From Affinundibacterium macrobrachii (GTDB taxonomy: Bacteria; Pseudomonadota; Gammaproteobacteria; Burkholderiales; Burkholderiaceae_D), in contig NZ_BMYT01000001.1 in the NCBI RefSeq assembly GCF_014652415.1, positions 801,352 to 865,351 of the forward strand: a DNA stretch of 64,000 bases. Direction: 5' to 3'. The translations under genes and the position numbers were made by a program. This document shows, one piece after another, positions 1 through 64,000 of the stretch; within the stretch, counting starts at the first letter, position 1; each line of letters starts with the position of its first letter. The notes beneath the pieces are model-generated. The model saw nothing but the letters and a program-made list of their open reading frames with translations, was not told the DNA's origin and did not search any database.

Positions 1-28
1 GATTTCAAATCTCGAATCGGATCTACTT

Positions 29-2341
29 ATGAATTTTGGAAACAATGAAATTTTGCAAGAAATATCTCCAACATTTAAGGAAAGAGCCTCCAAAATTCCT
101 ATAGATGCTATTGGATTACCAACGCGTGCACGTAATGTTCTGCTGTCTCTTGGAGCAAAAAACAGCTATGAAGCCGTGTTCCTAGCTTTGTCTGAGCTAT
201 CGGAATCGACGGGGGTTGGTGTCAAGACAGTCTCTGAGACAAGGTCTGCAGTCTATAAGTTCATACATGAAGTCGAATCAGCTTCAGACGAAAAGATAAA
301 GCTCTATGTTGATCCAAGAGAAGAATTTCTCTCGTCGACAAACGGTAATCTTGTCGAAGCGTTTCCAGCGATTGTTGAGTTGTATCTATCCAAAAAGAAA
401 TCCTCGAATAATAAACGGGATACAGATGTTCTCAAAAAGCGTTTTGGTTTAAACGGAAACAAGAGATATACATTAGAGGATTTAGGCGCATTTTATGACG
501 TCACGCGGGAAAGAATAAGGCAAATTGAAGAAAAGTCTATTAAAGAGCTACGACTGGTTTTACAAGATGAATTAAATAAATGCCCCTGGAAATTATCTTC
601 TCAAATATATGCAGCTTACGCATCGTTTCAGGAAAGCCTGAAAGGATATGAATGGTTGATTTTGAAAGAAGATATAGAGCATATATTAGTGGATAAGTAT
701 GGAGAGACTCTAGGTGAAGAATATTTAGATTTGCTTATGGAGGTATCTGGGTACACTAAACTTCCTAAAAATATTGTCGGATTCAGAGGGGAGATATCTG
801 AAGCTTGGTGCGTAACTGAGAAATACGAAAAGCGTGAGATCGAATCTGTTTTTCAAGCTCTTGATCATATATATGACAGAGCTGATTCTTTGCCGGTTTT
901 CGATTTAATAGTGAGAGCCAAGCGAAAGAACGGAAAGAAATCGAATATTTCGAATGATTCTATAAAAATTGCCCTATCTGCCACCAAAGATATTGAGCTT
1001 CACAATGATAGCATTCTTGTAAAGTTTTCAAGGCTTAGAAGAGCCGCAGACAAGGCTTTCCGCGTACTCGAATCTTCCGGAAAACCCATGCACTTTTCGA
1101 AGATTTCTCAGGAAATAAATTTTTTGTCGAAATCGTCCATTTATTCAGATTTAACGAAAGAAACAAACTTGAAGAATCAGTTGGTAGCTGATGAAAGATT
1201 TGTTCCTATCGGAAAGAGCGGGGAGTGGGCGCTGGCAGATTGGAAAAATATAACCAATATAACGATAGTGCAAGCCATCGAGAACGTCCTGCACGCAGCG
1301 GGAAAGCCGCTTAAGTTCGCCGAGATAAAGCTGGCTATAGAAAAAACAAGGCCAGATGCTTCCTCAAACTCTTTAAAAGTCTATTTAAATGATCAAACGA
1401 AATTTTCTAGAGTTGGAAGGGGTGAGTATGCACTCAGTGCATGGAGGCTTCAATCGGTAGAAAAGGCCAAAAAGAGTGAATCCATTTCAGTTTCTGATTT
1501 TAATGAGTCCATTAAGGCCGTTATTAGAAATAGAAACCCAATAGATCTTTCCGAGTTGATACGAGCTGTATCTGCATCCACTGGTCTGTCTGAGGTAAGT
1601 GTTAGGCAAAGGGTATCTTCTACCAATGCGCTACAAATAACTCAAAAAAACGGTGAAAGAAACAAAATAGTTTATTGCAAAGACTCAGATCAATTGAGTG
1701 TAAATATCGAGGAGCGAACCCTTCTTCTAGATCAAGTTCAGCAAGAAATTAGATCCATTTTGTTTGAACAGCCAAATATTCCAATGAAAAAAGGGGATCT
1801 TTTCAAAAAGGTTTCGAAGAACGTTGAATGCCTTCGCCCAACGTTTTATCAGTATCTGGACAGGATGAAGGATATTCAAAAATACAAAGACGGAAATAAT
1901 TTATATGCGGTTTACTTGCACAATGAAGATGTAGAAAAAATTGATATTGATGTAACTAAATACACAGCAAATAGTAAAACCATTTCCTTGCTTGGTAGGC
2001 CATTGTCATTGTTAACGATGGAGAACGTTGATATGGCGCTATTCGAGTTAGGGCTGATATTTGAAACAAGCATAAAAGATTATTTAACAAATAAGAAAGC
2101 AAGTGGATCATTAAGTGTAAATTCAAAGGACATGGCAAAGTTAGCAAGCATGATTGACTGCGTGGTTAGAGAGGGAGTTGTTACAAAAGGGCATCATTTG
2201 AATACGCTAAGAGAAGAAAGAAACAATAGGGCTCATGGAAAGACGCCGAGCGAGCAGGAAAGGAAGGAATTATTTAATAAAGCTCACTATATTGCTGATC
2301 TTTTTGTTAAGTACATCTGTTTTTTTCGCGACAATGCATAA
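29..2341 (+). CDS. Multidomain protein: alpha-CTD-like HhH + sigma-70 region 4 + HARE-type winged helices + C-terminal HEPN-like domain
   Basis: Function unknown; nucleic-acid binding is strongly suggested. Domains read from the protein: residues about 24-78 resemble the helix-hairpin-helix C-terminal domain of RNA polymerase alpha. Residues about 133-176 are a sigma-70 region 4 helix-turn-helix (TRERIRQIEEKSIKELR). Residues about 340-405 and 413-473 are two HARE-HTH-like winged helices (GKPMHFSKIS, then GKPLKFAEIK, each ending in a G-E-(W/Y)-A-L segment). Two more winged-helix-like segments lie near 492-552 and 572-632. A helical C-terminus (about 655-765) carries RNNRAH at 731-736, the Rx4H signature of HEPN domains, many of which are RNases. 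The ATG at 29 has no ribosome binding site and the frame is open to the window edge, so the true start may lie upstream. Base composition and codon use are visibly A+T-richer than in the genes from 2.8 kb on, which suggests transfer. A defence role is inference. Confidence 0.75.
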   Translation: MNFGNNEILQEISPTFKERASKIPIDAIGLPTRARNVLLSLGAKNSYEAVFLALSELSESTGVGVKTVSETRSAVYKFIHEVESASDEKIKLYVDPREEFLSSTNGNLVEAFPAIVELYLSKKKSSNNKRDTDVLKKRFGLNGNKRYTLEDLGAFYDVTRERIRQIEEKSIKELRLVLQDELNKCPWKLSSQIYAAYASFQESLKGYEWLILKEDIEHILVDKYGETLGEEYLDLLMEVSGYTKLPKNIVGFRGEISEAWCVTEKYEKREIESVFQALDHIYDRADSLPVFDLIVRAKRKNGKKSNISNDSIKIALSATKDIELHNDSILVKFSRLRRAADKAFRVLESSGKPMHFSKISQEINFLSKSSIYSDLTKETNLKNQLVADERFVPIGKSGEWALADWKNITNITIVQAIENVLHAAGKPLKFAEIKLAIEKTRPDASSNSLKVYLNDQTKFSRVGRGEYALSAWRLQSVEKAKKSESISVSDFNESIKAVIRNRNPIDLSELIRAVSASTGLSEVSVRQRVSSTNALQITQKNGERNKIVYCKDSDQLSVNIEERTLLLDQVQQEIRSILFEQPNIPMKKGDLFKKVSKNVECLRPTFYQYLDRMKDIQKYKDGNNLYAVYLHNEDVEKIDIDVTKYTANSKTISLLGRPLSLLTMENVDMALFELGLIFETSIKDYLTNKKASGSLSVNSKDMAKLASMIDCVVREGVVTKGHHLNTLREERNNRAHGKTPSEQERKELFNKAHYIADLFVKYICFFRDNA

Positions 2342-2374
2342 AAAATCTAACAATCCGAAGCACTCGGACCTCTC

Positions 2375-2668
2375 TTGGTTCGGCCGGTGTTCGGGGCGTT
2401 GATTTCTCTAGCTCTACCTAGCACTGCCTACAAAGAAACCGTGGTACTTGACTCTGTTGAATTTCATGGATCAAGATATAAATCTGCTGTACTTCGTTTC
2501 AGGAACCAGCGGAATGGCAAATTGCAAAATGTCGAGCTATCAAAACGTATGTTCGAATATCAAGCTTTTTCTCCAGGGGACGCATTAGAACTTTATGGTA
2601 AGCAAGGTGTTGTGGGTGTCTACATTACTGGTTTTCGCCATAGGGACGACAAGATTAGAAACAATTAA
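2375..2668 (+). CDS. Small hypothetical protein, possibly the 3' remnant of a longer gene
   Basis: Not recognised. The frame begins only at a weak TTG (2375) or GTG (2387) and is open back to a stop at 2348-2350, without a ribosome binding site. The N-terminus has a short hydrophobic run (FGALISLALPSTAY). The rest is a compact, charged 75-residue segment (SVEFHGSRYKSAVLRFRNQ, then FSPGDALELYGKQG) that looks like a small beta-rich domain. It lies 33 bp after the HEPN/HARE gene. The lack of a convincing start fits the tail of a membrane protein whose front was lost when the accessory gene arrived, but this is inference. It could also be a genuine small gene with a rare start. Confidence 0.4.
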   Translation: MVRPVFGALISLALPSTAYKETVVLDSVEFHGSRYKSAVLRFRNQRNGKLQNVELSKRMFEYQAFSPGDALELYGKQGVVGVYITGFRHRDDKIRNN

Positions 2669-2809
2669 CAATCTCGTAATCATTCGAATATCTGTCTATA
2701 GACTACAATAAACTTAAATCGCAAAGCACACCAAAACCACCTACATAAATGCGAAAACACGATCTTATACGCGCCTAGCAAGAACTCGAACCCAAAACAG
2801 AACACGTCG

Positions 2810-3556
2810 CTATTTCACCCGCAACTTAGCATCAACACGAATGCTAATCACACTCGTACCTGGTTCAAAATCCGGCTCAACGATTTTGTCGCTTCGAACA
2901 TTGCTAACGGTGGAGGTAAAAAATCGACCATAAGTACGATCAGGGCTACGATCAATTGCACCACCTTCAAAATCCACAGAGTCGATAATAAAGTCGGATG
3001 CTTGACGCCCCATCGCTTGTGCGATCATCGCAATTCTTTCATTCAGATTCTTATAGCCAGCAAGGATGCGTTCAGCTTCAACCCGTTTGCTCAATTCATC
3101 AGATACTTCAAATCGCACATTATTCAGTGCCAAGGTTTTCTGCAAATAGGCGACCATGGCTGGCAAGTTTTTTAAATCGCGTGTTTTCAAATCCAAATAC
3201 TGCCCGACGCGCCATCCATTTGCTTGCTGCTTCACTATCGGCATACCATTTGCATTCTTGCTCGCAACTTCTTCATAAGTTTGTGAAGAATGATAGTTAT
3301 GCGTACTGAGCTCAATCCCTTTGTATTTCTGTTTAATATACTCGATACTCGTTTTCATTTTTTGATTGACGCGGGTAGCGGCAAGCGTTTTGTCTTTATC
3401 CACTTCTTCCGCGTAAAAACTAATCACGGCCTGATCATTCACGACTTTAATATCTGCACGACCCGAAACTAATACTTGGCTTCCAGCATTCATTTGTTGC
3501 GCATGTGCAGAAGCGGTTAAGACGCAAAACAAGAATAGTCCTAAAATCTTTTTCAC
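2810..3556 (-). CDS. Periplasmic SIMPL-domain (DUF541) protein, YggE-like
   Basis: A 248-residue secreted protein with a clear signal peptide (MKKILGLFLFCVLTASAHA) followed by one SIMPL/DUF541 domain. The opening GSQVLVSGRADIKVVNDQA and the later ELSKRVEAERILAGYKNLNER segment match the family pattern seen in E. coli YggE, which is of almost the same length and has been linked to lowering oxidative stress. It is probably periplasmic, possibly oligomeric. It is the last gene of the long minus-strand block and is separated from the upstream methyltransferase gene by about 140 bp holding a REP-like hairpin. The biochemical function of the family is not settled. Confidence 0.8.
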   Translation of the reverse strand: MKKILGLFLFCVLTASAHAQQMNAGSQVLVSGRADIKVVNDQAVISFYAEEVDKDKTLAATRVNQKMKTSIEYIKQKYKGIELSTHNYHSSQTYEEVASKNANGMPIVKQQANGWRVGQYLDLKTRDLKNLPAMVAYLQKTLALNNVRFEVSDELSKRVEAERILAGYKNLNERIAMIAQAMGRQASDFIIDSVDFEGGAIDRSPDRTYGRFFTSTVSNVRSDKIVEPDFEPGTSVISIRVDAKLRVK

Positions 3557-3652
3557 AAGTTTTCCTCTTCAAAGATAAATCAAAGACAGATATAAAGCAG
3601 CATCGTCATTCACCGAATTTTCGACGCGCTCTTAGGTACACAAAGCTACGAA

Positions 3653-3684
3653 TAGGTACGAATGCGCTACGCTATTCGCACCTA
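3653..3684. repeat. REP-like hairpin
   Basis: A self-complementary segment: taggtacgaat pairs with attcgcaccta (one G-T mismatch), with a further short gcg/cgc stem around a cta loop. It sits between the SIMPL gene and the rlmL-type gene. Its layout resembles the widespread taggt...attcg...accta intergenic repeats of proteobacteria. No second copy was seen in this window, so repeat status is inference. Confidence 0.45.
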
Positions 3685-3697
3685 CAAAACATCAAAA

Positions 3698-4918
3698 TTA
3701 CTCAGCCTCTTTCGGCTTAGCTGCTTCTCTACGATTAAATCCCGCCACCATATCAAAGCGGAATAAACGACATTCCAAGGCACCGTTGAAGAATGGTGTT
3801 TTACGTGATTCTTTTAGACGTAGGAGTTTTGGTAAACCCAAATCGGCAGTGAACAAGAACACGCTCCAACCAGCAAAGCGTTGCTTCAATGTGGCGCTGA
3901 ACGCAGCGAAAAATTCGCGTGCCAAATCGTCGGGTTCAAAACTTTGATCACCGCGTACGCCGATACGTTCGCCGTAAGGTGGATTGGTTAACAAGATACC
4001 TGGTTGCTCAGTTGGTGCTTTAATTTCTTGGGCCTCAATCTGCTTGAGCGGTACTTCAAATTTGATACCAGCTTTGTTCAAATTATTGCGCGTCATGCTG
4101 ACCATGTCGCCAGAAATATCGCTGCCGAAAATTGTTGGTTCTGCTGGCAAAGGATTTGCGCGTATGCTGTTTTTGATGTCTTGCCATTCTTCTTCGTTGA
4201 AGGCGGCAAATTTTTCAAAGGCGAATTCGCGACGCATGCCCGGTGGAATGCCTGCGACCATTTGCGCTGCTTCGATCAAGATGGTACCTGAGCCGCACAT
4301 AGGGTCGAACAAAGGCACACCTGGCTTCCAGCCGGAAGTACGAAGCAAACCTGCTGCTAAGTTTTCACGCAAAGGTGCATCACCTGTTTCTAAACGCCAG
4401 CCGCGTTTGAACAGGGCTTCACCTGAAGTATCGAGATAAACGGTGTAGTTGTGTGCATCTAAGAAACCGACGATGCGCATATCGGGTTGTTTGGTATCAA
4501 CTGATGGGCGTTGCGTGAATTGATCGCGGAAACGGTCACAGATCGCGTCTTTAATTTTAAGTGTGGTGAACTCCAAACTCTTGAGTGGGGACTTCACCGC
4601 AGTCACGTCGACGCGTATCGTGTGATGATAGCCAAACCAATCTTCCCACGGCTGTTCCAGCGTCAAATCGTAGATATCGTTTTCGTTGGTGTAACCACCG
4701 TGCGCCATTCGCAACAGGACGCGGGAAGCAATACGTGAATGCAAGTTGACGCGATACGCATCATTGAGTTCGCCAGAGAAATGTACGCCACCCGGTACTT
4801 GTGTGTGTACGTGTATCGTCTTAGGGGATTTGAGATCGGCGATCTCGTTGAGTTCTTCAGCTAAAGCCGTTTCCAAACCGCGTGGGCATGGGCAAAAATA
4901 AGAATAACGTGTTTTCAT
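3698..4918 (-). CDS. rlmL: THUMP-domain class I SAM-dependent 23S rRNA methyltransferase (RlmL N-terminal type)
   Basis: Predicted to methylate guanine N2 of 23S rRNA. It has an N-terminal ferredoxin-like/THUMP region (residues about 1-155) followed by a Rossmann methyltransferase domain: motif I is FDPMCGSGTILIEAA and the catalytic motif is TNPPYGERIG. At 406 residues it matches the m2G2445 half of E. coli RlmL, which carries a second methyltransferase half, so this is the single-activity form. The start was set at 4918 (MKTRYSYFCPCPRGLE) because AAGG lies six bases upstream; the two in-frame ATGs further upstream have no ribosome binding site. The exact target base is inferred from the family. 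Confidence 0.82.
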   Translation of the reverse strand: MKTRYSYFCPCPRGLETALAEELNEIADLKSPKTIHVHTQVPGGVHFSGELNDAYRVNLHSRIASRVLLRMAHGGYTNENDIYDLTLEQPWEDWFGYHHTIRVDVTAVKSPLKSLEFTTLKIKDAICDRFRDQFTQRPSVDTKQPDMRIVGFLDAHNYTVYLDTSGEALFKRGWRLETGDAPLRENLAAGLLRTSGWKPGVPLFDPMCGSGTILIEAAQMVAGIPPGMRREFAFEKFAAFNEEEWQDIKNSIRANPLPAEPTIFGSDISGDMVSMTRNNLNKAGIKFEVPLKQIEAQEIKAPTEQPGILLTNPPYGERIGVRGDQSFEPDDLAREFFAAFSATLKQRFAGWSVFLFTADLGLPKLLRLKESRKTPFFNGALECRLFRFDMVAGFNRREAAKPKEAE

Positions 4919-5012
4919 GGGGGACCTTTTTTCCGTCATGGTTTTAAAAACTCTGAACACGCGGCGTGATCAGAGGGCTTACTAAAAACTAAATGCAAAT
5001 ACTTTTTTCGAA

Positions 5013-5615
5013 CTAAGACGCAAATGCGCGCTCAAGAAAATCTAATCTATCTTGTCCCCAAAAGCCTTCGCCTTTGTACACATACCACGGGGCACCAAAG
5101 ACATTCGCGGCGATCGCATCATTGGTGTTGCGTTCGTAATCGGCTTGTACTGCTGCGGTTTCTGCTGACTTTACCAATTGTTTGCCATCTAAATCTGCAT
5201 CACAAGCGAGTCCAATTAGGGTCGCTTCGTCGGCGATATTTTTTTGCTCTGCCCACATGGCACGCATGATCGATGTCGATAAAGCCAATGCGGCTTCGTT
5301 ACCATGCGCGATTTGTGCGGCGATGATTAATCGCGCTGCGGGATCGGGCGTAACCGGAAAAAACTGTGGTTGCACATGCATGGGGACTTGCAAAAAATCG
5401 CTCCAACGCTGCAACTCAATCAGACGATAAGCTTGTCGTTGCGGCGCGCGTTTGGCCAATGGTAAGCCGCCAGACGCGGCAAAAACACGACTTAAGTCAC
5501 AAGGTTTTAAAGCGATTTTTACTTTGTATTTGCCTGCGATGTCGATAAAGCGTTGATGCCCTAAATAAGACCAAGGTGAATGGGGTGCGAAATAGTAATC
5601 ACAAACTTTGCTCAT
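5013..5615 (-). CDS. DsbA-family 2-hydroxychromene-2-carboxylate isomerase-like protein
   Basis: A 200-residue thioredoxin-fold protein of the DsbA/GST-kappa superfamily. The N-terminal CDYYFAPHSPWSYLGHQRF matches the HCCA isomerase signature, in which a serine in the SPWSYLG segment takes the place of the DsbA CxxC. The cis-proline region is FGAPWYVYKGEGFWGQDRL near the C-terminus. HCCA isomerases act glutathione-dependently in naphthalene degradation, but no aromatic degradation genes are nearby, so the physiological substrate is open. The start is the ATG at 5615, with GGAG eight bases upstream; a GTG nine bases earlier lies too close to that site. Confidence 0.75.
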   Translation of the reverse strand: MSKVCDYYFAPHSPWSYLGHQRFIDIAGKYKVKIALKPCDLSRVFAASGGLPLAKRAPQRQAYRLIELQRWSDFLQVPMHVQPQFFPVTPDPAARLIIAAQIAHGNEAALALSTSIMRAMWAEQKNIADEATLIGLACDADLDGKQLVKSAETAAVQADYERNTNDAIAANVFGAPWYVYKGEGFWGQDRLDFLERAFAS

Positions 5616-5761
5616 GCAAGACACTCCACAAATTGATTATTCAAAACATTCACCTATTGGCGGTGATGGACTTGGCAGCATTCATTGTTGTTTGGCGATA
5701 CGATTTTGAACTTAGAAATCGTATTACTCTTCATCGCTTAATACACTTTTGTTTCGACTGA

Positions 5762-5804
5762 ACTACCCTCACCCCAGCCCTCTCCCGCTTGCGGGCGAGG
5801 GAGT
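5762..5804. repeat. REP element, ccctctcccgc family, copy 1
   Basis: Intergenic repeat between the isomerase start and the hemJ stop. It reads ccctcacccc, then a palindrome ccctctcccgc / gcgggcgaggg with one mismatch. The same unit recurs at 9340-9386 and 9461-9505. It is likely a REP or BIME unit rather than a terminator, because no T-run follows. Confidence 0.7.
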
Positions 5805-5838
5805 GTTACTCGCATCAAGAGTTGCTTCAAGTAACAGA

Positions 5839-6261
5839 TTAAAACGGCTTCACCACCACCAAAATCACCGCCGCAATCATCATCAATACTGGCACTTCAT
5901 TGAAAAAGCGGAACCACTTGTGGCTACGTTTGTTTTGACCGCGTTCAAATTTTTTCAAGATACTGCCGCAAGCGTGGTGATAGCCGATCAGCAATACCAC
6001 AATCGCTAACTTCGCATGCATCCAGCCATTCCCCGGCCCTTTACCGACACCATAGCCTAGCCACAACCAAAATCCTAAAACCAATGCGGGAATCATCAAG
6101 ATGGTCATAAAGCGGTACAACTTACGTGCCATTAGCAGCAAACGTTCAATGCTGGGTTGATGAGTTTCCATCGCCAAATTGACAAAAATACGCGGCAAAT
6201 AAAATAAACCGGCAAACCAAGAAGCGATAAACACGATATGAAATGCTTTAACGTAGAGCAT
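5839..6261 (-). CDS. hemJ: HemJ-type protoporphyrinogen IX oxidase (UPF0093)
   Basis: A 140-residue membrane protein with four predicted transmembrane segments. The N-terminus MLYVKAFHIVFIASWFAGLF, including His8, and the segment LYLPRIFV-like following it are characteristic of HemJ, which oxidises protoporphyrinogen IX to protoporphyrin IX in many proteobacteria that lack HemG and HemY. It is 29 bp downstream of proA in the same direction. The window also encodes the next haem enzyme, ferrochelatase (hemH), and the early enzyme HemL, though at separate loci. A CopD-like role is the alternative label used for related proteins. Confidence 0.8.
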   Translation of the reverse strand: MLYVKAFHIVFIASWFAGLFYLPRIFVNLAMETHQPSIERLLLMARKLYRFMTILMIPALVLGFWLWLGYGVGKGPGNGWMHAKLAIVVLLIGYHHACGSILKKFERGQNKRSHKWFRFFNEVPVLMMIAAVILVVVKPF

Positions 6262-6290
6262 GTGTGACCTTATTTCTGACTATATTTCTG

Positions 6291-7577
6291 TTATTGGCGA
6301 ACTTCACCATGACCAAAGACCACGTATTTCAAAGAGGTTAATCCTTCCAAGCCAACGGGTCCGCGCGCGTGCAGTTTATCATTAGAAATGCCGATTTCCG
6401 CGCCGAGCCCATATTCAAATCCATCTGCGAATCGAGTCGATGCATTTATCATGACCGATGCCGAATCGACTTCGCGCAAAAATGCCATGGCACGACTATA
6501 GTCTTCGGTGATGATGCACTCGGTGTGCTTGGACGAATAGCGGTTGATATGTTCGATTGCTTCCTTCATATCAGCCACCACTTTGATTGCCAAAATCGGT
6601 GCTAAGTATTCGGTAGACCAATCAGCTTCTTGCACCTCTGCCAAATAAGGATAAGCGTGTAGGATTTGTGCTGCTTGTGCATCACAACGCAATTCTACTT
6701 TTTCAGTCAAATAACGCTCGGCTAACAAGGGCAAAACCTGTGGAGCAATTGCTTCAGCCACCAATAGGGTTTCCATCGTATTGCAGGTACCGTAGCGATG
6801 GCATTTTGCATTAAATCCTATATCGATGGCTTTTTGCAGATCTGCTTTATCGTCGATATAGACGTGGCAGATGCCGTCCAAATGCTTGATCATCGGCACA
6901 GTCGCTTCGCGCATCAAGCGTTCTATCAAACTTTTGCCACCACGCGGCACAATCACATCCACATATTCTGGCATGGTAATCAAAGCACCAACCGCAGCGC
7001 GGTCGGTGGTATCAACCACTTGCACCGCTTGTTCCGGCAAACCAGCGGCAGCTAGTCCCTCTTTCACCAATAATGCCAATGCGCGATTACAATGAATAGC
7101 TTCGGAGCCACCGCGCAAGATGGTTGCATTACCACTCTTGATACATAAACCCGCTGCATCCACCGTCACATTCGGTCGCGCTTCATAAATAATACCGATC
7201 ACGCCCAGCGGCACGCGCATTTGTCCAACCTGTATGCCAGATGGGCGATATTTCATATTCGAGATTTCGCCGATGGGATCAGACAAGCGGGCAATTTGTT
7301 CTAGGCCTTCTGCCATCGTAGCAATCGCTTTATCGCTCAAGGCAAGGCGATCTAACATCGCGGCATCCATGCCTGCAGTTTTTGCGGCGGCCAGATCGAG
7401 TTCATTGGCGGCACGCAAAGAAGCGGCATCACGACGAATTGCTGTAGCTATAGCAAGCAGCGCTTTGTTTTTGGTGGCTGTGTCGGCCTTTGCCATCGCA
7501 CGTGATGCTAAGCGCGCTTGCTGGCCTAGGGTTTGAATATAGATGGCGACGTCGCCAATATTTTTTTCAACGCTCAT
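6291..7577 (-). CDS. proA: Gamma-glutamyl phosphate reductase
   Basis: NADPH-dependent reduction of glutamyl-5-phosphate to glutamate-5-semialdehyde in proline synthesis; cytosolic. The 428-residue protein is full length for ProA. The aldehyde-dehydrogenase-fold landmarks are visible: [20 protein letters not shown] for nucleotide binding and [15 protein letters not shown], which contains the catalytic cysteine. It lies downstream of holA. The 162-bp gap between them is filled mostly by the structured element described separately at 7622-7739. The partner kinase proB is not in this window. Confidence 0.95.
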
Positions 7578-7621
7578 GTTTAGAACACATTAAATCAATT
7601 TGTTTAAATGACCCGCTATCG

Positions 7622-7739
7622 CCGAGCTTCACAAAATTGCTTTTTGGGATGCAGCGCTAGGCGCTCAGCGCAGCAATATGTCGATATTGCGAGCATGAGC
7701 AACAATGCGATGCGCCCAAATAAGCGATTTGGCGAAGCG
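7622..7739 (-). repeat. Structured intergenic palindromic element, copy A (72-bp conserved core 7646-7717)
   Basis: The core starts gggatgcagcgctaggcgc, has a central hairpin gcaatatgtcgatattgc, and ends gcgatgcgccc. It is the same length (72 bp) as copy B at 55705-55776 and differs at only about a dozen positions. The core folds as nested stems: GGG/CCC, GCAgCGC/GCGaTGC, GCTCA/TGAGC, and GCAATAT/ATATTGC. Outside the core the flanks pair with each other (gcttcacaaaattgctttt against the complement of aagcgatttggcgaagc). The element begins directly after the holA stop codon. It is assigned to the minus strand because both copies follow minus-strand genes. Confidence 0.75.
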
Positions 7740-8759
7740 TTAATTTGCTTTTGCTACGCGCAAACCCAGATGCAATAAAGCATCCCAAGCATCACCAGCA
7801 AATTTTGGCGCACGTAAGCCCTTCACCATTTTGTCGATTTGCGCAGCGTCTTGTAATGCTGCTTGCAGGGTCGCCAAACTCACACGACGTAATGCGGGTT
7901 CCATGAGTTTTTCTCTTGGCCCCCAGATACGGTACTCTTTTAAGAGTGCCCCCAATGGGCGTCCTTGTGCGACGCCGGATTTTAATTTGAGTAAGGTGCG
8001 TAGCTCTTCTGCCATCGCCCATAAGACCAAAGGTAGCGCTTCGCCCTCGCCTTTGAGTCCATCTAACATTCTGACCAAGCGTGCCACATCACCAACCAGC
8101 ATCGCTTCGTTAAGTTTAAACACATCATAACGAGCGACGTTTAAGACCGCATCGTGAATCACGTCAAAACTCAATTTACCTTGTGGATGTAGCAAACCGA
8201 GTTTTTGAATTTCTTGATGCGCTGCGAGTAAGTTTCCTTCCACCCTATCCGCAATAAACTCCAAGCTTTGACGATCTGCGCTTTGGCCTTGTGCCGCCAA
8301 TCGTTGTCCTATCCAATTCGGCAAGGCAACGCGTTCAATTAAAGGGATGTCGATATACACAGCAACCTGCTGCAACATCGTCACCCAAGCTGCTTTTTGC
8401 GTTGCCCAATCAAGTTTGGGCAAGGTAATTAAAGTGATGTTATCGGGCGAGAGATCACGTACATATTCTTGTAAAGCTGCGCCGCCGTCTTTACCAGGTT
8501 TGCCTGTAGGAATACGCAAATCAATCAGCTTTTTGTCGCCAAATAAGGATTGTGATTGGTTCGCAGCGAGCAGTTCGCCCCACTTAAAATAGCGTTCTAC
8601 CGTGAGAATTTCGCGCTCTAAAAAACCTTGTGCTTTCGAGACTTTACGAATTTTGTCAGCGGTTTCTTGGACTAGCAAATGCTCATCGCTGGAGATAACA
8701 TACATCGCCGCCAAACCTTTGGCGAGATGGGCATCAATAGCGTCGTAGCGTAATTGCAT
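7740..8759 (-). CDS. holA: DNA polymerase III subunit delta
   Basis: The clamp-loader delta subunit that opens the beta clamp during replication. At 339 residues it is the usual length. The N-terminal region (YVISSDEHLLVQETADKIRK) is the expected ATPase-like domain without a P-loop, followed by the helical collar domain near the C-terminus (MVKGLRAPKFAGDAWDALLHL). It is 23 bp after lptE in the same direction; the lptE-holA pair downstream of leuS is a conserved arrangement in proteobacteria, which supports the call. Confidence 0.92.
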   Translation of the reverse strand: MQLRYDAIDAHLAKGLAAMYVISSDEHLLVQETADKIRKVSKAQGFLEREILTVERYFKWGELLAANQSQSLFGDKKLIDLRIPTGKPGKDGGAALQEYVRDLSPDNITLITLPKLDWATQKAAWVTMLQQVAVYIDIPLIERVALPNWIGQRLAAQGQSADRQSLEFIADRVEGNLLAAHQEIQKLGLLHPQGKLSFDVIHDAVLNVARYDVFKLNEAMLVGDVARLVRMLDGLKGEGEALPLVLWAMAEELRTLLKLKSGVAQGRPLGALLKEYRIWGPREKLMEPALRRVSLATLQAALQDAAQIDKMVKGLRAPKFAGDAWDALLHLGLRVAKAN

Positions 8760-8782
8760 ATTCTGTTTTGACTTTAGTTTGC

Positions 8783-9301
8783 TTAGTCTGCTTTGGCAGA
8801 AGCATCCATCTTCACAACGGCGAGACGACGCATAATCTGCTGGACCAATTCTGATTGCATATCGCGATACAACAAAGCTTCTTCCGCTTCTTTCGCGAGG
8901 ACTTCATTTTCTTTAAAACTGAGATTGCGCTTCAAGCTAATCGTGGTTGGTTCTAATACTTCACGTCCGGCTTTATCGCGCAAACGAAATTTTAAGTTAT
9001 AGATCAAATTAAATTCACGCACACGACCTTGGCTGTTCAGTGACAAGATCGTCTTATCACGCGACTCACCTAACACATCCAAAATCACATCCGCAACCGT
9101 CGCTTGAGAAGTGACTTCCGTTTTGCCGTTCGCACGTAGATTGCGTTTGAGTTCACCACCTAAGGCGGAACTGTCTGGCAAGCCGACGTAAATGCTTTGG
9201 AATGGAAACGCGACTGCGCCGCGCAGCGCGAAGCCGCACGCGCTAAGACCCATGATCAGAACAAAATAACTAACAATTTTTAGAAAACGCTTTATGCTCA
9301 T
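8783..9301 (-). CDS. lptE: LPS-assembly lipoprotein LptE
   Basis: A 172-residue outer-membrane lipoprotein that plugs the LptD barrel and helps deliver lipopolysaccharide to the cell surface. It has a signal peptide and a lipobox LSAC (lipidated Cys), followed by GFALRGAVAFPFQSIYV, typical of LptE. The C-terminal helix (YRDMQSELVQQIMRRL) is the usual end of the fold. It lies between leuS and holA. Confidence 0.9.
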   Translation of the reverse strand: MSIKRFLKIVSYFVLIMGLSACGFALRGAVAFPFQSIYVGLPDSSALGGELKRNLRANGKTEVTSQATVADVILDVLGESRDKTILSLNSQGRVREFNLIYNLKFRLRDKAGREVLEPTTISLKRNLSFKENEVLAKEAEEALLYRDMQSELVQQIMRRLAVVKMDASAKAD

Positions 9302-9339
9302 GAGGCTTTCACTCTACTTAACAACTGGGATTTCAAACT

Positions 9340-9386
9340 CCCTTCTCCCGCAAGCGGGAGAAGGGTCGGGGATGAGGGTGGTTCAG
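9340..9386. repeat. REP element, ccctctcccgc family, copy 2 (left half of an inverted pair)
   Basis: A perfect 12-bp palindromic stem, cccttctcccgc / gcgggagaaggg, around a two-base centre, followed by gatgagggtggttcag. It is the inverse of the unit at 9461-9505, so the two face each other across about 75 bp and form a BIME-like pair in the leuS-lptE gap. Confidence 0.75.
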
Positions 9387-9460
9387 CCTAGAATAAAATT
9401 ATTGAAAACAAAAGACAGGGGCTTTTCACCTTCCTATGTTTTTCGACGACTATTTCAATT

Positions 9461-9505
9461 CTGAACCACCCTCACCCTAACCCTCTCCCGCTTACGGGAG
9501 AGGGG
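9461..9505. repeat. REP element, ccctctcccgc family, copy 3 (right half of an inverted pair)
   Basis: It reads ctgaaccaccctcaccctaa and then the palindrome ccctctcccgc / gggagaggg. It is the reverse complement of the unit at 9340-9386 over most of its length and is closely similar to copy 1 at 5762-5804. Confidence 0.75.
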
Positions 9506-9575
9506 ACTAAACATACGATATCTCTACGTACTCAGCATATCTGCGGCAATGCCGATTAAAGTTATAGCATCAAAC

Positions 9576-12248
<2,673 letters not shown>

Positions 12249-12322
12249 CTACATTAACCTTAGATTATAAGGCTAAAGCGCGATGATATGAGGGAATACG
12301 CTGAGAAAAAGCCAGCTTTAAC

Positions 12323-12832
12323 TTACTTTTTCAGGTTAGTGATGGGTGATTGCGAAGATAATTGCGAAGTTGCTTGCAAAGCTGATTTGGCGGAACTCGC
12401 AGCGGTCTTTGCTTCTGTCGCAAAGCCAATTTTATGCAAGCCATGCGCTTGCGCAGCAGACATAACTTGGGCAATTGACTCATATCGGGTTGACTTATCT
12501 GCACGCAATAAAATTTCTGGTTGCGGTTTTTGTTTTGCACTCAACTCAAAGCGCGAACCGATTTGTTCCAATGTGACTAACTCTGCATCCCAAAATAATT
12601 TACCCTCAGGATCAAAAGACAAAGTGATGGTTTTCAAATCTTGCGGTAAGGCTGACGATTCTGCTTGTGGTAACTCTAAGCGTATTGCATGATTGAGCAA
12701 AGGCGCAGCAATAATAAAAATCACTAACAATACCAACATCACATCGACCATCGGTGTGACATTAATATCGGCCATCGCCACCATCGGTTTACCAGAACGG
12801 CCACCAACACTTTTGAATTGACCAAATCCCAT
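12323..12832 (-). CDS. exbD: ExbD/TolR-family biopolymer transport protein
   Basis: The periplasm-facing subunit of a proton-motive-force-driven motor. It is 169 residues with one N-terminal transmembrane helix that contains the family's conserved aspartate (INVTPMVDVMLVLLVIF), followed by a periplasmic domain (EILLRADKSTRYESIAQVMS). It is 14 bp after the exbB-type gene and is surely co-transcribed with it. No tonB or tolA/tolB gene is adjacent, so ExbD versus TolR cannot be decided from context; the dapB-exbB-exbD-leuS order is the common Burkholderiales arrangement. Confidence 0.87.
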   Translation of the reverse strand: MGFGQFKSVGGRSGKPMVAMADINVTPMVDVMLVLLVIFIIAAPLLNHAIRLELPQAESSALPQDLKTITLSFDPEGKLFWDAELVTLEQIGSRFELSAKQKPQPEILLRADKSTRYESIAQVMSAAQAHGLHKIGFATEAKTAASSAKSALQATSQLSSQSPITNLKK

Positions 12833-12846
12833 CAGTCAGACCTCAA

Positions 12847-13506
12847 TCAATTCGCTTTGGTTAAATACGCGTGCAAATCGAAGGCGAAGCCATCTAATTC
12901 AGCGAAAGTAATTCGATTAACACGATTGAATGCGTTATAAGCAAGCACAGCTGGAATCGCCACGATCAAACCTAAGCCTGTCATGACTAGTGCTTCACCA
13001 ACCGGGCCAGCGACAAGATCAATTTGAATCGCAGATGAGCCCGATACTGCAGTCAACGCGTGATAAATGCCCCACACAGTTCCCAGCAAACCAATGAAAG
13101 GTGCGGTAGCGCCAATTGAAGCTAGCAAAGTCAGTCCTGACTCTAAACGCACGGTGACGCGATTGAGCTCTTCTCGCAACACTCGCGTCACTAGATCACC
13201 AACATCCGTTTTTGCCATCAATGATTTAGCTCGGCTTGCTGGATTAACTGCTTGCAAACCTTGTTTTGCCAGCGGCGTATAAATGTCTTCTACATCGAGC
13301 GCATCTAGCAAGGTAACAGCATCCTCAATACTTGGTGCACTCCAAAACACTTGTAAAGCATGGGTACCACGTCGTATGCGCCAAAAAGACCAGGCTTTCG
13401 AAAAAATAGTAAACCAACTAATCAAGGACATCAAAATGAGAAAGACTGCAACGGCTCGACCTAACTCATCAAGTTGCATCCAATATTGGCTTAGTGTGAT
13501 CGGCAT
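12847..13506 (-). CDS. exbB: MotA/TolQ/ExbB proton channel family protein
   Basis: The membrane proton-channel subunit that works with the ExbD protein encoded just downstream. At 219 residues it has three predicted transmembrane helices. The conserved core is seen in LLASIGATAPFIGLLGTVWG and GPVGEALVMTGLGLIVAIPA. It probably energises outer-membrane transport (TonB type) or envelope constriction (Tol type). It follows dapB by 27 bp in the same direction. Confidence 0.88.
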   Translation of the reverse strand: MPITLSQYWMQLDELGRAVAVFLILMSLISWFTIFSKAWSFWRIRRGTHALQVFWSAPSIEDAVTLLDALDVEDIYTPLAKQGLQAVNPASRAKSLMAKTDVGDLVTRVLREELNRVTVRLESGLTLLASIGATAPFIGLLGTVWGIYHALTAVSGSSAIQIDLVAGPVGEALVMTGLGLIVAIPAVLAYNAFNRVNRITFAELDGFAFDLHAYLTKAN

Positions 13507-13533
13507 AAACGAATCTCAACTTCCGTATTAAAT

Positions 13534-14340
13534 TCAGTTCAAACCAAGCACATCGTACATATCGAACAAACCGGTTTGCTTATCCGCGAGGAAGCGTGCT
13601 GCACGTAAGCTACCGTGCGCGTAGGTCACACGACTAGACGACTTATGCGTAATCTCGACACGCTCACCAATTCCCGCGAACAATACAGTGTGATCGCCAA
13701 CAATATCGCCACCACGTACCGTCGCAAATCCTATCGATGATGGATCACGCTCACCTGTTACACCTTCACGCGAAAATACGCCAACTTCTTTCAAATCACG
13801 TCCCAAAGTATCTGCAATAACTTCACCCATTTTTAGTGCAGTACCGGACGGGGCATCAATTTTGTGGCGATGATGTGCTTCAATAATTTCGATATCGTAG
13901 CCATGCGAAAAACTCTTGGCGGCCATTTCTAATAACTTCATCGTCACGTTAACACCAACGCTCATATTGGGTGAAAACATAATAGCGGTCTTCTTTGCCG
14001 CTTCAGCGATTGCAGCTTTGCCAGCATCATCAAATCCCGTGGTACCGATGATCATTTTAATACCGTGCTCGGCACAATATTTCAAATGCTCTAAAGTACC
14101 TTCAGGACGCGTAAAGTCAATCAAAAACTCAGCATCCGCCAAGCCTTTTGCTAAATCAGATTCGATTTGAATAGCGGTCGTTTTACCTAGCGACAATCCA
14201 GCATCTATACCCAAAAATGCAGATTGCGGAGTATCCAACGCACCAACAAGTTGCGCATCATCCGCAGCGACGATCGTTTCGATCAACATTTTACCCATGC
14301 GGCCAGATGCACCTGCCACAGCGATTTTCATACTAGACAT
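13534..14340 (-). CDS. dapB: 4-hydroxy-tetrahydrodipicolinate reductase
   Basis: NAD(P)H-dependent step of lysine and diaminopimelate synthesis. At 268 residues it is the usual length. The N-terminal nucleotide fold is [13 protein letters not shown] and the DapB signature [20 protein letters not shown] carries the catalytic histidines and lysine. A second ATG three codons in (MKIAV) is an equally plausible start. It lies 60 bp downstream of bamE. Confidence 0.95.
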
Positions 14341-14400
14341 AATTTTACTCAGTGAATTTTTAGCTTGTTTATTAGCTTATTTTTTAGCTGATTTATTGGC

Positions 14401-14928
14401 TTATTTTTTCTTAGGTGCTTCTTCTGTAGGCATCGATTCATTACGTGATGTAATTGCCGAACTCGTAATGTGCGCGAGATATTCTTTTTCAGTTGGCAAA
14501 TTACCACCTTCAAAACGCGCTACCGTATTGTCTTTGAAGAAAATCGCCAAACGACTAGAGATCACTTCACCATTCGGTTTCAACATACGGAATGGATAAT
14601 CCCAACGATCTTCGTGAAACATATCGGTCAATAAAGCAGTGCCCAATAAGAAACGGACTTGCTCACGTGTCATGCCTTCTTTCAATTGAGACACCATTTC
14701 TTGCGACACGAAATTACCTTGTTGAATCGAAATTCGATACGGCGAAATAAAACCAAACAACTTTTCAACACCAGTTGGCTTAACGATTTGTGTTCCTTTG
14801 ACAGCATTTGCATCTGCTTCTGCAATTTCTGCTTTCTTTGTCGCACAACCAGACAGCACGACACACAAGGACGCCATGCCAACTAAAGCAAATCGATGAG
14901 AGATCTTTGTAAAACGGGTGAATTGCAT
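14401..14928 (-). CDS. bamE: Outer membrane protein assembly factor BamE (SmpA/OmlA)
   Basis: A lipoprotein of the BAM complex that inserts beta-barrel proteins into the outer membrane. It has a signal peptide and lipobox LSGC, then the SmpA/OmlA domain (QGNFVSQEMVSQLKEGMTR, FLLGTALLTDMFHEDRWDY). At 175 residues it is longer than E. coli BamE because of a C-terminal tail (TEEAPKKK), as is common in Burkholderiales. It is divergent from fur, the typical arrangement in this group. Confidence 0.92.
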   Translation of the reverse strand: MQFTRFTKISHRFALVGMASLCVVLSGCATKKAEIAEADANAVKGTQIVKPTGVEKLFGFISPYRISIQQGNFVSQEMVSQLKEGMTREQVRFLLGTALLTDMFHEDRWDYPFRMLKPNGEVISSRLAIFFKDNTVARFEGGNLPTEKEYLAHITSSAITSRNESMPTEEAPKKK

Positions 14929-15052
14929 AAACTACCTCAATTTTTCAAGCAAGAATGTCGAACTGGGAAACTTCATATAAGATAGCAGAAATTTCTTACG
15001 CAGCTCCAAAACCCGATATCATAAAGCACTTAGCCTTCTTTTGAATGAAAAC

Positions 15053-15481
15053 ATGACAAATAACACGCCTGACCTAAAAGCGAGCGGTTTAAAAGCGACT
15101 CTGCCACGTTTAAAAATCTTGGAAATCTTTCAAAGTAGCACAGTACGCCACTTAACTGCGGAAGATGTGTATAAGATCTTATTAACAGAAAACATGGATG
15201 TCGGTTTGGCGACTGTCTATCGCGTGCTAACGCAATTTGAACAAGCAGGTTTATTGCATCGCAATCACTTTGAATCGGGCAAAGCAATTTTTGAACTGAA
15301 TGAAGGTTCGCATCACGACCACCTCGTTTGTTTAGATTGTGGTCGCGTCGAAGAATTTTTTGATGATCAAATTGAAAAACGTCAACATGCCATTGCTGAA
15401 GAGCGCGGTTTTGCCATTGCTGAGCACTCATTAGCTTTGTATGGAAATTGCACCAAGAAAGATTGCGCTAACAAGAAATAA
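15053..15481 (+). CDS. fur: Ferric uptake regulator Fur
   Basis: An iron-responsive repressor. The 142-residue protein has an N-terminal winged helix ([34 protein letters not shown]) and a metal-binding C-terminal half ([19 protein letters not shown] with the CxxC zinc site, and the second cysteine pair CTKKDC). The start was placed at the ATG at 15053 (MTNNTPDLK) rather than an in-frame TTG at 15041. A clear Fur box was not seen in the 124 bp shared with bamE. It ends just before a strong bidirectional terminator. Confidence 0.95.
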
Positions 15482-15494
15482 CTTGTACGCATCC

Positions 15495-15536
15495 AGAAAA
15501 GACAAAAGCGGGAAAAATCCCGCTTTTGTCTTTTCT
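15495..15536. terminator. Bidirectional rho-independent terminator between fur and the response-regulator gene
   Basis: A perfect 19-bp stem with a four-base aaaa loop (agaaaagacaaaagcggga against its complement). A and T runs at both ends let it serve fur (plus) and the CheY-like gene (minus), which converge here. Confidence 0.9.
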
Positions 15537-15615
15537 ACCGATGAAATTGATTTTTGCTATTTACTCGACAAAATCTTCAATCTTTAGAGAAGCTTTTCAT
15601 CTACCTCAACCGCAC

Positions 15616-16029
15616 TCAAGTCTGGGCTGGTTTTTGCTTACGATTAGCACGCACTTTACCAACCACATTTCCCACTGTATCGAGCACCTTTTTTGCATTA
15701 AATGGTTTAATAATATAGCCACTAATGCCACTTTTAACTACTTCAGATACAACTTCTTGGTCTGTACTTGCCGTCACCATTAAAACAAACACGTCTTGCA
15801 TCACCATTCTGATGCTCTTTAATGCTTCGATACCACTCACTTTGGGCATCACCACATCTAGCAAAATAATGTCGGGCTTCAATCTAGTTGCCATTTCCAA
15901 CGCAGCATCTCCATCCAAAGCCTCGCCGATGACGTTATATCCATCGTGACGCAAAATCACACGCAAAGTTTCTCGTGTCATGTCATTATCATCAACGATC
16001 AGCACAGATATGTCTTTATTGTCAGCCAT
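15616..16029 (-). CDS. Single-domain CheY-like response regulator
   Basis: A 137-residue receiver domain with no output domain. The acidic pocket (VDDND near residue 14), the phospho-acceptor aspartate in IILLDVVMPKVSG, the switch threonine (MVTAST) and the lysine of the KPF motif are all present, so it should be phosphorylatable. The partner kinase is not adjacent; a stand-alone receiver of this kind could serve chemotaxis or a phosphorelay. It converges on fur. Confidence 0.85.
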   Translation of the reverse strand: MADNKDISVLIVDDNDMTRETLRVILRHDGYNVIGEALDGDAALEMATRLKPDIILLDVVMPKVSGIEALKSIRMVMQDVFVLMVTASTDQEVVSEVVKSGISGYIIKPFNAKKVLDTVGNVVGKVRANRKQKPAQT

Positions 16030-16149
16030 TTTTTATACAAGATTTATGTTTAATCCAAGTGTGTCGAAGCTATCGACTCACTAACTCATCGTCGCCAATA
16101 CCTTACAGTAGCTGACCCAAATTAAATACACCAATTAGTCATTAGAAAA

Positions 16150-17181
16150 TTAATGATTCAGCGCATTTGATAAAAGTTTAGCAGTAATATCAACAATTTG
16201 AATTACTCGCTCATATGCCATCCGCGTTGGGCCTATGACCCCGAGAGTACCAACGATTTTACCATTGACTTCATACGGCGCAGTAACGACGCTCATTTCT
16301 TCCATCGGCACCAACTGCGATTCGCCACCAATAAATATTCGAACACCAGACGCATTACTTGATACATCCAGCAACTGCATCAATCCACTCTTTTGCTCAA
16401 ACAAATCAAAAAGACGTCGCAAAGAACTCATATTCGACGACAAATCACTAACATTGAGTAAATTACGCTCACCTGAGATCACCATATCTTCGGCATTTTC
16501 TGCCATTGCCTCACTGCCCGCTTGCAATGCAGCATGCATTAGACGATTCATATCGCCTTGTAACTCACGTAATTCGCGCTTAATGTTGACCCGCGCCTGA
16601 TCAAAACTTTGCCCGCCAAAATTTTGATTTAAATAATTTGCCGCTTGTATCAATTGAGTTGGCGTATAGTCAACATCGGTCAGTAATAAACGATTATGCA
16701 CTTCATCGTTGGGAGTAACCACCACCAACAAGATGCGTTTTTCTGATAATCGTAAAAATTCAACCTGCTTAAACACCGATTCTTGCCGTGCCGTCATCAC
16801 GACGCCTGCAAACTGCGATAAGGATGAGAGCACTTGCGCCGCATTGGCAATCATTTTTTGTGGCGAACCAGCAATAATTGACGATGGCATACGCGCGCCC
16901 AATGCATTCTCCAAAACAGTTTCGTCGAGCTCTTGCACGGTCAGTAATTGATCAACAAAAATGCGATAACCACGTGGGGTTGGAATCCTACCCGATGAAG
17001 TATGCGGACTCGTGACAAATCCCATGTCTTCTAAATCAGACATGACATTGCGTATCGTTGCTGGAGACAATTCCAAGCCCGAAATTTTGGAAAGTTCACG
17101 TGAGCCTACTGGTTGGCCATCTGCGATGTACCGTTCCACTAAGGCTTTTAATAAGGTTTGAGCGCGATTATCTAGTTGCAT
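16150..17181 (-). CDS. hrcA: Heat-inducible transcription repressor HrcA
   Basis: A repressor of groESL-type heat-shock operons that binds CIRCE operators. The 343-residue protein has an N-terminal winged helix ([20 protein letters not shown], then [20 protein letters not shown]) and the C-terminal HrcA domain ending [20 protein letters not shown]. No CIRCE inverted repeat was seen in this window. It is 58 bp downstream of the HAD gene. Confidence 0.95.
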
Positions 17182-17239
17182 AGTTTTATTTTAGGCTAGC
17201 GGCCTCACAAACGGATCATTTTTTGCAAACCTCCAACAA

Positions 17240-17941
17240 TCAATACGCAATTAACTTGAGTTCTCGCAATAATTCTTGCATATCGCGCACGATCAAATCC
17301 GGTTTGATGTTCGCATGCTCGCTCTCTGCCAAATTAATGCCCTTTCGATTTACCCATGTCGCCAGCATACCAACTTGCTGTGCACCGACTACATCCAAGC
17401 GAAGATCATCACCCAGATACATCACTTCCGCTGGATTTAACTGTAATTTTTCTAGCATTGCCAAAAAAATCCGTGGATCTGGCTTGGCACAGCCAAATGT
17501 ATGCGCTGCTAACGATACAGAGAAATGCGTATCTAAACCTATAGACTCAAGATCAGCAAATCCGTTAGAGATGGATCCTAAAATGAAGCGTTGTTTTAAA
17601 ATTCCAAGAGCTGGCATCACATCCTCATAAAACGTAACGCGATTCCGCGCATCGGCAAACACCTGCATCGCCTGATCTGCCAACTCTGGATGTGCATCGA
17701 ATTCAGCAAATACTTGCTTTAGCAGCGTATGTCGCAAAGCCCATAAATCGTAAGAAAAACGATGCTCGGTCTTTTGTAAAATTTGTCTTTTTTCTCTTAA
17801 CGCTTCAATTGAATAACGTGTCGTCAAGGTTGGCAATTGCTCAGCGATCCAATCATGCAAGCTTGCCTCGGCTTGCTGAATTACCGGTGCGACTGGCCAC
17901 AAGGTGTCGTCTAAGTCAAAAATAAGTGCCTTGATCGTCAT
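17240..17941 (-). CDS. HAD-superfamily hydrolase (pyrimidine 5'-nucleotidase-like)
   Basis: A 233-residue phosphatase of the haloacid dehalogenase fold. Motif I is ALIFDLDDTLWPVAP (nucleophile and acid aspartates), motif II is the serine of GSISNG, and the distal motif is YLGDDLRLDVVGAQQVG. The helical cap after motif I places it in subfamily IA. The substrate cannot be read from sequence; the family includes pyrimidine 5'-nucleotidases and phosphoglycolate phosphatases. It is divergent from the GNAT gene. Confidence 0.82.
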   Translation of the reverse strand: MTIKALIFDLDDTLWPVAPVIQQAEASLHDWIAEQLPTLTTRYSIEALREKRQILQKTEHRFSYDLWALRHTLLKQVFAEFDAHPELADQAMQVFADARNRVTFYEDVMPALGILKQRFILGSISNGFADLESIGLDTHFSVSLAAHTFGCAKPDPRIFLAMLEKLQLNPAEVMYLGDDLRLDVVGAQQVGMLATWVNRKGINLAESEHANIKPDLIVRDMQELLRELKLIAY

Positions 17942-18157
17942 TTAAATCGCCTAAAAGAAAACCGTAAGTTCATGCATCAAAACAAGCGAGTGTAACCGAA
18001 GCGCCGCTGCCTATGCGACTCAATGCAAGCTAGTTTGATTCAATCTGACTTGATATGATTTGAATTGATAAAAATGCTTCAATGCGATTGAAATCAGTTC
18101 ACATACAATATCAATCCAAACTCACGACTCTTGCCCAATTTAACTCCCCCGCCATTT

Positions 18158-18613
18158 ATGACTATTCTTATCCAACAAGCCAATGCCAACGATGTAGAAC
18201 GAATTGCTCCTGTATTTGACGCTTATCGCGTGTTTTACCAGCAACAGAGTGACCTTGATCTCGCGCGTCGATTTCTATTCGAGCGACTGAAAAATCAGGA
18301 GTCCATACTATTCTTCGCAAACGATGCATCTGGACAAGCTTTAGGCTTTGTACAGCTTTACCCCAGCTACTCTTCAGTCTCGGCACAACGCCTTTGGATA
18401 CTGAATGACTTATATGTCCACCAATCAGCTAGAAGACAAGGGATCGCCCGAAAATTAATGGATAGAGCGCGAGATTTTGCCATCAGTACCAAAGCCAAAG
18501 GTTTGTTCCTTGAAACAGCGCACGACAATTATCAAGGTCAAAGCCTCTACACCGCATTGGGCTATCAAAAAAACAGCGAGTATTATTATTTTCTCGACTT
18601 ACGTACCTACTAG
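18158..18613 (+). CDS. GNAT-family N-acetyltransferase
   Basis: A 151-residue single-domain acetyltransferase. The acetyl-CoA loop motif appears as SARRQGIARKLMDRARDFA, preceded by the beta4 strand WILNDLYVHQ; the C-terminus GYQKNSEYYYFLDL is typical of the small GNATs. The start was taken as the ATG at 18158 rather than a TTG at 18131. Its substrate is unknown. It heads the plus-strand run before nadK, separated from it by about 210 bp. Confidence 0.8.
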   Translation: MTILIQQANANDVERIAPVFDAYRVFYQQQSDLDLARRFLFERLKNQESILFFANDASGQALGFVQLYPSYSSVSAQRLWILNDLYVHQSARRQGIARKLMDRARDFAISTKAKGLFLETAHDNYQGQSLYTALGYQKNSEYYYFLDLRTY

Positions 18614-18825
18614 GATACGCCAGAGACAAAGAATGCTTGAACCAGCACCAAAAGTAACGCGACCGGCAATTTGGTAAGTTCCATCAAAAATAAAATAGAA
18701 GAACTCAAACCAAACAACAGAACATATACATTCACCAACAATTTCTGCAAAGTGACTGAGAATTGGCTAAGAAGTCGCTGAGAATAGTGTAATCTTAAGA
18801 ATTATTTAAACTTTGTTCCTACTCT

Positions 18826-19719
18826 ATGACAACGATATCTAAAACCATAGCTTTGATCGGTAAGTACAATGCGCTTGGTATGGGAGAATCGTTAAATGAG
18901 TTAGCAAACTCTCTTGCCGATGCTGGGCATGTGGTTGTTTTCGATACCGACTCAGCACAAAATCTCGCTTTAAATAATTTCCCGGCCTTATCAGTTGCCG
19001 ATATCGGTCGAAGTGCTGATGTGGCGATCGTACTCGGTGGTGACGGAACCATGCTAGGAATTGCACGGCAATTAGCGCCATACGATGTTCCCTTAATTGG
19101 AATTAACCAAGGTCGTTTGGGGTTCATCACGGATATCCCACGTGATCAAATGATTTCTGTGGTTGCGCACATCTTAAGTGGCAAACACATTGCGGAAGAA
19201 CGTCGTATGCTGGAAGCGATCGTAGTGAGAGACGGCGAGCAAATATTCAGCGGTGTCGCGTTCAATGACATCGTACTGTCGCGCGGTGCAGGCTCTGGCA
19301 TGATTGAATTGCGGGTCGAAGTCGATCAGCATTTCATGTACAACCAACGCTCTGATGGCTTAATCGTATCAACCCCTACTGGTTCAACTGCTTATGCTTT
19401 ATCTGCTGGTGGTCCACTGCTACATCCTAGTTTAGGTGGAATTGCAATGGTTCCGATTGCGCCACATGCACTCTCGAATCGCCCTATTGTCTTACCAGAC
19501 ACAAGCGTGATCAGTGTTGAAATCGTTGCTGGGCGCGATGCTAGTGTGAATTTCGATATGCAATCCTTTGCCAATCTTAATCACAAAGATAAGATCATCA
19601 TCAAACGTTCGACACATCATATTACTTTCTGGCATCCAGAGGACTGGAACTACTACCACACCTTGCGCGAAAAACTGCACTGGAACGAATACCCTTCCGT
19701 CGAAGGCGCGCTGAATTAA
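18826..19719 (+). CDS. nadK: NAD kinase
   Basis: Phosphorylates NAD to NADP in the cytosol. The 297-residue protein carries the GGDGT motif ([16 protein letters not shown]) and the NE/D-rich substrate loop ([20 protein letters not shown]). A perfect 18-bp palindrome spans its stop codon. The hrcA-nadK-recN neighbourhood is conserved in betaproteobacteria. Confidence 0.96.
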
Positions 19720-19726
19720 TTCAGCG
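19709..19726. other. Perfect 18-bp palindrome across the nadK stop codon
   Basis: cgctgaattaattcagcg reads identically on both strands and includes the TAA stop. It is followed by no convincing T-run. It could slow ribosome release, weakly terminate, or simply be chance. Confidence 0.4.
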
Positions 19727-19872
19727 TCGCAAAATCTTGTCCCGCAAAGAACTGTAAATAAATACAGTGTTTTATCACACCCAGTACCTAGCACTACGGT
19801 AAAATATACCCACAAGTTGATACACTCACTTTAAATAATTTCGCTTATTCACCAATACTTCGATTTGATCCT

Positions 19873-21519
19873 ATGCTTCGTACGCTTGCTATTCGTGACT
19901 TTGTTATCGTTGATGCGATTGAACTTGAATTTTCTGCTGGCTTTACCGTCTTTACTGGCGAAACTGGTGCTGGCAAATCAATTTTGATTGATGCACTAGC
20001 ACTCACTTTAGGTGGTCGAGGTGATGCTAGCATGGTCAGAGAAGGTGCGCAAAAAGCGGATATTTGTGCAGAATTCTCTTGCAATAGCGCTGCTCTCGAT
20101 TGGTTGAAAGAACATGATTTTTCTGCTGACGATGAGCAGCTATTGATTCGTCGAGTGATTGACAATGCCGGTCGCTCAAAAGCCTACATCAACGGCATCA
20201 ATGCAACTGCAGCACAACTGCGGGAACTTGGTGAATTGCTGGTTGATATTCACGGCCAACATGCGCATCAATCTCTATTAAAAACCGAAGCACAACGCCA
20301 ACTTCTCGATATGCAAGGCGGTCTGCAATCGCTCACAAACGAAATTGCTCAGCGCTTCAAACATTGGCGCAGTTTGGCAAAGCAAAGAGAAGAATTTGAG
20401 CAAAATGCAAAAAATATTTTGCAGGAACGCCAGCGCCTAGAATGGCAAGTTGGAGAACTAGATAAGCTACAGCTCAAACAAGGCGAGTGGGAAGAAATCA
20501 ACCAAGAACATAGTCGCTTAGCGCACGCCGCCAGTTTATTGGAAGGCGCGCAAGAAGCTGCCGACGTTCTCGCCGAATCCGATCACCCAATATTGTCGCA
20601 AGTTTCTTCCACCCTACAAAGACTCAATAAACTAGTCGAGTTTGATAGCAAACTAACGCCAATTGTTGAATCACTTGAATCCGCCAGAATTAATTTACAA
20701 GAATGTGCTTATGCACTAAACGACTATATTGGTCGAGTTGAACTTGATCCAGCGAGATTAAAGCAAGTAGAACATCGGGTTGAAACCCTACACAGCACTG
20801 CGCGCCGCTTCCATGTCGAACCTGAGGGGTTGATTGGCGAACTCGCCAGTTTGCAACAACAACTTCAACAATTGTCAGGCGCGTCCGATATCGCGTCCTT
20901 AAAAAAACAAGAAGAATTGGCCTACCAAGCCTACCTAAACGAAGCGCAAAAGCTGAGCAAAAAACGCCAAGCATTGGCGCAAGAATTAGGACAAGCGGTA
21001 AGCGCAGCGATGCAAGACTTGAGCATGGCAGGAGGACGCTTTGCGATTCAATTAGTCAGTTGCGAACCAAGCTCGACGGGATTAGAAACGATCGAATTTA
21101 TGGTTGCCGGACACGCTGGCGTGCAGTTACGACCACTGGCCAAAGTCGCTTCAGGCGGTGAGCTAGCGCGCATCTCTTTAGCCATTTCGGTGATTACTTC
21201 CTGTGCCACGGCAACGCCAACGCTGATCTTTGATGAAGTCGATAGCGGCATAGGCGGCGCGGTTGCTGAAGTAGTAGGACGTTTATTGAAGCGACTTGGG
21301 CAAGATAGACAAGTGTTATGTGTAACGCATCTGCCGCAGGTTGCAAGCCAAGCTAATCAACATTTTGAAGTGAGTAAAACACAGGAAAATAATCAAACCT
21401 TTTCCCAAATTACGGCGCTTGATAATAAGCAAAGAGTCGAAGAAATCGCAAGAATGTTGGGCGGTGTGGAAATTACCGCGACTACCCGCAAACATGCACG
21501 CGAATTACTCGCTTCATAA
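19873..21519 (+). CDS. recN: DNA repair protein RecN
   Basis: An SMC-like ATPase involved in double-strand break repair. The 548-residue protein has Walker A at the N-terminus (FTGETGAGKSILIDAL), a long central coiled coil (about residues 150-370), the ABC signature region VASGGELARISLAI and Walker B LIFDEVDSGIGG, then VTHLPQVASQANQHF. All ATP-site elements are intact. It lies about 150 bp after nadK and 32 bp before hemH. Confidence 0.96.
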   Translation: MLRTLAIRDFVIVDAIELEFSAGFTVFTGETGAGKSILIDALALTLGGRGDASMVREGAQKADICAEFSCNSAALDWLKEHDFSADDEQLLIRRVIDNAGRSKAYINGINATAAQLRELGELLVDIHGQHAHQSLLKTEAQRQLLDMQGGLQSLTNEIAQRFKHWRSLAKQREEFEQNAKNILQERQRLEWQVGELDKLQLKQGEWEEINQEHSRLAHAASLLEGAQEAADVLAESDHPILSQVSSTLQRLNKLVEFDSKLTPIVESLESARINLQECAYALNDYIGRVELDPARLKQVEHRVETLHSTARRFHVEPEGLIGELASLQQQLQQLSGASDIASLKKQEELAYQAYLNEAQKLSKKRQALAQELGQAVSAAMQDLSMAGGRFAIQLVSCEPSSTGLETIEFMVAGHAGVQLRPLAKVASGGELARISLAISVITSCATATPTLIFDEVDSGIGGAVAEVVGRLLKRLGQDRQVLCVTHLPQVASQANQHFEVSKTQENNQTFSQITALDNKQRVEEIARMLGGVEITATTRKHARELLAS

Positions 21520-21551
21520 AAATAACGCAGCTACAAGATAGAAAGTTCAGA

Positions 21552-22658
21552 ATGGCATTTCTTAAAGAACCTGATTATTCTCACGGTAAATTAGTCAATA
21601 CCGCAGTCGTGCTGATCAACCTCGGAACACCCGATGCACCAACACCGAGCGCAGTAAAGCGTTATCTCAAACAATTTTTATGGGATCAACGTGTGGTAGA
21701 GATCCCACGCGCAGTTTGGTGGATGATTTTGCATTTAATTATTCTGCCATTTCGCTCAAAAAAATCAGCAGAAAAATATGCGACGATTTGGACCAATGAA
21801 GGCTCGCCTTTATTAGTTCACACCCGCAAACAAGCCATGCTGTTGAAAGGCTATTTGGGTGAACGCGGACACGAAGTAAATGTGGTGCATGCAATGCGAT
21901 ACGGCTCCCCTTCGATTCCCGACGTTTTGAGTCAACTAAAAACCGAAGGCTATGATCGCATTTTAATCCTTCCTGCTTACCCGCAGTATTCAGCGACAAC
22001 TACCGCATCAAATTTTGATGCGGTCACCCAGCATTATCAACAAACGCGCAATGTACCTGAGCTACGTTTTATCAAGCATTATCACGATCATCCAAGTTAT
22101 ATCCTCGCCTTAAAAAATAAAATCCTGCAATCATGGGAGCAAAATGGCAAGCCAGAAAAACTGGTCATGAGTTTTCACGGCTTGCCCAAAGCCTTTTTGA
22201 TGCGCGGCGACCCTTACCATTGCGAATGCTATAAAACCGCACGTCTACTGGGAGAACAATTGGGGCTAAGCAAAGAAGATTATGTGGTCACTTTTCAATC
22301 ACGCTTAGGTCGTGCTGAATGGCTACAGCCCTACACAGAGCCAATTGTACAAGCACTAGCAAAACAAGGTGTAAAACGTATCGATGTGGTGTGCCCGGGA
22401 TTTTTGGCTGACTGCTTAGAAACTTTGGAAGAAATTGCGATGGAAGTGCGTCAAGCGTTTTTAACAGCGGGCGGACAAAGCTTTCATTACATTCCTTGCT
22501 TAAATGAGTCCCCAGATGGCTTGCGCGCTTTAGCAGAAATCACCGAGCAGCATTTGATAGGATGGCCAACCATGATGACAAACAGCATGAGAGAAGAAGA
22601 GAAACAACAAGCACTAATTAGCAAAGCAGAAGCGAAACGTCTCGGCGCTGCGCAATAG
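21552..22658 (+). CDS. hemH: Ferrochelatase
   Basis: Inserts ferrous iron into protoporphyrin IX, the last step of protohaem synthesis. The 368-residue protein shows VVLINLGTPDAPTPSAVKRY at the N-terminus and the active-site region KLVMSFHGLPKAFLMRGDPY with the catalytic histidine, plus the conserved CPGFLADCLETLEEI. It works downstream of the HemJ encoded at 5.8 kb. Five bases separate it from apaH. Confidence 0.95.
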   Translation: MAFLKEPDYSHGKLVNTAVVLINLGTPDAPTPSAVKRYLKQFLWDQRVVEIPRAVWWMILHLIILPFRSKKSAEKYATIWTNEGSPLLVHTRKQAMLLKGYLGERGHEVNVVHAMRYGSPSIPDVLSQLKTEGYDRILILPAYPQYSATTTASNFDAVTQHYQQTRNVPELRFIKHYHDHPSYILALKNKILQSWEQNGKPEKLVMSFHGLPKAFLMRGDPYHCECYKTARLLGEQLGLSKEDYVVTFQSRLGRAEWLQPYTEPIVQALAKQGVKRIDVVCPGFLADCLETLEEIAMEVRQAFLTAGGQSFHYIPCLNESPDGLRALAEITEQHLIGWPTMMTNSMREEEKQQALISKAEAKRLGAAQ

Positions 22659-22663
22659 CTCTC

Positions 22664-23485
22664 ATGCATAGCACGTTCGTCATTGGCGATGTCCAAGGTT
22701 GCTACGATCAATTAGTCGAATTGATTCGCCTAATCGATACGGTCGATCCTCAGGCACGTTTACTATTTGCGGGAGATCTTGTTAACCGCGGGCCAAAATC
22801 ATTACAGACGCTACGATTGATCAAGAATTTAGGATCTCGCGCTGATAGTGTGCTGGGCAACCATGATTTACACTTGTTGGCACTTGCGAATCAAGTTCGT
22901 CCCTCACATCGTAGCGATACCTTAGACGAACTTCTTGCAGCAAATGATTGCAAGGAATTATTAGACTGGTTGCGCCATCGACCGCTCGCCATCGATGTTG
23001 ATCAACACCTATTAGTGCACGCGGGCGTGTTCGTTAATTGGACAAAATCTCAGACCCTCGCATTGGCACATGAGGTCGAAACACAATTACGCGGCGAGCA
23101 TTACCTTCACTTGCTAAGTAGTATGTACGGCAATACACCAAAGCTTTGGCACGACCAATTGCAAGGAGCAGATCGCCTGCGCTGCATCATCAATGGCTTA
23201 ACCCGCATGCGCTTTTGTCACGCCGATGGCAGTATGGATTTTGATGTGAAAGAAGGGGCTGAAAAAGCACCGCAAAACCTGAGACCGTGGTTCGATCTTG
23301 CCCAGCGTGCCACAAAAGTTTGCACCGTCGTCTTTGGACATTGGTCGACACTCGGATTAATTCAGCGTGACGACTTAATTAGTCTCGATACTGGATGCGT
23401 ATGGGGCGGACAATTAACGGCAGTCCGTTTAGAAGACCGACTTGTATTACAGGTGAAAAGTCCGCAACATCAATCACCATTCTGA
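22664..23485 (+). CDS. apaH: Symmetrical bis(5'-nucleosyl)-tetraphosphatase
   Basis: Hydrolyses diadenosine tetraphosphate to two ADP. The 273-residue metallophosphoesterase has all signature blocks: FVIGDVQGCYDQL, FAGDLVNRGPKSL, VLGNHDLHLL and VHAGVF. It follows hemH by five bases and converges on the acyltransferase gene with only 39 bp between the stops, where no terminator hairpin was seen. Confidence 0.95.
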   Translation: MHSTFVIGDVQGCYDQLVELIRLIDTVDPQARLLFAGDLVNRGPKSLQTLRLIKNLGSRADSVLGNHDLHLLALANQVRPSHRSDTLDELLAANDCKELLDWLRHRPLAIDVDQHLLVHAGVFVNWTKSQTLALAHEVETQLRGEHYLHLLSSMYGNTPKLWHDQLQGADRLRCIINGLTRMRFCHADGSMDFDVKEGAEKAPQNLRPWFDLAQRATKVCTVVFGHWSTLGLIQRDDLISLDTGCVWGGQLTAVRLEDRLVLQVKSPQHQSPF

Positions 23486-23524
23486 CTTCAATGCGCAACG
23501 GATTTGACTCAAAAACCAAGAATC

Positions 23525-24259
23525 TTACAACGATACGCCCAGAGCTTTCGCCACCAATTCTCGAGAAACTTGTGCGACTTCTCGACGATGTGCTCCCTCG
23601 GTGGGAATCATTGGCAGTTGTATCAATTCTGCTGTCATCACATCTGACTGCAAAATCAGTTTCATACTTTCTGCAAACGTCATTTCGCCAATAAAATCGG
23701 CAGCTGGATGCAGCTGCCCTTGTGCATCCACATAGCGTAAAGCGAACGGTAAAACAGGCACTTCTGCTTCGATCGCTGCTTCAAATAAATTGGCATGAAA
23801 TGGCAATATGCCGCCTTGCGCGCCGGTTGTACCCTCGGGGAAAAATGCAATTCGTTTATTGTCGCGTAGTTGATGCACCAATCCCTCATAGATGCGTCGA
23901 ACTTCTCTTTGTTTTCCACGCGCCAAAAAAATTGTACCCGCTTGCGCACTGAGCCAACCTGCAATCGGCCAAGCACGAATATCTGCCTTGGCAACAAAGT
24001 GACAAGCCTGCCACGAATTAATCACAAAAATATCCAGCCATGACACATGATTCGCAATAATCAAAGCATGATCGGGAATCTGGCCTCCACTTTGGTCAAG
24101 CAAACGCACTTTCACTTCGCACAAAGTAAGAAGTTGCAAAGACCAGCGCTTAACTAAAGCCTCGCGTTTAACTGCCGCAACAAATGGAAAAATCAAGGCA
24201 CACGTTAATACGCCCACGAACACATGCAAAAGTACACGGATAAATCGCAATTTAGGCAT
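23525..24259 (-). CDS. 1-acyl-sn-glycerol-3-phosphate acyltransferase (PlsC family)
   Basis: A membrane-associated acyltransferase that makes phosphatidic acid from lysophosphatidic acid, or acylates a related lysolipid. In the 244-residue protein the catalytic NHxxxxD motif is NHVSWLDIF, the substrate-binding block is FPEGTTGAQGG, and an N-terminal transmembrane helix (LLHVFVGVLTCALIFPFV) anchors it. The gene follows the pyrC-like gene beyond a terminator, so it probably has its own promoter. PlsC itself or an OlsA-like paralogue are both possible. Confidence 0.83.
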   Translation of the reverse strand: MPKLRFIRVLLHVFVGVLTCALIFPFVAAVKREALVKRWSLQLLTLCEVKVRLLDQSGGQIPDHALIIANHVSWLDIFVINSWQACHFVAKADIRAWPIAGWLSAQAGTIFLARGKQREVRRIYEGLVHQLRDNKRIAFFPEGTTGAQGGILPFHANLFEAAIEAEVPVLPFALRYVDAQGQLHPAADFIGEMTFAESMKLILQSDVMTAELIQLPMIPTEGAHRREVAQVSRELVAKALGVSL

Positions 24260-24293
24260 GCATCACCAAACCAATGAAATAAGGAAAACCATC

Positions 24294-24330
24294 AACAAAA
24301 AATCCCGCAAGTCTTACAACTTGTGGGATT
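24294..24330 (-). terminator. Rho-independent terminator of the pyrB-pyrC' operon
   Basis: The arms aatcccgcaagt (24301-24312) and acttgtgggatt (24319-24330) pair with one wobble; on the minus strand the stem is followed by a T-run. It is 15 bp after the pyrC-like stop codon. Confidence 0.85.
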
Positions 24331-24344
24331 TTCTTGAAACACAA

Positions 24345-25628
24345 TTAAAGAGAGTTGTACGCAATTCGGCCGTGCACAATCGTCGCTTTGACGACAGCGG
24401 GCAATTCATACCCTAAGAAAGGCGTATGTTTACCTTGACTAACCAGCGCGTCTGCACGTACCGCCCATCGCGCATTCGGGTCGAAAAGGCATAGATCAGC
24501 AGCCGCTCCCAATTTAATTTGGCCACCAGCCAAACCAACTAATGCCGCTGGATCATGTGTAATTTTTGCGATTGCCTGCTTTAAGCTAATCGCCCCGCGA
24601 CTATCATCGGCCCATTTGACTGCCAATGACAATAACAATTCCAAACCAGTTGCGCCCGCAGAAGCTTCAGCAAATGGCAAAGCCTTTTCATCATCATCAA
24701 CCGGGGTATGATCTGAACAAATAGCATCAATTGTGCCGTCTGCCAATCCTAACAAAATCGCATCACGATCGCGCTGACTCCGTAGCGGTGGCGTTAGACG
24801 CGCATTAGAATCAAAATAGCCGATATCGTTATCGGTCAAATGCACATGGTGAATACCAACATCACAAGTTAAGGCGAGTCCTTCTTTTTTCGCCTGACGA
24901 ATCAGTTCTAAACCTGCCGCAGAAGAAATACGGCATAGATGTACTTTTGCGCCTGTCGCACGCATCAACTCAAACAAGGTATGCATGGCAATCGTTTCCG
25001 CCATCACGGGTACGCCAGACAAACCCAAACGCGATGCTAACGGACCACTGTGTGCCACGCCACCTTTACCGACAAAGGCATCTTGCGGGCGCAACCAAAC
25101 GATATAGCCGAATGTTGCGGCATAAGATAAAGCGCGTTGCAGCACATTGGTATCGACGATTGGCTCTTCCGCTTGCGAAAAGCCCACACATCCAGCTGCG
25201 GTCAATGCTGCCATTTCAGTCAAATTTTGCCCTTGCAAGCCGACCGTCAAAGCGCCCAAAGGATACACATTCGCCTTGTGCTGCATCTTGGCTCTTTGCT
25301 TTAACATTTCAACCAAGCCAGCCTCGTCGAGTACCGGATCAGTATCTGGAGGACATACCAAACTTGTCACACCACCACGCATTGCTGCTTGCAACTCGGA
25401 TTCCAAGGTTGCCTTGTATTCAAAGCCAGGTTCGCGCAAACGTGCGCTTAAATCAACCAAGCCAGGTATGACCACCAAACCATTCGCATCAATCGTTTGT
25501 GTCGCGACAAATGCTGCTGGCGCATCGCCAATTCCGACAACTTTTCCAGCATCGATGAACAGATCTTTCACTGCATCTAAGTCACTTGCAGGATCGATCA
25601 CTCGGCCATTTTTAATATGAAGATTCAT
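24345..25628 (-). CDS. pyrC: Non-catalytic dihydroorotase-like subunit (PyrC')
   Basis: Member of the dihydroorotase/amidohydrolase family, 427 residues, directly downstream of pyrB. The metal-binding HxH expected after the first strand (in DLHVHLREPG of active enzymes) reads DLSARLREPG here, with Ser61 and Arg63. The later histidine in the H-V-C-H-type block is LCRISSA, and the C-terminal D-H-x-P-H block is CSDHTPVDD. With its zinc ligands missing it should not be a dihydroorotase. In pseudomonads such a PyrC' protein is a structural partner of PyrB in the aspartate carbamoyltransferase holoenzyme; the same role is inferred here. A catalytic pyrC must lie elsewhere in the genome. Confidence 0.85.
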   Translation of the reverse strand: MNLHIKNGRVIDPASDLDAVKDLFIDAGKVVGIGDAPAAFVATQTIDANGLVVIPGLVDLSARLREPGFEYKATLESELQAAMRGGVTSLVCPPDTDPVLDEAGLVEMLKQRAKMQHKANVYPLGALTVGLQGQNLTEMAALTAAGCVGFSQAEEPIVDTNVLQRALSYAATFGYIVWLRPQDAFVGKGGVAHSGPLASRLGLSGVPVMAETIAMHTLFELMRATGAKVHLCRISSAAGLELIRQAKKEGLALTCDVGIHHVHLTDNDIGYFDSNARLTPPLRSQRDRDAILLGLADGTIDAICSDHTPVDDDEKALPFAEASAGATGLELLLSLAVKWADDSRGAISLKQAIAKITHDPAALVGLAGGQIKLGAAADLCLFDPNARWAVRADALVSQGKHTPFLGYELPAVVKATIVHGRIAYNSL

Positions 25629-25698
25629 TTAGCTTCTTTCCGAAAATTCTCGTCTTATCTTGCTGTTCGTTTTTTCTTGATCTACTGGGAAGACTGAC

Positions 25699-26664
25699 TT
25701 AAGTATTGCTGCCAGAAACAATACTCATCACCGCCATCCTCACCGCAATGCCGAAGGTCACTTGCGACAAAATAACGGCCTGCGGACCATCTGCTACTGC
25801 AGAATCAATTTCCACACCGCGATTCATCGGACCCGGATGCATCACAATCGCATCTGACTTCGCTAATGCCAAGCGTTCTGGCGTTAATCCATATTGCTTG
25901 AAGTACTCTTGAGTCGAGGGCAATAATGCGCCATTCATACGCTCATTTTGGAGTCGCAACATAATCACGACATCCACGCCCTTCAAGCCCTCATTCATAT
26001 CAGTGAACACACGCACACCCATTTGTTCTAAGCCACCCGGCAACAAAGTGCGCGGACCAATTACACGCACTTCGGCAACACCCAAGGTCGTCAACGCATG
26101 GATATCAGAACGCGCCACTCGGCTATGCAAAACGTCACCGACGATTGCTACCGTCAAATTACTAAAATCTTTCTTGTAGTGACGAATCGTGTACATATCC
26201 AACAAACCTTGGGTTGGATGCTCATGACGACCATCACCGGCATTCACCACATGGACATGACGTTGTTTTGTATCGTTCAAATGTTGCGCGATCAAAAATG
26301 GCGCGCCCGATGTCGCGTGGCGAACCACAAACATATCGGCATGCATAGCGGCCAAATTATCTATCGTGTCGAGTAAGGATTCTCCTTTACTCGCGCTGGA
26401 GGCTGCGATATTGAGATTAATCACATCAGCAGACAATCGCTTCGCCGCAATTTCAAACGTTGTTCTGGTTCGCGTTGAATTTTCAAAAAACAAATTGAAC
26501 ACACTTTTACCGTGCATCAATGGTACTTTTTTAAGCTCGCGTTCACCAATACTGACAAAAGATGAAGCCGTATCCAAAATTTGAGTAATGATTTTTTTCG
26601 GCAAACCGTCGATACCCAACAAGTGTTGCAGTTCGCCGTTCTTATTTAACTGTGGATTTTTCAT
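25699..26664 (-). CDS. pyrB: Aspartate carbamoyltransferase catalytic subunit
   Basis: Condenses carbamoyl phosphate and aspartate in pyrimidine synthesis. The 321-residue protein has the carbamoyl-phosphate site [19 protein letters not shown], the [12 protein letters not shown] block and the [13 protein letters not shown]-terminal block. It is encoded between ruvX and pyrC', with 14 bp to ruvX, so yqgE-ruvX-pyrB-pyrC' is likely one operon. No pyrI regulatory gene is present, consistent with the PyrB/PyrC' type of complex. Confidence 0.95.
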
Positions 26665-26678
26665 CTTTAGTCTTCAAG

Positions 26679-27089
26679 TTATGTTTGATCAAAATATTGT
26701 TGCAAAATGACGGCAGCCGCTTGATCATCGATTCGTTCACCCTGCTTAGCGTGCAACACGGCGGACGAATAACGTTCATCAACCAACACGACCTGAACAC
26801 CGTAACGTCCGTGTAATTGATTAGCAAAACGTTGACAACGCGTCGTCATTTCATGTGCGGTGCCATCTTGGTGCATCGGTAAGCCAACTACACACAATAC
26901 TGGCTGCCACTCATGAATTAAGCTCGCAATCGCCACGAATTTACCGTCATTACTCGGTGCTTGAATAATCGTTAAAGCTTGTGCTTGACGCATCAAGGTA
27001 TTGCCAACCGCGACACCGATCCGCTTTAGGCCAAAATCGAAGGCTAAAATTGTTCCACTGACATTGGCGTTATCGACAGTCGCCATCAA
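26679..27089 (-). CDS. ruvX: Putative Holliday junction resolvase / pre-16S rRNA nuclease YqgF
   Basis: A 136-residue RNase H-fold nuclease. The first active-site strand is ILAFDFGLKRIGVAVG, followed by VVGLPMHQDGT and VVLVDERYSSAVL with the expected acidic residues. E. coli YqgF is essential for 16S rRNA 5'-end processing. The start overlaps the yqgE stop by four bases (ATGA), so the two are translationally coupled. Confidence 0.9.
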   Translation of the reverse strand: MMATVDNANVSGTILAFDFGLKRIGVAVGNTLMRQAQALTIIQAPSNDGKFVAIASLIHEWQPVLCVVGLPMHQDGTAHEMTTRCQRFANQLHGRYGVQVVLVDERYSSAVLHAKQGERIDDQAAAVILQQYFDQT

Positions 27090-27796
27090 GCATGCCCCGC
27101 TTCGGCAGCTAACATCAAAGGATCAAAGCCCAGCAACTTCATCGCAGCATCAAAACGTTCTTCCACTGGCGTATCAAACATCACGCTTAAATCCGCCGGT
27201 ACGGTTAACCATCCATTGGCCAGAATTTCTTTTTCCAATTGACCAGCATCCCAACCAGCATAACCAATACTTAGCAAAAGTCGTTGCGGCGCCTCACCAG
27301 CGGCGAGCGATTCCAAGATATCGCGCGAAGTGGTAAATGAAATTTCATCACTCACTTTTAATGATGAAGAAAACTTACCAACGTTCGCATGCAAAACAAA
27401 TCCCCGGTCACTTTGAACCGGTCCACCAAATAAAACGGGGCGTTGTCCCAATGGATGGGAGTTCGGAATAATTTCTAATTGCAGGTCAATACGATCAAAC
27501 AGCTCGGCAATCGTCATATCAGTTGGACGATTAATCACCATCCCCATCGCACCGCGTGAATTGTGTTCGCACATGTAAATCACGGTGCCACCAAAAATGG
27601 GATCCGCCATACCAGGCATAGCGATCAAAAAATGGTTACTCAGATTCAGTGCTTGCTCATTCACGACTGCGTCAGACAGGTTCATCCTTCGTTGAATTGC
27701 TTTTTCTAAAGTATCAGAGAAATCATGTACGAGGAGTTCAATTTCCTCGTCATCAAATTCTTCTTTAGGGGAATTTATTTGTGTTCGCTTCTTCAT
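27086..27796 (-). CDS. yqgE: YqgE/AlgH family protein (UPF0301)
   Basis: A 236-residue protein of the YqgE/AlgH family, nearly always paired with YqgF. The conserved start of the domain is NHFLIAMPGMADPIFGGTVI, then EHNSRGAMGMVINRP. About 50 residues precede the domain; an internal ATG at 27685 (MNLSDAVV) would remove most of that extension, and neither start has a well-spaced ribosome binding site. Biochemical function is unknown; a link to alginate regulation was proposed in pseudomonads. Confidence 0.88.
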   Translation of the reverse strand: MKKRTQINSPKEEFDDEEIELLVHDFSDTLEKAIQRRMNLSDAVVNEQALNLSNHFLIAMPGMADPIFGGTVIYMCEHNSRGAMGMVINRPTDMTIAELFDRIDLQLEIIPNSHPLGQRPVLFGGPVQSDRGFVLHANVGKFSSSLKVSDEISFTTSRDILESLAAGEAPQRLLLSIGYAGWDAGQLEKEILANGWLTVPADLSVMFDTPVEERFDAAMKLLGFDPLMLAAEAGHA

Positions 27797-27910
27797 CCCG
27801 ATATTTTATCAGTTTTAGTGTGCTTTTATGATCTGTGCTATGGTCACGGGCTAGGCTAACAGTGACACTTCTCTTTCCTATAAAAAACAAATCATTGGTT
27901 ATTTGAAAAT

Positions 27911-29380
27911 ATGACCTATACAAAAAGCTTATTCTGGTTTCGTCGAGACTTAAGGCATTTTGATAATGCCGCCTTATATCAGGCATTAAAACAGTCGAGA
28001 TCTTGCTATTGCGTATTTATTTTTGATACAACAATATTGCAAGCTTTACCAAAACAAGATCGCCGTGTTCAATTTATTCACCAAAGCGTACAAGAGCTAC
28101 GGGAAGAACTAAAAAAAATAGGCACACATCTGATCACCTTACATGGTGATCCAGCCCTTGAGATTCCGCGTCTAGCGGCAAAGTTAGGTGTCAATGCTGT
28201 TTTTGCTAATCGTGATTATGAACCAACTGCCATCGCGCGCGATCAGCAAGTTCGTCAGCAATTAAGTCAATTCCAGTGCGACTTCATCGACTACAAAGAC
28301 CAAGTTATTTTTGAACAAGGTGAGGTTCTGAGTCAGGCTGGGAAACCGTTCTCGGTATTCACACCCTATAAAAATGCTTGGTTAAAAAAATTAGCCTCAG
28401 AAACCGAAGGCGGAGCTGACTTTTATTTTCAATCCTATCCTGTCGCAAAATACGTCGACAACTTTGCAGAATATGTGGAGTCCCCCTTTCCCAGCTTAGC
28501 TGAATTAGGGTTTGAGGAACTCGATCAAGATGCATTGAAATTACAAGGTGGTATGTGCGCAGGTGCGACATTGCTTGATGACTTCCTGACTCGTATCGAT
28601 CGCTATAGTCATGCGCGGGACTTTCCAGCGATTAAAGGTCCATCATATTTATCGGTACATTTACGCTTCGGTACAGTTTCAATCCGATATTTAGTAAGCC
28701 AAGCAATGCGGCACATTCGAACGGCGAGCGGCAACGACGGTGCCAGCGTTTGGCTATCAGAACTGATTTGGCGCGACTTCTATTTTATGATTTTGTATCA
28801 CAATCCACGCGTAGTCGGAAATTCATACAAGCCAGAATACGATGCGATTCAATGGGAAAGCGGAAGCGAAGCGAAGCGCTTATTTGAAGCGTGGTGTGAA
28901 GGTAAAACGGGTTATCCCTTAGTCGATGCCGCAATGCTACAGCTAAATCAAACTGGCTACATGCATAATCGCTTGCGTATGGTCGTGGCCAGTTTTTTAG
29001 TCAAAGATCTTGGCATCGACTGGCGTTGGGGAGAAGCTTATTTTGCTTTGCATTTAAACGATTTCGACTTATCTGCAAACAATGGCGGTTGGCAATGGGC
29101 GGCATCCACTGGTTGTGACGCTCAACCTTATTTTCGGATCTTTAATCCGATCACACAATCGGAAAAATTCGACGCAGAGGGTAAATTCATACGTCGCTAT
29201 TTGCCGCAACTCGCTAAACTCAATGCAAAACAAATTCATGCACCTTGGAATACTAGTCCTATCGAATTGCGTGCTGCAAATATCCAGTTAGGCGTCGATT
29301 ATCCGCAACCAATCGTCGCACACGATGTTGCCCGCCTGCGAACATTAGAGCGATACAGCGTCGTGAAAAAAGTAAGTTAA
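27911..29380 (+). CDS. phr: Deoxyribodipyrimidine photolyase
   Basis: A light-driven repair enzyme for cyclobutane pyrimidine dimers. The 489-residue protein has the N-terminal antenna domain (SLFWFRRDLRHFDNAALY) and the C-terminal FAD domain (SELIWRDFYFMILYHNP, GKTGYPLVDAAMLQL, MHNRLRMVVASFLVKDL, then the NNGGWQWAASTGCDAQPYFR block typical of class I CPD photolyases). It stands alone on the plus strand, divergent from yqgE and converging on the pil-chp operon. Confidence 0.94.
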   Translation: MTYTKSLFWFRRDLRHFDNAALYQALKQSRSCYCVFIFDTTILQALPKQDRRVQFIHQSVQELREELKKIGTHLITLHGDPALEIPRLAAKLGVNAVFANRDYEPTAIARDQQVRQQLSQFQCDFIDYKDQVIFEQGEVLSQAGKPFSVFTPYKNAWLKKLASETEGGADFYFQSYPVAKYVDNFAEYVESPFPSLAELGFEELDQDALKLQGGMCAGATLLDDFLTRIDRYSHARDFPAIKGPSYLSVHLRFGTVSIRYLVSQAMRHIRTASGNDGASVWLSELIWRDFYFMILYHNPRVVGNSYKPEYDAIQWESGSEAKRLFEAWCEGKTGYPLVDAAMLQLNQTGYMHNRLRMVVASFLVKDLGIDWRWGEAYFALHLNDFDLSANNGGWQWAASTGCDAQPYFRIFNPITQSEKFDAEGKFIRRYLPQLAKLNAKQIHAPWNTSPIELRAANIQLGVDYPQPIVAHDVARLRTLERYSVVKKVS

Positions 29381-29390
29381 ACAAACCATA

Positions 29391-29423
29391 AAAAAACGCC
29401 TCGAAATTTTCGAGGCGTTTTTC
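29391..29423. terminator. Bidirectional rho-independent terminator between phr and chpA
   Basis: aaaaacgcctcgaaa (29392-29406) pairs perfectly with the following 15 bases at 29408-29422. A and T runs flank it, so it can end both phr (plus) and the chemosensory operon (minus). Confidence 0.9.
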
Positions 29424-29466
29424 TAAGTATCAAACTAAAACGTAATTTGACTTATTGCATCTGCTA

Positions 29467-32400
29467 TCAGCTGACTAACTCCGTTTGCTTATTCACAAAT
29501 CCACTAATCGCTGCCAACAAATCATCTTCGCGATAAGGTTTACCAAAGTACTCATTAACACCCAATTCAGCCGCATAGTTGCGATGTTTATCTGCGGTAC
29601 GTGAAGTAATCATGATAATTGGAATATGATGAGTTCTTGAATCGCTGCGTACGTTGCGCGTCAAATCGAAACCATCCATACGTGGCATTTCAATATCAAC
29701 CAACATCACATCTGGCGTGATTGATTGCAACTGTTCGAGCGCATCAATACCGTCTTTCGCCAACACGACCTGATAACCTTCACGCACCAACAAACGTTGC
29801 GTGACACGACGCACGGTCAAAGAATCGTCCACCACCATCACGATATGATGGGTACGCAAACCTTGCACTGGTTCGACGTTCGCTGGTGTTGCCTGCGTCT
29901 CCACCATTTCCGCCACGGCACCCATCTCTGGATTAGCGCTGTCAATGTGGGCGTCTGGTAATTTAGCACGTTCATGTTCGATCTTCTGCGCCAATGGAAC
30001 TGGATTTAGAATCAACACGATATTGCCCGAACCAAGCACCGTCGCACCAGCAATACCAATCATACGCGCCAATTGCGGCCCAACGTTCTTCACCACCACC
30101 TCGCGGTTACCAATAATTTGATCAACGTGAATTGCAACACGTTCATTGTCGCTCTTCATAATCAAAATCGGTGTGTACTGTTGGGTGTCTGGCGTCGCAT
30201 CACGTTCGCCCAACATACTTGGTAAGTAGTGTAAAGGCACGCGATTACCCTGCCACACAATCGCACCATCGTTGTAAGCACTTGCAAGTGCAGCGGACTT
30301 CAATTGCTGAACCTGTTCAACCAACACTGACGGCACCGCAAATGTTTTTCCACCTGCATTCAAAATAACTACTTGCGTGACCGCCAACGTCAATGGCAAG
30401 TGAATCGTGAAATGTGCTCCCTGCCCCTCGACAGTGCTGACCGAAACACGTCCACCCAAGGAGGCCGCTTCAGAACGCACAACGTCCATACCAACGCCAC
30501 GTCCAGCTAATTCAGTGACTTCACTTGCAGTCGAGAAGCCAGGCTCGAAAATCAGATTGACGACATCCGATTCATTGACATAATTTTCGTCTGTCAACAG
30601 ACCAACATTTTTCGCTTTCTCACGAATTCGATTGATATTCAAACCTTGACCATCGTCGGTGAAGTGAATAACAACCTCGTTACCTTCCTGACGAATTTCA
30701 ATCAATAATTCACCAACTTCACTCTTACCACGTGCGATACGGTCTTGACGTGCTTCGATACCATGCACAATCGCATTACGTAACATGTGCTCGAATGGCG
30801 CAACCATTTTTTCCAAAACGCTACGGTCAATTTCAACAGAAGTACCGCGAATATCCAAATTGACACGTTTATCCATTTCCTTCGCGGTCTGACGCGCAAT
30901 TCGGTACAAGCGTTCTGACACACTGGAGAATGGAATCATGCGGACGCGCATCAAATCTTGCTGTAACTCACGCGTTAATCGCGCTTGTGCATTCAAATCG
31001 ATCGTTGCGCCTTCGATCGTACGATTTAATGCCGTTTGCACGGTAGCAACGTCGCTAACGCTCTCAGCCATCATCCGCGTTAATTCTTGCAAACGTGTAA
31101 AGCGGTCAAATTCCAAAGGATCGAATTCACGATCGCCTGAGAATGCCATACGTGAAGTAATCTGCGTCTCAGCTTGAATCTCTACTTCACGCAATTGATC
31201 ACGCAAACGACTGACGTTTTCGGTCAACTCGGATAGAGACGCTTTTAGAGTATCAACTTCGTTTTCCAATTTAGAACGTGAGATAGAAACTTCACCGGCC
31301 TGATTCACCAAGCGATCCAAAATATCGGCACGTACACGTACCAAGGGAACTGGAGCGTTGCTCGCCGCGCCAACAGCCGTCGGCGTTTGCGGCATTGCTT
31401 GTCGTAAAGCGCGAGATACAATCGCTGGTTTTGTCGTTGCAACAGCCTCGACAGCTGGAGATTGAGCGATTGGCGCTTGCGCGTCGATCACTTGATCTAC
31501 TGCTGGCTCAACTTCAGGCGATGTTTGATCCAATACTTGCGTCGGCACGCTAGTATCTTCATTAGATACTGCTACTACGGGCTCAGAATCTTGTGCTGAA
31601 GCACTTGGTTCTGCAAGTTCAAATTGATTTAATTCCTCGGTTGCTGACAAATTATGCAAGTCAGCTTCAGGCATCACCTGTATTGCCAAATCAGGATTTT
31701 GCAATCGCTCAAATAAGTGCATCGCATAATCGTGACGAGACAACAAATCTTCCAACAATGGTTGACGAATCGTGCTACCGGTGTGCATCAAGTTTTCGAT
31801 GCGCGTTTCCATGTCATGCGTATGCTGACCCAGTTGCATCGCGCCAGCCATCCGCGCACTACCTTTTACCGTATGCATCAAACGCAAAATGGATTGAGGA
31901 ATTGCATCATCATCCGGACTTTGCTGCCATGAACGCAATAACTGACCGATCATCGGCAACAGATCATTACCTTCTTCCAAGAACACTGGAAGTAAATCGT
32001 GATCAATCTCATCGCTAATTTTCAGCTCAATCTCTGAACTGGCACGATCTATCACAGCTTCTTGTTCTACATAAGCTGGAACTACTGTCGGCGTGATCAG
32101 CACAGGCTCGTCAGTGTTGTCTTCAGCAAGGAACTCTTCAGAAACAGGTGCAAGCTCAGGCACTTCTGCCGCAGTCACAGATGCTTGTTCCATTAAGGCT
32201 GGCTCTGCTTGAACTTCTGCCTCTACTTTTGCTTCAAGCTCTGCTTCAGCTTTTACATCATTTTCTAGCTGAACAGCATGTTCTTCCAATACTGGCAAAC
32301 TGTCTTCTTGCACTGAAACAGCTATAGTGGATGGCTCTTCATCTATAAGCTCAATAGCCGAAATACTGAGTTCTTCAATATTTTCTACTGGCTCTGATGA

Positions 32401-35400
32401 TAGTAACTCTGCTGCTGAATCAATCTCATCCGTTTCTATTGCAAGCAATAGCACATCTTGCTCAATTGCGTCTTGAATTAAGGATGTTTGCTCCGAATTT
32501 TGCTCGGAATTTTGCTCTGCGATTTGTTCTGAAACTGTTTCCGATACTTGTTCCAATTCAGACTGAGAATCGAGTAAAACCGGATCAAGGCGCTCATTTG
32601 TCGATGTAATGAACTCGCCATCATCACCAACTTTTGATCGCGCAATCACTTGTTCTAACAAGTGTGCTAATTGTAGGTTTTCTTGTGGAGCACGCTCTGC
32701 CATTTCCGACAAGGCAAACTTCTGCAGCATCCCTTTTACGCAATCGACAGCATGATCCAACAAATCAAATTCATTTGGCTCTAAATTGACAGGATGGCGC
32801 TCCAATCGTTGCAAGACATTCTCTAAACTATGCGCCAACTCTTGCACGGCGAACAAGCCAACCGTCGCAGAACTACCAGCTAATGAATGGGCAGCGTGAA
32901 CAGCATGGCGAGAAACTGGGCGTGTTGGCTCATGGCGCCACTCTGCAAAATCTTGCGCAAGGAAACGCACAATCTCGTCGGTCTCTGCCATATAAATCGT
33001 ATGTAATGGCAGACTAATTTCAATTTCACCAATTCGCTTCGTGTTATCAGCTTCGTTGGCGATTGGCATCGAGAAGTCAGGGAATTCAATAATCTGCGCC
33101 GTCTGTTGACGTGCAATATTGGGTTCAACTTCCGAAGTGGATTCTGGCTCGGAAGACGCTTGCAGATGCTCTTCAAGCTCAATCTCGCCATCAGTCACTT
33201 GCAGTGAATCTGATTCCCTCATTCCCACTTCAGGCGCCAAGTCTGGATTTATTTTTTGCTCAAAGTACTCAATTGGTGGCTCATTCAAATCTTGAGTTTC
33301 GTCCTGAGTATTGTCTTGAGCGTCGACTTGAATTTCGTCTTGAGATTCATCTACGTTCGCCAAAGAAATTGACTCAAGCTCTTGCGCTCCAGCTTGCTCG
33401 AGATTGCTAATTGGCTCAAGCAGGTCTGAAGTATCATCTGCCAAATCTAGCTTAGACTGTTCTTCAAATTCAAGAATATCATTCGACAAATCCAATGCCG
33501 GTAACATGACTTCAGAGGCAGGTTCAAGCGCATCTAGCTCTTCAGAGACATCTGTGAGCAATTCTGATTCTGGTATGTGAAGTTCCGGTATCTGGAGCTC
33601 TGCTTCTTCATCTGCAGGCAATTCCAATGCAACCGCATTGATTACTTCCTCGGTCACCTCACCCGATGCAAATTCCTCTTGCGAAGCAGAATCAATCGCA
33701 GGTGCAACAGCATCAATACTGAAATCCAAACCTTCTTTGACGCGCAGGGCCGCCGCAATAATTAAGTCGGAATTTCGATTCGAGCTACCTTTAGTTTTCA
33801 GCTCCTCAACCCAAGCATCCATTTGTTCTGTCGCGTACTCAAGCAGCTGATACAAGGCTTCTGTACCCGCACGCGATTCGGACAGCCACAAATTCATGAC
33901 TTGTTCTATGTTCCAAGCGCCTTCACCGAACACCATCAAACCAACCATGCGTCCACTACCTTTTAAGGTATGGAAAGAGCGGCGTAGACGAATTAAGTAC
34001 TCTTGGTTGCTGGTATCGTGTCTTGAAAGTGGAATGTTCTCACGAACTGCTCCAAGCACTTCATCGGCTTCCATCAAGAAGATTTCCAATAGCTCCGCAT
34101 CAATTTCGGCTTCTGTTTCTGGAAGTTCTTGACTCAACTCGATAGCAGGAGCACTTTCTACATGAGTAGTCGCAGCGACGATTTCATCGAGCGCAGCTGC
34201 TTGACTTAAGTCCGCTTGAGCTAGTAGATCAATCGCGGTCTTTGCGCGCGCACTCGCCTCACTGTCATCTAACAAGGCTGCATACGAGCGCTCATGATCA
34301 AGTGAATCTTTTAATTTTGCTTGCAAATCAGAATCTTCTGGCGCTTCAACTAAGGAGGCTAATAAACGTTCAGATTCCTTTTGTTGCTGAATCAAATCTT
34401 GTTCTGCAGTTGCTTGCATCGCCTGAGGATTCGCTTCCAGCTCAATCGATGGCAATAGCTCTTTTTCTGGCGCTTTTTCTAATAGCTTCGATTGAAATGA
34501 GCCCGTTGCGGAATCAAAAACAAAGCGTTTCTTCGCCAATTCAGGCTGATTCTGCAAAGTCTCAATGAAGAATGATAAAGCACCGACATTTTGTGCAACC
34601 TTTTGGTGTAACGCATCTAAATCGGTAGGCGCTAAGTCACTATTACCATTCGCAAAAGAGTTCACTAAACCACGGGTATGATTAACCGCAGCTAATGCAT
34701 CATCCTGATCCAAGATGGCTAAAGCTCCTCCTAATTGCGCCAAAATACCATCAACGGGAGCCAAAATCGCCGTATTGGAAACATCTCGAAAATGCTCATC
34801 TAATGCTTTTTCTGCTTGCTTCAAACTAGACTGCATTTCATTGACCAACACGCCCATGGTTTGACGCTGTTGCACCTCGCGAGAAATTTCGCCTATCCAA
34901 GTCACTTGGGCGTCTGGAATCTCACCGCTAACGACGGACAATAAGCGACCAGAAATTTCATCTGCACGCGCAGAAAAATTCGCTGGCAAGTGCGTAATTT
35001 GCTCTAAAGAGTTTTCCAAGAACAGTAAGCATGTGGCCAATTCCAAACCCATACGCTCTTTGTCTTGCGCGCGCACGGCATGGCTAGCGATACCATTTAA
35101 TTCTTTTAATAGCTTAGTTAATGGTGGCGTTTGCAGGTTGACACCGAGATCCGCCAACTCCTTCATTTTTTGAAAGAACTTTTCGGATAAAGACATATCT
35201 CCATTTGAGATACGTCCCCACAAATTTTTGATATTGGCTAAAAGTTCCTTTGCACTTCCCAATACCTCGGGAGAGATTAAGCCATACCGTTTTTGGTCGT
35301 AATCCGTTGGTACATGGTGATCCAACTGATACGCTTTACGAATTTGAGTCACGAAAGCAGAAGGCTCACGAACTTGCGCAATAAAAAATAAAGCGTCTCG

Positions 35401-36219
35401 TAGCAATCGCTCAGGAATGCTACTATTACCTTCGACCAAACGACGAATCTGTAGATTAATCCGCCCCCAAATTTGCTTGATATGACGCTCATCTTTGGCA
35501 TCAATCGATGCGGTAGATTCAGCAAAAGCGCGCATCACCAACCAAAATGCTTTTGATTGCGAAGTTGTTTGCGCTTGTTCAATCTCACGAATCAACAAAC
35601 TCATTTGATTCGATGCTTCCAACTTTGCTTCGGGATTTTTGCTGGTTAACACCGTCAGCAGCAACTTCTCAAAACGCAAACGAATTGCACCGTAAGTGAT
35701 TTCCGATACCTTGCCTGAAAGTGTCATCTCAGGAATTTTTTCCTGAACTGACAAAGAAGGAAAGAACAAATCTGCGGGATGGATGCGCTCAGCACCCTTT
35801 AATTCCAGCAAGGCGCGATACTCTGGAAACAAACGTACTGGCTGCTGAGGATTTCCAGCCAACAAATCTTCGAGATATCTAAGCACTGCATAAAATGCTT
35901 CGGTCATGTATTGAACAGCGGTGTCAGATACTTCTAACTTGCCGGCTTGCATACGTTCAATTAGCTCTTCAACTGTCTCTGTGACAATTGAAACACCCTC
36001 AACTTCAACAATTTGCAAAGCGCCATGCGCCTGATGTAAATAGCTTTTCGCCTGCAATAAAGCGGTCGATTGCGCATCAGCCTCCTGATTAAGCGCACCA
36101 CTCAACAACTTACCTGCACTGGAAAGTGCTTCCCTTAATTCCGTCATGACCCAAGACAAGGGAGCAATATCAAATTGCTCTTGTCCTGAATCCAACGTTT
36201 TAGAAGAACCTGATGTCAT
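29467..36219 (-). CDS. chpA: ChpA/PilL hybrid chemosensory histidine kinase for type IV pili
   Basis: The CheA-type kinase of the Pil-Chp system, 2250 residues. The N-terminal half is FimL/Hpt-like repeats. Three canonical phosphotransfer motifs follow: H750 (FHTLKGSGRM), H1111 (AAHSLAGSSAT) and H1449 (MHTVKGSARMAG). They are separated by very acidic Glu/Gln/Ser-rich linkers. Next come the dimerisation and HATPase domains (VARMIPF-like RVRMIPFSSVSERLYR; HMLRNAIVHGIEARQ; GRGVGMDVVRSEA), a CheW-like domain near 1970, and a C-terminal receiver with phospho-acceptor D2175 (LVDIEMPRMDG). It is the last gene of rubA-pilGHIJ-chpA. The signals probably control twitching, surface sensing or cAMP, as in Pseudomonas; that role is inferred. 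Confidence 0.93.
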   Translation of the reverse strand: MTSGSSKTLDSGQEQFDIAPLSWVMTELREALSSAGKLLSGALNQEADAQSTALLQAKSYLHQAHGALQIVEVEGVSIVTETVEELIERMQAGKLEVSDTAVQYMTEAFYAVLRYLEDLLAGNPQQPVRLFPEYRALLELKGAERIHPADLFFPSLSVQEKIPEMTLSGKVSEITYGAIRLRFEKLLLTVLTSKNPEAKLEASNQMSLLIREIEQAQTTSQSKAFWLVMRAFAESTASIDAKDERHIKQIWGRINLQIRRLVEGNSSIPERLLRDALFFIAQVREPSAFVTQIRKAYQLDHHVPTDYDQKRYGLISPEVLGSAKELLANIKNLWGRISNGDMSLSEKFFQKMKELADLGVNLQTPPLTKLLKELNGIASHAVRAQDKERMGLELATCLLFLENSLEQITHLPANFSARADEISGRLLSVVSGEIPDAQVTWIGEISREVQQRQTMGVLVNEMQSSLKQAEKALDEHFRDVSNTAILAPVDGILAQLGGALAILDQDDALAAVNHTRGLVNSFANGNSDLAPTDLDALHQKVAQNVGALSFFIETLQNQPELAKKRFVFDSATGSFQSKLLEKAPEKELLPSIELEANPQAMQATAEQDLIQQQKESERLLASLVEAPEDSDLQAKLKDSLDHERSYAALLDDSEASARAKTAIDLLAQADLSQAAALDEIVAATTHVESAPAIELSQELPETEAEIDAELLEIFLMEADEVLGAVRENIPLSRHDTSNQEYLIRLRRSFHTLKGSGRMVGLMVFGEGAWNIEQVMNLWLSESRAGTEALYQLLEYATEQMDAWVEELKTKGSSNRNSDLIIAAALRVKEGLDFSIDAVAPAIDSASQEEFASGEVTEEVINAVALELPADEEAELQIPELHIPESELLTDVSEELDALEPASEVMLPALDLSNDILEFEEQSKLDLADDTSDLLEPISNLEQAGAQELESISLANVDESQDEIQVDAQDNTQDETQDLNEPPIEYFEQKINPDLAPEVGMRESDSLQVTDGEIELEEHLQASSEPESTSEVEPNIARQQTAQIIEFPDFSMPIANEADNTKRIGEIEISLPLHTIYMAETDEIVRFLAQDFAEWRHEPTRPVSRHAVHAAHSLAGSSATVGLFAVQELAHSLENVLQRLERHPVNLEPNEFDLLDHAVDCVKGMLQKFALSEMAERAPQENLQLAHLLEQVIARSKVGDDGEFITSTNERLDPVLLDSQSELEQVSETVSEQIAEQNSEQNSEQTSLIQDAIEQDVLLLAIETDEIDSAAELLSSEPVENIEELSISAIELIDEEPSTIAVSVQEDSLPVLEEHAVQLENDVKAEAELEAKVEAEVQAEPALMEQASVTAAEVPELAPVSEEFLAEDNTDEPVLITPTVVPAYVEQEAVIDRASSEIELKISDEIDHDLLPVFLEEGNDLLPMIGQLLRSWQQSPDDDAIPQSILRLMHTVKGSARMAGAMQLGQHTHDMETRIENLMHTGSTIRQPLLEDLLSRHDYAMHLFERLQNPDLAIQVMPEADLHNLSATEELNQFELAEPSASAQDSEPVVAVSNEDTSVPTQVLDQTSPEVEPAVDQVIDAQAPIAQSPAVEAVATTKPAIVSRALRQAMPQTPTAVGAASNAPVPLVRVRADILDRLVNQAGEVSISRSKLENEVDTLKASLSELTENVSRLRDQLREVEIQAETQITSRMAFSGDREFDPLEFDRFTRLQELTRMMAESVSDVATVQTALNRTIEGATIDLNAQARLTRELQQDLMRVRMIPFSSVSERLYRIARQTAKEMDKRVNLDIRGTSVEIDRSVLEKMVAPFEHMLRNAIVHGIEARQDRIARGKSEVGELLIEIRQEGNEVVIHFTDDGQGLNINRIREKAKNVGLLTDENYVNESDVVNLIFEPGFSTASEVTELAGRGVGMDVVRSEAASLGGRVSVSTVEGQGAHFTIHLPLTLAVTQVVILNAGGKTFAVPSVLVEQVQQLKSAALASAYNDGAIVWQGNRVPLHYLPSMLGERDATPDTQQYTPILIMKSDNERVAIHVDQIIGNREVVVKNVGPQLARMIGIAGATVLGSGNIVLILNPVPLAQKIEHERAKLPDAHIDSANPEMGAVAEMVETQATPANVEPVQGLRTHHIVMVVDDSLTVRRVTQRLLVREGYQVVLAKDGIDALEQLQSITPDVMLVDIEMPRMDGFDLTRNVRSDSRTHHIPIIMITSRTADKHRNYAAELGVNEYFGKPYREDDLLAAISGFVNKQTELVS

Positions 36220-36311
36220 TCTTAAACCCCGCGAACTCTTTGAGCGGAAGACAAAGTCTTCCGCGTTACGTGCATAATCAAGCTAACAACTGAGTAGCTT
36301 GCTGTCGAAAA

Positions 36312-38684
36312 TTAAGCGGTCACTCGGAATCGTGATACTGAGTTTTTCAATTCTTCCGCTAACTTAGACAAGTCTTTAATGGAGAGAGAGGTTTGTTGGG
36401 TACCGTTCTGTGTTTTTTCGGTAATCGTCAAAATGTGTTGAATATTTTGCGCAACGCCGTTCGCGGATGTTGCCTGCTGTTCTGTGGAAAGTGAAATACC
36501 TTGAATCAGTTCCGCCAAGCGGTTTGAAACGCTACGGATCTCAGACAAAGCGGTACCCGCCGCGTCTGACAATTTAGCTCCTTCAACCACACCCTGTGTT
36601 GATTTTTCCATCGCGGCAACCGCGTCATGAGTATCTGTTTGAATCGTACGAACCAACGCACCAATTTGTTTGGTCGCTTCCGCTGAACGTTCCGCGAGAC
36701 GCTGAACCTCTTCCGCAACAACCGAGAAGCCTCGACCAGCTTCACCCGCAGATGCCGCCTGAATCGCCGCGTTCAACGCCAAAACGTTGGTCTGTTCAGT
36801 AATATCGGAAATCAATTCTGTGATCTCACCAATCTCTTGTGAAGATTCACCGAGACGCTTAATACGTTTAGAAGTTTCTTGAATTTGCTCACGAATCTCG
36901 TTCATGCCCTTGATCGTGTTTTCCACCGCTAACGCACCTTGCTCAGCAGCAGCAACTGATTGACGCGCAACCTCTGCGGATTCATTCGCAGAGCGAGAAA
37001 CTTCGGTAATATCGTTTGCCATAGTGGTAATCGCTTTACCTGCATCAACGATCTCGCGAGCTTGTTGATGAGAAGCTTCCAACAATTCATCTGAAATATT
37101 TTGCGCTTGAGAAGAAGCGGTTGTAACTTGTACCGCAGTTGTCGTAACACGACCTACCAGACCACGCAACTCTTCCACCGTGTAATTAACGGAGTCAGCA
37201 ATCGCACCAGTAATATCTTCTGAAACCGTTGCTTGAACTGTCAAGTCACCATCCGCCACTTCTTGCAATTCATTCATTAAGCGCAAAATCGCAGCCTGAT
37301 TTTGTTCATTAACAGCGTTCGCTTGTTCCTCTTGTTTCTGCGCCAATTGCATTTGCGCATCGGCCTCGAGACGACGTTGATTCGCCTCTTTCGCACGATT
37401 ACGACTATCTTGCAACAACACAACTGCAATACCCGCTGCAGATACCAGCGCAACCGCTGCAGATAGCATCAAGAACCAGAAAGATAAGTTCGTTGAGTCT
37501 TGTTGTGCAGTGTAGGTTTTTTCCAATGTTGAAATTTTTTGTTTGAGATCTTCGTTCTCATTAAAAATTAACTGTTCAGAATTTTTCGCCGCAATAAACT
37601 CGTTATTTTTTGTCAAAATACTATCAACACTCTTTTTATAATCCACGAAAACTTTTTGCAACTCAACCAGCAATGAGCGAATAGCAGGGTCTTTCACGGC
37701 TGCCAATTTATTAATTTCACTCCCATTCAAGAAACCTTCAACCAATTCATAGAAAGTATTCGCATCTTTACCCAACAAGAAAGCCTTCTCTGGATTAATA
37801 CCTTCAGGAGTCATAAATTCACTTGCGCTTCGAGCCAAACGCTGCGTCAACATAACTAACTGACCAGACGCGAAAATCGCCTGCGGAGATGCGCCGCCCT
37901 GCACTTCTTTGGTAGAAATATCACTAGTCAGGCTTTCCAAAGTCGGTGATAACAAGTTCATGTTTTCAAGATCTTCACGGAAACTCGCCAACTCTTTTTT
38001 CGTTTTGGTAATTGTTGTCGCGGCTTTATTAGAGTTTGCCCAAGCCGTTTTAGTAGCTTTCAAAATCGGTTCAACCGAAGAACTTGGCTTCGACACTGAA
38101 CGCCCTTTGTATTCACCACCATTGAGCAAAATATCCAAGTTTGCATTAATCGTCTTTTGGCTCTCATCCAACTGAGAGAACGCGGCTGGTTTACCGTAAA
38201 TCGCATTTGGCGCAGCTTTACCAATACGCTGGGAGTGCATCAAAATCTCACCAGAAATCTGTGCTTGAGTAGAAATTAAGGCAGATTGACTTGCGTTTAA
38301 ATAAACGAACAATGCACTTAAACCCAAAGAAATCGCCATCGCACCAAGTAAATAACGAACTTGCTTTTGTAGTGGCAAATGTCCAATTAATGGCAAGCGA
38401 ATATCGCGACCTGTCTCTAGCGCGTCGCCAATAATTGTCGCATCTACGCGATTGATCGTGCTATCAAAGTTTGGCTCTTTTTCAAAATTTAAGTTTGGCT
38501 TTGCTTCAGGCTCAGCAAAATCTTGTTCTGCGACCATGCGAACATTGTGGGCTTCTTCTATCGTTTCAATTGGCACAATCTCATTCTCATTCGATGCAAC
38601 CGGTGTTTCTGAAGGCTTATTCGCAAAGTCTAGATCTTGGACTTCTTGATCCTCAGTCGAATGTGGTTGGTTATTCAATGCCAT
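36312..38684 (-). CDS. pilJ: Type IV pilus methyl-accepting chemotaxis protein PilJ
   Basis: The chemoreceptor of the Pil-Chp array, 790 residues. It has an acidic cytoplasmic N-terminal extension of about 105 residues, a transmembrane helix ([18 protein letters not shown]), a periplasmic PilJ-type sensor region of about 265 residues, a second helix near 398-421, a HAMP domain, and the signalling domain whose hairpin tip is [20 protein letters not shown] near 650. P. aeruginosa PilJ is shorter; the difference is mostly the N-terminal extension. It lies between pilI and chpA. Confidence 0.92.
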
Positions 38685-38765
38685 TACAAAATCTCCTAAA
38701 CGATTGAAAAGCTAGGCTTTTTCTAAATTACTATTCCGTCAAATGCGTATTTGATACTTAAATAC

Positions 38766-39359
38766 TTATAATCCGATTTGCAAAAACTCTTGATCTTGAA
38801 CTAAAGACGAGAGGCTTAATTGCGACCAAATCTGACCATCTGAATCTAAAAAACGATTGATAATCCAAGTTTTTTTTTGCTGATCTGGCGTATTCATCGC
38901 TTGCTCATCAATCAGATCCATCTCATCCGCGTTACGCAGACCCAGAACTTTAGAAACCAACAGTCCACTATTGAAGGACAAAGAATTGGAAAAAGCCAGG
39001 ATACGACACGACGAATCCACTGATGTAGGTTCACTTCCCTCAAAAAGCGAATAATCGATCACGCTCGTCAAACTGCCTCGCACATTCGAGAGACCGAGAT
39101 ACCAAGACTTAGTAAGCGGAACTTTCGTCAAATTACCAGCAGAAACAATTTCACCTGCCTCGCGTAAGTCAATCAAATACTTGTTCTTACCAATTTGTAC
39201 ACCTAGTTGATTTGCACGTATGTGAGCGCCTGATTTTGCAGCCTGCATTCGCTCCATCAACTGCGATTGGAAATCTCGCAATCGAGCGCGCCGAGTTACT
39301 GACGGCGACACCGCAGTCTCAGTACTCGTTATCGGTTTTTCGCTTGTGTTCTCTGTCAT
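38766..39359 (-). CDS. pilI: CheW-like adaptor PilI
   Basis: Couples PilJ to the ChpA kinase. About 197 residues with a CheW domain (IDLREAGEIVSAGNLTKVPL, YLGLSNVRGSLTSVIDYSLF). The N-terminal 35 residues are a flexible Ser/Thr-rich leader. The start could be the ATG at 39359 (MTENTSEK) or a GTG at 39371 that immediately follows the pilH stop; neither has a strong ribosome binding site. The gene is effectively contiguous with pilH. Confidence 0.88.
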   Translation of the reverse strand: MTENTSEKPITSTETAVSPSVTRRARLRDFQSQLMERMQAAKSGAHIRANQLGVQIGKNKYLIDLREAGEIVSAGNLTKVPLTKSWYLGLSNVRGSLTSVIDYSLFEGSEPTSVDSSCRILAFSNSLSFNSGLLVSKVLGLRNADEMDLIDEQAMNTPDQQKKTWIINRFLDSDGQIWSQLSLSSLVQDQEFLQIGL

Positions 39360-39371
39360 AAAATGACTCAC

Positions 39372-39737
39372 TTAACCAAGCGCAGCAATTTTTGCAAGTA
39401 ACTCTTGAGGATCAATTGGTTTCACCAGGTAATCTCTGGCGCCTTGACGCAAACCCCAAATCCGATCAGTTTCCTGATTTTTGCTAGTACAGATAATCAC
39501 AGGAACATCTTGCGTGTCTGGATCACGAGAAATCGCGCGTGTAATTTGGAAACCATTCTGACCAGGCATTACGACGTCCATCAGGATTAATTGCGGCTTA
39601 TCTGCTTTTATTTTCGCGAGCGCATCTTCGCCATTTTCAGCAGTGGAGACCGAGAAGCCATTTTTCACCAAGATATCAGTCAAAAAATAACGCTCAGTTG
39701 GAGAGTCATCAACGATCAGAATTTTCTGTATTGCCAT
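39372..39737 (-). CDS. pilH: Response regulator PilH
   Basis: A 121-residue receiver domain of the twitching-motility chemosensory pathway. The acidic pair and switch residues are in KILIVDDSPTERYFL, the phospho-acceptor aspartate in LILMDVVMPGQNGF, and the lysine in YLVKPID. The start is the ATG at 39737, with GAGG six to seven bases upstream; the longer reading frame begins at a start without one. Its order after pilG and its sequence distinguish it from PilG. Confidence 0.92.
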   Translation of the reverse strand: MAIQKILIVDDSPTERYFLTDILVKNGFSVSTAENGEDALAKIKADKPQLILMDVVMPGQNGFQITRAISRDPDTQDVPVIICTSKNQETDRIWGLRQGARDYLVKPIDPQELLAKIAALG

Positions 39738-39763
39738 ATTCAACCTCAAAAAGTTTTTTGAAT

Positions 39764-40165
39764 TTAACTAGAAATAGTCTCAGTGGTGTACTTTCGCACC
39801 GTCTTTAACAGACTATCTTTTGTAAAGGGTTTTGTGAGATATTCCTCAGAACCAACCATCGCACCACGAGCACGATCAAACAAACCATCTTTTGACGACA
39901 GCATGATGACAGGTGTGTCTCGAAACTTAGCGCTCTTCTTAATCAAAGCACAAGTTTGATATCCATCCAAACGTGGCATCAAAATGTCGCAAAAAATAAG
40001 ATGTGGATGGGTATCATTAATCTTAGCAAGGGCATCAAAGCCATCTTCCGCTAACACCACTTTATAACCAACCTGACCCAAAAAGATCTCAGCAGATCGA
40101 CGGATAGTACTACTATCATCAATCACCATAATTCTTAAATTTTCATTGCTAATGGATGTTGACAT
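39764..40165 (-). CDS. pilG: Response regulator PilG
   Basis: A 133-residue CheY-like receiver that in Pseudomonas promotes pilus extension. Key residues are visible: IMVIDDSSTIRRSAEIFL, the phospho-acceptor aspartate in LIFCDILMPRLDGYQT, the switch serine in VIMLSSKDG and the lysine of YLTKPFTKD. It is the first chemosensory gene of the operon, 14-27 bp before pilH and about 180 bp after the rubredoxin gene. Confidence 0.93.
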   Translation of the reverse strand: MSTSISNENLRIMVIDDSSTIRRSAEIFLGQVGYKVVLAEDGFDALAKINDTHPHLIFCDILMPRLDGYQTCALIKKSAKFRDTPVIMLSSKDGLFDRARGAMVGSEEYLTKPFTKDSLLKTVRKYTTETISS

Positions 40166-40342
40166 GCGACAATCTCAAAGTGGAAAAAATTTTACTATTC
40201 AGCACTTTATCAAAGTTTATCAAGCTTGCACCAACTTTTACGCGTTTCTTCACGACGAAACAACAAAGAAGCCTAGCGAGAGAATGAAAGGTAAGTAAAT
40301 AGAGGGTTTTCCCTAGCCATTAGATGCAAACTTTAGCGTTTT

Positions 40343-40513
40343 TTATACCGGAACCATATCAAAGTCATCTTTTCTTGCACCACATTCAGGACAAGTCCAG
40401 TTCAATGGCACATCTTCCCACTTTGTCCCTGGCGCTATTCCATCCTCAGGCATACCCGCTGCCTCGTCATAAATCCAGCCACAGATAAGACACATCATTG
40501 TTTTATATTCCAC
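40343..40513 (-). CDS. rubA: Rubredoxin (56 residues)
   Basis: A small electron-transfer protein with one Fe(Cys)4 centre. The protein starts [20 protein letters not shown] and continues with the two classical metal sites CxxCG (MCLICGW) and CPxCG ([13 protein letters not shown]), the usual WEDVP segment and full rubredoxin length. The start is a GTG at 40511-40513, supported by AAGGA nine bases upstream; an ATG further in would cost the first residues. It precedes pilG in the same direction, the arrangement common in betaproteobacteria, although about 180 bp separate them. Its redox partner is unknown. Confidence 0.9.
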
Positions 40514-40793
40514 GAGACAAATTCCTTTTTAATAACGACTTTCAGTTGGTGTTGGAGTAACATCAGCATTCTAATTTTTTCGAGATATATTTGAAAGCAA
40601 TCTCCTTGAAAAAACTTGCTGAGAATAAAAACAACAACAAATCAAAATTGCTTCAACAAATAAAATTAGCGACGAATTTGAAATATAAACACTGACACCA
40701 TTATAAAAATGCTCATGAACTAGTTTATATACCAGATATACCACCAAGTACACAGCCCCTCTTTTTTACTCTTCACGCAACGAGCAAATCCCT

Positions 40794-42080
40794 ATGTCAA
40801 ACAATGAAACACTATTCCAACGCGCTCAAATCACAACTCCAGGCGGAGTCAATTCGCCAGTACGTGCATTTCGCTCGGTTGGGGGCACACCAAGATTTAT
40901 TAAAAAAGCACAAGGTGCGTACTTTTGGGATGCAGATGACAAACAATATATTGATTATATAGGTTCATGGGGACCTGCGATTTTAGGACATGCGCATCCA
41001 GAAGTGATTTCAGCAGTACAACAAGCTGCAAGCTTAGGACTTAGCTTCGGTGCACCAACGGAAGCAGAAGTTTTGATGGCGGAGGAAATTTGTAAACTGG
41101 TTCCGTCTATTGAGCAAGTTCGCCTAGTTTCAAGTGGCACTGAAGCAACAATGAGCGCTCTGCGTTTGGCACGCGGCGCAACCAAGCGCGATAAGATTAT
41201 TAAGTTTGAAGGTTGCTATCATGGCCACGCCGACTCACTTTTAGTGAAAGCAGGTAGCGGCTTGCTTACTTTTGGCAATCCAACTTCTTCAGGCGTGCCA
41301 AACGACTTCACTAAACACACCTTGGTACTCGACTATAACGACTGCACACAGCTAGAGAACGCATTTAAAGAATTGGGTGATCAAATTGCCTGTGTAATCG
41401 TGGAGCCTGTTGCCGGCAATATGAATTTAATTAAAGCAAGCGAAGCATTCCTGCAAACAATGCGCCGCCTTTGCACCGAATACGGCAGCATCCTGATCTT
41501 TGATGAAGTCATGTGTGGCTTCCGTGTGGCACTTGGCGGAGCACAATCAATTTATAACATCACACCAGATTTGACTGCCTTAGGAAAAGTAATTGGTGGT
41601 GGACTGCCAGTCGCTGCATTTGGTGGCAAAGCTGAAATTATGGCGCATTTAGCCCCCTTAGGTGGCGTCTATCAGGCAGGCACCTTATCCGGCAACCCTG
41701 TCGCGGTCGCCGCCGGCTTAACCACATTGAAGCTCATACAAGCTCCTGACTTTTACACAAACCTAACCAACCAAACACAAAAGTTAGTTGATGGACTCAA
41801 TGAAGTTGCGAAGGAACTCAATATAGATTTCTGCGCAGATGCGATTGGTGGCATGTTTGGTATCTACTTTTGCAAAGACGTACCAAGCAGCTTCAAGCAA
41901 GTGATGCAAGCAGATGCTGATAAATTCAAACAATTTTTCCATGAAATGCTCGAACTTGGCATATATCTTGCTCCATCCGCGTTTGAAGCTGGATTCGTGT
42001 CTGCGCAACACTCAAATAGCGTGATTGAAACGACAATAAGCGCTGCGCGTATCGCTTTGCAAAAATTGACATGTAAATAG
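40794..42080 (+). CDS. hemL: Glutamate-1-semialdehyde 2,1-aminomutase
   Basis: A PLP enzyme making 5-aminolevulinate from glutamate-1-semialdehyde in the C5 pathway of tetrapyrrole synthesis. The 428-residue protein shows [12 protein letters not shown] at the N-terminus, [15 protein letters not shown] for cofactor binding, [17 protein letters not shown] and the PLP-lysine block [17 protein letters not shown]. It is divergent from the rubredoxin-pil operon, with 280 bp of shared intergenic DNA in which no further gene was found. Confidence 0.96.
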
Positions 42081-42223
42081 ATTTTGTGGAAAGTTTCTCT
42101 ACGTTATTAGATGTGTTAATTTTTGAAAAATTAAGATAAAACCCTATAGATCTTCCTATGTTTGACGATAATTTTCTGATATCTTTCGCCCCAACATAAG
42201 TTTGACCTTTTTCCGAGAAAAAC

Positions 42224-44089
42224 ATGTCATTAAATCTAAAAACAATTAGTCTTGCGATCAGCTTACTCTCTTTAACAGTTTGGGCACCTGTCCAAGCACA
42301 AACACAAACATTAAAAGATTCGGCACAAAAAGCCTTGATGACCAATCCTGAAATTCAGGCAAAGTGGCACAGCTTTCAAGCAACAAAATCGGGAAAAGAC
42401 GCTGCATTTGGTGCTTATCTTCCTAATGTAACATTGAGCGCGGATACAGGAAGAGATAATAGAGATAATCGTATAGGGAAATCAGAATTAAATCGTACCT
42501 CAACGGCGCTAAGCCTGAATCAAATGATTTATGACGGCTTTCTAACAAGTAATCAAGTAAAACAGCTTGATTATTTGAAGAGAGTTCGTTTTTTTGAACT
42601 GCAAGATGCTTCCGAGAATATCACTTTAGAAGTAGTCAGGGCTTACGCCGATGTTATCCGCTTTCGTAAACTGGTTCGTTTATCTGAAGACAACTATGTA
42701 AGACATAAAGCGGTGTTTGAACAAATTCAAGCAAAATCCAAGGCAGGTGTCAGCCGCAGAGTGGATCTTGAACAAATCTCTGGACGTTTAGCCTTAGCTG
42801 AAGCGAATTTAGTGACAGAGACCTCGAATCTACACGACGTTAGTGCGCGTTTTCAACGCTTAGTCGGCACGATGCCTGCTGCAGACTTAGAAAATCTAAA
42901 CAGCCTCACCGCTGGTGTACCCACAAATATTGTCGGTGCGCTAAATACGGCATTTACTAGCCACCCTGGCTTGATGGCGAGCATAGAAAACATCGCATCT
43001 GTCAATAGCGGCCTTCAATCTAGACGTTCGGCTTACCAACCTCGCCTAGATTTTAAAGCACGTGCAGAACGTGGCAACAATATTGATTTCGTTTCTGGAC
43101 GTACCAACAATAATTCTGCCGAATTTGTCATGTCATGGAATTTATTCAATGGCGGCAGTGATAAGGCAAGAATTCAAGAAGCAGCGGATCAATTAAATCT
43201 AGCCAAAGATCTCCGTGATAAAACTTGCCGCGATATTCGTCAAACTTTGGCGATCGCTTACAACGACACACGTAAGTTGACCGACCAGTTAAATTATTTA
43301 GATCAGCATCAATTATCGATAGAAAAAGCGCGTGACGCCTACCGTCAACAATTTGACATTGGACAGCGCTCGTTACTAGATTTATTAGATACTGAAAACG
43401 AACTGTTTCAAGCAAAACGTACCTTCTCTAATGCCGAGGTCGATTTATTCCTCGCCTATGCACGAACACATGCTGGCATGGGTAAGCTCCACTCTGCACT
43501 GGGTCTCGCCCGCCGAGACGATGGCAGTGATACCTTGAAAAATCTCGATACCAATACGAATGTGGGTGCAGCCAATTGCCCAATTGAAGCTCCTGAAGTC
43601 TACGTTGCGAACAAAGCACAATTAGACAAACGCGCTTTGGAAAGTCTAGGAAGCTTAGAACCTATCAAAGCACCTGCAACTCCCGTAGCAGAAGCTACTG
43701 TTCCAGCAACAAAATTAGAAGTGCCGCAAGATACAGTTGCTGCAGCAAGAAGCAATGTATTAAATGCATTGAAAGGATGGCGCGAAGCTTGGGTTAATAT
43801 GAATCCAGATGCTTACTTCAGCTTCTACTCGACCAAATACACATCTAGAGAATCTTGGAAAGCAGCTCGTCGCGCTCGTTTATTGAATGCGCAAAAAATC
43901 AGCTTGGATTTGTCTGACATCAAATTTACGATGCAAGATATCAAGCATGCGACAACAATTTTCCAACAAGATTACCGTTCGAGCAGTTATCAAGATACTT
44001 TACAGAAAACACTGTACTGGGAAGAAGTGAATGGAAAATGGCAAATCGTGAACGAGATTGTGTCTGGCCCTCAGGCAAAACAATGGTAA
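42224..44089 (+). CDS. TolC-family outer-membrane efflux/secretion protein with C-terminal Cds6/NTF2-like domain
   Basis: The outer-membrane channel of a type I secretion or efflux system, probably the LapE partner of the adjacent LapG and LapD. Signal peptide at residues 1-25 (ending PVQAQ); TolC repeats with alpha-helical hairpins over about 30-430 (RLVGTMPAADLENL, YRQQFDIGQRSLLDLLDTEN). A Pro/Ala/Val-rich linker follows, then an extra domain at about 505-620 (LKGWREAWVNMNPDAYFSFY, SWKAARRARLLNAQ, LYWEEVNGKWQIVNE) of the NTF2-like type found at the C-terminus of Cds6-like proteins. That makes it 621 residues against roughly 450-490 for ordinary TolC. A strong terminator follows. Confidence 0.85.
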   Translation: MSLNLKTISLAISLLSLTVWAPVQAQTQTLKDSAQKALMTNPEIQAKWHSFQATKSGKDAAFGAYLPNVTLSADTGRDNRDNRIGKSELNRTSTALSLNQMIYDGFLTSNQVKQLDYLKRVRFFELQDASENITLEVVRAYADVIRFRKLVRLSEDNYVRHKAVFEQIQAKSKAGVSRRVDLEQISGRLALAEANLVTETSNLHDVSARFQRLVGTMPAADLENLNSLTAGVPTNIVGALNTAFTSHPGLMASIENIASVNSGLQSRRSAYQPRLDFKARAERGNNIDFVSGRTNNNSAEFVMSWNLFNGGSDKARIQEAADQLNLAKDLRDKTCRDIRQTLAIAYNDTRKLTDQLNYLDQHQLSIEKARDAYRQQFDIGQRSLLDLLDTENELFQAKRTFSNAEVDLFLAYARTHAGMGKLHSALGLARRDDGSDTLKNLDTNTNVGAANCPIEAPEVYVANKAQLDKRALESLGSLEPIKAPATPVAEATVPATKLEVPQDTVAAARSNVLNALKGWREAWVNMNPDAYFSFYSTKYTSRESWKAARRARLLNAQKISLDLSDIKFTMQDIKHATTIFQQDYRSSSYQDTLQKTLYWEEVNGKWQIVNEIVSGPQAKQW

Positions 44090-44110
44090 GCGAAGTGAAA
44101 TTTTGATCGA

Positions 44111-44147
44111 AAAAAAGCCCGCATAATTTTTTTGTGCGGGCTTTTTT
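44111..44147 (+). terminator. Rho-independent terminator after the TolC-family gene
   Basis: A perfect 13-bp stem, aaaaaagcccgca with tgcgggctttttt, with an 11-base loop and a run of Ts, 22 bp after the stop codon. Confidence 0.92.
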
Positions 44148-44426
44148 CTGAACGCTTGCTTTTAAAAAGCAAAAATGCGTTTGCTAACAGCACCTGAAGA
44201 AAATGCTCAACATTTTTAGCAGGACTGTGTAACAAGCACAAATGTTTCCTAAGAGAAGTATTTTTTCTTGTAAAATCAAAGTTACACTATGACTCATGTC
44301 AGTATCTTTGCAATCGAGATGTACGATATGTGCATGACAGTAAGCAAGTAAAAACTCGAATATCCCATTGGAAGTAAGCGCGGTCCGTCGGATTATCGTT
44401 CATTCATACTTCTAGGTGAAAGTAAA
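44148..44426. other. Intergenic region upstream of lapG, no gene seen
   Basis: About 280 bp between the TolC terminator and the lapG start. It contains a near-perfect tgcttttaaaaagca palindrome at its left end and A+T-rich stretches that could hold a promoter. No open reading frame or recognised riboswitch core was found. Confidence 0.4.
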
Positions 44427-45125
44427 TTGGCCCCTGCTTTTCGTACACTTCGTGCGTTTCCTATTCGCTCTAAGCTGATCACGATTAGTTTTGTGATCGC
44501 TGCGAGCATGTTGTCGTTGACATCTCACGGCATCAACTGGGATCGCTTACGCACGAATATTCGCGCATTGAGTGGTGAAGAACAAATCTTCAACGACTGG
44601 TCGAATCTTATTTTAAGCAGTACAGAAAACACGACAGAGCTAAAACTTCAAAAGGTAAATAATTTCTTTAATCGACGATTAATTTATACCGAAGATATTG
44701 AGCTTTGGGGGCAATCAGACTATTGGGCGACGCCACTTGAGAGTCTCAGCAAGAAAAAAGCTGATTGTGAAGATTATGTGATCGCAAAATATTTTAGTTT
44801 AAGAAACTTAAATATTCCCGACGCACAATTGCGTTTAGTCTATGTTAAAGCACGTATTGGTGGCCCCAACAGCAGTGTTACCCAAGCGCACATGGTACTA
44901 GCCTACTACCCTTCTAGCGATGCAGATCCTTTAATTCTAGACAATCTCATTTCAGAAATTAGACCAGCATCAAGACGCAATGATTTGTCACCCATTTTTA
45001 GTTTTAATGGACAAGGTATTTTTGCAGGAGCAGCTGCCAACGCGACACTGGGCCCAGGTGGAACAGGTCGGCTCTCACGCTGGCAACAATTGCTAGAACG
45101 TGCAAAAAAAGAAGGATTTGAATAA
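44427..45125 (+). CDS. lapG: LapG-like transglutaminase-type periplasmic cysteine protease (BTLCP)
   Basis: Predicted to clip the N-terminus of a giant surface adhesin, releasing it and dispersing biofilm; controlled by LapD. The 232-residue protein has an N-terminal membrane or signal segment (LITISFVIAASMLSLTSHG) and the catalytic triad of the family: C114 (KKADCEDYVIAKY), H155 (QAHMVLAY) and D172 (LILDNLIS). An acidic EDIELWGQSDYWATPLE stretch fits the calcium-binding site. The start is TTG at 44427, supported by AGGTGA seven bases upstream. lapD follows 140 bp downstream. No adhesin gene is in the window. Confidence 0.88.
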   Translation: MAPAFRTLRAFPIRSKLITISFVIAASMLSLTSHGINWDRLRTNIRALSGEEQIFNDWSNLILSSTENTTELKLQKVNNFFNRRLIYTEDIELWGQSDYWATPLESLSKKKADCEDYVIAKYFSLRNLNIPDAQLRLVYVKARIGGPNSSVTQAHMVLAYYPSSDADPLILDNLISEIRPASRRNDLSPIFSFNGQGIFAGAAANATLGPGGTGRLSRWQQLLERAKKEGFE

Positions 45126-45201
45126 TGAAGCCAATCACCAAGCAAATAACGAAGCAAATAACGAAGCCAGTAATGAGACAAAGAATAAAACTAACTCAGT
45201 A
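45124..45201 (+). other. Tandem 12-bp repeat and possible 25-codon ORF between lapG and lapD
   Basis: Three consecutive 12-base units (ccaatcaccaag, caaataacgaag, caaataacgaag) and a degenerate fourth. They are in frame with an ATG that overlaps the lapG stop codon (taATG), giving a 25-residue ITKQ-repeat peptide. No ribosome binding site independent of lapG is apparent. Probably a local replication-slippage repeat; translation is uncertain. Confidence 0.35.
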
Positions 45202-45265
45202 ATTAATATCAAAATCAGTCAGAGTAAAACTTTTTAGAAATCACCAAATAAACAAAGGAATCACC

Positions 45266-47185
45266 ATGTCGATGTACCGCCAACTTTGGTTTGCTATCAT
45301 CCTCAGCACTTTAATTGCGTTAGTAGGTAGTTTATTCGCATCGACGATGAGTTCGCGCGCCTACTTAAATGAACAATTAAGAATGAAGAACTCTGACAAC
45401 GCGACCGTGCTTGCGCTCTCATTAAGTCAAAAAAATATTGATCCAGTTGAGCTTGAGTTGATCATTACTTCGCTTTTCGATAATGGCCACTACGCTTCGG
45501 TCAGAATGTTCGATCCCAATGGCAAAATCTTAGTCGAACGTCTTGCCCCTGATGAGCAATCCAATGTGCCATCGTGGTTCAAACAGTGGTTTCCTATTCA
45601 ATCAATTCCTGGTCAGGCACAAATTTCAAATGGCTGGAAACAGCTCGGCTCGATTCACCTTGTTAGTCGCAGTGGCGGAGCTTACGAGACTTTGTGGAAC
45701 TCAGTGAAGGACATGTTCGTCACACTATCAATCTCTGGCTTGATCGCCTGCTATCTCGGCGCTTTAATATTACGTCGCATCAAGCAACCACTAAAACAGG
45801 TCATTGATCAAGCTAAAGGCATGACCGAACGCCGCTTCATTATTACACCGGAATCCAGCGTGCCTGAGCTGAAACAATTGTCCAGCGCAATGAACTCAAC
45901 CGTGACGCTACTCAAATCCATGTTCGCCGAAGAAGCGGAACGTTTAGAAGCGATGAGAATACGCGCCAATTCGGATGCGACTACCGGCCTGGCCAATCGA
46001 GCGCATTTTATTAGCCAATTACAAGCTAGCGTCGAGGAAGAAAATGCGCCATCTGGTAGCTTGATCTTAATTCGTTTAGCCGGCCTTGCCGCAGTCAATA
46101 AAACGCTTGGTCGCAATAAAACTGATGAGCTACTCAAGCAAATAGGACAACTCTTATTAGCGCACCAAGCTAAACTACCTGACGGTTTTGCCGCTCGCCT
46201 CAACGGCACTGATTTTGCACTGCTATTTAGGCAAAAAGAAGCCCGTCCTATCAGTCAAAATCTACTGAGCGAAATTCGTCAAATTTTCGCAGCAGTTGCT
46301 GACGATTTTATGGTTTCGATTGGCTTTGGTGATTACGAATATGGAATTAGTTCGAGTGGTTTGCTGGCGCAAGTCGATGCGGCATTAGCCAGTGCAGAGG
46401 CAAGTGGAATCAGCGACATTCATCAATCTGCACCGCTCAATATCGAACATGCTCCGCGTAGTGCAGAGGAATGGTCGAAATTAATTCTACGTGCGATTGA
46501 ACAAAATTGGGTAAAGTTAGCCTACTTCCCTGTCACTAAATCAGACGGCGAATTAGTACACAAGGAATCAGCCCTACGTTTAATGTTTGGTGGTGAGTGG
46601 TTCCCTGCTGCGCGCTTTCTCCCCATCGCAGAACGCTTAGGGCTCACCGAAAAATTAGATTTAATCGCAATTAAACTTGCATTAGATGAGCTCAGCAAAA
46701 CAAACTCGTCGGTCGATATAGCAGTCAATCTCTCAGCACAGTCGATACAAGGTGGCGAATTTAGAAGCAAACTCAAAGCCATCTTACAAAGCAAACCAGG
46801 CGCTGCAAAACACCTGTGGTTGGAGATACCAGAAAGTGGCGTCTTTGCGAATATTGATGCATTCCGCATGTTCCATACCGATATTGCCCCAACTGGTTGC
46901 AAACTTGGTTTAGAACATTTTGGACGCCAATTCGATAAGATTAATTTGCTGCACGATCTCAAACTAAGCTACGTCAAGATTGATGGCGGCTTCGTTCGAA
47001 ACATTGAAGAAAATGAGGGCAATCAGGCATTTATCAAAGGCGTTTGCACCATCGTACATCGACTGGCACTCCTGAGTTTTGCAGAAAGTGTAACGAGCAA
47101 TGCGGAATTTATCAGCCTGCAACAACTCGGCCTAGATGGTGCTACAGGTCCCGAAGTTGGACGACTGTTTCCGCTAAAAGATTAA
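45266..47185 (+). CDS. lapD: LapD-like inside-out c-di-GMP receptor with degenerate GGDEF and EAL domains
   Basis: Binds c-di-GMP in the cytoplasm and sequesters LapG in the periplasm, keeping the adhesin on the cell surface. The 639-residue protein has TM1 (residues about 6-27), a periplasmic LapD/MoxY-type domain (to about 150), TM2 and HAMP (about 150-225), GGDEF (about 236-385) and EAL (about 395-635). The GGDEF motif reads NGTDF; the EAL motif reads ESALRL and LDDFGTGYS-type residues are LEHFGRQFD, so neither should be catalytic, as in P. fluorescens LapD. The start has AAGGA six bases upstream. Confidence 0.9.
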   Translation: MSMYRQLWFAIILSTLIALVGSLFASTMSSRAYLNEQLRMKNSDNATVLALSLSQKNIDPVELELIITSLFDNGHYASVRMFDPNGKILVERLAPDEQSNVPSWFKQWFPIQSIPGQAQISNGWKQLGSIHLVSRSGGAYETLWNSVKDMFVTLSISGLIACYLGALILRRIKQPLKQVIDQAKGMTERRFIITPESSVPELKQLSSAMNSTVTLLKSMFAEEAERLEAMRIRANSDATTGLANRAHFISQLQASVEEENAPSGSLILIRLAGLAAVNKTLGRNKTDELLKQIGQLLLAHQAKLPDGFAARLNGTDFALLFRQKEARPISQNLLSEIRQIFAAVADDFMVSIGFGDYEYGISSSGLLAQVDAALASAEASGISDIHQSAPLNIEHAPRSAEEWSKLILRAIEQNWVKLAYFPVTKSDGELVHKESALRLMFGGEWFPAARFLPIAERLGLTEKLDLIAIKLALDELSKTNSSVDIAVNLSAQSIQGGEFRSKLKAILQSKPGAAKHLWLEIPESGVFANIDAFRMFHTDIAPTGCKLGLEHFGRQFDKINLLHDLKLSYVKIDGGFVRNIEENEGNQAFIKGVCTIVHRLALLSFAESVTSNAEFISLQQLGLDGATGPEVGRLFPLKD

Positions 47186-47207
47186 CAAATATTTTGTTGA
47201 ACAAACA

Positions 47208-47239
47208 CATCACTCGATATTTAAACTCATCGAGTGATG
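47208..47239. terminator. Hairpin between lapD and the convergent three-repeat gene, possible terminator
   Basis: catcactcgat (47208-47218) pairs perfectly with atcgagtgatg (47229-47239). A second, overlapping stem is possible with atgcaaaa / ttttgcat. T-runs are short, so termination strength is uncertain; it lies between two convergent stop codons. Confidence 0.55.
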
Positions 47240-47265
47240 CAAAATGCATGTTCCGTTTTGCATGA

Positions 47266-48297
47266 TTATGGCAAACGCAACCAAGCACGCTCTTGCACTC
47301 GAACTGATTGTGAGCGACCACCGTTGACTGAGTAAGTAAGCCAAAGTGTTTTTACGATGCCAGGAGCTGGATCGATCTGTCCTACTGTATCATTTTCAAC
47401 GCGCATTTCTAATCGACCATCACGAGTGAGCAGGCGTAGTGCTGCAGTCACATCAACTTTGTATGACTCTGTTCCATATTGCGCGCTAATAATCGTCAAC
47501 TGCGTGTTCGCTTGACGATCTGAGTTGCGTATCGATGTACGGTTTTCTCTACGTTCATCTTGCATTGAAAAATCATCGTTCCATCTAGACCCTTCATTAC
47601 GACTTCCCCAATTTCCTCGCGACCAGCCCTTAAATAAACTGCCGTCGACCACGCTACGCTCGCGATACTCAAAAGTACGCATTTCTCCACGAGAACCACG
47701 TGTGTAAATCTTCAATGATTTGATACGATTTGGATGAGGATCAATGCCGAATGTGCGGTTACCCATACGGAATTGGCGATCACTACGCGCCAACTCTCGC
47801 AAACGATCAGTAACGTCAACATGACTCTCGGCAGTCCCATAACGCGCATTTAAGATCAGGTATTCACCATCGTCGGAAGCATAGTTACGACCATAATCTG
47901 AGCCGCCACGATGATCCCAACGGCCATGATAATCACCTTCCCGCCCCCAGTTTCCGCCGCGCCAACCGCGAAACATATTACCATCGACGACACTACCTTC
48001 ACGATATTCGAACACCCGCACTTCACCACGCTGGTCTTTCGCATAGATACGTAATGTCTTTATGCGATTTGGATGTGGGTCAATACCGAAACTATGGTTC
48101 CCCATCCGAAAAGTGACATCACGTCGCGCTAAGTCTTTTAAGGTTTGGGTGACATCGACATTACTTTCTGCGGTGCCATATCGCGCTTGCAAAATTTGAT
48201 AAGCACCGTCATCTCGCTGAGCGAAAGCGACACTACTTAAGCCCAACAAAAAGAACAATATCAAACAAATATTACGACTGGTGCTGTGCAAGTTCAT
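47266..48297 (-). CDS. Secreted protein with three tandem DUF3395-like repeats
   Basis: Function unknown. The 343-residue protein has a signal peptide (CLILFFLLGLSSVAFA) and three copies of one domain: residues about 32-110, 145-225 and 262-340. Each has the pattern (A)xYGT...VDVT...L...(R), then G-IDP-P-x-IVK/RIK-x-L. The first two are close duplicates (ARYGTAES, FGIDPHPNRIK, SVVDGxxFxGW), while the third is more diverged and ends the protein. The linkers are Gly/Arg/Trp/Asp-rich. The pattern resembles DUF3395, a small beta-rich domain. The ATG at 48297 is preferred over a TTG at 48312. Neighbours (lapD, dgkA) give no firm clue. Confidence 0.72.
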   Translation of the reverse strand: MNLHSTSRNICLILFFLLGLSSVAFAQRDDGAYQILQARYGTAESNVDVTQTLKDLARRDVTFRMGNHSFGIDPHPNRIKTLRIYAKDQRGEVRVFEYREGSVVDGNMFRGWRGGNWGREGDYHGRWDHRGGSDYGRNYASDDGEYLILNARYGTAESHVDVTDRLRELARSDRQFRMGNRTFGIDPHPNRIKSLKIYTRGSRGEMRTFEYRERSVVDGSLFKGWSRGNWGSRNEGSRWNDDFSMQDERRENRTSIRNSDRQANTQLTIISAQYGTESYKVDVTAALRLLTRDGRLEMRVENDTVGQIDPAPGIVKTLWLTYSVNGGRSQSVRVQERAWLRLP

Positions 48298-48379
48298 TTT
48301 TATGCTCGTCAAAGAATTCGAATAATTCGATAACGGGCTTGTTCAAAGTTTGGTGCACCGCCTGCAAATAAAATTTGTT

Positions 48380-48853
48380 TTAGTAATAAAAACGATCAAC
48401 CAGAATGACCGCCCACGTCGCCACCGCAAGCAGAAAAGTCAACAACACGGCAGCACTTCCAAAGTCCTTCGCATTCTTGGAAAGTGCATGGCGCTCCAAC
48501 GAAACTCGATCTACCACCGCTTCAATCGCTGAGTTTAATAATTCGACGATTAACATTAAGACCAAGACTGCAATCATCAATAATTTTTCAAATGCTGAAA
48601 CTGGCAACAATAGCGCGATGATAGAACCAATCACGACTAGGATTAATTCTTGACGAAAAGCATGCTCTTGCCGCCAAGCTGCTTGCAGACCATCTAAAGA
48701 ATAAAAGAAGGCAGAAAAAATTCGTTTTAATCCACTCTTGCTTTTAAACTCACTGATTGCTTGTGGTGTCGTTTGTGTCGCTTTCATTACATTTTGTGGA
48801 GGTATCTCCGTTTGCTTTTCTGGAGCTTCGGGTTGTTGCGACGATGTACTCAT
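48380..48853 (-). CDS. dgkA: Diacylglycerol kinase
   Basis: Integral-membrane kinase returning diacylglycerol to phosphatidic acid. The C-terminal 120 residues match DgkA (AWRQEHAFRQELILVVIGSI; VELLNSAIEAVVDRVSLE; HALSKNAKDFGSAAVL), with three transmembrane helices and the conserved active-site glutamates. A hydrophilic 35-residue leader (MSTSSQQPEAPEKQTEIPPQ and on) makes it 157 residues instead of the usual 120 or so. An internal ATG (MKATQ) would shorten it. It stands between the three-repeat gene and a divergent histidine kinase. Confidence 0.92.
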   Translation of the reverse strand: MSTSSQQPEAPEKQTEIPPQNVMKATQTTPQAISEFKSKSGLKRIFSAFFYSLDGLQAAWRQEHAFRQELILVVIGSIIALLLPVSAFEKLLMIAVLVLMLIVELLNSAIEAVVDRVSLERHALSKNAKDFGSAAVLLTFLLAVATWAVILVDRFYY

Positions 48854-49062
48854 GCGAGATCCTTAATCTTATGAAGCACTATTATTTGAGGAGTTAAAGG
48901 ATTCTAACAGTTGCGTATGACATTATGAATAATCAAGACTCAACGCATCTAGCAAATAGATACGACCACTTGCCTTGAAAACCCACAGATTAATTTCATT
49001 TCTCGGCATTTTCATCTAAGCTTATTTGATCTTCAAGCACGCACGCCTACAAGGACAATCGC

Positions 49063-51000
49063 ATGGAACACCGCCTGCAACGATTAGAAGCAGTACAAGC
49101 AATGGTTCTAGAAATTGGGAAAATTTCTGCTAATACAAGCGAGCTACGTGAGTTTTTGCATGCGATTCATGTTGCACTTAGTAGGATCATGTATGCAAAG
49201 AATTTTTACATCGCACTTTACAATCCTGATGATGAGTCAATTCAATTTGCTTATTTTCTAGATGAGGTCGATCCACCACCAGATCCCAACAAGCGATTTA
49301 AGCTTGAAGCGCCCGGCTCATCTCTAACCAAATGGGTGATCGTCAATCAAAAGCCCTTGACCGCTGGCAGCGCGGAAATGACGCGCATTACAGCGGAAGA
49401 AGTCAATACAATTACCGGTGCACCTTCAGAGCATTGGATGGGCTATCCCTTAATCGACCATCACAAGCGCACATTGGGTGCAATGGTCGTACAAAGCTAT
49501 GACAAGAACGCACTGTATTCTGAAGAAGATCAAGCTTTATTTGAACTAATTGCCCTACATATTTCCAACGCTTTAGAAGCCTTTCAAAGTGTCGACAAAC
49601 TTGAACGAGCAGTACAAGAAAGAACCGCACTCCTCGCCCACGAAATTGCTGAGCGGCGTCGTTCAGAAAAAATTCAAAGCGCACTGTACGCAATCGCTGA
49701 GCTTTCTTTTTCGACCGAAGATGCAAGCTACTTGTATCGCCGATTACATCACATCGTCGAAAACTTAATTGTTGCAAAAAATTTTGCAGTAGCGCTTTAT
49801 CACGATGATACGGAAGAAATCAGTATTCAATATTTCGTCGACGAAAAAGACCCTATTCCTAGCCATTGTCGTTTCCCACTTGGCATGGGAATGACATCTT
49901 TTGTCGTGCATACCGGCAAAGCACAATTGATCGATCGCTTACGCCTACAGCAACTCATTCAAAATCAAGAAATCAAACAAGTATTAGGTGGACAAGATAT
50001 TGAGAGTTGGATCGGGGTGCCAATTCTAATTAAAGAAAAAATTTATGGCGTCATCATTGTGCAAAGCTATGATCTCAATGTGACTTACGGTGTTCAAGAT
50101 TTAGAGCTATTAACTTTCGTCGCTAGCCACATCGCGGTAGCAATTGCGCGCATGAATGCCGACCGTGACTTACGCCAAGCTAAAGCCAATTTAGAACAAC
50201 AGAATAATGCCCTCAACGATGCATTACTCGCTTTAAAAGAGGCGCAATCAGAATTAGTCCGGCAAGAAAAACTCGCTTCTTTAGGTAGTTTGGTTGCAGG
50301 TGTGGCGCATGAAATTAATACGCCACTGGGAATCTGCGTTACCGCCACCAGTCATCTAATCGAAGAAGTAAGATTAACCCGTAAAGATATTCTTGCAGAT
50401 CAATTCGATACTTCACAACGCGAACAGTTTCTCGACGTTCTGGATCAAAGCCTGCGCATCCTCAATACCAATACAAAACGGGCGGCTTCATTAGTAAAAA
50501 GCTTTAAGCAAGTCGCCGTAGATCAAACCTCCAATGACCGACGTAGATTTCAATTACTTCCTTACTTAAATGAAACCCTCGTGTCACTTCAGCCTAAGTT
50601 AAAAGGCCGACAAATTTCGATTCAAATCGATTGCCCAGAAGGCCTAGTAATCGACAACTATCCAGGTGCAATTTCACAAATCCTGACCAATTTCGTCATG
50701 AATTCATTACATCATGGATTCGAAAATTTAAATCAAGGTGAAATCCAAATCAAATTTGAAGTGGATGGGGATTATCTGAAATTTCTATATGCCGACAATG
50801 GTCATGGCATGAATGAAGAAGCACTAGGAAAATTATTTGACCCTTTTTACACCACCAAACGCGGCCAAGGTGGCAGTGGTCTCGGCACGCATATCGTCTA
50901 CAACTTGGTGACAGGTCTATTACGTGGAACGATCAAAGCAAGTTCTATACAAGGTCAAGGTCTTCGCTATGCGCTGCGCTTCCCTATCAATCTTAGCTAG
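49063..51000 (+). CDS. Double-GAF sensor histidine kinase
   Basis: A cytosolic two-component sensor, 645 residues, with no transmembrane helix. Two GAF domains (about 20-180 and 210-360) share the pattern KNFYIALYNPDDESIQFAYF / KNFAVALYHDDTEEISIQYF and EHWMGYPL / ESWIGVPI, so they arose by duplication. A coiled coil precedes the HisKA box (LVAGVAHEINTPLGI, H416) and a HATPase_c domain (NFVMNSLHHGF; DNGHGM; GGSGLGTHIVYNLV). AAGGA lies seven bases before the start. It converges on the HD-GYP response regulator, its most likely partner. The ligand sensed is unknown. Confidence 0.88.
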   Translation: MEHRLQRLEAVQAMVLEIGKISANTSELREFLHAIHVALSRIMYAKNFYIALYNPDDESIQFAYFLDEVDPPPDPNKRFKLEAPGSSLTKWVIVNQKPLTAGSAEMTRITAEEVNTITGAPSEHWMGYPLIDHHKRTLGAMVVQSYDKNALYSEEDQALFELIALHISNALEAFQSVDKLERAVQERTALLAHEIAERRRSEKIQSALYAIAELSFSTEDASYLYRRLHHIVENLIVAKNFAVALYHDDTEEISIQYFVDEKDPIPSHCRFPLGMGMTSFVVHTGKAQLIDRLRLQQLIQNQEIKQVLGGQDIESWIGVPILIKEKIYGVIIVQSYDLNVTYGVQDLELLTFVASHIAVAIARMNADRDLRQAKANLEQQNNALNDALLALKEAQSELVRQEKLASLGSLVAGVAHEINTPLGICVTATSHLIEEVRLTRKDILADQFDTSQREQFLDVLDQSLRILNTNTKRAASLVKSFKQVAVDQTSNDRRRFQLLPYLNETLVSLQPKLKGRQISIQIDCPEGLVIDNYPGAISQILTNFVMNSLHHGFENLNQGEIQIKFEVDGDYLKFLYADNGHGMNEEALGKLFDPFYTTKRGQGGSGLGTHIVYNLVTGLLRGTIKASSIQGQGLRYALRFPINLS

Positions 51001-51049
51001 ATAAATTCGACGAAGTTACTACCACAATCGAATCCAAATCGACTATACA

Positions 51050-52561
51050 TCAATCAGGATAACGAAGATTAATTTCTACCGCTCGATCGACATTTTGCAC
51101 AAGCAAATCGACGTATTGCGGATCGAGATGGCTACCACTAACACTTTTCAGATGCGCGATCACTTGTTCAACTGGCCAAGCAGATTTGTAAACGCGGGCA
51201 TGCATCAATGCATCAAACACATCTGCCACTGCGACAATTCTGGCATAGGGGTGAATTTCTTCACCAACTAATCCTTGTGGGTAGCCAGATCCATCAAATT
51301 TTTCATGATGTTGGTGTGCGATAATCGAGGCCGCACGCAAAATGGGACGATGTGAGCCATCTAAAATCGACATCCCTACTTCCGGATGTTGTTTCATAAT
51401 GTCCCACTCAAGCTGATCTAGTTTTCCAGGCTTAAGCAAAACAGAATCAGGGGTCGCAATCTTGCCGATATCGTGCATAGGTGCCGCTTGCTTTAAGATT
51501 GCCGCTTCGTCTGGATCCATGCCCGACGCAATCGCAATCAGATAGCATACTTCCGACATGCGTCGAACGTGGTTCCCAGCTTCAGATGAGCGCGACTCCA
51601 CCACATCGCCTAAACGCATAATCAGCTCACCTTGCGTGTCGCTGATTTCTTGGTTAAGCAAAATATTATCAAAAGCAATCGCTACGCCAGAAGAAAACAC
51701 TTCTAGTAATTTGGCGTCAATTTCGCTAACGCTTTCTACCCCTTTCAACACTAACAATGAAGCTTTACCACTTTCATTGGGAAAATATCCAACGTAAGTA
51801 TCGCCAAACAAATGGGAAATTCGATTTACTGTGACTTGATGTAAATGATCGAGTAATTCTTGATTGAATAACTGGTCATCGTCATCGAAATTACCTATCT
51901 TTGCCAACACCTCATAGGAATTCTCACCCGATACTCCGCTCGCACCACGCAAGCGTAGTAGCATACTTTTTTCAAGGCGCAATAGAGCTACGACTTGCTG
52001 TAATAATCCATTCGCAAAATCGTGCATGTTTCTTTGTTGGTAAATATGTGCAGAAGCTTCGATAACTCGCTCAAGTCCCTCACGATAAGTAACTTGGAAT
52101 CGACGTGCCTCTTCGACGGTATAGATATCTCGATATGCACGCAGAGCGGCAAAGGTGGTGGTAAATAATTTGGTGCGATCCAGCTCGGTTTTTTCTTTGT
52201 AATCATTGATATCATAATCAACGATCACACTCTCCTCTGGTGCCTGACCAGGCTGCCCGGTCCTCAAGATAATGCGTGTGAATTGATTCTTTAAGTCTTG
52301 ACGCATCCAACGTGCGACTTCCAAACCGCTATTCTCTGACTCCATCACGACATCGAGAAACACTAAGGCGATGTCGGGCTCACGACTTAAAATTTCTTTC
52401 GCTTCTGGACCACTATAAGCATCTAAGAATTGCAGACGCCGCCCATCTAATTCAAAACGATGTAAAGTCAACTTCGTAACATCATGAATATCTGGTTCAT
52501 CGTCGACTAGGAGAATTTTCCATGGTGCAGACTTAGAAGGACTTAATGAGGTGCTCGACAT
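51050..52561 (-). CDS. Response regulator with DUF3369 and HD-GYP c-di-GMP phosphodiesterase domains
   Basis: Probably hydrolyses c-di-GMP on phosphorylation. The 503-residue protein has an N-terminal receiver (ILLVDDEPDIHD; phospho-acceptor D70 in VFLDVVMES), a middle DUF3369/GAF-like region (about 165-310), and an HD-GYP domain with HDIGK (H363-D364), HHE (418-420) and GSGYP (424-428). The catalytic set appears complete. It faces the histidine kinase gene at 49.1-51.0 kb with 50 bp between stops. Its activity would oppose the LapD-mediated adhesion encoded 4 kb away; that link is inference. Confidence 0.9.
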   Translation of the reverse strand: MSSTSLSPSKSAPWKILLVDDEPDIHDVTKLTLHRFELDGRRLQFLDAYSGPEAKEILSREPDIALVFLDVVMESENSGLEVARWMRQDLKNQFTRIILRTGQPGQAPEESVIVDYDINDYKEKTELDRTKLFTTTFAALRAYRDIYTVEEARRFQVTYREGLERVIEASAHIYQQRNMHDFANGLLQQVVALLRLEKSMLLRLRGASGVSGENSYEVLAKIGNFDDDDQLFNQELLDHLHQVTVNRISHLFGDTYVGYFPNESGKASLLVLKGVESVSEIDAKLLEVFSSGVAIAFDNILLNQEISDTQGELIMRLGDVVESRSSEAGNHVRRMSEVCYLIAIASGMDPDEAAILKQAAPMHDIGKIATPDSVLLKPGKLDQLEWDIMKQHPEVGMSILDGSHRPILRAASIIAHQHHEKFDGSGYPQGLVGEEIHPYARIVAVADVFDALMHARVYKSAWPVEQVIAHLKSVSGSHLDPQYVDLLVQNVDRAVEINLRYPD

Positions 52562-52928
52562 AAACTACGTTTCCTTAAAAGCTGAAGCAGTTAGTGTGAT
52601 GCAAATGACAAAGAAGACTATCTGAATCGAAATCAACGAGTTACGAACGGCAAATGCGGTAACGACATTTCTAAGCTTGATCTTACACCGAAGCAACACG
52701 CGTGCGCAAAAAATGTAAGCTGCCAATCACCCGTAATGCATAAAGAATGTATGAAATATAGCCTGTGACGCTAGGCCTCATATCAAGATCAATTTCTATA
52801 AATTCAATCGAAATAACAACAAGTGAAGATTCACTATTCTGCTTTCGCTATATCCACTTACAACAGGTGACGAAAATAGAGAGTTCAGTTCAACACAGCC
52901 ATTTCACATCGTGGTATAAAGGAATTTA
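52562..52928. other. Intergenic region upstream of the IclR-type gene, no gene seen
   Basis: About 365 bp between divergent genes. It is A+T-rich with no convincing ORF. The one symmetric site noticed is agtgaagattcact (52822-52835), about 95 bp before the iclR start, which could be an operator. It should hold the promoters of both flanking genes. Confidence 0.35.
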
Positions 52929-53738
52929 TTGCAATGCACCATTCACATGATGAAAAACGACGCTCCCATTTCCGCTGAAAAAACTTCGATACAAGTGATC
53001 GAACGCATGGTCTCATTATTGGACGCATTATCGCGCTATCACGACCCGGTCAGTCTGAAAGAACTTGCCAGCGTGACTGGCTTGCATCCATCTACTGCGC
53101 ATCGCATCTTAAATGATCTCTGCATCACGCGATTTGTCGACCGTGCAGACACTGGCACCTATCGTCTAGGTATGCGTTTATTAGAGCTAGGTAACATCGT
53201 AAAAAGCCGCTTGGATGTGCGCGAAGCCGCTTTAGAATTCATGCGAAATTTACACCGGATTACCAATCAAACTATCAATTTATCGGTACGTCAAGGTGAT
53301 GAAATTGTGTACATCGACCGCGCTTTTTCTGAGCGTTCTGGCATGCAAGTCGTACGCGCCATTGGTGGTCGCGCACCATTACATTTGACTTCGACCGGAA
53401 AATTATTTTTATCGATAGACGAACCAAAAGCATTGCGCGCCTATATCACTCGCACTGGTCTCGCTGGTCACAATAAAAATTCGATTACCGATGTCGCAAA
53501 ATTAGAGCGTGAACTGGCTTCGGTGCGCAGTAACGGCTATGCACGTGATAATGAAGAATTGGAACTCGGCGTGCGCTGTATGGCCGCAGGTATACATGAC
53601 GACAGCGGGAAAATGATTGCGGGCTTATCGATTTCCGCACCGGCAGATCGCTTGCAAGAAGCTTGGTTGGGAGATTTGTTAAGCACCGCTGAACAAATCT
53701 CAGCGGCACTTGGCTATGTGCCGAAATTGGCAAAATAA
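52929..53738 (+). CDS. IclR-family transcriptional regulator
   Basis: An N-terminal winged helix (SLKELASVTGLHPSTAHRIL) and a C-terminal GAF-like effector domain (DEIVYIDRAFSERSGMQVVR; ELGVRCMAAGIHDDSGKMIA) place this 269-residue protein in the IclR family. The start was set at TTG 52929 because AAAGGA lies five bases upstream; an in-frame ATG at 52947 is too far from that site. No catabolic gene is adjacent, so its target is unknown. It converges on lepB with about 50 bp between stops. Confidence 0.85.
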   Translation: MQCTIHMMKNDAPISAEKTSIQVIERMVSLLDALSRYHDPVSLKELASVTGLHPSTAHRILNDLCITRFVDRADTGTYRLGMRLLELGNIVKSRLDVREAALEFMRNLHRITNQTINLSVRQGDEIVYIDRAFSERSGMQVVRAIGGRAPLHLTSTGKLFLSIDEPKALRAYITRTGLAGHNKNSITDVAKLERELASVRSNGYARDNEELELGVRCMAAGIHDDSGKMIAGLSISAPADRLQEAWLGDLLSTAEQISAALGYVPKLAK

Positions 53739-53790
53739 GTTAGACAGAATTTATCGCGGCCATGCTATTTGAAAAAATAGGATGGCAAGC

Positions 53791-54483
53791 TTATTGATCT
53801 AATTTAGCACCAATGCGTTCGATACGCGGCAAATAGTAATTGTCGTAATCAAGTGAAAACATCAAACGCTTGACCCGGCCCGTGATTAATTCACGTTTAA
53901 CAAAACCATAAAAACGCGAATCATTACTATTGTCGCGATTATCGCCCAACATCATGTAATGCCCAGCAGGAACCGTCACCGCATCAAATGAGCGTAAGGC
54001 TGGACGCTCTGGCATCACGATAATATTGTGATGCAAACTGCCTAAGGACTCGGTGTACATCAATTGCTGATTCGGATATTCACGTGCCGGTGTTAAAAAT
54101 TGCGGATCAGGCTGATCAATTTGCGCGTAATCCGCTACTTGTCCATTGATAATCAACTTTTGATCGCGCATCTCGACTACATCACCCGGCAAACCAACAA
54201 CGCGTTTGATCAAACGCACACCATCAGCAGGTGAACTAAAGGTCACAATATCACCACGCTGCGGCTCACCAACGTGTTTTAAGATGACATCTGTGAATGG
54301 AAGCTTAATATCATAAGCAATACGATTAGCGATAACGCGATCACCTTCTAGCAAATGTGGATACATAGAACTTGATGGTACGACATACCAATCCGCCAAT
54401 GCGCTACGCATCAAAATCATGCCCGCGACAAATAACAAGAAAGTCTTATTATCCGCAACTAACTTGCGTAAGTTTAAGTTCAT
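53791..54483 (-). CDS. lepB: Type I signal peptidase (S26), compact form
   Basis: Cleaves Sec signal peptides at the outer face of the inner membrane. The 230-residue protein has one N-terminal transmembrane helix, the catalytic serine in VVPSSSMYPHLLEGDRV, the general-base lysine in RLIKRVVGLPGD, and the C-terminal box MLGDNRDNSNDSRFYG. The start is the ATG at 54483, with AAGGAG upstream; a longer reading frame runs back into the gapA terminator and is not credible. It lacks the lepA-lepB-rnc context and the extra helix of E. coli LepB, so it is probably a second signal peptidase. Confidence 0.85.
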   Translation of the reverse strand: MNLNLRKLVADNKTFLLFVAGMILMRSALADWYVVPSSSMYPHLLEGDRVIANRIAYDIKLPFTDVILKHVGEPQRGDIVTFSSPADGVRLIKRVVGLPGDVVEMRDQKLIINGQVADYAQIDQPDPQFLTPAREYPNQQLMYTESLGSLHHNIIVMPERPALRSFDAVTVPAGHYMMLGDNRDNSNDSRFYGFVKRELITGRVKRLMFSLDYDNYYLPRIERIGAKLDQ

Positions 54484-54534
54484 GATCAACTCCTTAATTG
54501 AACAACAGATTCCTACTACCGTTTTGTACAAACA

Positions 54535-54558
54535 AAAGCCCCGGAACATCGGGGCTTT
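54535..54558 (-). terminator. Rho-independent terminator of gapA
   Basis: aaagccccg (54535-54543) pairs with cggggcttt (54550-54558) around a six-base loop; on the minus strand a T-rich run follows. It lies about 40 bp after the gapA stop codon and before the lepB start. Confidence 0.88.
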
Positions 54559-54598
54559 CATCTTACTTCATCTTACAACTAGTTGAATGCCGATCAAA

Positions 54599-55612
54599 TT
54601 ACTTCGCACTCATCAATGCAACAGTCGTGTCCAACATACGGTTAGAGAAACCCCACTCATTGTCGTACCAGCTAGATACTTTGACCAAACGACCATTTAC
54701 TTTGGTCAATGTTTCGTCGTATGTGGAAGATGCTGGATTGTGGTTGAAGTCAACAGAGACCAATGGTGCTTTGTTGTAATCCAAAATACCTTTCAAGGCA
54801 CCTTCTGATGCGTCTTTCAATACTTTGTTGATTTCTTCAACTGTGGTATCGCGCTTAGCAATAAACGTCAAATCAACTACGGAAACATTGATCGTTGGTA
54901 CACGCATTGCGTAGCCATCCAATTTACCGTTCAACTCTGGCAATACCAAACCTACCGCTGCTGCTGCACCAGTTTTGGTTGGGATCATGCTCATGGTTGC
55001 AGAACGCGCACGACGCAAGTCTTCATGCATTACGTCTGTCAAGACTTGATCATTGGTGTAAGCGTGAATCGTTGTCATCAAACCGCTTTCGATACCGATT
55101 GCATCGTTCAATGGTTTTGCCAATGGTGCTAAGCAGTTCGTTGTGCAAGACGCGTTAGAAATAACGGTGTCAGTTGCTTTCAATACACCGTGGTTCACGC
55201 CGTACACGACTGTTGCGTCTACATCTTTACCCCCTGGTGCGGAGATAATGACTTTCTTTGCGCCGCCAGCTAAATGCGCAGATGCTTTTTCTTTAGTTGT
55301 GAAAAAGCCCGTGCATTCCAACACAACGTCAACATTCAATTCGCCCCAAGGGATATTCGCAGGATTACGTTCTGCGAATACTTTGATCTTGTCGCCATTA
55401 ACGATCATGGTGTCGCCTTCAACACTCACTGTGCCAGGGAACTTGCCGTGTGCGGTATCGTAACGTGTCAAATGCGCGTTAGATTCTGCGTTACCCAAAT
55501 CGTTAATCGCCACGATTTGAATTTCATTTTTAAACTTACCACCTTCGTAATGTGCACGTAGGATATTACGACCGATACGGCCATAGCCGTTAATTGCGAC
55601 GCGAATCGTCAT
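54599..55612 (-). CDS. gapA: Glyceraldehyde-3-phosphate dehydrogenase
   Basis: The glycolytic NAD-dependent dehydrogenase, 337 residues, full length. NAD-binding start [20 protein letters not shown]; catalytic cysteine in [13 protein letters not shown]-terminal [13 protein letters not shown]. The neighbouring tkt gene 0.8 kb upstream in the same direction makes a typical Calvin/pentose-phosphate-glycolysis pairing of Burkholderiales, with a GNAT gene and a structured repeat inserted between. Confidence 0.97.
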
Positions 55613-55682
55613 GGTTCAATCTCCAAAAAGACAAACAGCAACAAAAAATAAAACACAAAAAAACTTAAAATCCTTTGAACAA

Positions 55683-55798
55683 GGTTTATAGAAACCTCTT
55701 AGTCGGGATGCAGCGCTAGGCGCAATCCGGAGCAATATGTCGATATTGCGAGGAATTGCAACAACGCGATGCGCCCGAATATGAGGTTTATATAAACC
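55683..55798 (-). repeat. Structured intergenic palindromic element, copy B (72-bp conserved core 55705-55776)
   Basis: Second copy of the element at 7622-7739, with the same 72-bp core length. Its inner stem is GCAAT/ATTGC where copy A has GCTCA/TGAGC, and the central GCAATAT/ATATTGC hairpin is unchanged. The outer arms are ggtttatagaaacctcttag and the complement of aatatgaggtttatataaac; they match each other at 19 of 22 positions but share nothing with the arms of copy A. It begins one base after the GNAT stop codon. Confidence 0.75.
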
Positions 55799-55799
55799 G

Positions 55800-56384
55800 C
55801 TATTGCATAGCACGCGGAAACGGCATGGCATCCGCCGATGCCATCATCACGCTCAAATCATTCCAACCGTAACCCACCTCGGTCAGATCTAATCCATCCC
55901 AACTAAAATCTTGCTCGATGAGGATCTCTCCACCGAGTTCTTCGTAAAAATTGCGCGCTTGTGCATTGCCGTCAATCACCCAGATCACGCAACTCGTGCA
56001 GCCCATCGCTTGTAGAGAACGGGCTGCCTTATGCAACATGCGTTTACCGATGCCACAACGTTGCCATTGTGGGCGTATATAAATCGCATTGATTTCGCCA
56101 TCTTTGCCCAGCTTTGGCTCAGGCAATTTCATCGCTGAGACGAAACCAACGATCTCATTATCACTCACCGCGACATACACACACAGACTGTCTTCTTTTA
56201 CCGGCAACGCCTGCAAAATCGTACGCCAATGCAGTACGTTTTCGTTCATGTCCATCTCGTTGAGATAACTATCAGGAATCATGCCACGATAAGTCGTGCG
56301 CCAGCCCTCGATGCGGATTGCGGCGATCGCTTCCGCATCTGCGACTGTGGCACGACGTAATTGGATTTCCTTGATTTTATTCAT
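55800..56384 (-). CDS. GNAT-family N-acetyltransferase
   Basis: A 194-residue acetyltransferase. N-terminal IQLRRATVADAEAIAAIRIE, acetyl-CoA loop YIRPQWQRCGIGKRMLHKAA, and the downstream CTSCVIWVIDGNAQARNFYE segment are standard for the family. About 25 residues follow the domain at the C-terminus. It lies between tkt and gapA; substrate unknown. Confidence 0.82.
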   Translation of the reverse strand: MNKIKEIQLRRATVADAEAIAAIRIEGWRTTYRGMIPDSYLNEMDMNENVLHWRTILQALPVKEDSLCVYVAVSDNEIVGFVSAMKLPEPKLGKDGEINAIYIRPQWQRCGIGKRMLHKAARSLQAMGCTSCVIWVIDGNAQARNFYEELGGEILIEQDFSWDGLDLTEVGYGWNDLSVMMASADAMPFPRAMQ

Positions 56385-56438
56385 ATTGAGTTGGGTTCAC
56401 TTGCGCGTAGTCAAAATATACTAAATTATTCAATCTAC

Positions 56439-58442
56439 TCACGCTAAAACAGTTTTCACTTTCGCGACCACGTTTTCTACCGTGAAGCCAAAGTGTTTGA
56501 ACAACACGCCTGCAGGAGCAGATTCACCGAAAGTATCGATACCAACTACCGCACCTTCCAAACCAACATATTTATGCCAGAACGCTGTAACACCAGCTTC
56601 GATCGCGACACGCGGCAAGCCTTTACCCAACACGGTCAATTGATAAGCTTTATCTTGGCGATCAAATACATCGGTTGAAGGCATAGACACCACACGTGCT
56701 GGAATGCCTTGCGCAGCTAATTCTGCTGCTGATTTCACCGCAAGTTCAATTTCAGAACCAGTCGCAATCAACACCACTTTCGCATCTGCTGCATCTTGCA
56801 AGATGTAGCCACCGCGAGCGATATCAGCAACTTGCTGTGCGCTACGCTCTTGGAAAGGCAAGTTTTGACGTGAGAAAATCAAGGTCGATGGACCATCGGT
56901 ACGCTTGATCGCCTCTGCCCAAGCAACTGTGGATTCAGTCGTATCACATGGACGCCAGTTATCCAAATTTGGAATCAAACGCATGCTGGAAATATGCTCA
57001 ACCGATTGATGTGTAGGACCATCTTCACCGAGACCGATGGAGTCATGCGTGAAGACAAACAAGCTACGAATCTTCATCAAAGCCGCCATACGAATTGCAT
57101 TGCGGCTATAGTCAGAGAAGGTCAAGAAAGTCGCGCCGAATGGCAAGTAACCACCATGCAAAGCGATACCGTTCATGATCGCGCTCATACCGAATTCACG
57201 TACGCCGTAGTTGATATGATTACCTGCCTGGTTAGCGCGCACCGCGACGCACTCTTTCCAGTTCGTTAAATTGGAACCTGTCAAATCGGCAGAACCGCCG
57301 AGGAATTCTGGCAAGCTTGGAGCGAATGCTTGAATCGCATTTTGGCTAGCTTTACGGGTTGCAATCGTTTCTTTTTTCTCGACTGTTGTCGCAATCGCTG
57401 CCTTCACTACTTCATCGAAATTCGCTGGCAAACCATTGTTCATACGACGTGTCAGTTCGGCAGCTTTGGCTGGATGCGCAGCACTGTACGCAGCAAACGC
57501 GGCATTCCATTCTGCTTCTGCTTTCGCACCATCGACTTTCGCATCCCATGCACTGTACACATCGGCTGGCACTTCGAACGGTGGATAGTTCCAATCGATG
57601 TTTGCACGCACGGCAGCGACTTCTTTATCGCCAAGTGCAGCACCGTGCACATTGTGCGTACCTTCCATATTTGGAGAGCCTTTACCGATCACGGTACGGC
57701 AGCAAATCAAAGTTGGTTTGTCAGATGCTTTGGCTGCAATAATTGCTTGATTGACGGCAGCGACGTTATGACCATCGACACCGCGAATCACATTCCAGCC
57801 ATAAGATTCAAAGCGTGCTGGCGTATCATCGGTGAACCAACCTTCTACGTGACCATCGATAGAAATACCGTTGTCGTCCCAGAATGCGGTTAATTTGTTC
57901 AGCTTCCATGTGCCAGCCAAGGAACAAGCTTCGTGCGAGATACCTTCCATCAAGCAGCCGTCGCCCATGAACACATACGTACGATGGTCAACAATATTCG
58001 CGCCATCCACATTGAATTCTGCAGCAAGTAATTTTTCCGCTAATGCCATACCAACTGCATTGGTGATGCCTTGACCAAGTGGGCCTGTGGTTGTTTCCAC
58101 GCCTGGTGTGATGTGCACTTCTGGATGTCCAGCCGTTTTGGAATGCAATTGACGGAAATTGCTGATCTCAGACATCGGTAAATCGTAGCCTGTCAGATGC
58201 AACAAAGAATAATGCAACATCGAGCCATGACCATTCGACAACACGAAACGGTCACGATTCACCCATGACGGGTTGGTCGGATTGTGACGATAGTGCCCTG
58301 CCCACAGTGCCACCGCGATTTCGGCCATGCCCATAGGCGCACCTGGATGACCAGAATTGGCTTTTTGAACAGCGTCCATAGACAATGCGCGAATTGCATT
58401 GGCCATCTTAGAAGTATTTTCAGGCTGGAATGTGGATGTCAT
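56439..58442 (-). CDS. tkt: Transketolase
   Basis: Thiamine-diphosphate enzyme of the pentose phosphate and Calvin pathways, 667 residues, full length. Motifs: [17 protein letters not shown] near the N-terminus, the ThDP-binding GDG motif in [20 protein letters not shown], and the pyrimidine-domain block [19 protein letters not shown] followed by [15 protein letters not shown]. It is divergent from the spermidine gene, with about 200 bp between them. Confidence 0.97.
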
Positions 58443-58639
58443 AGCGGCAGAGGAGAAAAGTTTATAAAAATCTTGCGGAACGCAAAACGATTAGGTCTTA
58501 TAGGGCTCGGATTACCCAGTGTTACCAAATACCAAGCATTAGCCAAAGTGATCGTTTTACGTAATAAAGTCCGTTATTTTACCAGAGCAGCGCGCCACAG
58601 AATACAATTGCGACTTTCACATCATTCTTACTAAGATTT

Positions 58640-59872
58640 ATGGAAGGTTTACACCTCACCGCAGATTGCTTTATGTGCCAATGCAATCCAGCACTTTTAA
58701 TAGAAGAAGATCGCTTAAGCAATTTAGTTCGCCAAACAACTTTGCAGGCAGGTTTAACAATAGTAGGAGAAAAATTTCACGGCTTTACGCATCCGGATAG
58801 TAGTCCAGCGGGAATTACCGGAACTCTTTTATTAGCAGAATCACATGTAGCAATTCACACTTGGCCAGAACGCCAAGCCGTCACCTTAGATGTGTATGTT
58901 TGCAATTTTGAAAATGACAATAGCGCAAAAGCCATAGAAATCGTTGAACGTCTGGTGACTGCATTTCAACCGCAACAAGTCTCGCGGCAAAGTCTGCAAA
59001 GGGGAACACCCAGCGAAACAACAAAAAGTATGGCAATAGAGTATTTAAGTGCGCACACGGCGATGCAAACCCAAATCACTGAAGTTGTCGCAGAGGTACA
59101 AAGCCCATTTCAGCACATCCAAATCGCCATCTCGCCGGAATTCGGCAAGATCATGCGCATCGATGGCGCCATGATGACTTCAGAAAAAGATGAGTTTTAC
59201 TATCACGAAGCTTTGGTCCATCCGGCCGCAATCACGCACGGTGGTCCGAGAACCGCCTTAATTATCGGCGGGGGCGACGGTGGCTCCACAGAAGAGCTAC
59301 TCAAATACAAAAGTATTCAACACATCACCTTGTGCGAAATTGATGAAGAAGTCATTAAGCTATCGAAGCAACACCTAGCCTCAATACACCAAAACGCATT
59401 TGACTCAATCAAGGTCAATATCATTCATCGCGATGGCTTCGCCTACATTGAGGAATCTTCCGATCAGTACGATTTAATTCTCTTAGATCTGACTGATCCA
59501 ATTACGGCAAATGGTAGCAATTTGGCGCAGTCTTGTATGACTGAGTCTTTTTTTCAGTCTTGCTATCAACGTCTAAATGAACATGGCCTCATCGTCTTGC
59601 ATTTAGGCAGCGCGTTTTATCACGCAGAGCGTTACCAGACAAGCTTAGCGCGTCTGCGCGCAAGCTTCGATCATGTACAGACCTTCGACGTTTTTATTCC
59701 ACTTTATGGCGCGATGTGGGGCATGGCGATGGCAGCTAAAGATGCGCAACATATGCCTACGCAGAATTATTTTCAGTTATCCAAACAACAAATCAATCAA
59801 CGCATTCAGCAACTCGAACTTAATCAACTACAGTTTTACAACGCCGAACTACATCACCGCTTGCTAGCATAA
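58640..59872 (+). CDS. speDE: Fused S-adenosylmethionine decarboxylase / spermidine synthase
   Basis: One 410-residue protein that should make decarboxylated AdoMet and then transfer its aminopropyl group to putrescine. Residues about 1-115 are a prokaryotic AdoMetDC: the self-cleavage site is E67-S68 in LLLAESHVAIHTWPE, with H73 and C88 at the spacing known from the T. maritima enzyme (S63, H68, C83). Residues about 150-400 are spermidine synthase: SEKDEFYYHEALVHPA, IIGGGDGGSTEELLKY, LCEIDEEVIKL and LLDLTDP. E. coli has these as separate genes. Arginine/ornithine decarboxylase genes are not in the window. It is followed by the YgiB/YgiC/DUF350 genes. Confidence 0.92.
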   Translation: MEGLHLTADCFMCQCNPALLIEEDRLSNLVRQTTLQAGLTIVGEKFHGFTHPDSSPAGITGTLLLAESHVAIHTWPERQAVTLDVYVCNFENDNSAKAIEIVERLVTAFQPQQVSRQSLQRGTPSETTKSMAIEYLSAHTAMQTQITEVVAEVQSPFQHIQIAISPEFGKIMRIDGAMMTSEKDEFYYHEALVHPAAITHGGPRTALIIGGGDGGSTEELLKYKSIQHITLCEIDEEVIKLSKQHLASIHQNAFDSIKVNIIHRDGFAYIEESSDQYDLILLDLTDPITANGSNLAQSCMTESFFQSCYQRLNEHGLIVLHLGSAFYHAERYQTSLARLRASFDHVQTFDVFIPLYGAMWGMAMAAKDAQHMPTQNYFQLSKQQINQRIQQLELNQLQFYNAELHHRLLA

Positions 59873-60046
59873 AGAACTCGTCTCTTGAATTGAAAGACCT
59901 TGAAGCCTAAGCACGACGTTCAAAGAAACAACAAGTTACTGACAACGGTAAAACAAAAAGACGAAGACCGTCACAAGTCAGATAGGCAGTATTACAATGG
60001 CAACTCAAACAATTTGAATGTCTCAGAATATCAAGAAGGAATGCTG

Positions 60047-60496
60047 ATGAGCACACAGCAAAAACATAAACGTCGCGCCTCACAAAGTTTGCCACTGATG
60101 TTAGTCACTTCAGCCACCGTCGCGAGCTTGACGGGCTGTGGCAGCAATGACCCAAACGCGCATCTCGCCAGTGTACGTGATGAATACCAAAGTTTAGAAG
60201 ATTGCAAAGAGGATTGGGGAAGTACTGATCCCTGCCAACCGCAGCCAGCACCACCAAGTTCAAATTTAATTCCAACCACTGGCAATAGCTCTGGCGGACA
60301 CATCTACACCGGACGTTATTGGGGGCCGACTTACTATGAGGGGCAACGAGATGCCGCTCAACGTAATTTTTTAGGTAGTCGATTTAATGGCAGTGCTGCG
60401 CAATTGAGCGACCGCGCTGTTAGCCGTAGCATCACACGCAGCGTTAGCCGTGGCGGTTTCGGATCAAGCTCACGTGGTTTTTCTGGCGGAGGCTAA
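60047..60496 (+). CDS. YgiB-like (DUF1190) lipoprotein
   Basis: A 149-residue predicted lipoprotein: signal peptide with lipobox LTGC (Cys near residue 31), then YQSLEDCKEDWGSTDPCQPQ, which parallels the E. coli YgiB segment with two cysteines, and a C-terminal Ser/Arg/Gly-rich tail RGGFGSSSRGFSGGG like the YgiB end. The start is the ATG at 60047 with AAGAAGGA upstream; longer in-frame TTG starts lie in the non-coding leader. The ligase gene begins five bases after its stop and uses GGAGG inside its 3' end as ribosome binding site, so the two are tightly coupled. Confidence 0.82.
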   Translation: MSTQQKHKRRASQSLPLMLVTSATVASLTGCGSNDPNAHLASVRDEYQSLEDCKEDWGSTDPCQPQPAPPSSNLIPTTGNSSGGHIYTGRYWGPTYYEGQRDAAQRNFLGSRFNGSAAQLSDRAVSRSITRSVSRGGFGSSSRGFSGGG

Positions 60497-60501
60497 ACCG
60501 A

Positions 60502-61632
60502 ATGATTCGAGAATCATTAACCCCACGCACGGCGTGGCAACGTCAATTCGAGGATCTTGGTTTTAGCTACCACTCCATTGATGGATTATATTGGGATGAA
60601 CGCTACGCTTATCGTTTTACCGCAGATCAAATTGACATACTAGAACAAGCCACCATCGATTTGCATCAAATGAGTTTGCAAGCAGTTGAGCACGTTATTC
60701 GTCATGGTCAATTTGAACGATTTGCGATTCCACAAAGCTTTTGGTCCTACGTAGAAGAGAGCTGGCGCGAAAAAGAGTTCTCGCTATTTGGTCGTTTTGA
60801 CTTAAGTTGGAACGGTACCGGCGCGCCAAAAATGTTGGAATACAACGCAGATACACCGACTGGCTTGGTGGAATCCTCAGTCGCGCAATGGTATTGGATG
60901 CAGGATGTCTATCCAAATGCGGATCAATTTAACTCTTTGCACGAAAAACTAATCGATCAATGGAAAAAGTTCGACGCGAAAGGTGTTGTGCATTTTGTTT
61001 GCGCGGATAGTGAAGAAGATGTTGGCAATCTTTCTTACTTGCGCGATACAGCAATTCAAGCTGGATTCGCAACCAAGCAAATGAGCATCAACGAACTTGG
61101 CTGGGATGAAGCCAACGCCGAATTGGTCGATGACAATGATGTCAAAATCGATAATTTATTCAAGCTCTACCCGTGGGAATGGCTATGTCGCGAACAATTT
61201 TCTAGCCATTTATTAAGCCGCCCTGCTCGCATTGTTGAGCCTGCATGGAAAATGCTTTTATCAAATAAAGCAATCTTGCCTGTACTATGGGAACTCTTTC
61301 CAGATCATCCGAATTTGCTGCCTGCCTATACCGAAGCATGGCGCATCAGCGGTAATTTTGTGAAGAAACCGCTGCTATCACGTGAAGGTGAAAATATTTC
61401 GATTTATGCAGATGGAAATGTCATACATACTGAAGGCGAATATGGACAAGAAGGTTTCATTTATCAAGCCTATGCGCCACAACCAAAGTTTGATGATGGC
61501 ATTACACCAGCCTATACCTCGATTGGTTCATGGGTGGTAGGCGATGAGGCAGCTGGAATCGGAATACGCGAAGACGAAACGCTTATCACAAAAGACACTA
61601 GCCGTTTTATTCCACATTATTTTGTCGATTAA
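60502..61632 (+). CDS. Glutathionylspermidine synthase-family ATP-grasp ligase (YgiC/YjfC-like)
   Basis: A 376-residue ATP-grasp amide ligase of the glutathionylspermidine synthase C-terminal family, without the amidase domain of E. coli Gsp. Landmarks: LFGRFDLSWNGTGAPKMLEY then NADTPTGLVESSVAQWYWM, VHFVCADSEEDVGNLSYLRD, KLYPWEWLCREQFSSHL, and the grasp region FVKKPLLSREGENISIY with the conserved basic and acidic residues. YgiC homologues have not all been shown to use glutathione or spermidine, but the spermidine synthase gene just upstream makes a polyamine substrate likely here. Product unknown. Confidence 0.87.
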   Translation: MIRESLTPRTAWQRQFEDLGFSYHSIDGLYWDERYAYRFTADQIDILEQATIDLHQMSLQAVEHVIRHGQFERFAIPQSFWSYVEESWREKEFSLFGRFDLSWNGTGAPKMLEYNADTPTGLVESSVAQWYWMQDVYPNADQFNSLHEKLIDQWKKFDAKGVVHFVCADSEEDVGNLSYLRDTAIQAGFATKQMSINELGWDEANAELVDDNDVKIDNLFKLYPWEWLCREQFSSHLLSRPARIVEPAWKMLLSNKAILPVLWELFPDHPNLLPAYTEAWRISGNFVKKPLLSREGENISIYADGNVIHTEGEYGQEGFIYQAYAPQPKFDDGITPAYTSIGSWVVGDEAAGIGIREDETLITKDTSRFIPHYFVD

Positions 61633-61677
61633 GTTTTATCCCCCAACACATTTTATTCATCGATTAGAAAGTACCTC

Positions 61678-62085
61678 ATGAGCGCACAATTTTTAGCCTA
61701 TGGCTTTCCAGCATTTATCAGCCACTTTGGTTCCGCACTCGCTTTTTTATTTCTCTTTATTGCGATCTATATTCGTATCACGCCCTATAAAGAAATTGCC
61801 TTAATCCGTGAAGGCAATACCGCCGCGTCTGCCAGCCTATCAGGTGCAGTACTTGGTTATTGCATTGCCTTAGCCTCATCGGTTGCGCATAGCGTCGATT
61901 TACCCGACATGCTTATCTGGAGCGCAATTGCTTTGGTCATTCAATTACTTGCGTTTGTAATTGCACGTATCTTGCTACCAGACTTAATCAAAGACGTACC
62001 GAATAACAAACTTGCTTCTGGCATTTTTCTGGGCGCCTTAAGCTTAGGTATGGGCATACTCAATGCCGCTTGCCAAACCTATTAA
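61678..62085 (+). CDS. DUF350 (YjfL) family membrane protein
   Basis: A 135-residue protein with four predicted transmembrane helices (for example FGSALAFLFLFIAIYIRITP and ASGIFLGALSLGMGILNAAC), characteristic of DUF350. The family occurs with ATP-grasp glutathionylspermidine-synthase-like genes and DUF1190 lipoproteins, as in the E. coli yjf cluster. It lies 45 bp after the ligase gene. Its role is unknown; transport or membrane anchoring of the ligase product is inference. Confidence 0.85.
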   Translation: MSAQFLAYGFPAFISHFGSALAFLFLFIAIYIRITPYKEIALIREGNTAASASLSGAVLGYCIALASSVAHSVDLPDMLIWSAIALVIQLLAFVIARILLPDLIKDVPNNKLASGIFLGALSLGMGILNAACQTY

Positions 62086-62126
62086 TTTACATCGCTATTT
62101 TGCATCGATGAATTCATAAAGATTGT

Positions 62127-62155
62127 TAGAGCGCCACTTGTACAAACGCGCTCTA
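62127..62155. other. Hairpin between the DUF350 gene and rsmE
   Basis: tagagcgc (62127-62134) pairs perfectly with gcgctcta (62148-62155) around a loop that itself contains the palindrome ttgtacaa. There is no T-run, so it is not a standard terminator; it may sit in the rsmE leader. Confidence 0.4.
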
Positions 62156-62191
62156 CCTTCCCCTACTAGCTCGTACATTTACTGTCATCAC

Positions 62192-62917
62192 ATGCCTCGT
62201 TTTTATTGCTCTCTGCCCTTGTCTGTGGGCGCGATCGTCGATCTACCAAGCGATACCGCACATCATATTTTTGTTCTACGCTTAAACGTCGGCGATCGTG
62301 TTGAGCTTTTTAATGGCGAAGGCGGCAGTTATTTAGCAACACTGACAGCAATAAGTAAAAAACACGTCACTGCTGAAGTGAAGCTTTTCTTGCCAGAGGA
62401 AGTCGAACTACCATTTCATTTAAGTCTGGCACAAGCCTTACCAGAAGGCTCCAAAATGGATTGGATTATAGAAAAAGCGATAGAGCTTGGCGTGAATCAC
62501 ATCCAACCGCTCGCCGCACAACGTAGCGTCGTAAAGTTGAACCAAGAACGGGCAGAGAAAAAGATGGCGCACTGGCAAGGTATTATCCAAAGTGCTACCG
62601 AACAATGTGGGCGAAAACGCCTTGCACTTCTGGCTGAATTAATCGATGCACAAAAGTGGATGACGCAACAAGATATGCACAAACGCATCTTGCTCTCACC
62701 TCGTGCGAATCAATCATTAGCTGATTGGGCAAAGCATCACCCCGCGCAAGCATTAACCATCGCAATCGGACCGGAGGGCGGATTCTCAGAACAAGAAGAG
62801 CAACTAGCAGTAAATCAAGGAGCACTTATGTTAAGTTTAGGTCCGCGCGTGCTCAGAACCGAAACCGCAGGATTAGCCGCGATTACTGTAATTAGCGCTG
62901 CATGGGGTGGCATCTAA
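62192..62917 (+). CDS. rsmE: 16S rRNA (uracil(1498)-N(3))-methyltransferase
   Basis: Methylates N3 of U1498 in 16S rRNA. The 241-residue SPOUT-fold protein has the PUA-like N-terminus (MPRFYCSLPL, HIFVLRLNVGDRVELFNGEG) and the C-terminal knot with ALTIAIGPEGGFSEQEEQLA and LGPRVLRTETAGLAAI, the RsmE signature. The start is the ATG at 62192; a longer frame from a TTG adds 23 unlikely residues. Confidence 0.94.
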   Translation: MPRFYCSLPLSVGAIVDLPSDTAHHIFVLRLNVGDRVELFNGEGGSYLATLTAISKKHVTAEVKLFLPEEVELPFHLSLAQALPEGSKMDWIIEKAIELGVNHIQPLAAQRSVVKLNQERAEKKMAHWQGIIQSATEQCGRKRLALLAELIDAQKWMTQQDMHKRILLSPRANQSLADWAKHHPAQALTIAIGPEGGFSEQEEQLAVNQGALMLSLGPRVLRTETAGLAAITVISAAWGGI

Positions 62918-62995
62918 AACGAATGCCTCGTTTATTTGTTCAAATGGACCTGACTTTCAACATTCGAACTTTATCTTTCCAAATCGACTTGCCAT

Positions 62996-63598
62996 ATGAA
63001 AAAACATCTATTCACCGCCATCTTTGCAATCAGCATTGCGCAGATCAGCTCGGTTCAAGCGCAAATAAAACAAGAGGCACCATTGGTTTCTATCCCTAGC
63101 CATGATTCTTTCTTTGATCAACTACAACAATTATGTGGCAAAGCCTTCGAGGGAAAGGTCGTCGTTGATAATCCAAAATCAGATGGTTTTGAAGGAAAAC
63201 TCGTCATGCATGTACGGAAATGCAGCGACACTCAATTGCAAATCCCATTTCATGTTGGCGACAATCACTCACGTACTTGGATAATCACAAAAACGGGTTC
63301 AGGTCTCTCACTCAAACATGATCACCGACATGCCGATGGCAGTCACGATGCACAAACCATGTATGGTGGGCACACCCTTGATGGCGGATGGAAGAATATC
63401 CAATCATTCCCTGCTGACCAGTATTCCAAAGAACTATTCGCACGTTTAGGCAGCGCTCAATCAATCACTAATACTTGGCAAATATTTATTTACCCGAATA
63501 CTTTTAGCTACCGACTCATTCGCGAAGGACGTGAATTTAGAGTGAACTTTGATTTAACAAAACCAACAAGTATTCCACCTACGCCTTGGGGTTATTAA
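62996..63598 (+). CDS. Secreted hypothetical protein
   Basis: Not recognised. A 200-residue protein with a signal peptide (MKKHLFTAIFAISIAQISSV, cleavage near VQAQ). The mature part is hydrophilic and beta-rich, with CGKAFEGKVVVDNPKSDGFE, RKCSDTQLQIPFHVGDNHSR, a His/Asp-rich SLKHDHRHADGSHDAQTMYG and a final REGREFRVNFDLTKP. Two cysteines could form one disulfide. The layout resembles secreted beta-barrel proteins of lipocalin size, but no family can be named. It follows rsmE by about 80 bp. Confidence 0.7.
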   Translation: MKKHLFTAIFAISIAQISSVQAQIKQEAPLVSIPSHDSFFDQLQQLCGKAFEGKVVVDNPKSDGFEGKLVMHVRKCSDTQLQIPFHVGDNHSRTWIITKTGSGLSLKHDHRHADGSHDAQTMYGGHTLDGGWKNIQSFPADQYSKELFARLGSAQSITNTWQIFIYPNTFSYRLIREGREFRVNFDLTKPTSIPPTPWGY

Positions 63599-63662
63599 GT
63601 CCAAATTACCAGATAAATGAAATCAAAGCCATTGATGTACTTCACTAGTGCCGTACGCTAAT

Positions 63663-63689
63663 AGTGCCGATAAGATTTCTATCGGCACT
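63663..63689. other. Perfect 10-bp stem hairpin after the secreted hypothetical gene
   Basis: agtgccgata pairs exactly with tatcggcact around a seven-base loop. It is about 65 bp after the stop codon. A run of Ts is lacking, so if it terminates transcription it is not a textbook example. The stretch from 63599 to 63863 shows no convincing gene. Confidence 0.5.
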
Positions 63690-63863
63690 TGTCGATTATG
63701 TCAGTCAATTTGCTGCATACACTGTCGCTTTAATTGAAACTTCTCGCGAAACCAAATATGAGCAGGAGTATCAGCGACTCACTTTACATCTTTATCCCTT
63801 TTCAAGCGCTGCATTTGTTAAACTTCGGGCATATCGTTCTGACTCACCTCACCAATTGTCCCC

Positions 63864-64000
63864 ATGCATGCTCCACATCCCGTTATAAGTTGGCTAGAAA
63901 ATCAAGAAAAACTGACCTTGCTTTGGCACTCTGAAAACGCCAGTCCAGCACCCAAGCGAACACAAATCGCAGACGATACCTTAAATGCGGATACCGCATA
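63864..64000 (+). CDS. Partial gene, possibly a SAM-dependent methyltransferase
   Basis: A frame starting MHAPHPVISWLENQEKLTLL and open to the window edge (45 residues seen, ending TQIADDTLNADTA). The phrase resembles the N-terminus of a small-molecule or RNA methyltransferase of Burkholderiales, in which a similar IADDTxxADTAY stretch recurs. That recognition is from memory and tentative. No strong ribosome binding site precedes the ATG. Confidence 0.45.
   Translation, partial: MHAPHPVISWLENQEKLTLLWHSENASPAPKRTQIADDTLNADTA

Follow-up and report, generated by a model that had tools for sequence, protein, structure and literature searches.

Integron attC sites are recognized as a folded strand through their unpaired bases; they have variable stems, a fixed orientation right after a stop codon, and R and L boxes of the form GTTRRRY ... 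RYYYAAC. ERIC- and Correia-type repeats are imperfect palindromes of ~100 to 130 bp that lie between genes and have sequence-conserved ends, and we know of no registration of these repeats with stop codons. The REP/BIME elements of enterobacteria and pseudomonads, which go with RAYT transposases, are extragenic palindromes, interspersed through the genome, whose stem contains a mismatch. Their size is given as 20 to 40 bp (PMC3733652), and E. coli REPs less than 15 nt from a stop codon have been reported to stall ribosomes (Liang 2015, cited in PMC12306157).

Here, we analyze a hairpin that occurs twice in a 64,000-nucleotide stretch (the window) of the Affinundibacterium macrobrachii genome. 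It is one of about 30 copies of an undescribed hairpin-forming Undibacterium DNA repeat that lies, almost always in one direction, right after the stop codons of genes that are unrelated to each other. This adds an unlisted repeat family, genus-wide in Undibacterium, with a core that reaches other Burkholderiales.

Results

The two copies in the window (Table 1) have cores that are 86.1% identical. A sequence-only reading of this DNA had described two 72-bp cores with three common blocks and an exchange of GCTCA/TGAGC for GCAAT/ATTGC in the stem, and re-reading confirms each of these points. The variation that it placed between the blocks is real, although some positions inside the variable blocks are identical in copies A and B too. 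That reading followed the strand opposite to the genes, however, and overlooked the position of the hairpins behind stop codons. The gene upstream of copy B is one that we take, from its sequence, to encode a GNAT acetyltransferase.

Table 1 Coordinates of both copies of the repeat and of their neighboring genes in the window
Feature	Position	Strand	Remarks
Conserved core, copy A	7646..7717	-	72 bp; sense strand of flanking genes is -
Whole hairpin, copy A	7622..7739	-	Starts immediately after holA stop codon
holA (DNA polymerase III delta), upstream gene of copy A	7740..8759	-	TIGR01128; stop codon 7740-7742
proA (glutamate-5-semialdehyde dehydrogenase), downstream gene of copy A	6291..7577	-	NF001221
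Conserved core, copy B	55705..55776	-	72 bp
Whole hairpin, copy B	55681..55799	-	Starts immediately after upstream gene's stop TAG (55800-55802)
Upstream gene of copy B	55800..56384	-	No NCBIfam match at 1e-10
Type I glyceraldehyde-3-phosphate dehydrogenase, downstream gene of copy B	54599..55612	-	TIGR01534

Both full hairpins outfold all or nearly all shuffled sequences. RNA folding of the plus strand gave z-scores of -5.3 (7622-7739) and -6.9 (55681-55800); for DNA folding, the copy A and copy B hairpins scored -3.9 and -8.7 on the plus strand and -3.0 and -6.8 on the minus strand. Without their outer parts, the 72-bp cores fold less strikingly (z of -1.8 to -2.7). In both copies, the strand opposite to the genes is the better DNA folder (-31.4 versus -27.7 and -33.7 versus -28.3).

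The family is not confined to the two copies from which the sequence-only reading had reasoned: a covariance model built from 14 copies finds 30 distinct places in the window's genome, 26 of them above 60 bits (the search gave 38 rows, 8 of which are the same places read on the opposite strand), and blastn with copy A finds 16 places. The model has matches in 39 of 60 relatives (32 of 36 within Undibacterium), with 0 to 44 match rows per Undibacterium genome; at most 59 candidates were scored per genome under strict filters and some places were counted on both strands, so these copy numbers are rough. The covariance model has no match in four Undibacterium genomes, the 100% complete G012 and the incomplete G006, G019, and G024. 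Among the pattern matches listed, named records are mostly Undibacterium species and Oxalobacteraceae/Burkholderiales metagenome genomes. Tandem arrays of at least 2 units, 105 to 124 bp apart, occur among the matches listed in one metagenome genome and in U. nitidum; L163, L168, L182, L250, and L228 are such arrays, and the right arm is complete only at the end of some of them.

A viral collection yielded one match, close to the end of an 11-kb contig, and 4 of 72,556 plasmid records match copy A. In both Cupriavidus plasmids examined, the repeat is opposite in orientation to its genes; in a Mitsuaria plasmid, it has the same sense as the genes and lies 24 nt after a stop codon. The copies at these plasmid loci (L329, L330, and L331) are diverged and stand between genes of plasmid-borne operons.

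The sequence-only reading knew of no described family with this core, and Rfam 15 agrees: at the gathering score, there are no matches in the window or in 20 related loci, and at E values up to 10, only two chance-level matches appear near copy A. A betaproteobacterial toxic sRNA family, considered as a candidate, has no Rfam match in its support. Among the open-licence papers listed in our searches, none describes the repeat family, and those listed for the end sequences were unrelated.

Each copy forms a long imperfect hairpin of ~125 bp, composed of a conserved part of ~102 bp with sequence-conserved internal loops and a site-specific outer stem of 10 to 12 bp. Read on the gene strand, the conserved part starts ATAAATCC and ends GAATTTCT, with the site-specific stem on both outer sides. 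To place copies relative to genes, we used nhmmer matches from loci some of which had been retrieved by means of the core pattern, which biases the set toward good cores; the 173 unique copies collapse to 66 sites, and genes for the orientation and stop-distance counts were called by open reading frame length. The gene context could be classified for 138 copies: 116 are flanked on both sides by genes on the strand opposite the one read earlier and 5 by genes on that strand (i.e., 116 of 121 copies in tandem-gene contexts share one orientation), while 8 are convergent and 9 divergent; 3 further copies lie inside an open reading frame.

The position of the stop codon is similarly restricted. An upstream stop lies within 120 nt of 138 of 167 copies, and 95 of these 138 have it 7 to 14 nt before ATAAATCC; 14 copies provide the stop themselves, as the TAA of their ATAAAT. 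After collapsing to sites, 34 of 63 have a stop 7 to 14 nt upstream, and the opposite strand gives 1 of 63; the remaining sites have no stop (12), a stop more than 20 nt away (8), at 1 to 6 nt (3), inside (5), or at 15 to 20 nt (1). Two controls in the same DNA show a wider spread: canonical terminators (154, of which 93 have a stop in range), most at 15 to 45 nt, and GTAG REPs (48), for which a same-strand stop is in range of 18 and lies within 15 nt of 6. In 24 core matches from other Burkholderiales, stops are scattered on both strands with no registration, so the registration is established for Undibacterium only.

The covariation surmised from two copies is strong in further ones. Pairing of the 14 copies is far beyond chance: 94.3% of cells are paired, 20 of 41 pairs have changed on both sides, and the covariation score is 0.448 versus 0.148 for shuffled alignments, with 0 of 500 shuffles matching any of five measures. 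Shifting the partner by 1 to 3 columns drops paired cells from 94% to 33 to 40%. The sequence-only reading took such a co-varying stem for the hallmark of a selected RNA or single-stranded DNA. What stands of that reading is a real, undescribed, structured, and covarying family; covariation as the hallmark of a selected stem is not supported, given the types of change that we observe. We made 100 ortholog comparisons, which are not independent of one another, from 143 of the 173 copies (leaving out copies not of 102 nt or out of register and pairs with fewer than 4 differences). These contain 264 two-sided Watson-Crick swaps, of which 149 are of the transversion type, with no route through G-U, and 115 (44%) are possible through G-U; one-sided changes led to G-U in 70 cases, to A-C in 69, and to other mismatches in 119. 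Likewise, 111 non-redundant copies (kept from 160 after removing sequences more than 92% identical) hold 30 G-U and 26 A-C pairs outside one fixed U.G pair. These near-equal counts argue against selection for RNA pairing, because G-U should be much better tolerated than A-C in an RNA stem. In the outer arms, read on the gene strand, A-C (77) even exceeds G-U (37), and wobble is therefore better kept on the other DNA strand. Two fixed T.G pairs occur only on the strand opposite the mRNA (columns 17-107 and 30-94 of alignment A1), although the one fixed U.G pair is on the mRNA strand.

In RNA data, the A-T/G-C or C-G/T-A types make up 61.0% of instantaneous compensatory changes, the two-step ones pass through G-U in 78.5%, and template switching has been proposed as a maker and keeper of stems without selection (PMC8794818). 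The lack of G-U preference in our copies fits DNA hairpins corrected by template switching. One copy, e165 (L248), now has an inner part that is a perfect palindrome and has lost the otherwise conserved internal loop; it looks like the outcome of a single template-switch event. Loop bases T31, C42, T61, and T74 are conserved in 140 to 142 of 143 copies, and unpaired columns overall diverge more among orthologs than paired ones (0.204 versus 0.127), so only some loop bases are constrained. We infer that DNA-level correction contributes to the pairing and that some loop bases, these four among them, are kept for recognition; the greater divergence of the unpaired columns as a whole counts against this.

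The repeat might instead be a regulatory RNA hairpin of the 3' UTR on which selection acts at the RNA level, whether for the stability of the mRNA, the stalling of ribosomes, or the binding of a protein, with its nature as a DNA repeat secondary, a reading that we consider tentative. The sense orientation, the position 7 to 14 nt after the stop, the covariation that no shuffle reaches, and the conserved internal loops are all consistent with it, as are outer-arm changes that track coding changes, such as those at queA (e9/e100) and cmk (e110/e118). Against it stand the absent preference for G-U over A-C, its reversal in the outer arms, the fixed T.G pairs opposite the mRNA, and the lack of any copy in G012, a 100% complete congener. 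An RNA-level role is kept alive by orientation and stop-codon register, which are predicted by an RNA-level or translation-coupled role and are unexplained by neutral DNA hairpins.

The core extends beyond Undibacterium. A central-module pattern occurs in 17 of 300 Burkholderiales genomes, including the window's own and 16 non-Undibacterium genomes, and a control pattern occurs in none. In other Burkholderiales, the core lies inside TA-flanked palindromes of ~160 to 193 bp, several with ends TAGTGTAGTG or TAGTGTCCTGAG, and so it is, as judged from these contexts, a portable palindrome tip. In G105, a 193-bp palindrome has the same 15-bp ends and TA borders as a 1164-bp transposase unit; common ends with a transposon were found only for these related palindromes of G105. 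The unit (L362, G105:C86, 1015-2178) has TAGTGTAGTG ends that enclose a gene for an IS630-family transposase (NF033545, 199.7 bits); two overlapping frames share this gene between them, and ~193-bp non-autonomous relatives in the same genome carry the core. Two loci, L078 and L275 (G059), have the same central module in hairpins whose outer arms pair nearly unbroken for ~45 to 53 bp. A longer palindrome of G060 has no match among the 72,556 plasmid records.

These palindromes and the one transposase gene with shared ends would be expected if the core descended from TA-flanked, IS630-type MITEs and the Undibacterium copies were immobile relics with decayed ends. We regard this descent, too, as tentative: the Undibacterium outer arms vary by site and have no common terminal inverted repeat of the kind found in IS630-type MITEs, TA stands at the mirror position in only 11 of 73 copies (neighboring offsets, 1 to 9), so that a TA target duplication is not apparent, the G105 gene is split, and IS630 matches do not track copy number.

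We found no mobilizing enzyme among IS630, reverse transcriptase, and RAYT genes. IS630 models match nothing in the window's genome, and a single one of the 36 Undibacterium genomes has a match above the cut-off; as a resident mobilizer, IS630 is unsupported, since it fails to track copy number, and so is reverse transcriptase, which is absent from the copy-rich genomes G016 and G032. RAYT (PF01797) is present in 35 of 36 Undibacterium genomes, but of 20 RAYT regions only 3 contain a match to the model, a weak one in one case, and at 4 of 6 RAYT loci with readable flanks nothing like the core was recognized by eye. RAYT score correlates with copy number (rho of 0.61 from hand-entered numbers, phylogeny not controlled), which probably reflects shared ancestry. 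A mobilizing role of these near-universal genes, which are not regularly beside the repeat, is unsupported by their neighborhood. At L119, L121, and L122, RAYT genes of ~280 to 293 amino acids have another repeat on their flanks, GGGTCAGGCCTTACATTTGACAT with its complement.

Outside the conserved part, 96 of 159 copies reach an anchored-complementarity score of 6 or more, versus 2.6% for mismatched flanks, and the outer stem is 10 to 12 nt long in 66 of these 96. Pairing then drops sharply: position 10 is paired in 76 of 104, position 11 in 56, position 12 in 35, and position 13 in 19. Where a stop is in range (73 copies), the outer stem extends to the stop codon in 46 copies and into the preceding codons in 21. 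Copy e9 (U. flavidum, L206) and copy e17 (U. amnicola, L124), which occupy different loci, match at 101 of 102 core positions, but their arms are identical at only 1 of 11 and 2 of 11 positions, and each is self-complementary. Because near-identical cores have different arms, the arms are not simply carried with the core, unless gene conversion has equalized the cores; gene conversion between copies could also yield similar cores with different arms. In the orthologous copies e21 and e31, the outer stem is perfect over 12 bp in each, and 5 of the 12 pairs differ between them. We recognized no two copies at different sites whose equal arms would mark a recent move.

The queA-tgt junction, compared at 26 of 30 loci, records the arrival of a copy. 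The queA gene ends TCA followed by TAA or TAG in G009 and G030; in the window's genome, G032, and G023, arm, core, and arm lie between TCA and a TAA, and the repeat supplies a new stop, while only the first bases of the repeat remain in G016. These alleles show a clean insertion of the repeat at queA. At L371 to L374, the QueA C terminus is altered by the repeat-supplied stop codon. Between the window's genome and U. amnicola, sites L043 and L048 are common to both and L039 is partly deleted; the site of copy B holds another hairpin in U. amnicola. Across 30 congener loci, the model finds the repeat at the site of copy A (holA-proA) in the window's genome and in G030, and damaged in G032; a match in G028 is close to a contig end. 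Sites with both flanks but without the repeat exist, several of which contain other repeats, and their intergenic DNA is too diverged to tell which arm is ancestral. In relatives, these 3' ends are also taken up by palindromic repeats of other kinds, namely GTAGGGCGGG REPs and a CCGCAGAGGCGCAGAG family (L173 1424-1500; L154; L085), and the sites are therefore repeat hotspots.

An unlikely but conceivable origin of the arms is translation-coupled insertion, in which each new copy would land 10 to 11 nt (the ribosome edge) behind a stop in sense orientation and the 10- to 12-bp outer stem would be made anew at each site, giving near-identical cores with unrelated self-complementary arms. It is quite improbable that the core inserts into loops of existing hairpins, such as terminators, leaving the old hairpin as the outer stem. 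The e9/e17 pair, with unrelated yet self-complementary arms, would agree with such an event, but free hairpins mostly start 20 to 30 nt after stops (12 at 0 to 4 nt versus 64 at 20 to 24 nt among 1017 gene ends), whereas the arms start at the stop, and the left arm is missing from relatives at queA; both observations disfavor it. We rejected an intrinsic transcription terminator, which a long GC-rich hairpin after stop codons might suggest, as highly improbable: the U-tract is mostly lacking (a T5 run at its position in only 8 copies), a canonical terminator follows within 140 nt in 9 of 169, and a terminator scan is negative at both window hairpins, with no site at copy B and only small ones around 7544-7557, outside the hairpin, at copy A.

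Discussion

With moderate confidence for the reading as a whole, we propose that these hairpins are a non-autonomous, REP/MITE-like palindromic DNA repeat with conserved recognition loops, whose arms would be matched largely by template switching and which may have a REP-like effect when transcribed. The hairpin would be maintained at the DNA level, its arms re-matched by template switching during replication, and its internal loops kept because a putative DNA-hairpin-binding or transposing enzyme recognizes them. The leading edge of a terminating ribosome lies ~10 nt past the stop codon. The base of the conserved hairpin, ~10 nt after the stop, would stand near this edge and, by analogy with E. 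coli REPs, transcribed copies might because of this position hinder termination or protect the mRNA end.

Should the registration with stops have a function, each genome would contain up to dozens of genes equipped with a mobile control element at the 3' end; should it instead reflect the mechanism, it would point to an insertion process able to read a gene's translation state. The family is also a warning case, a bacterial hairpin with textbook covariation without the bias of G-U over A-C that RNA selection brings, and its ortholog series at many sites make it directly testable how bacterial hairpins keep their pairing.

Of the described systems, REPs share with the Undibacterium repeat an extragenic location, interspersed palindromes with stem mismatches, and a position often less than 15 nt from the stop, as at the 34 sites registered here. 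The Undibacterium repeat differs in its size (~125 bp, or ~118 bp for the copy A hairpin), in the absence of a GTAG tag from the alignment of 14 copies, in its strict orientation and site-specific outer arms, and in its presence in only a few RAYT regions; ordinary GTAG REPs are present separately in the same loci. IS630/Tc1-type MITEs are linked to it by the same core in TA-flanked Burkholderiales palindromes that share ends with an IS630-family transposon, but the Undibacterium copies have neither a common terminal repeat nor a general TA duplication. ERIC- and Correia-type repeats resemble it in length, imperfect palindromy, and location between genes, and differ in their conserved ends. 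Integron attC sites are set apart by their cassettes, since the flanks of the Undibacterium repeat are core genes in place (holA-proA and queA-tgt); they nevertheless offer an analogy for how this repeat may work.
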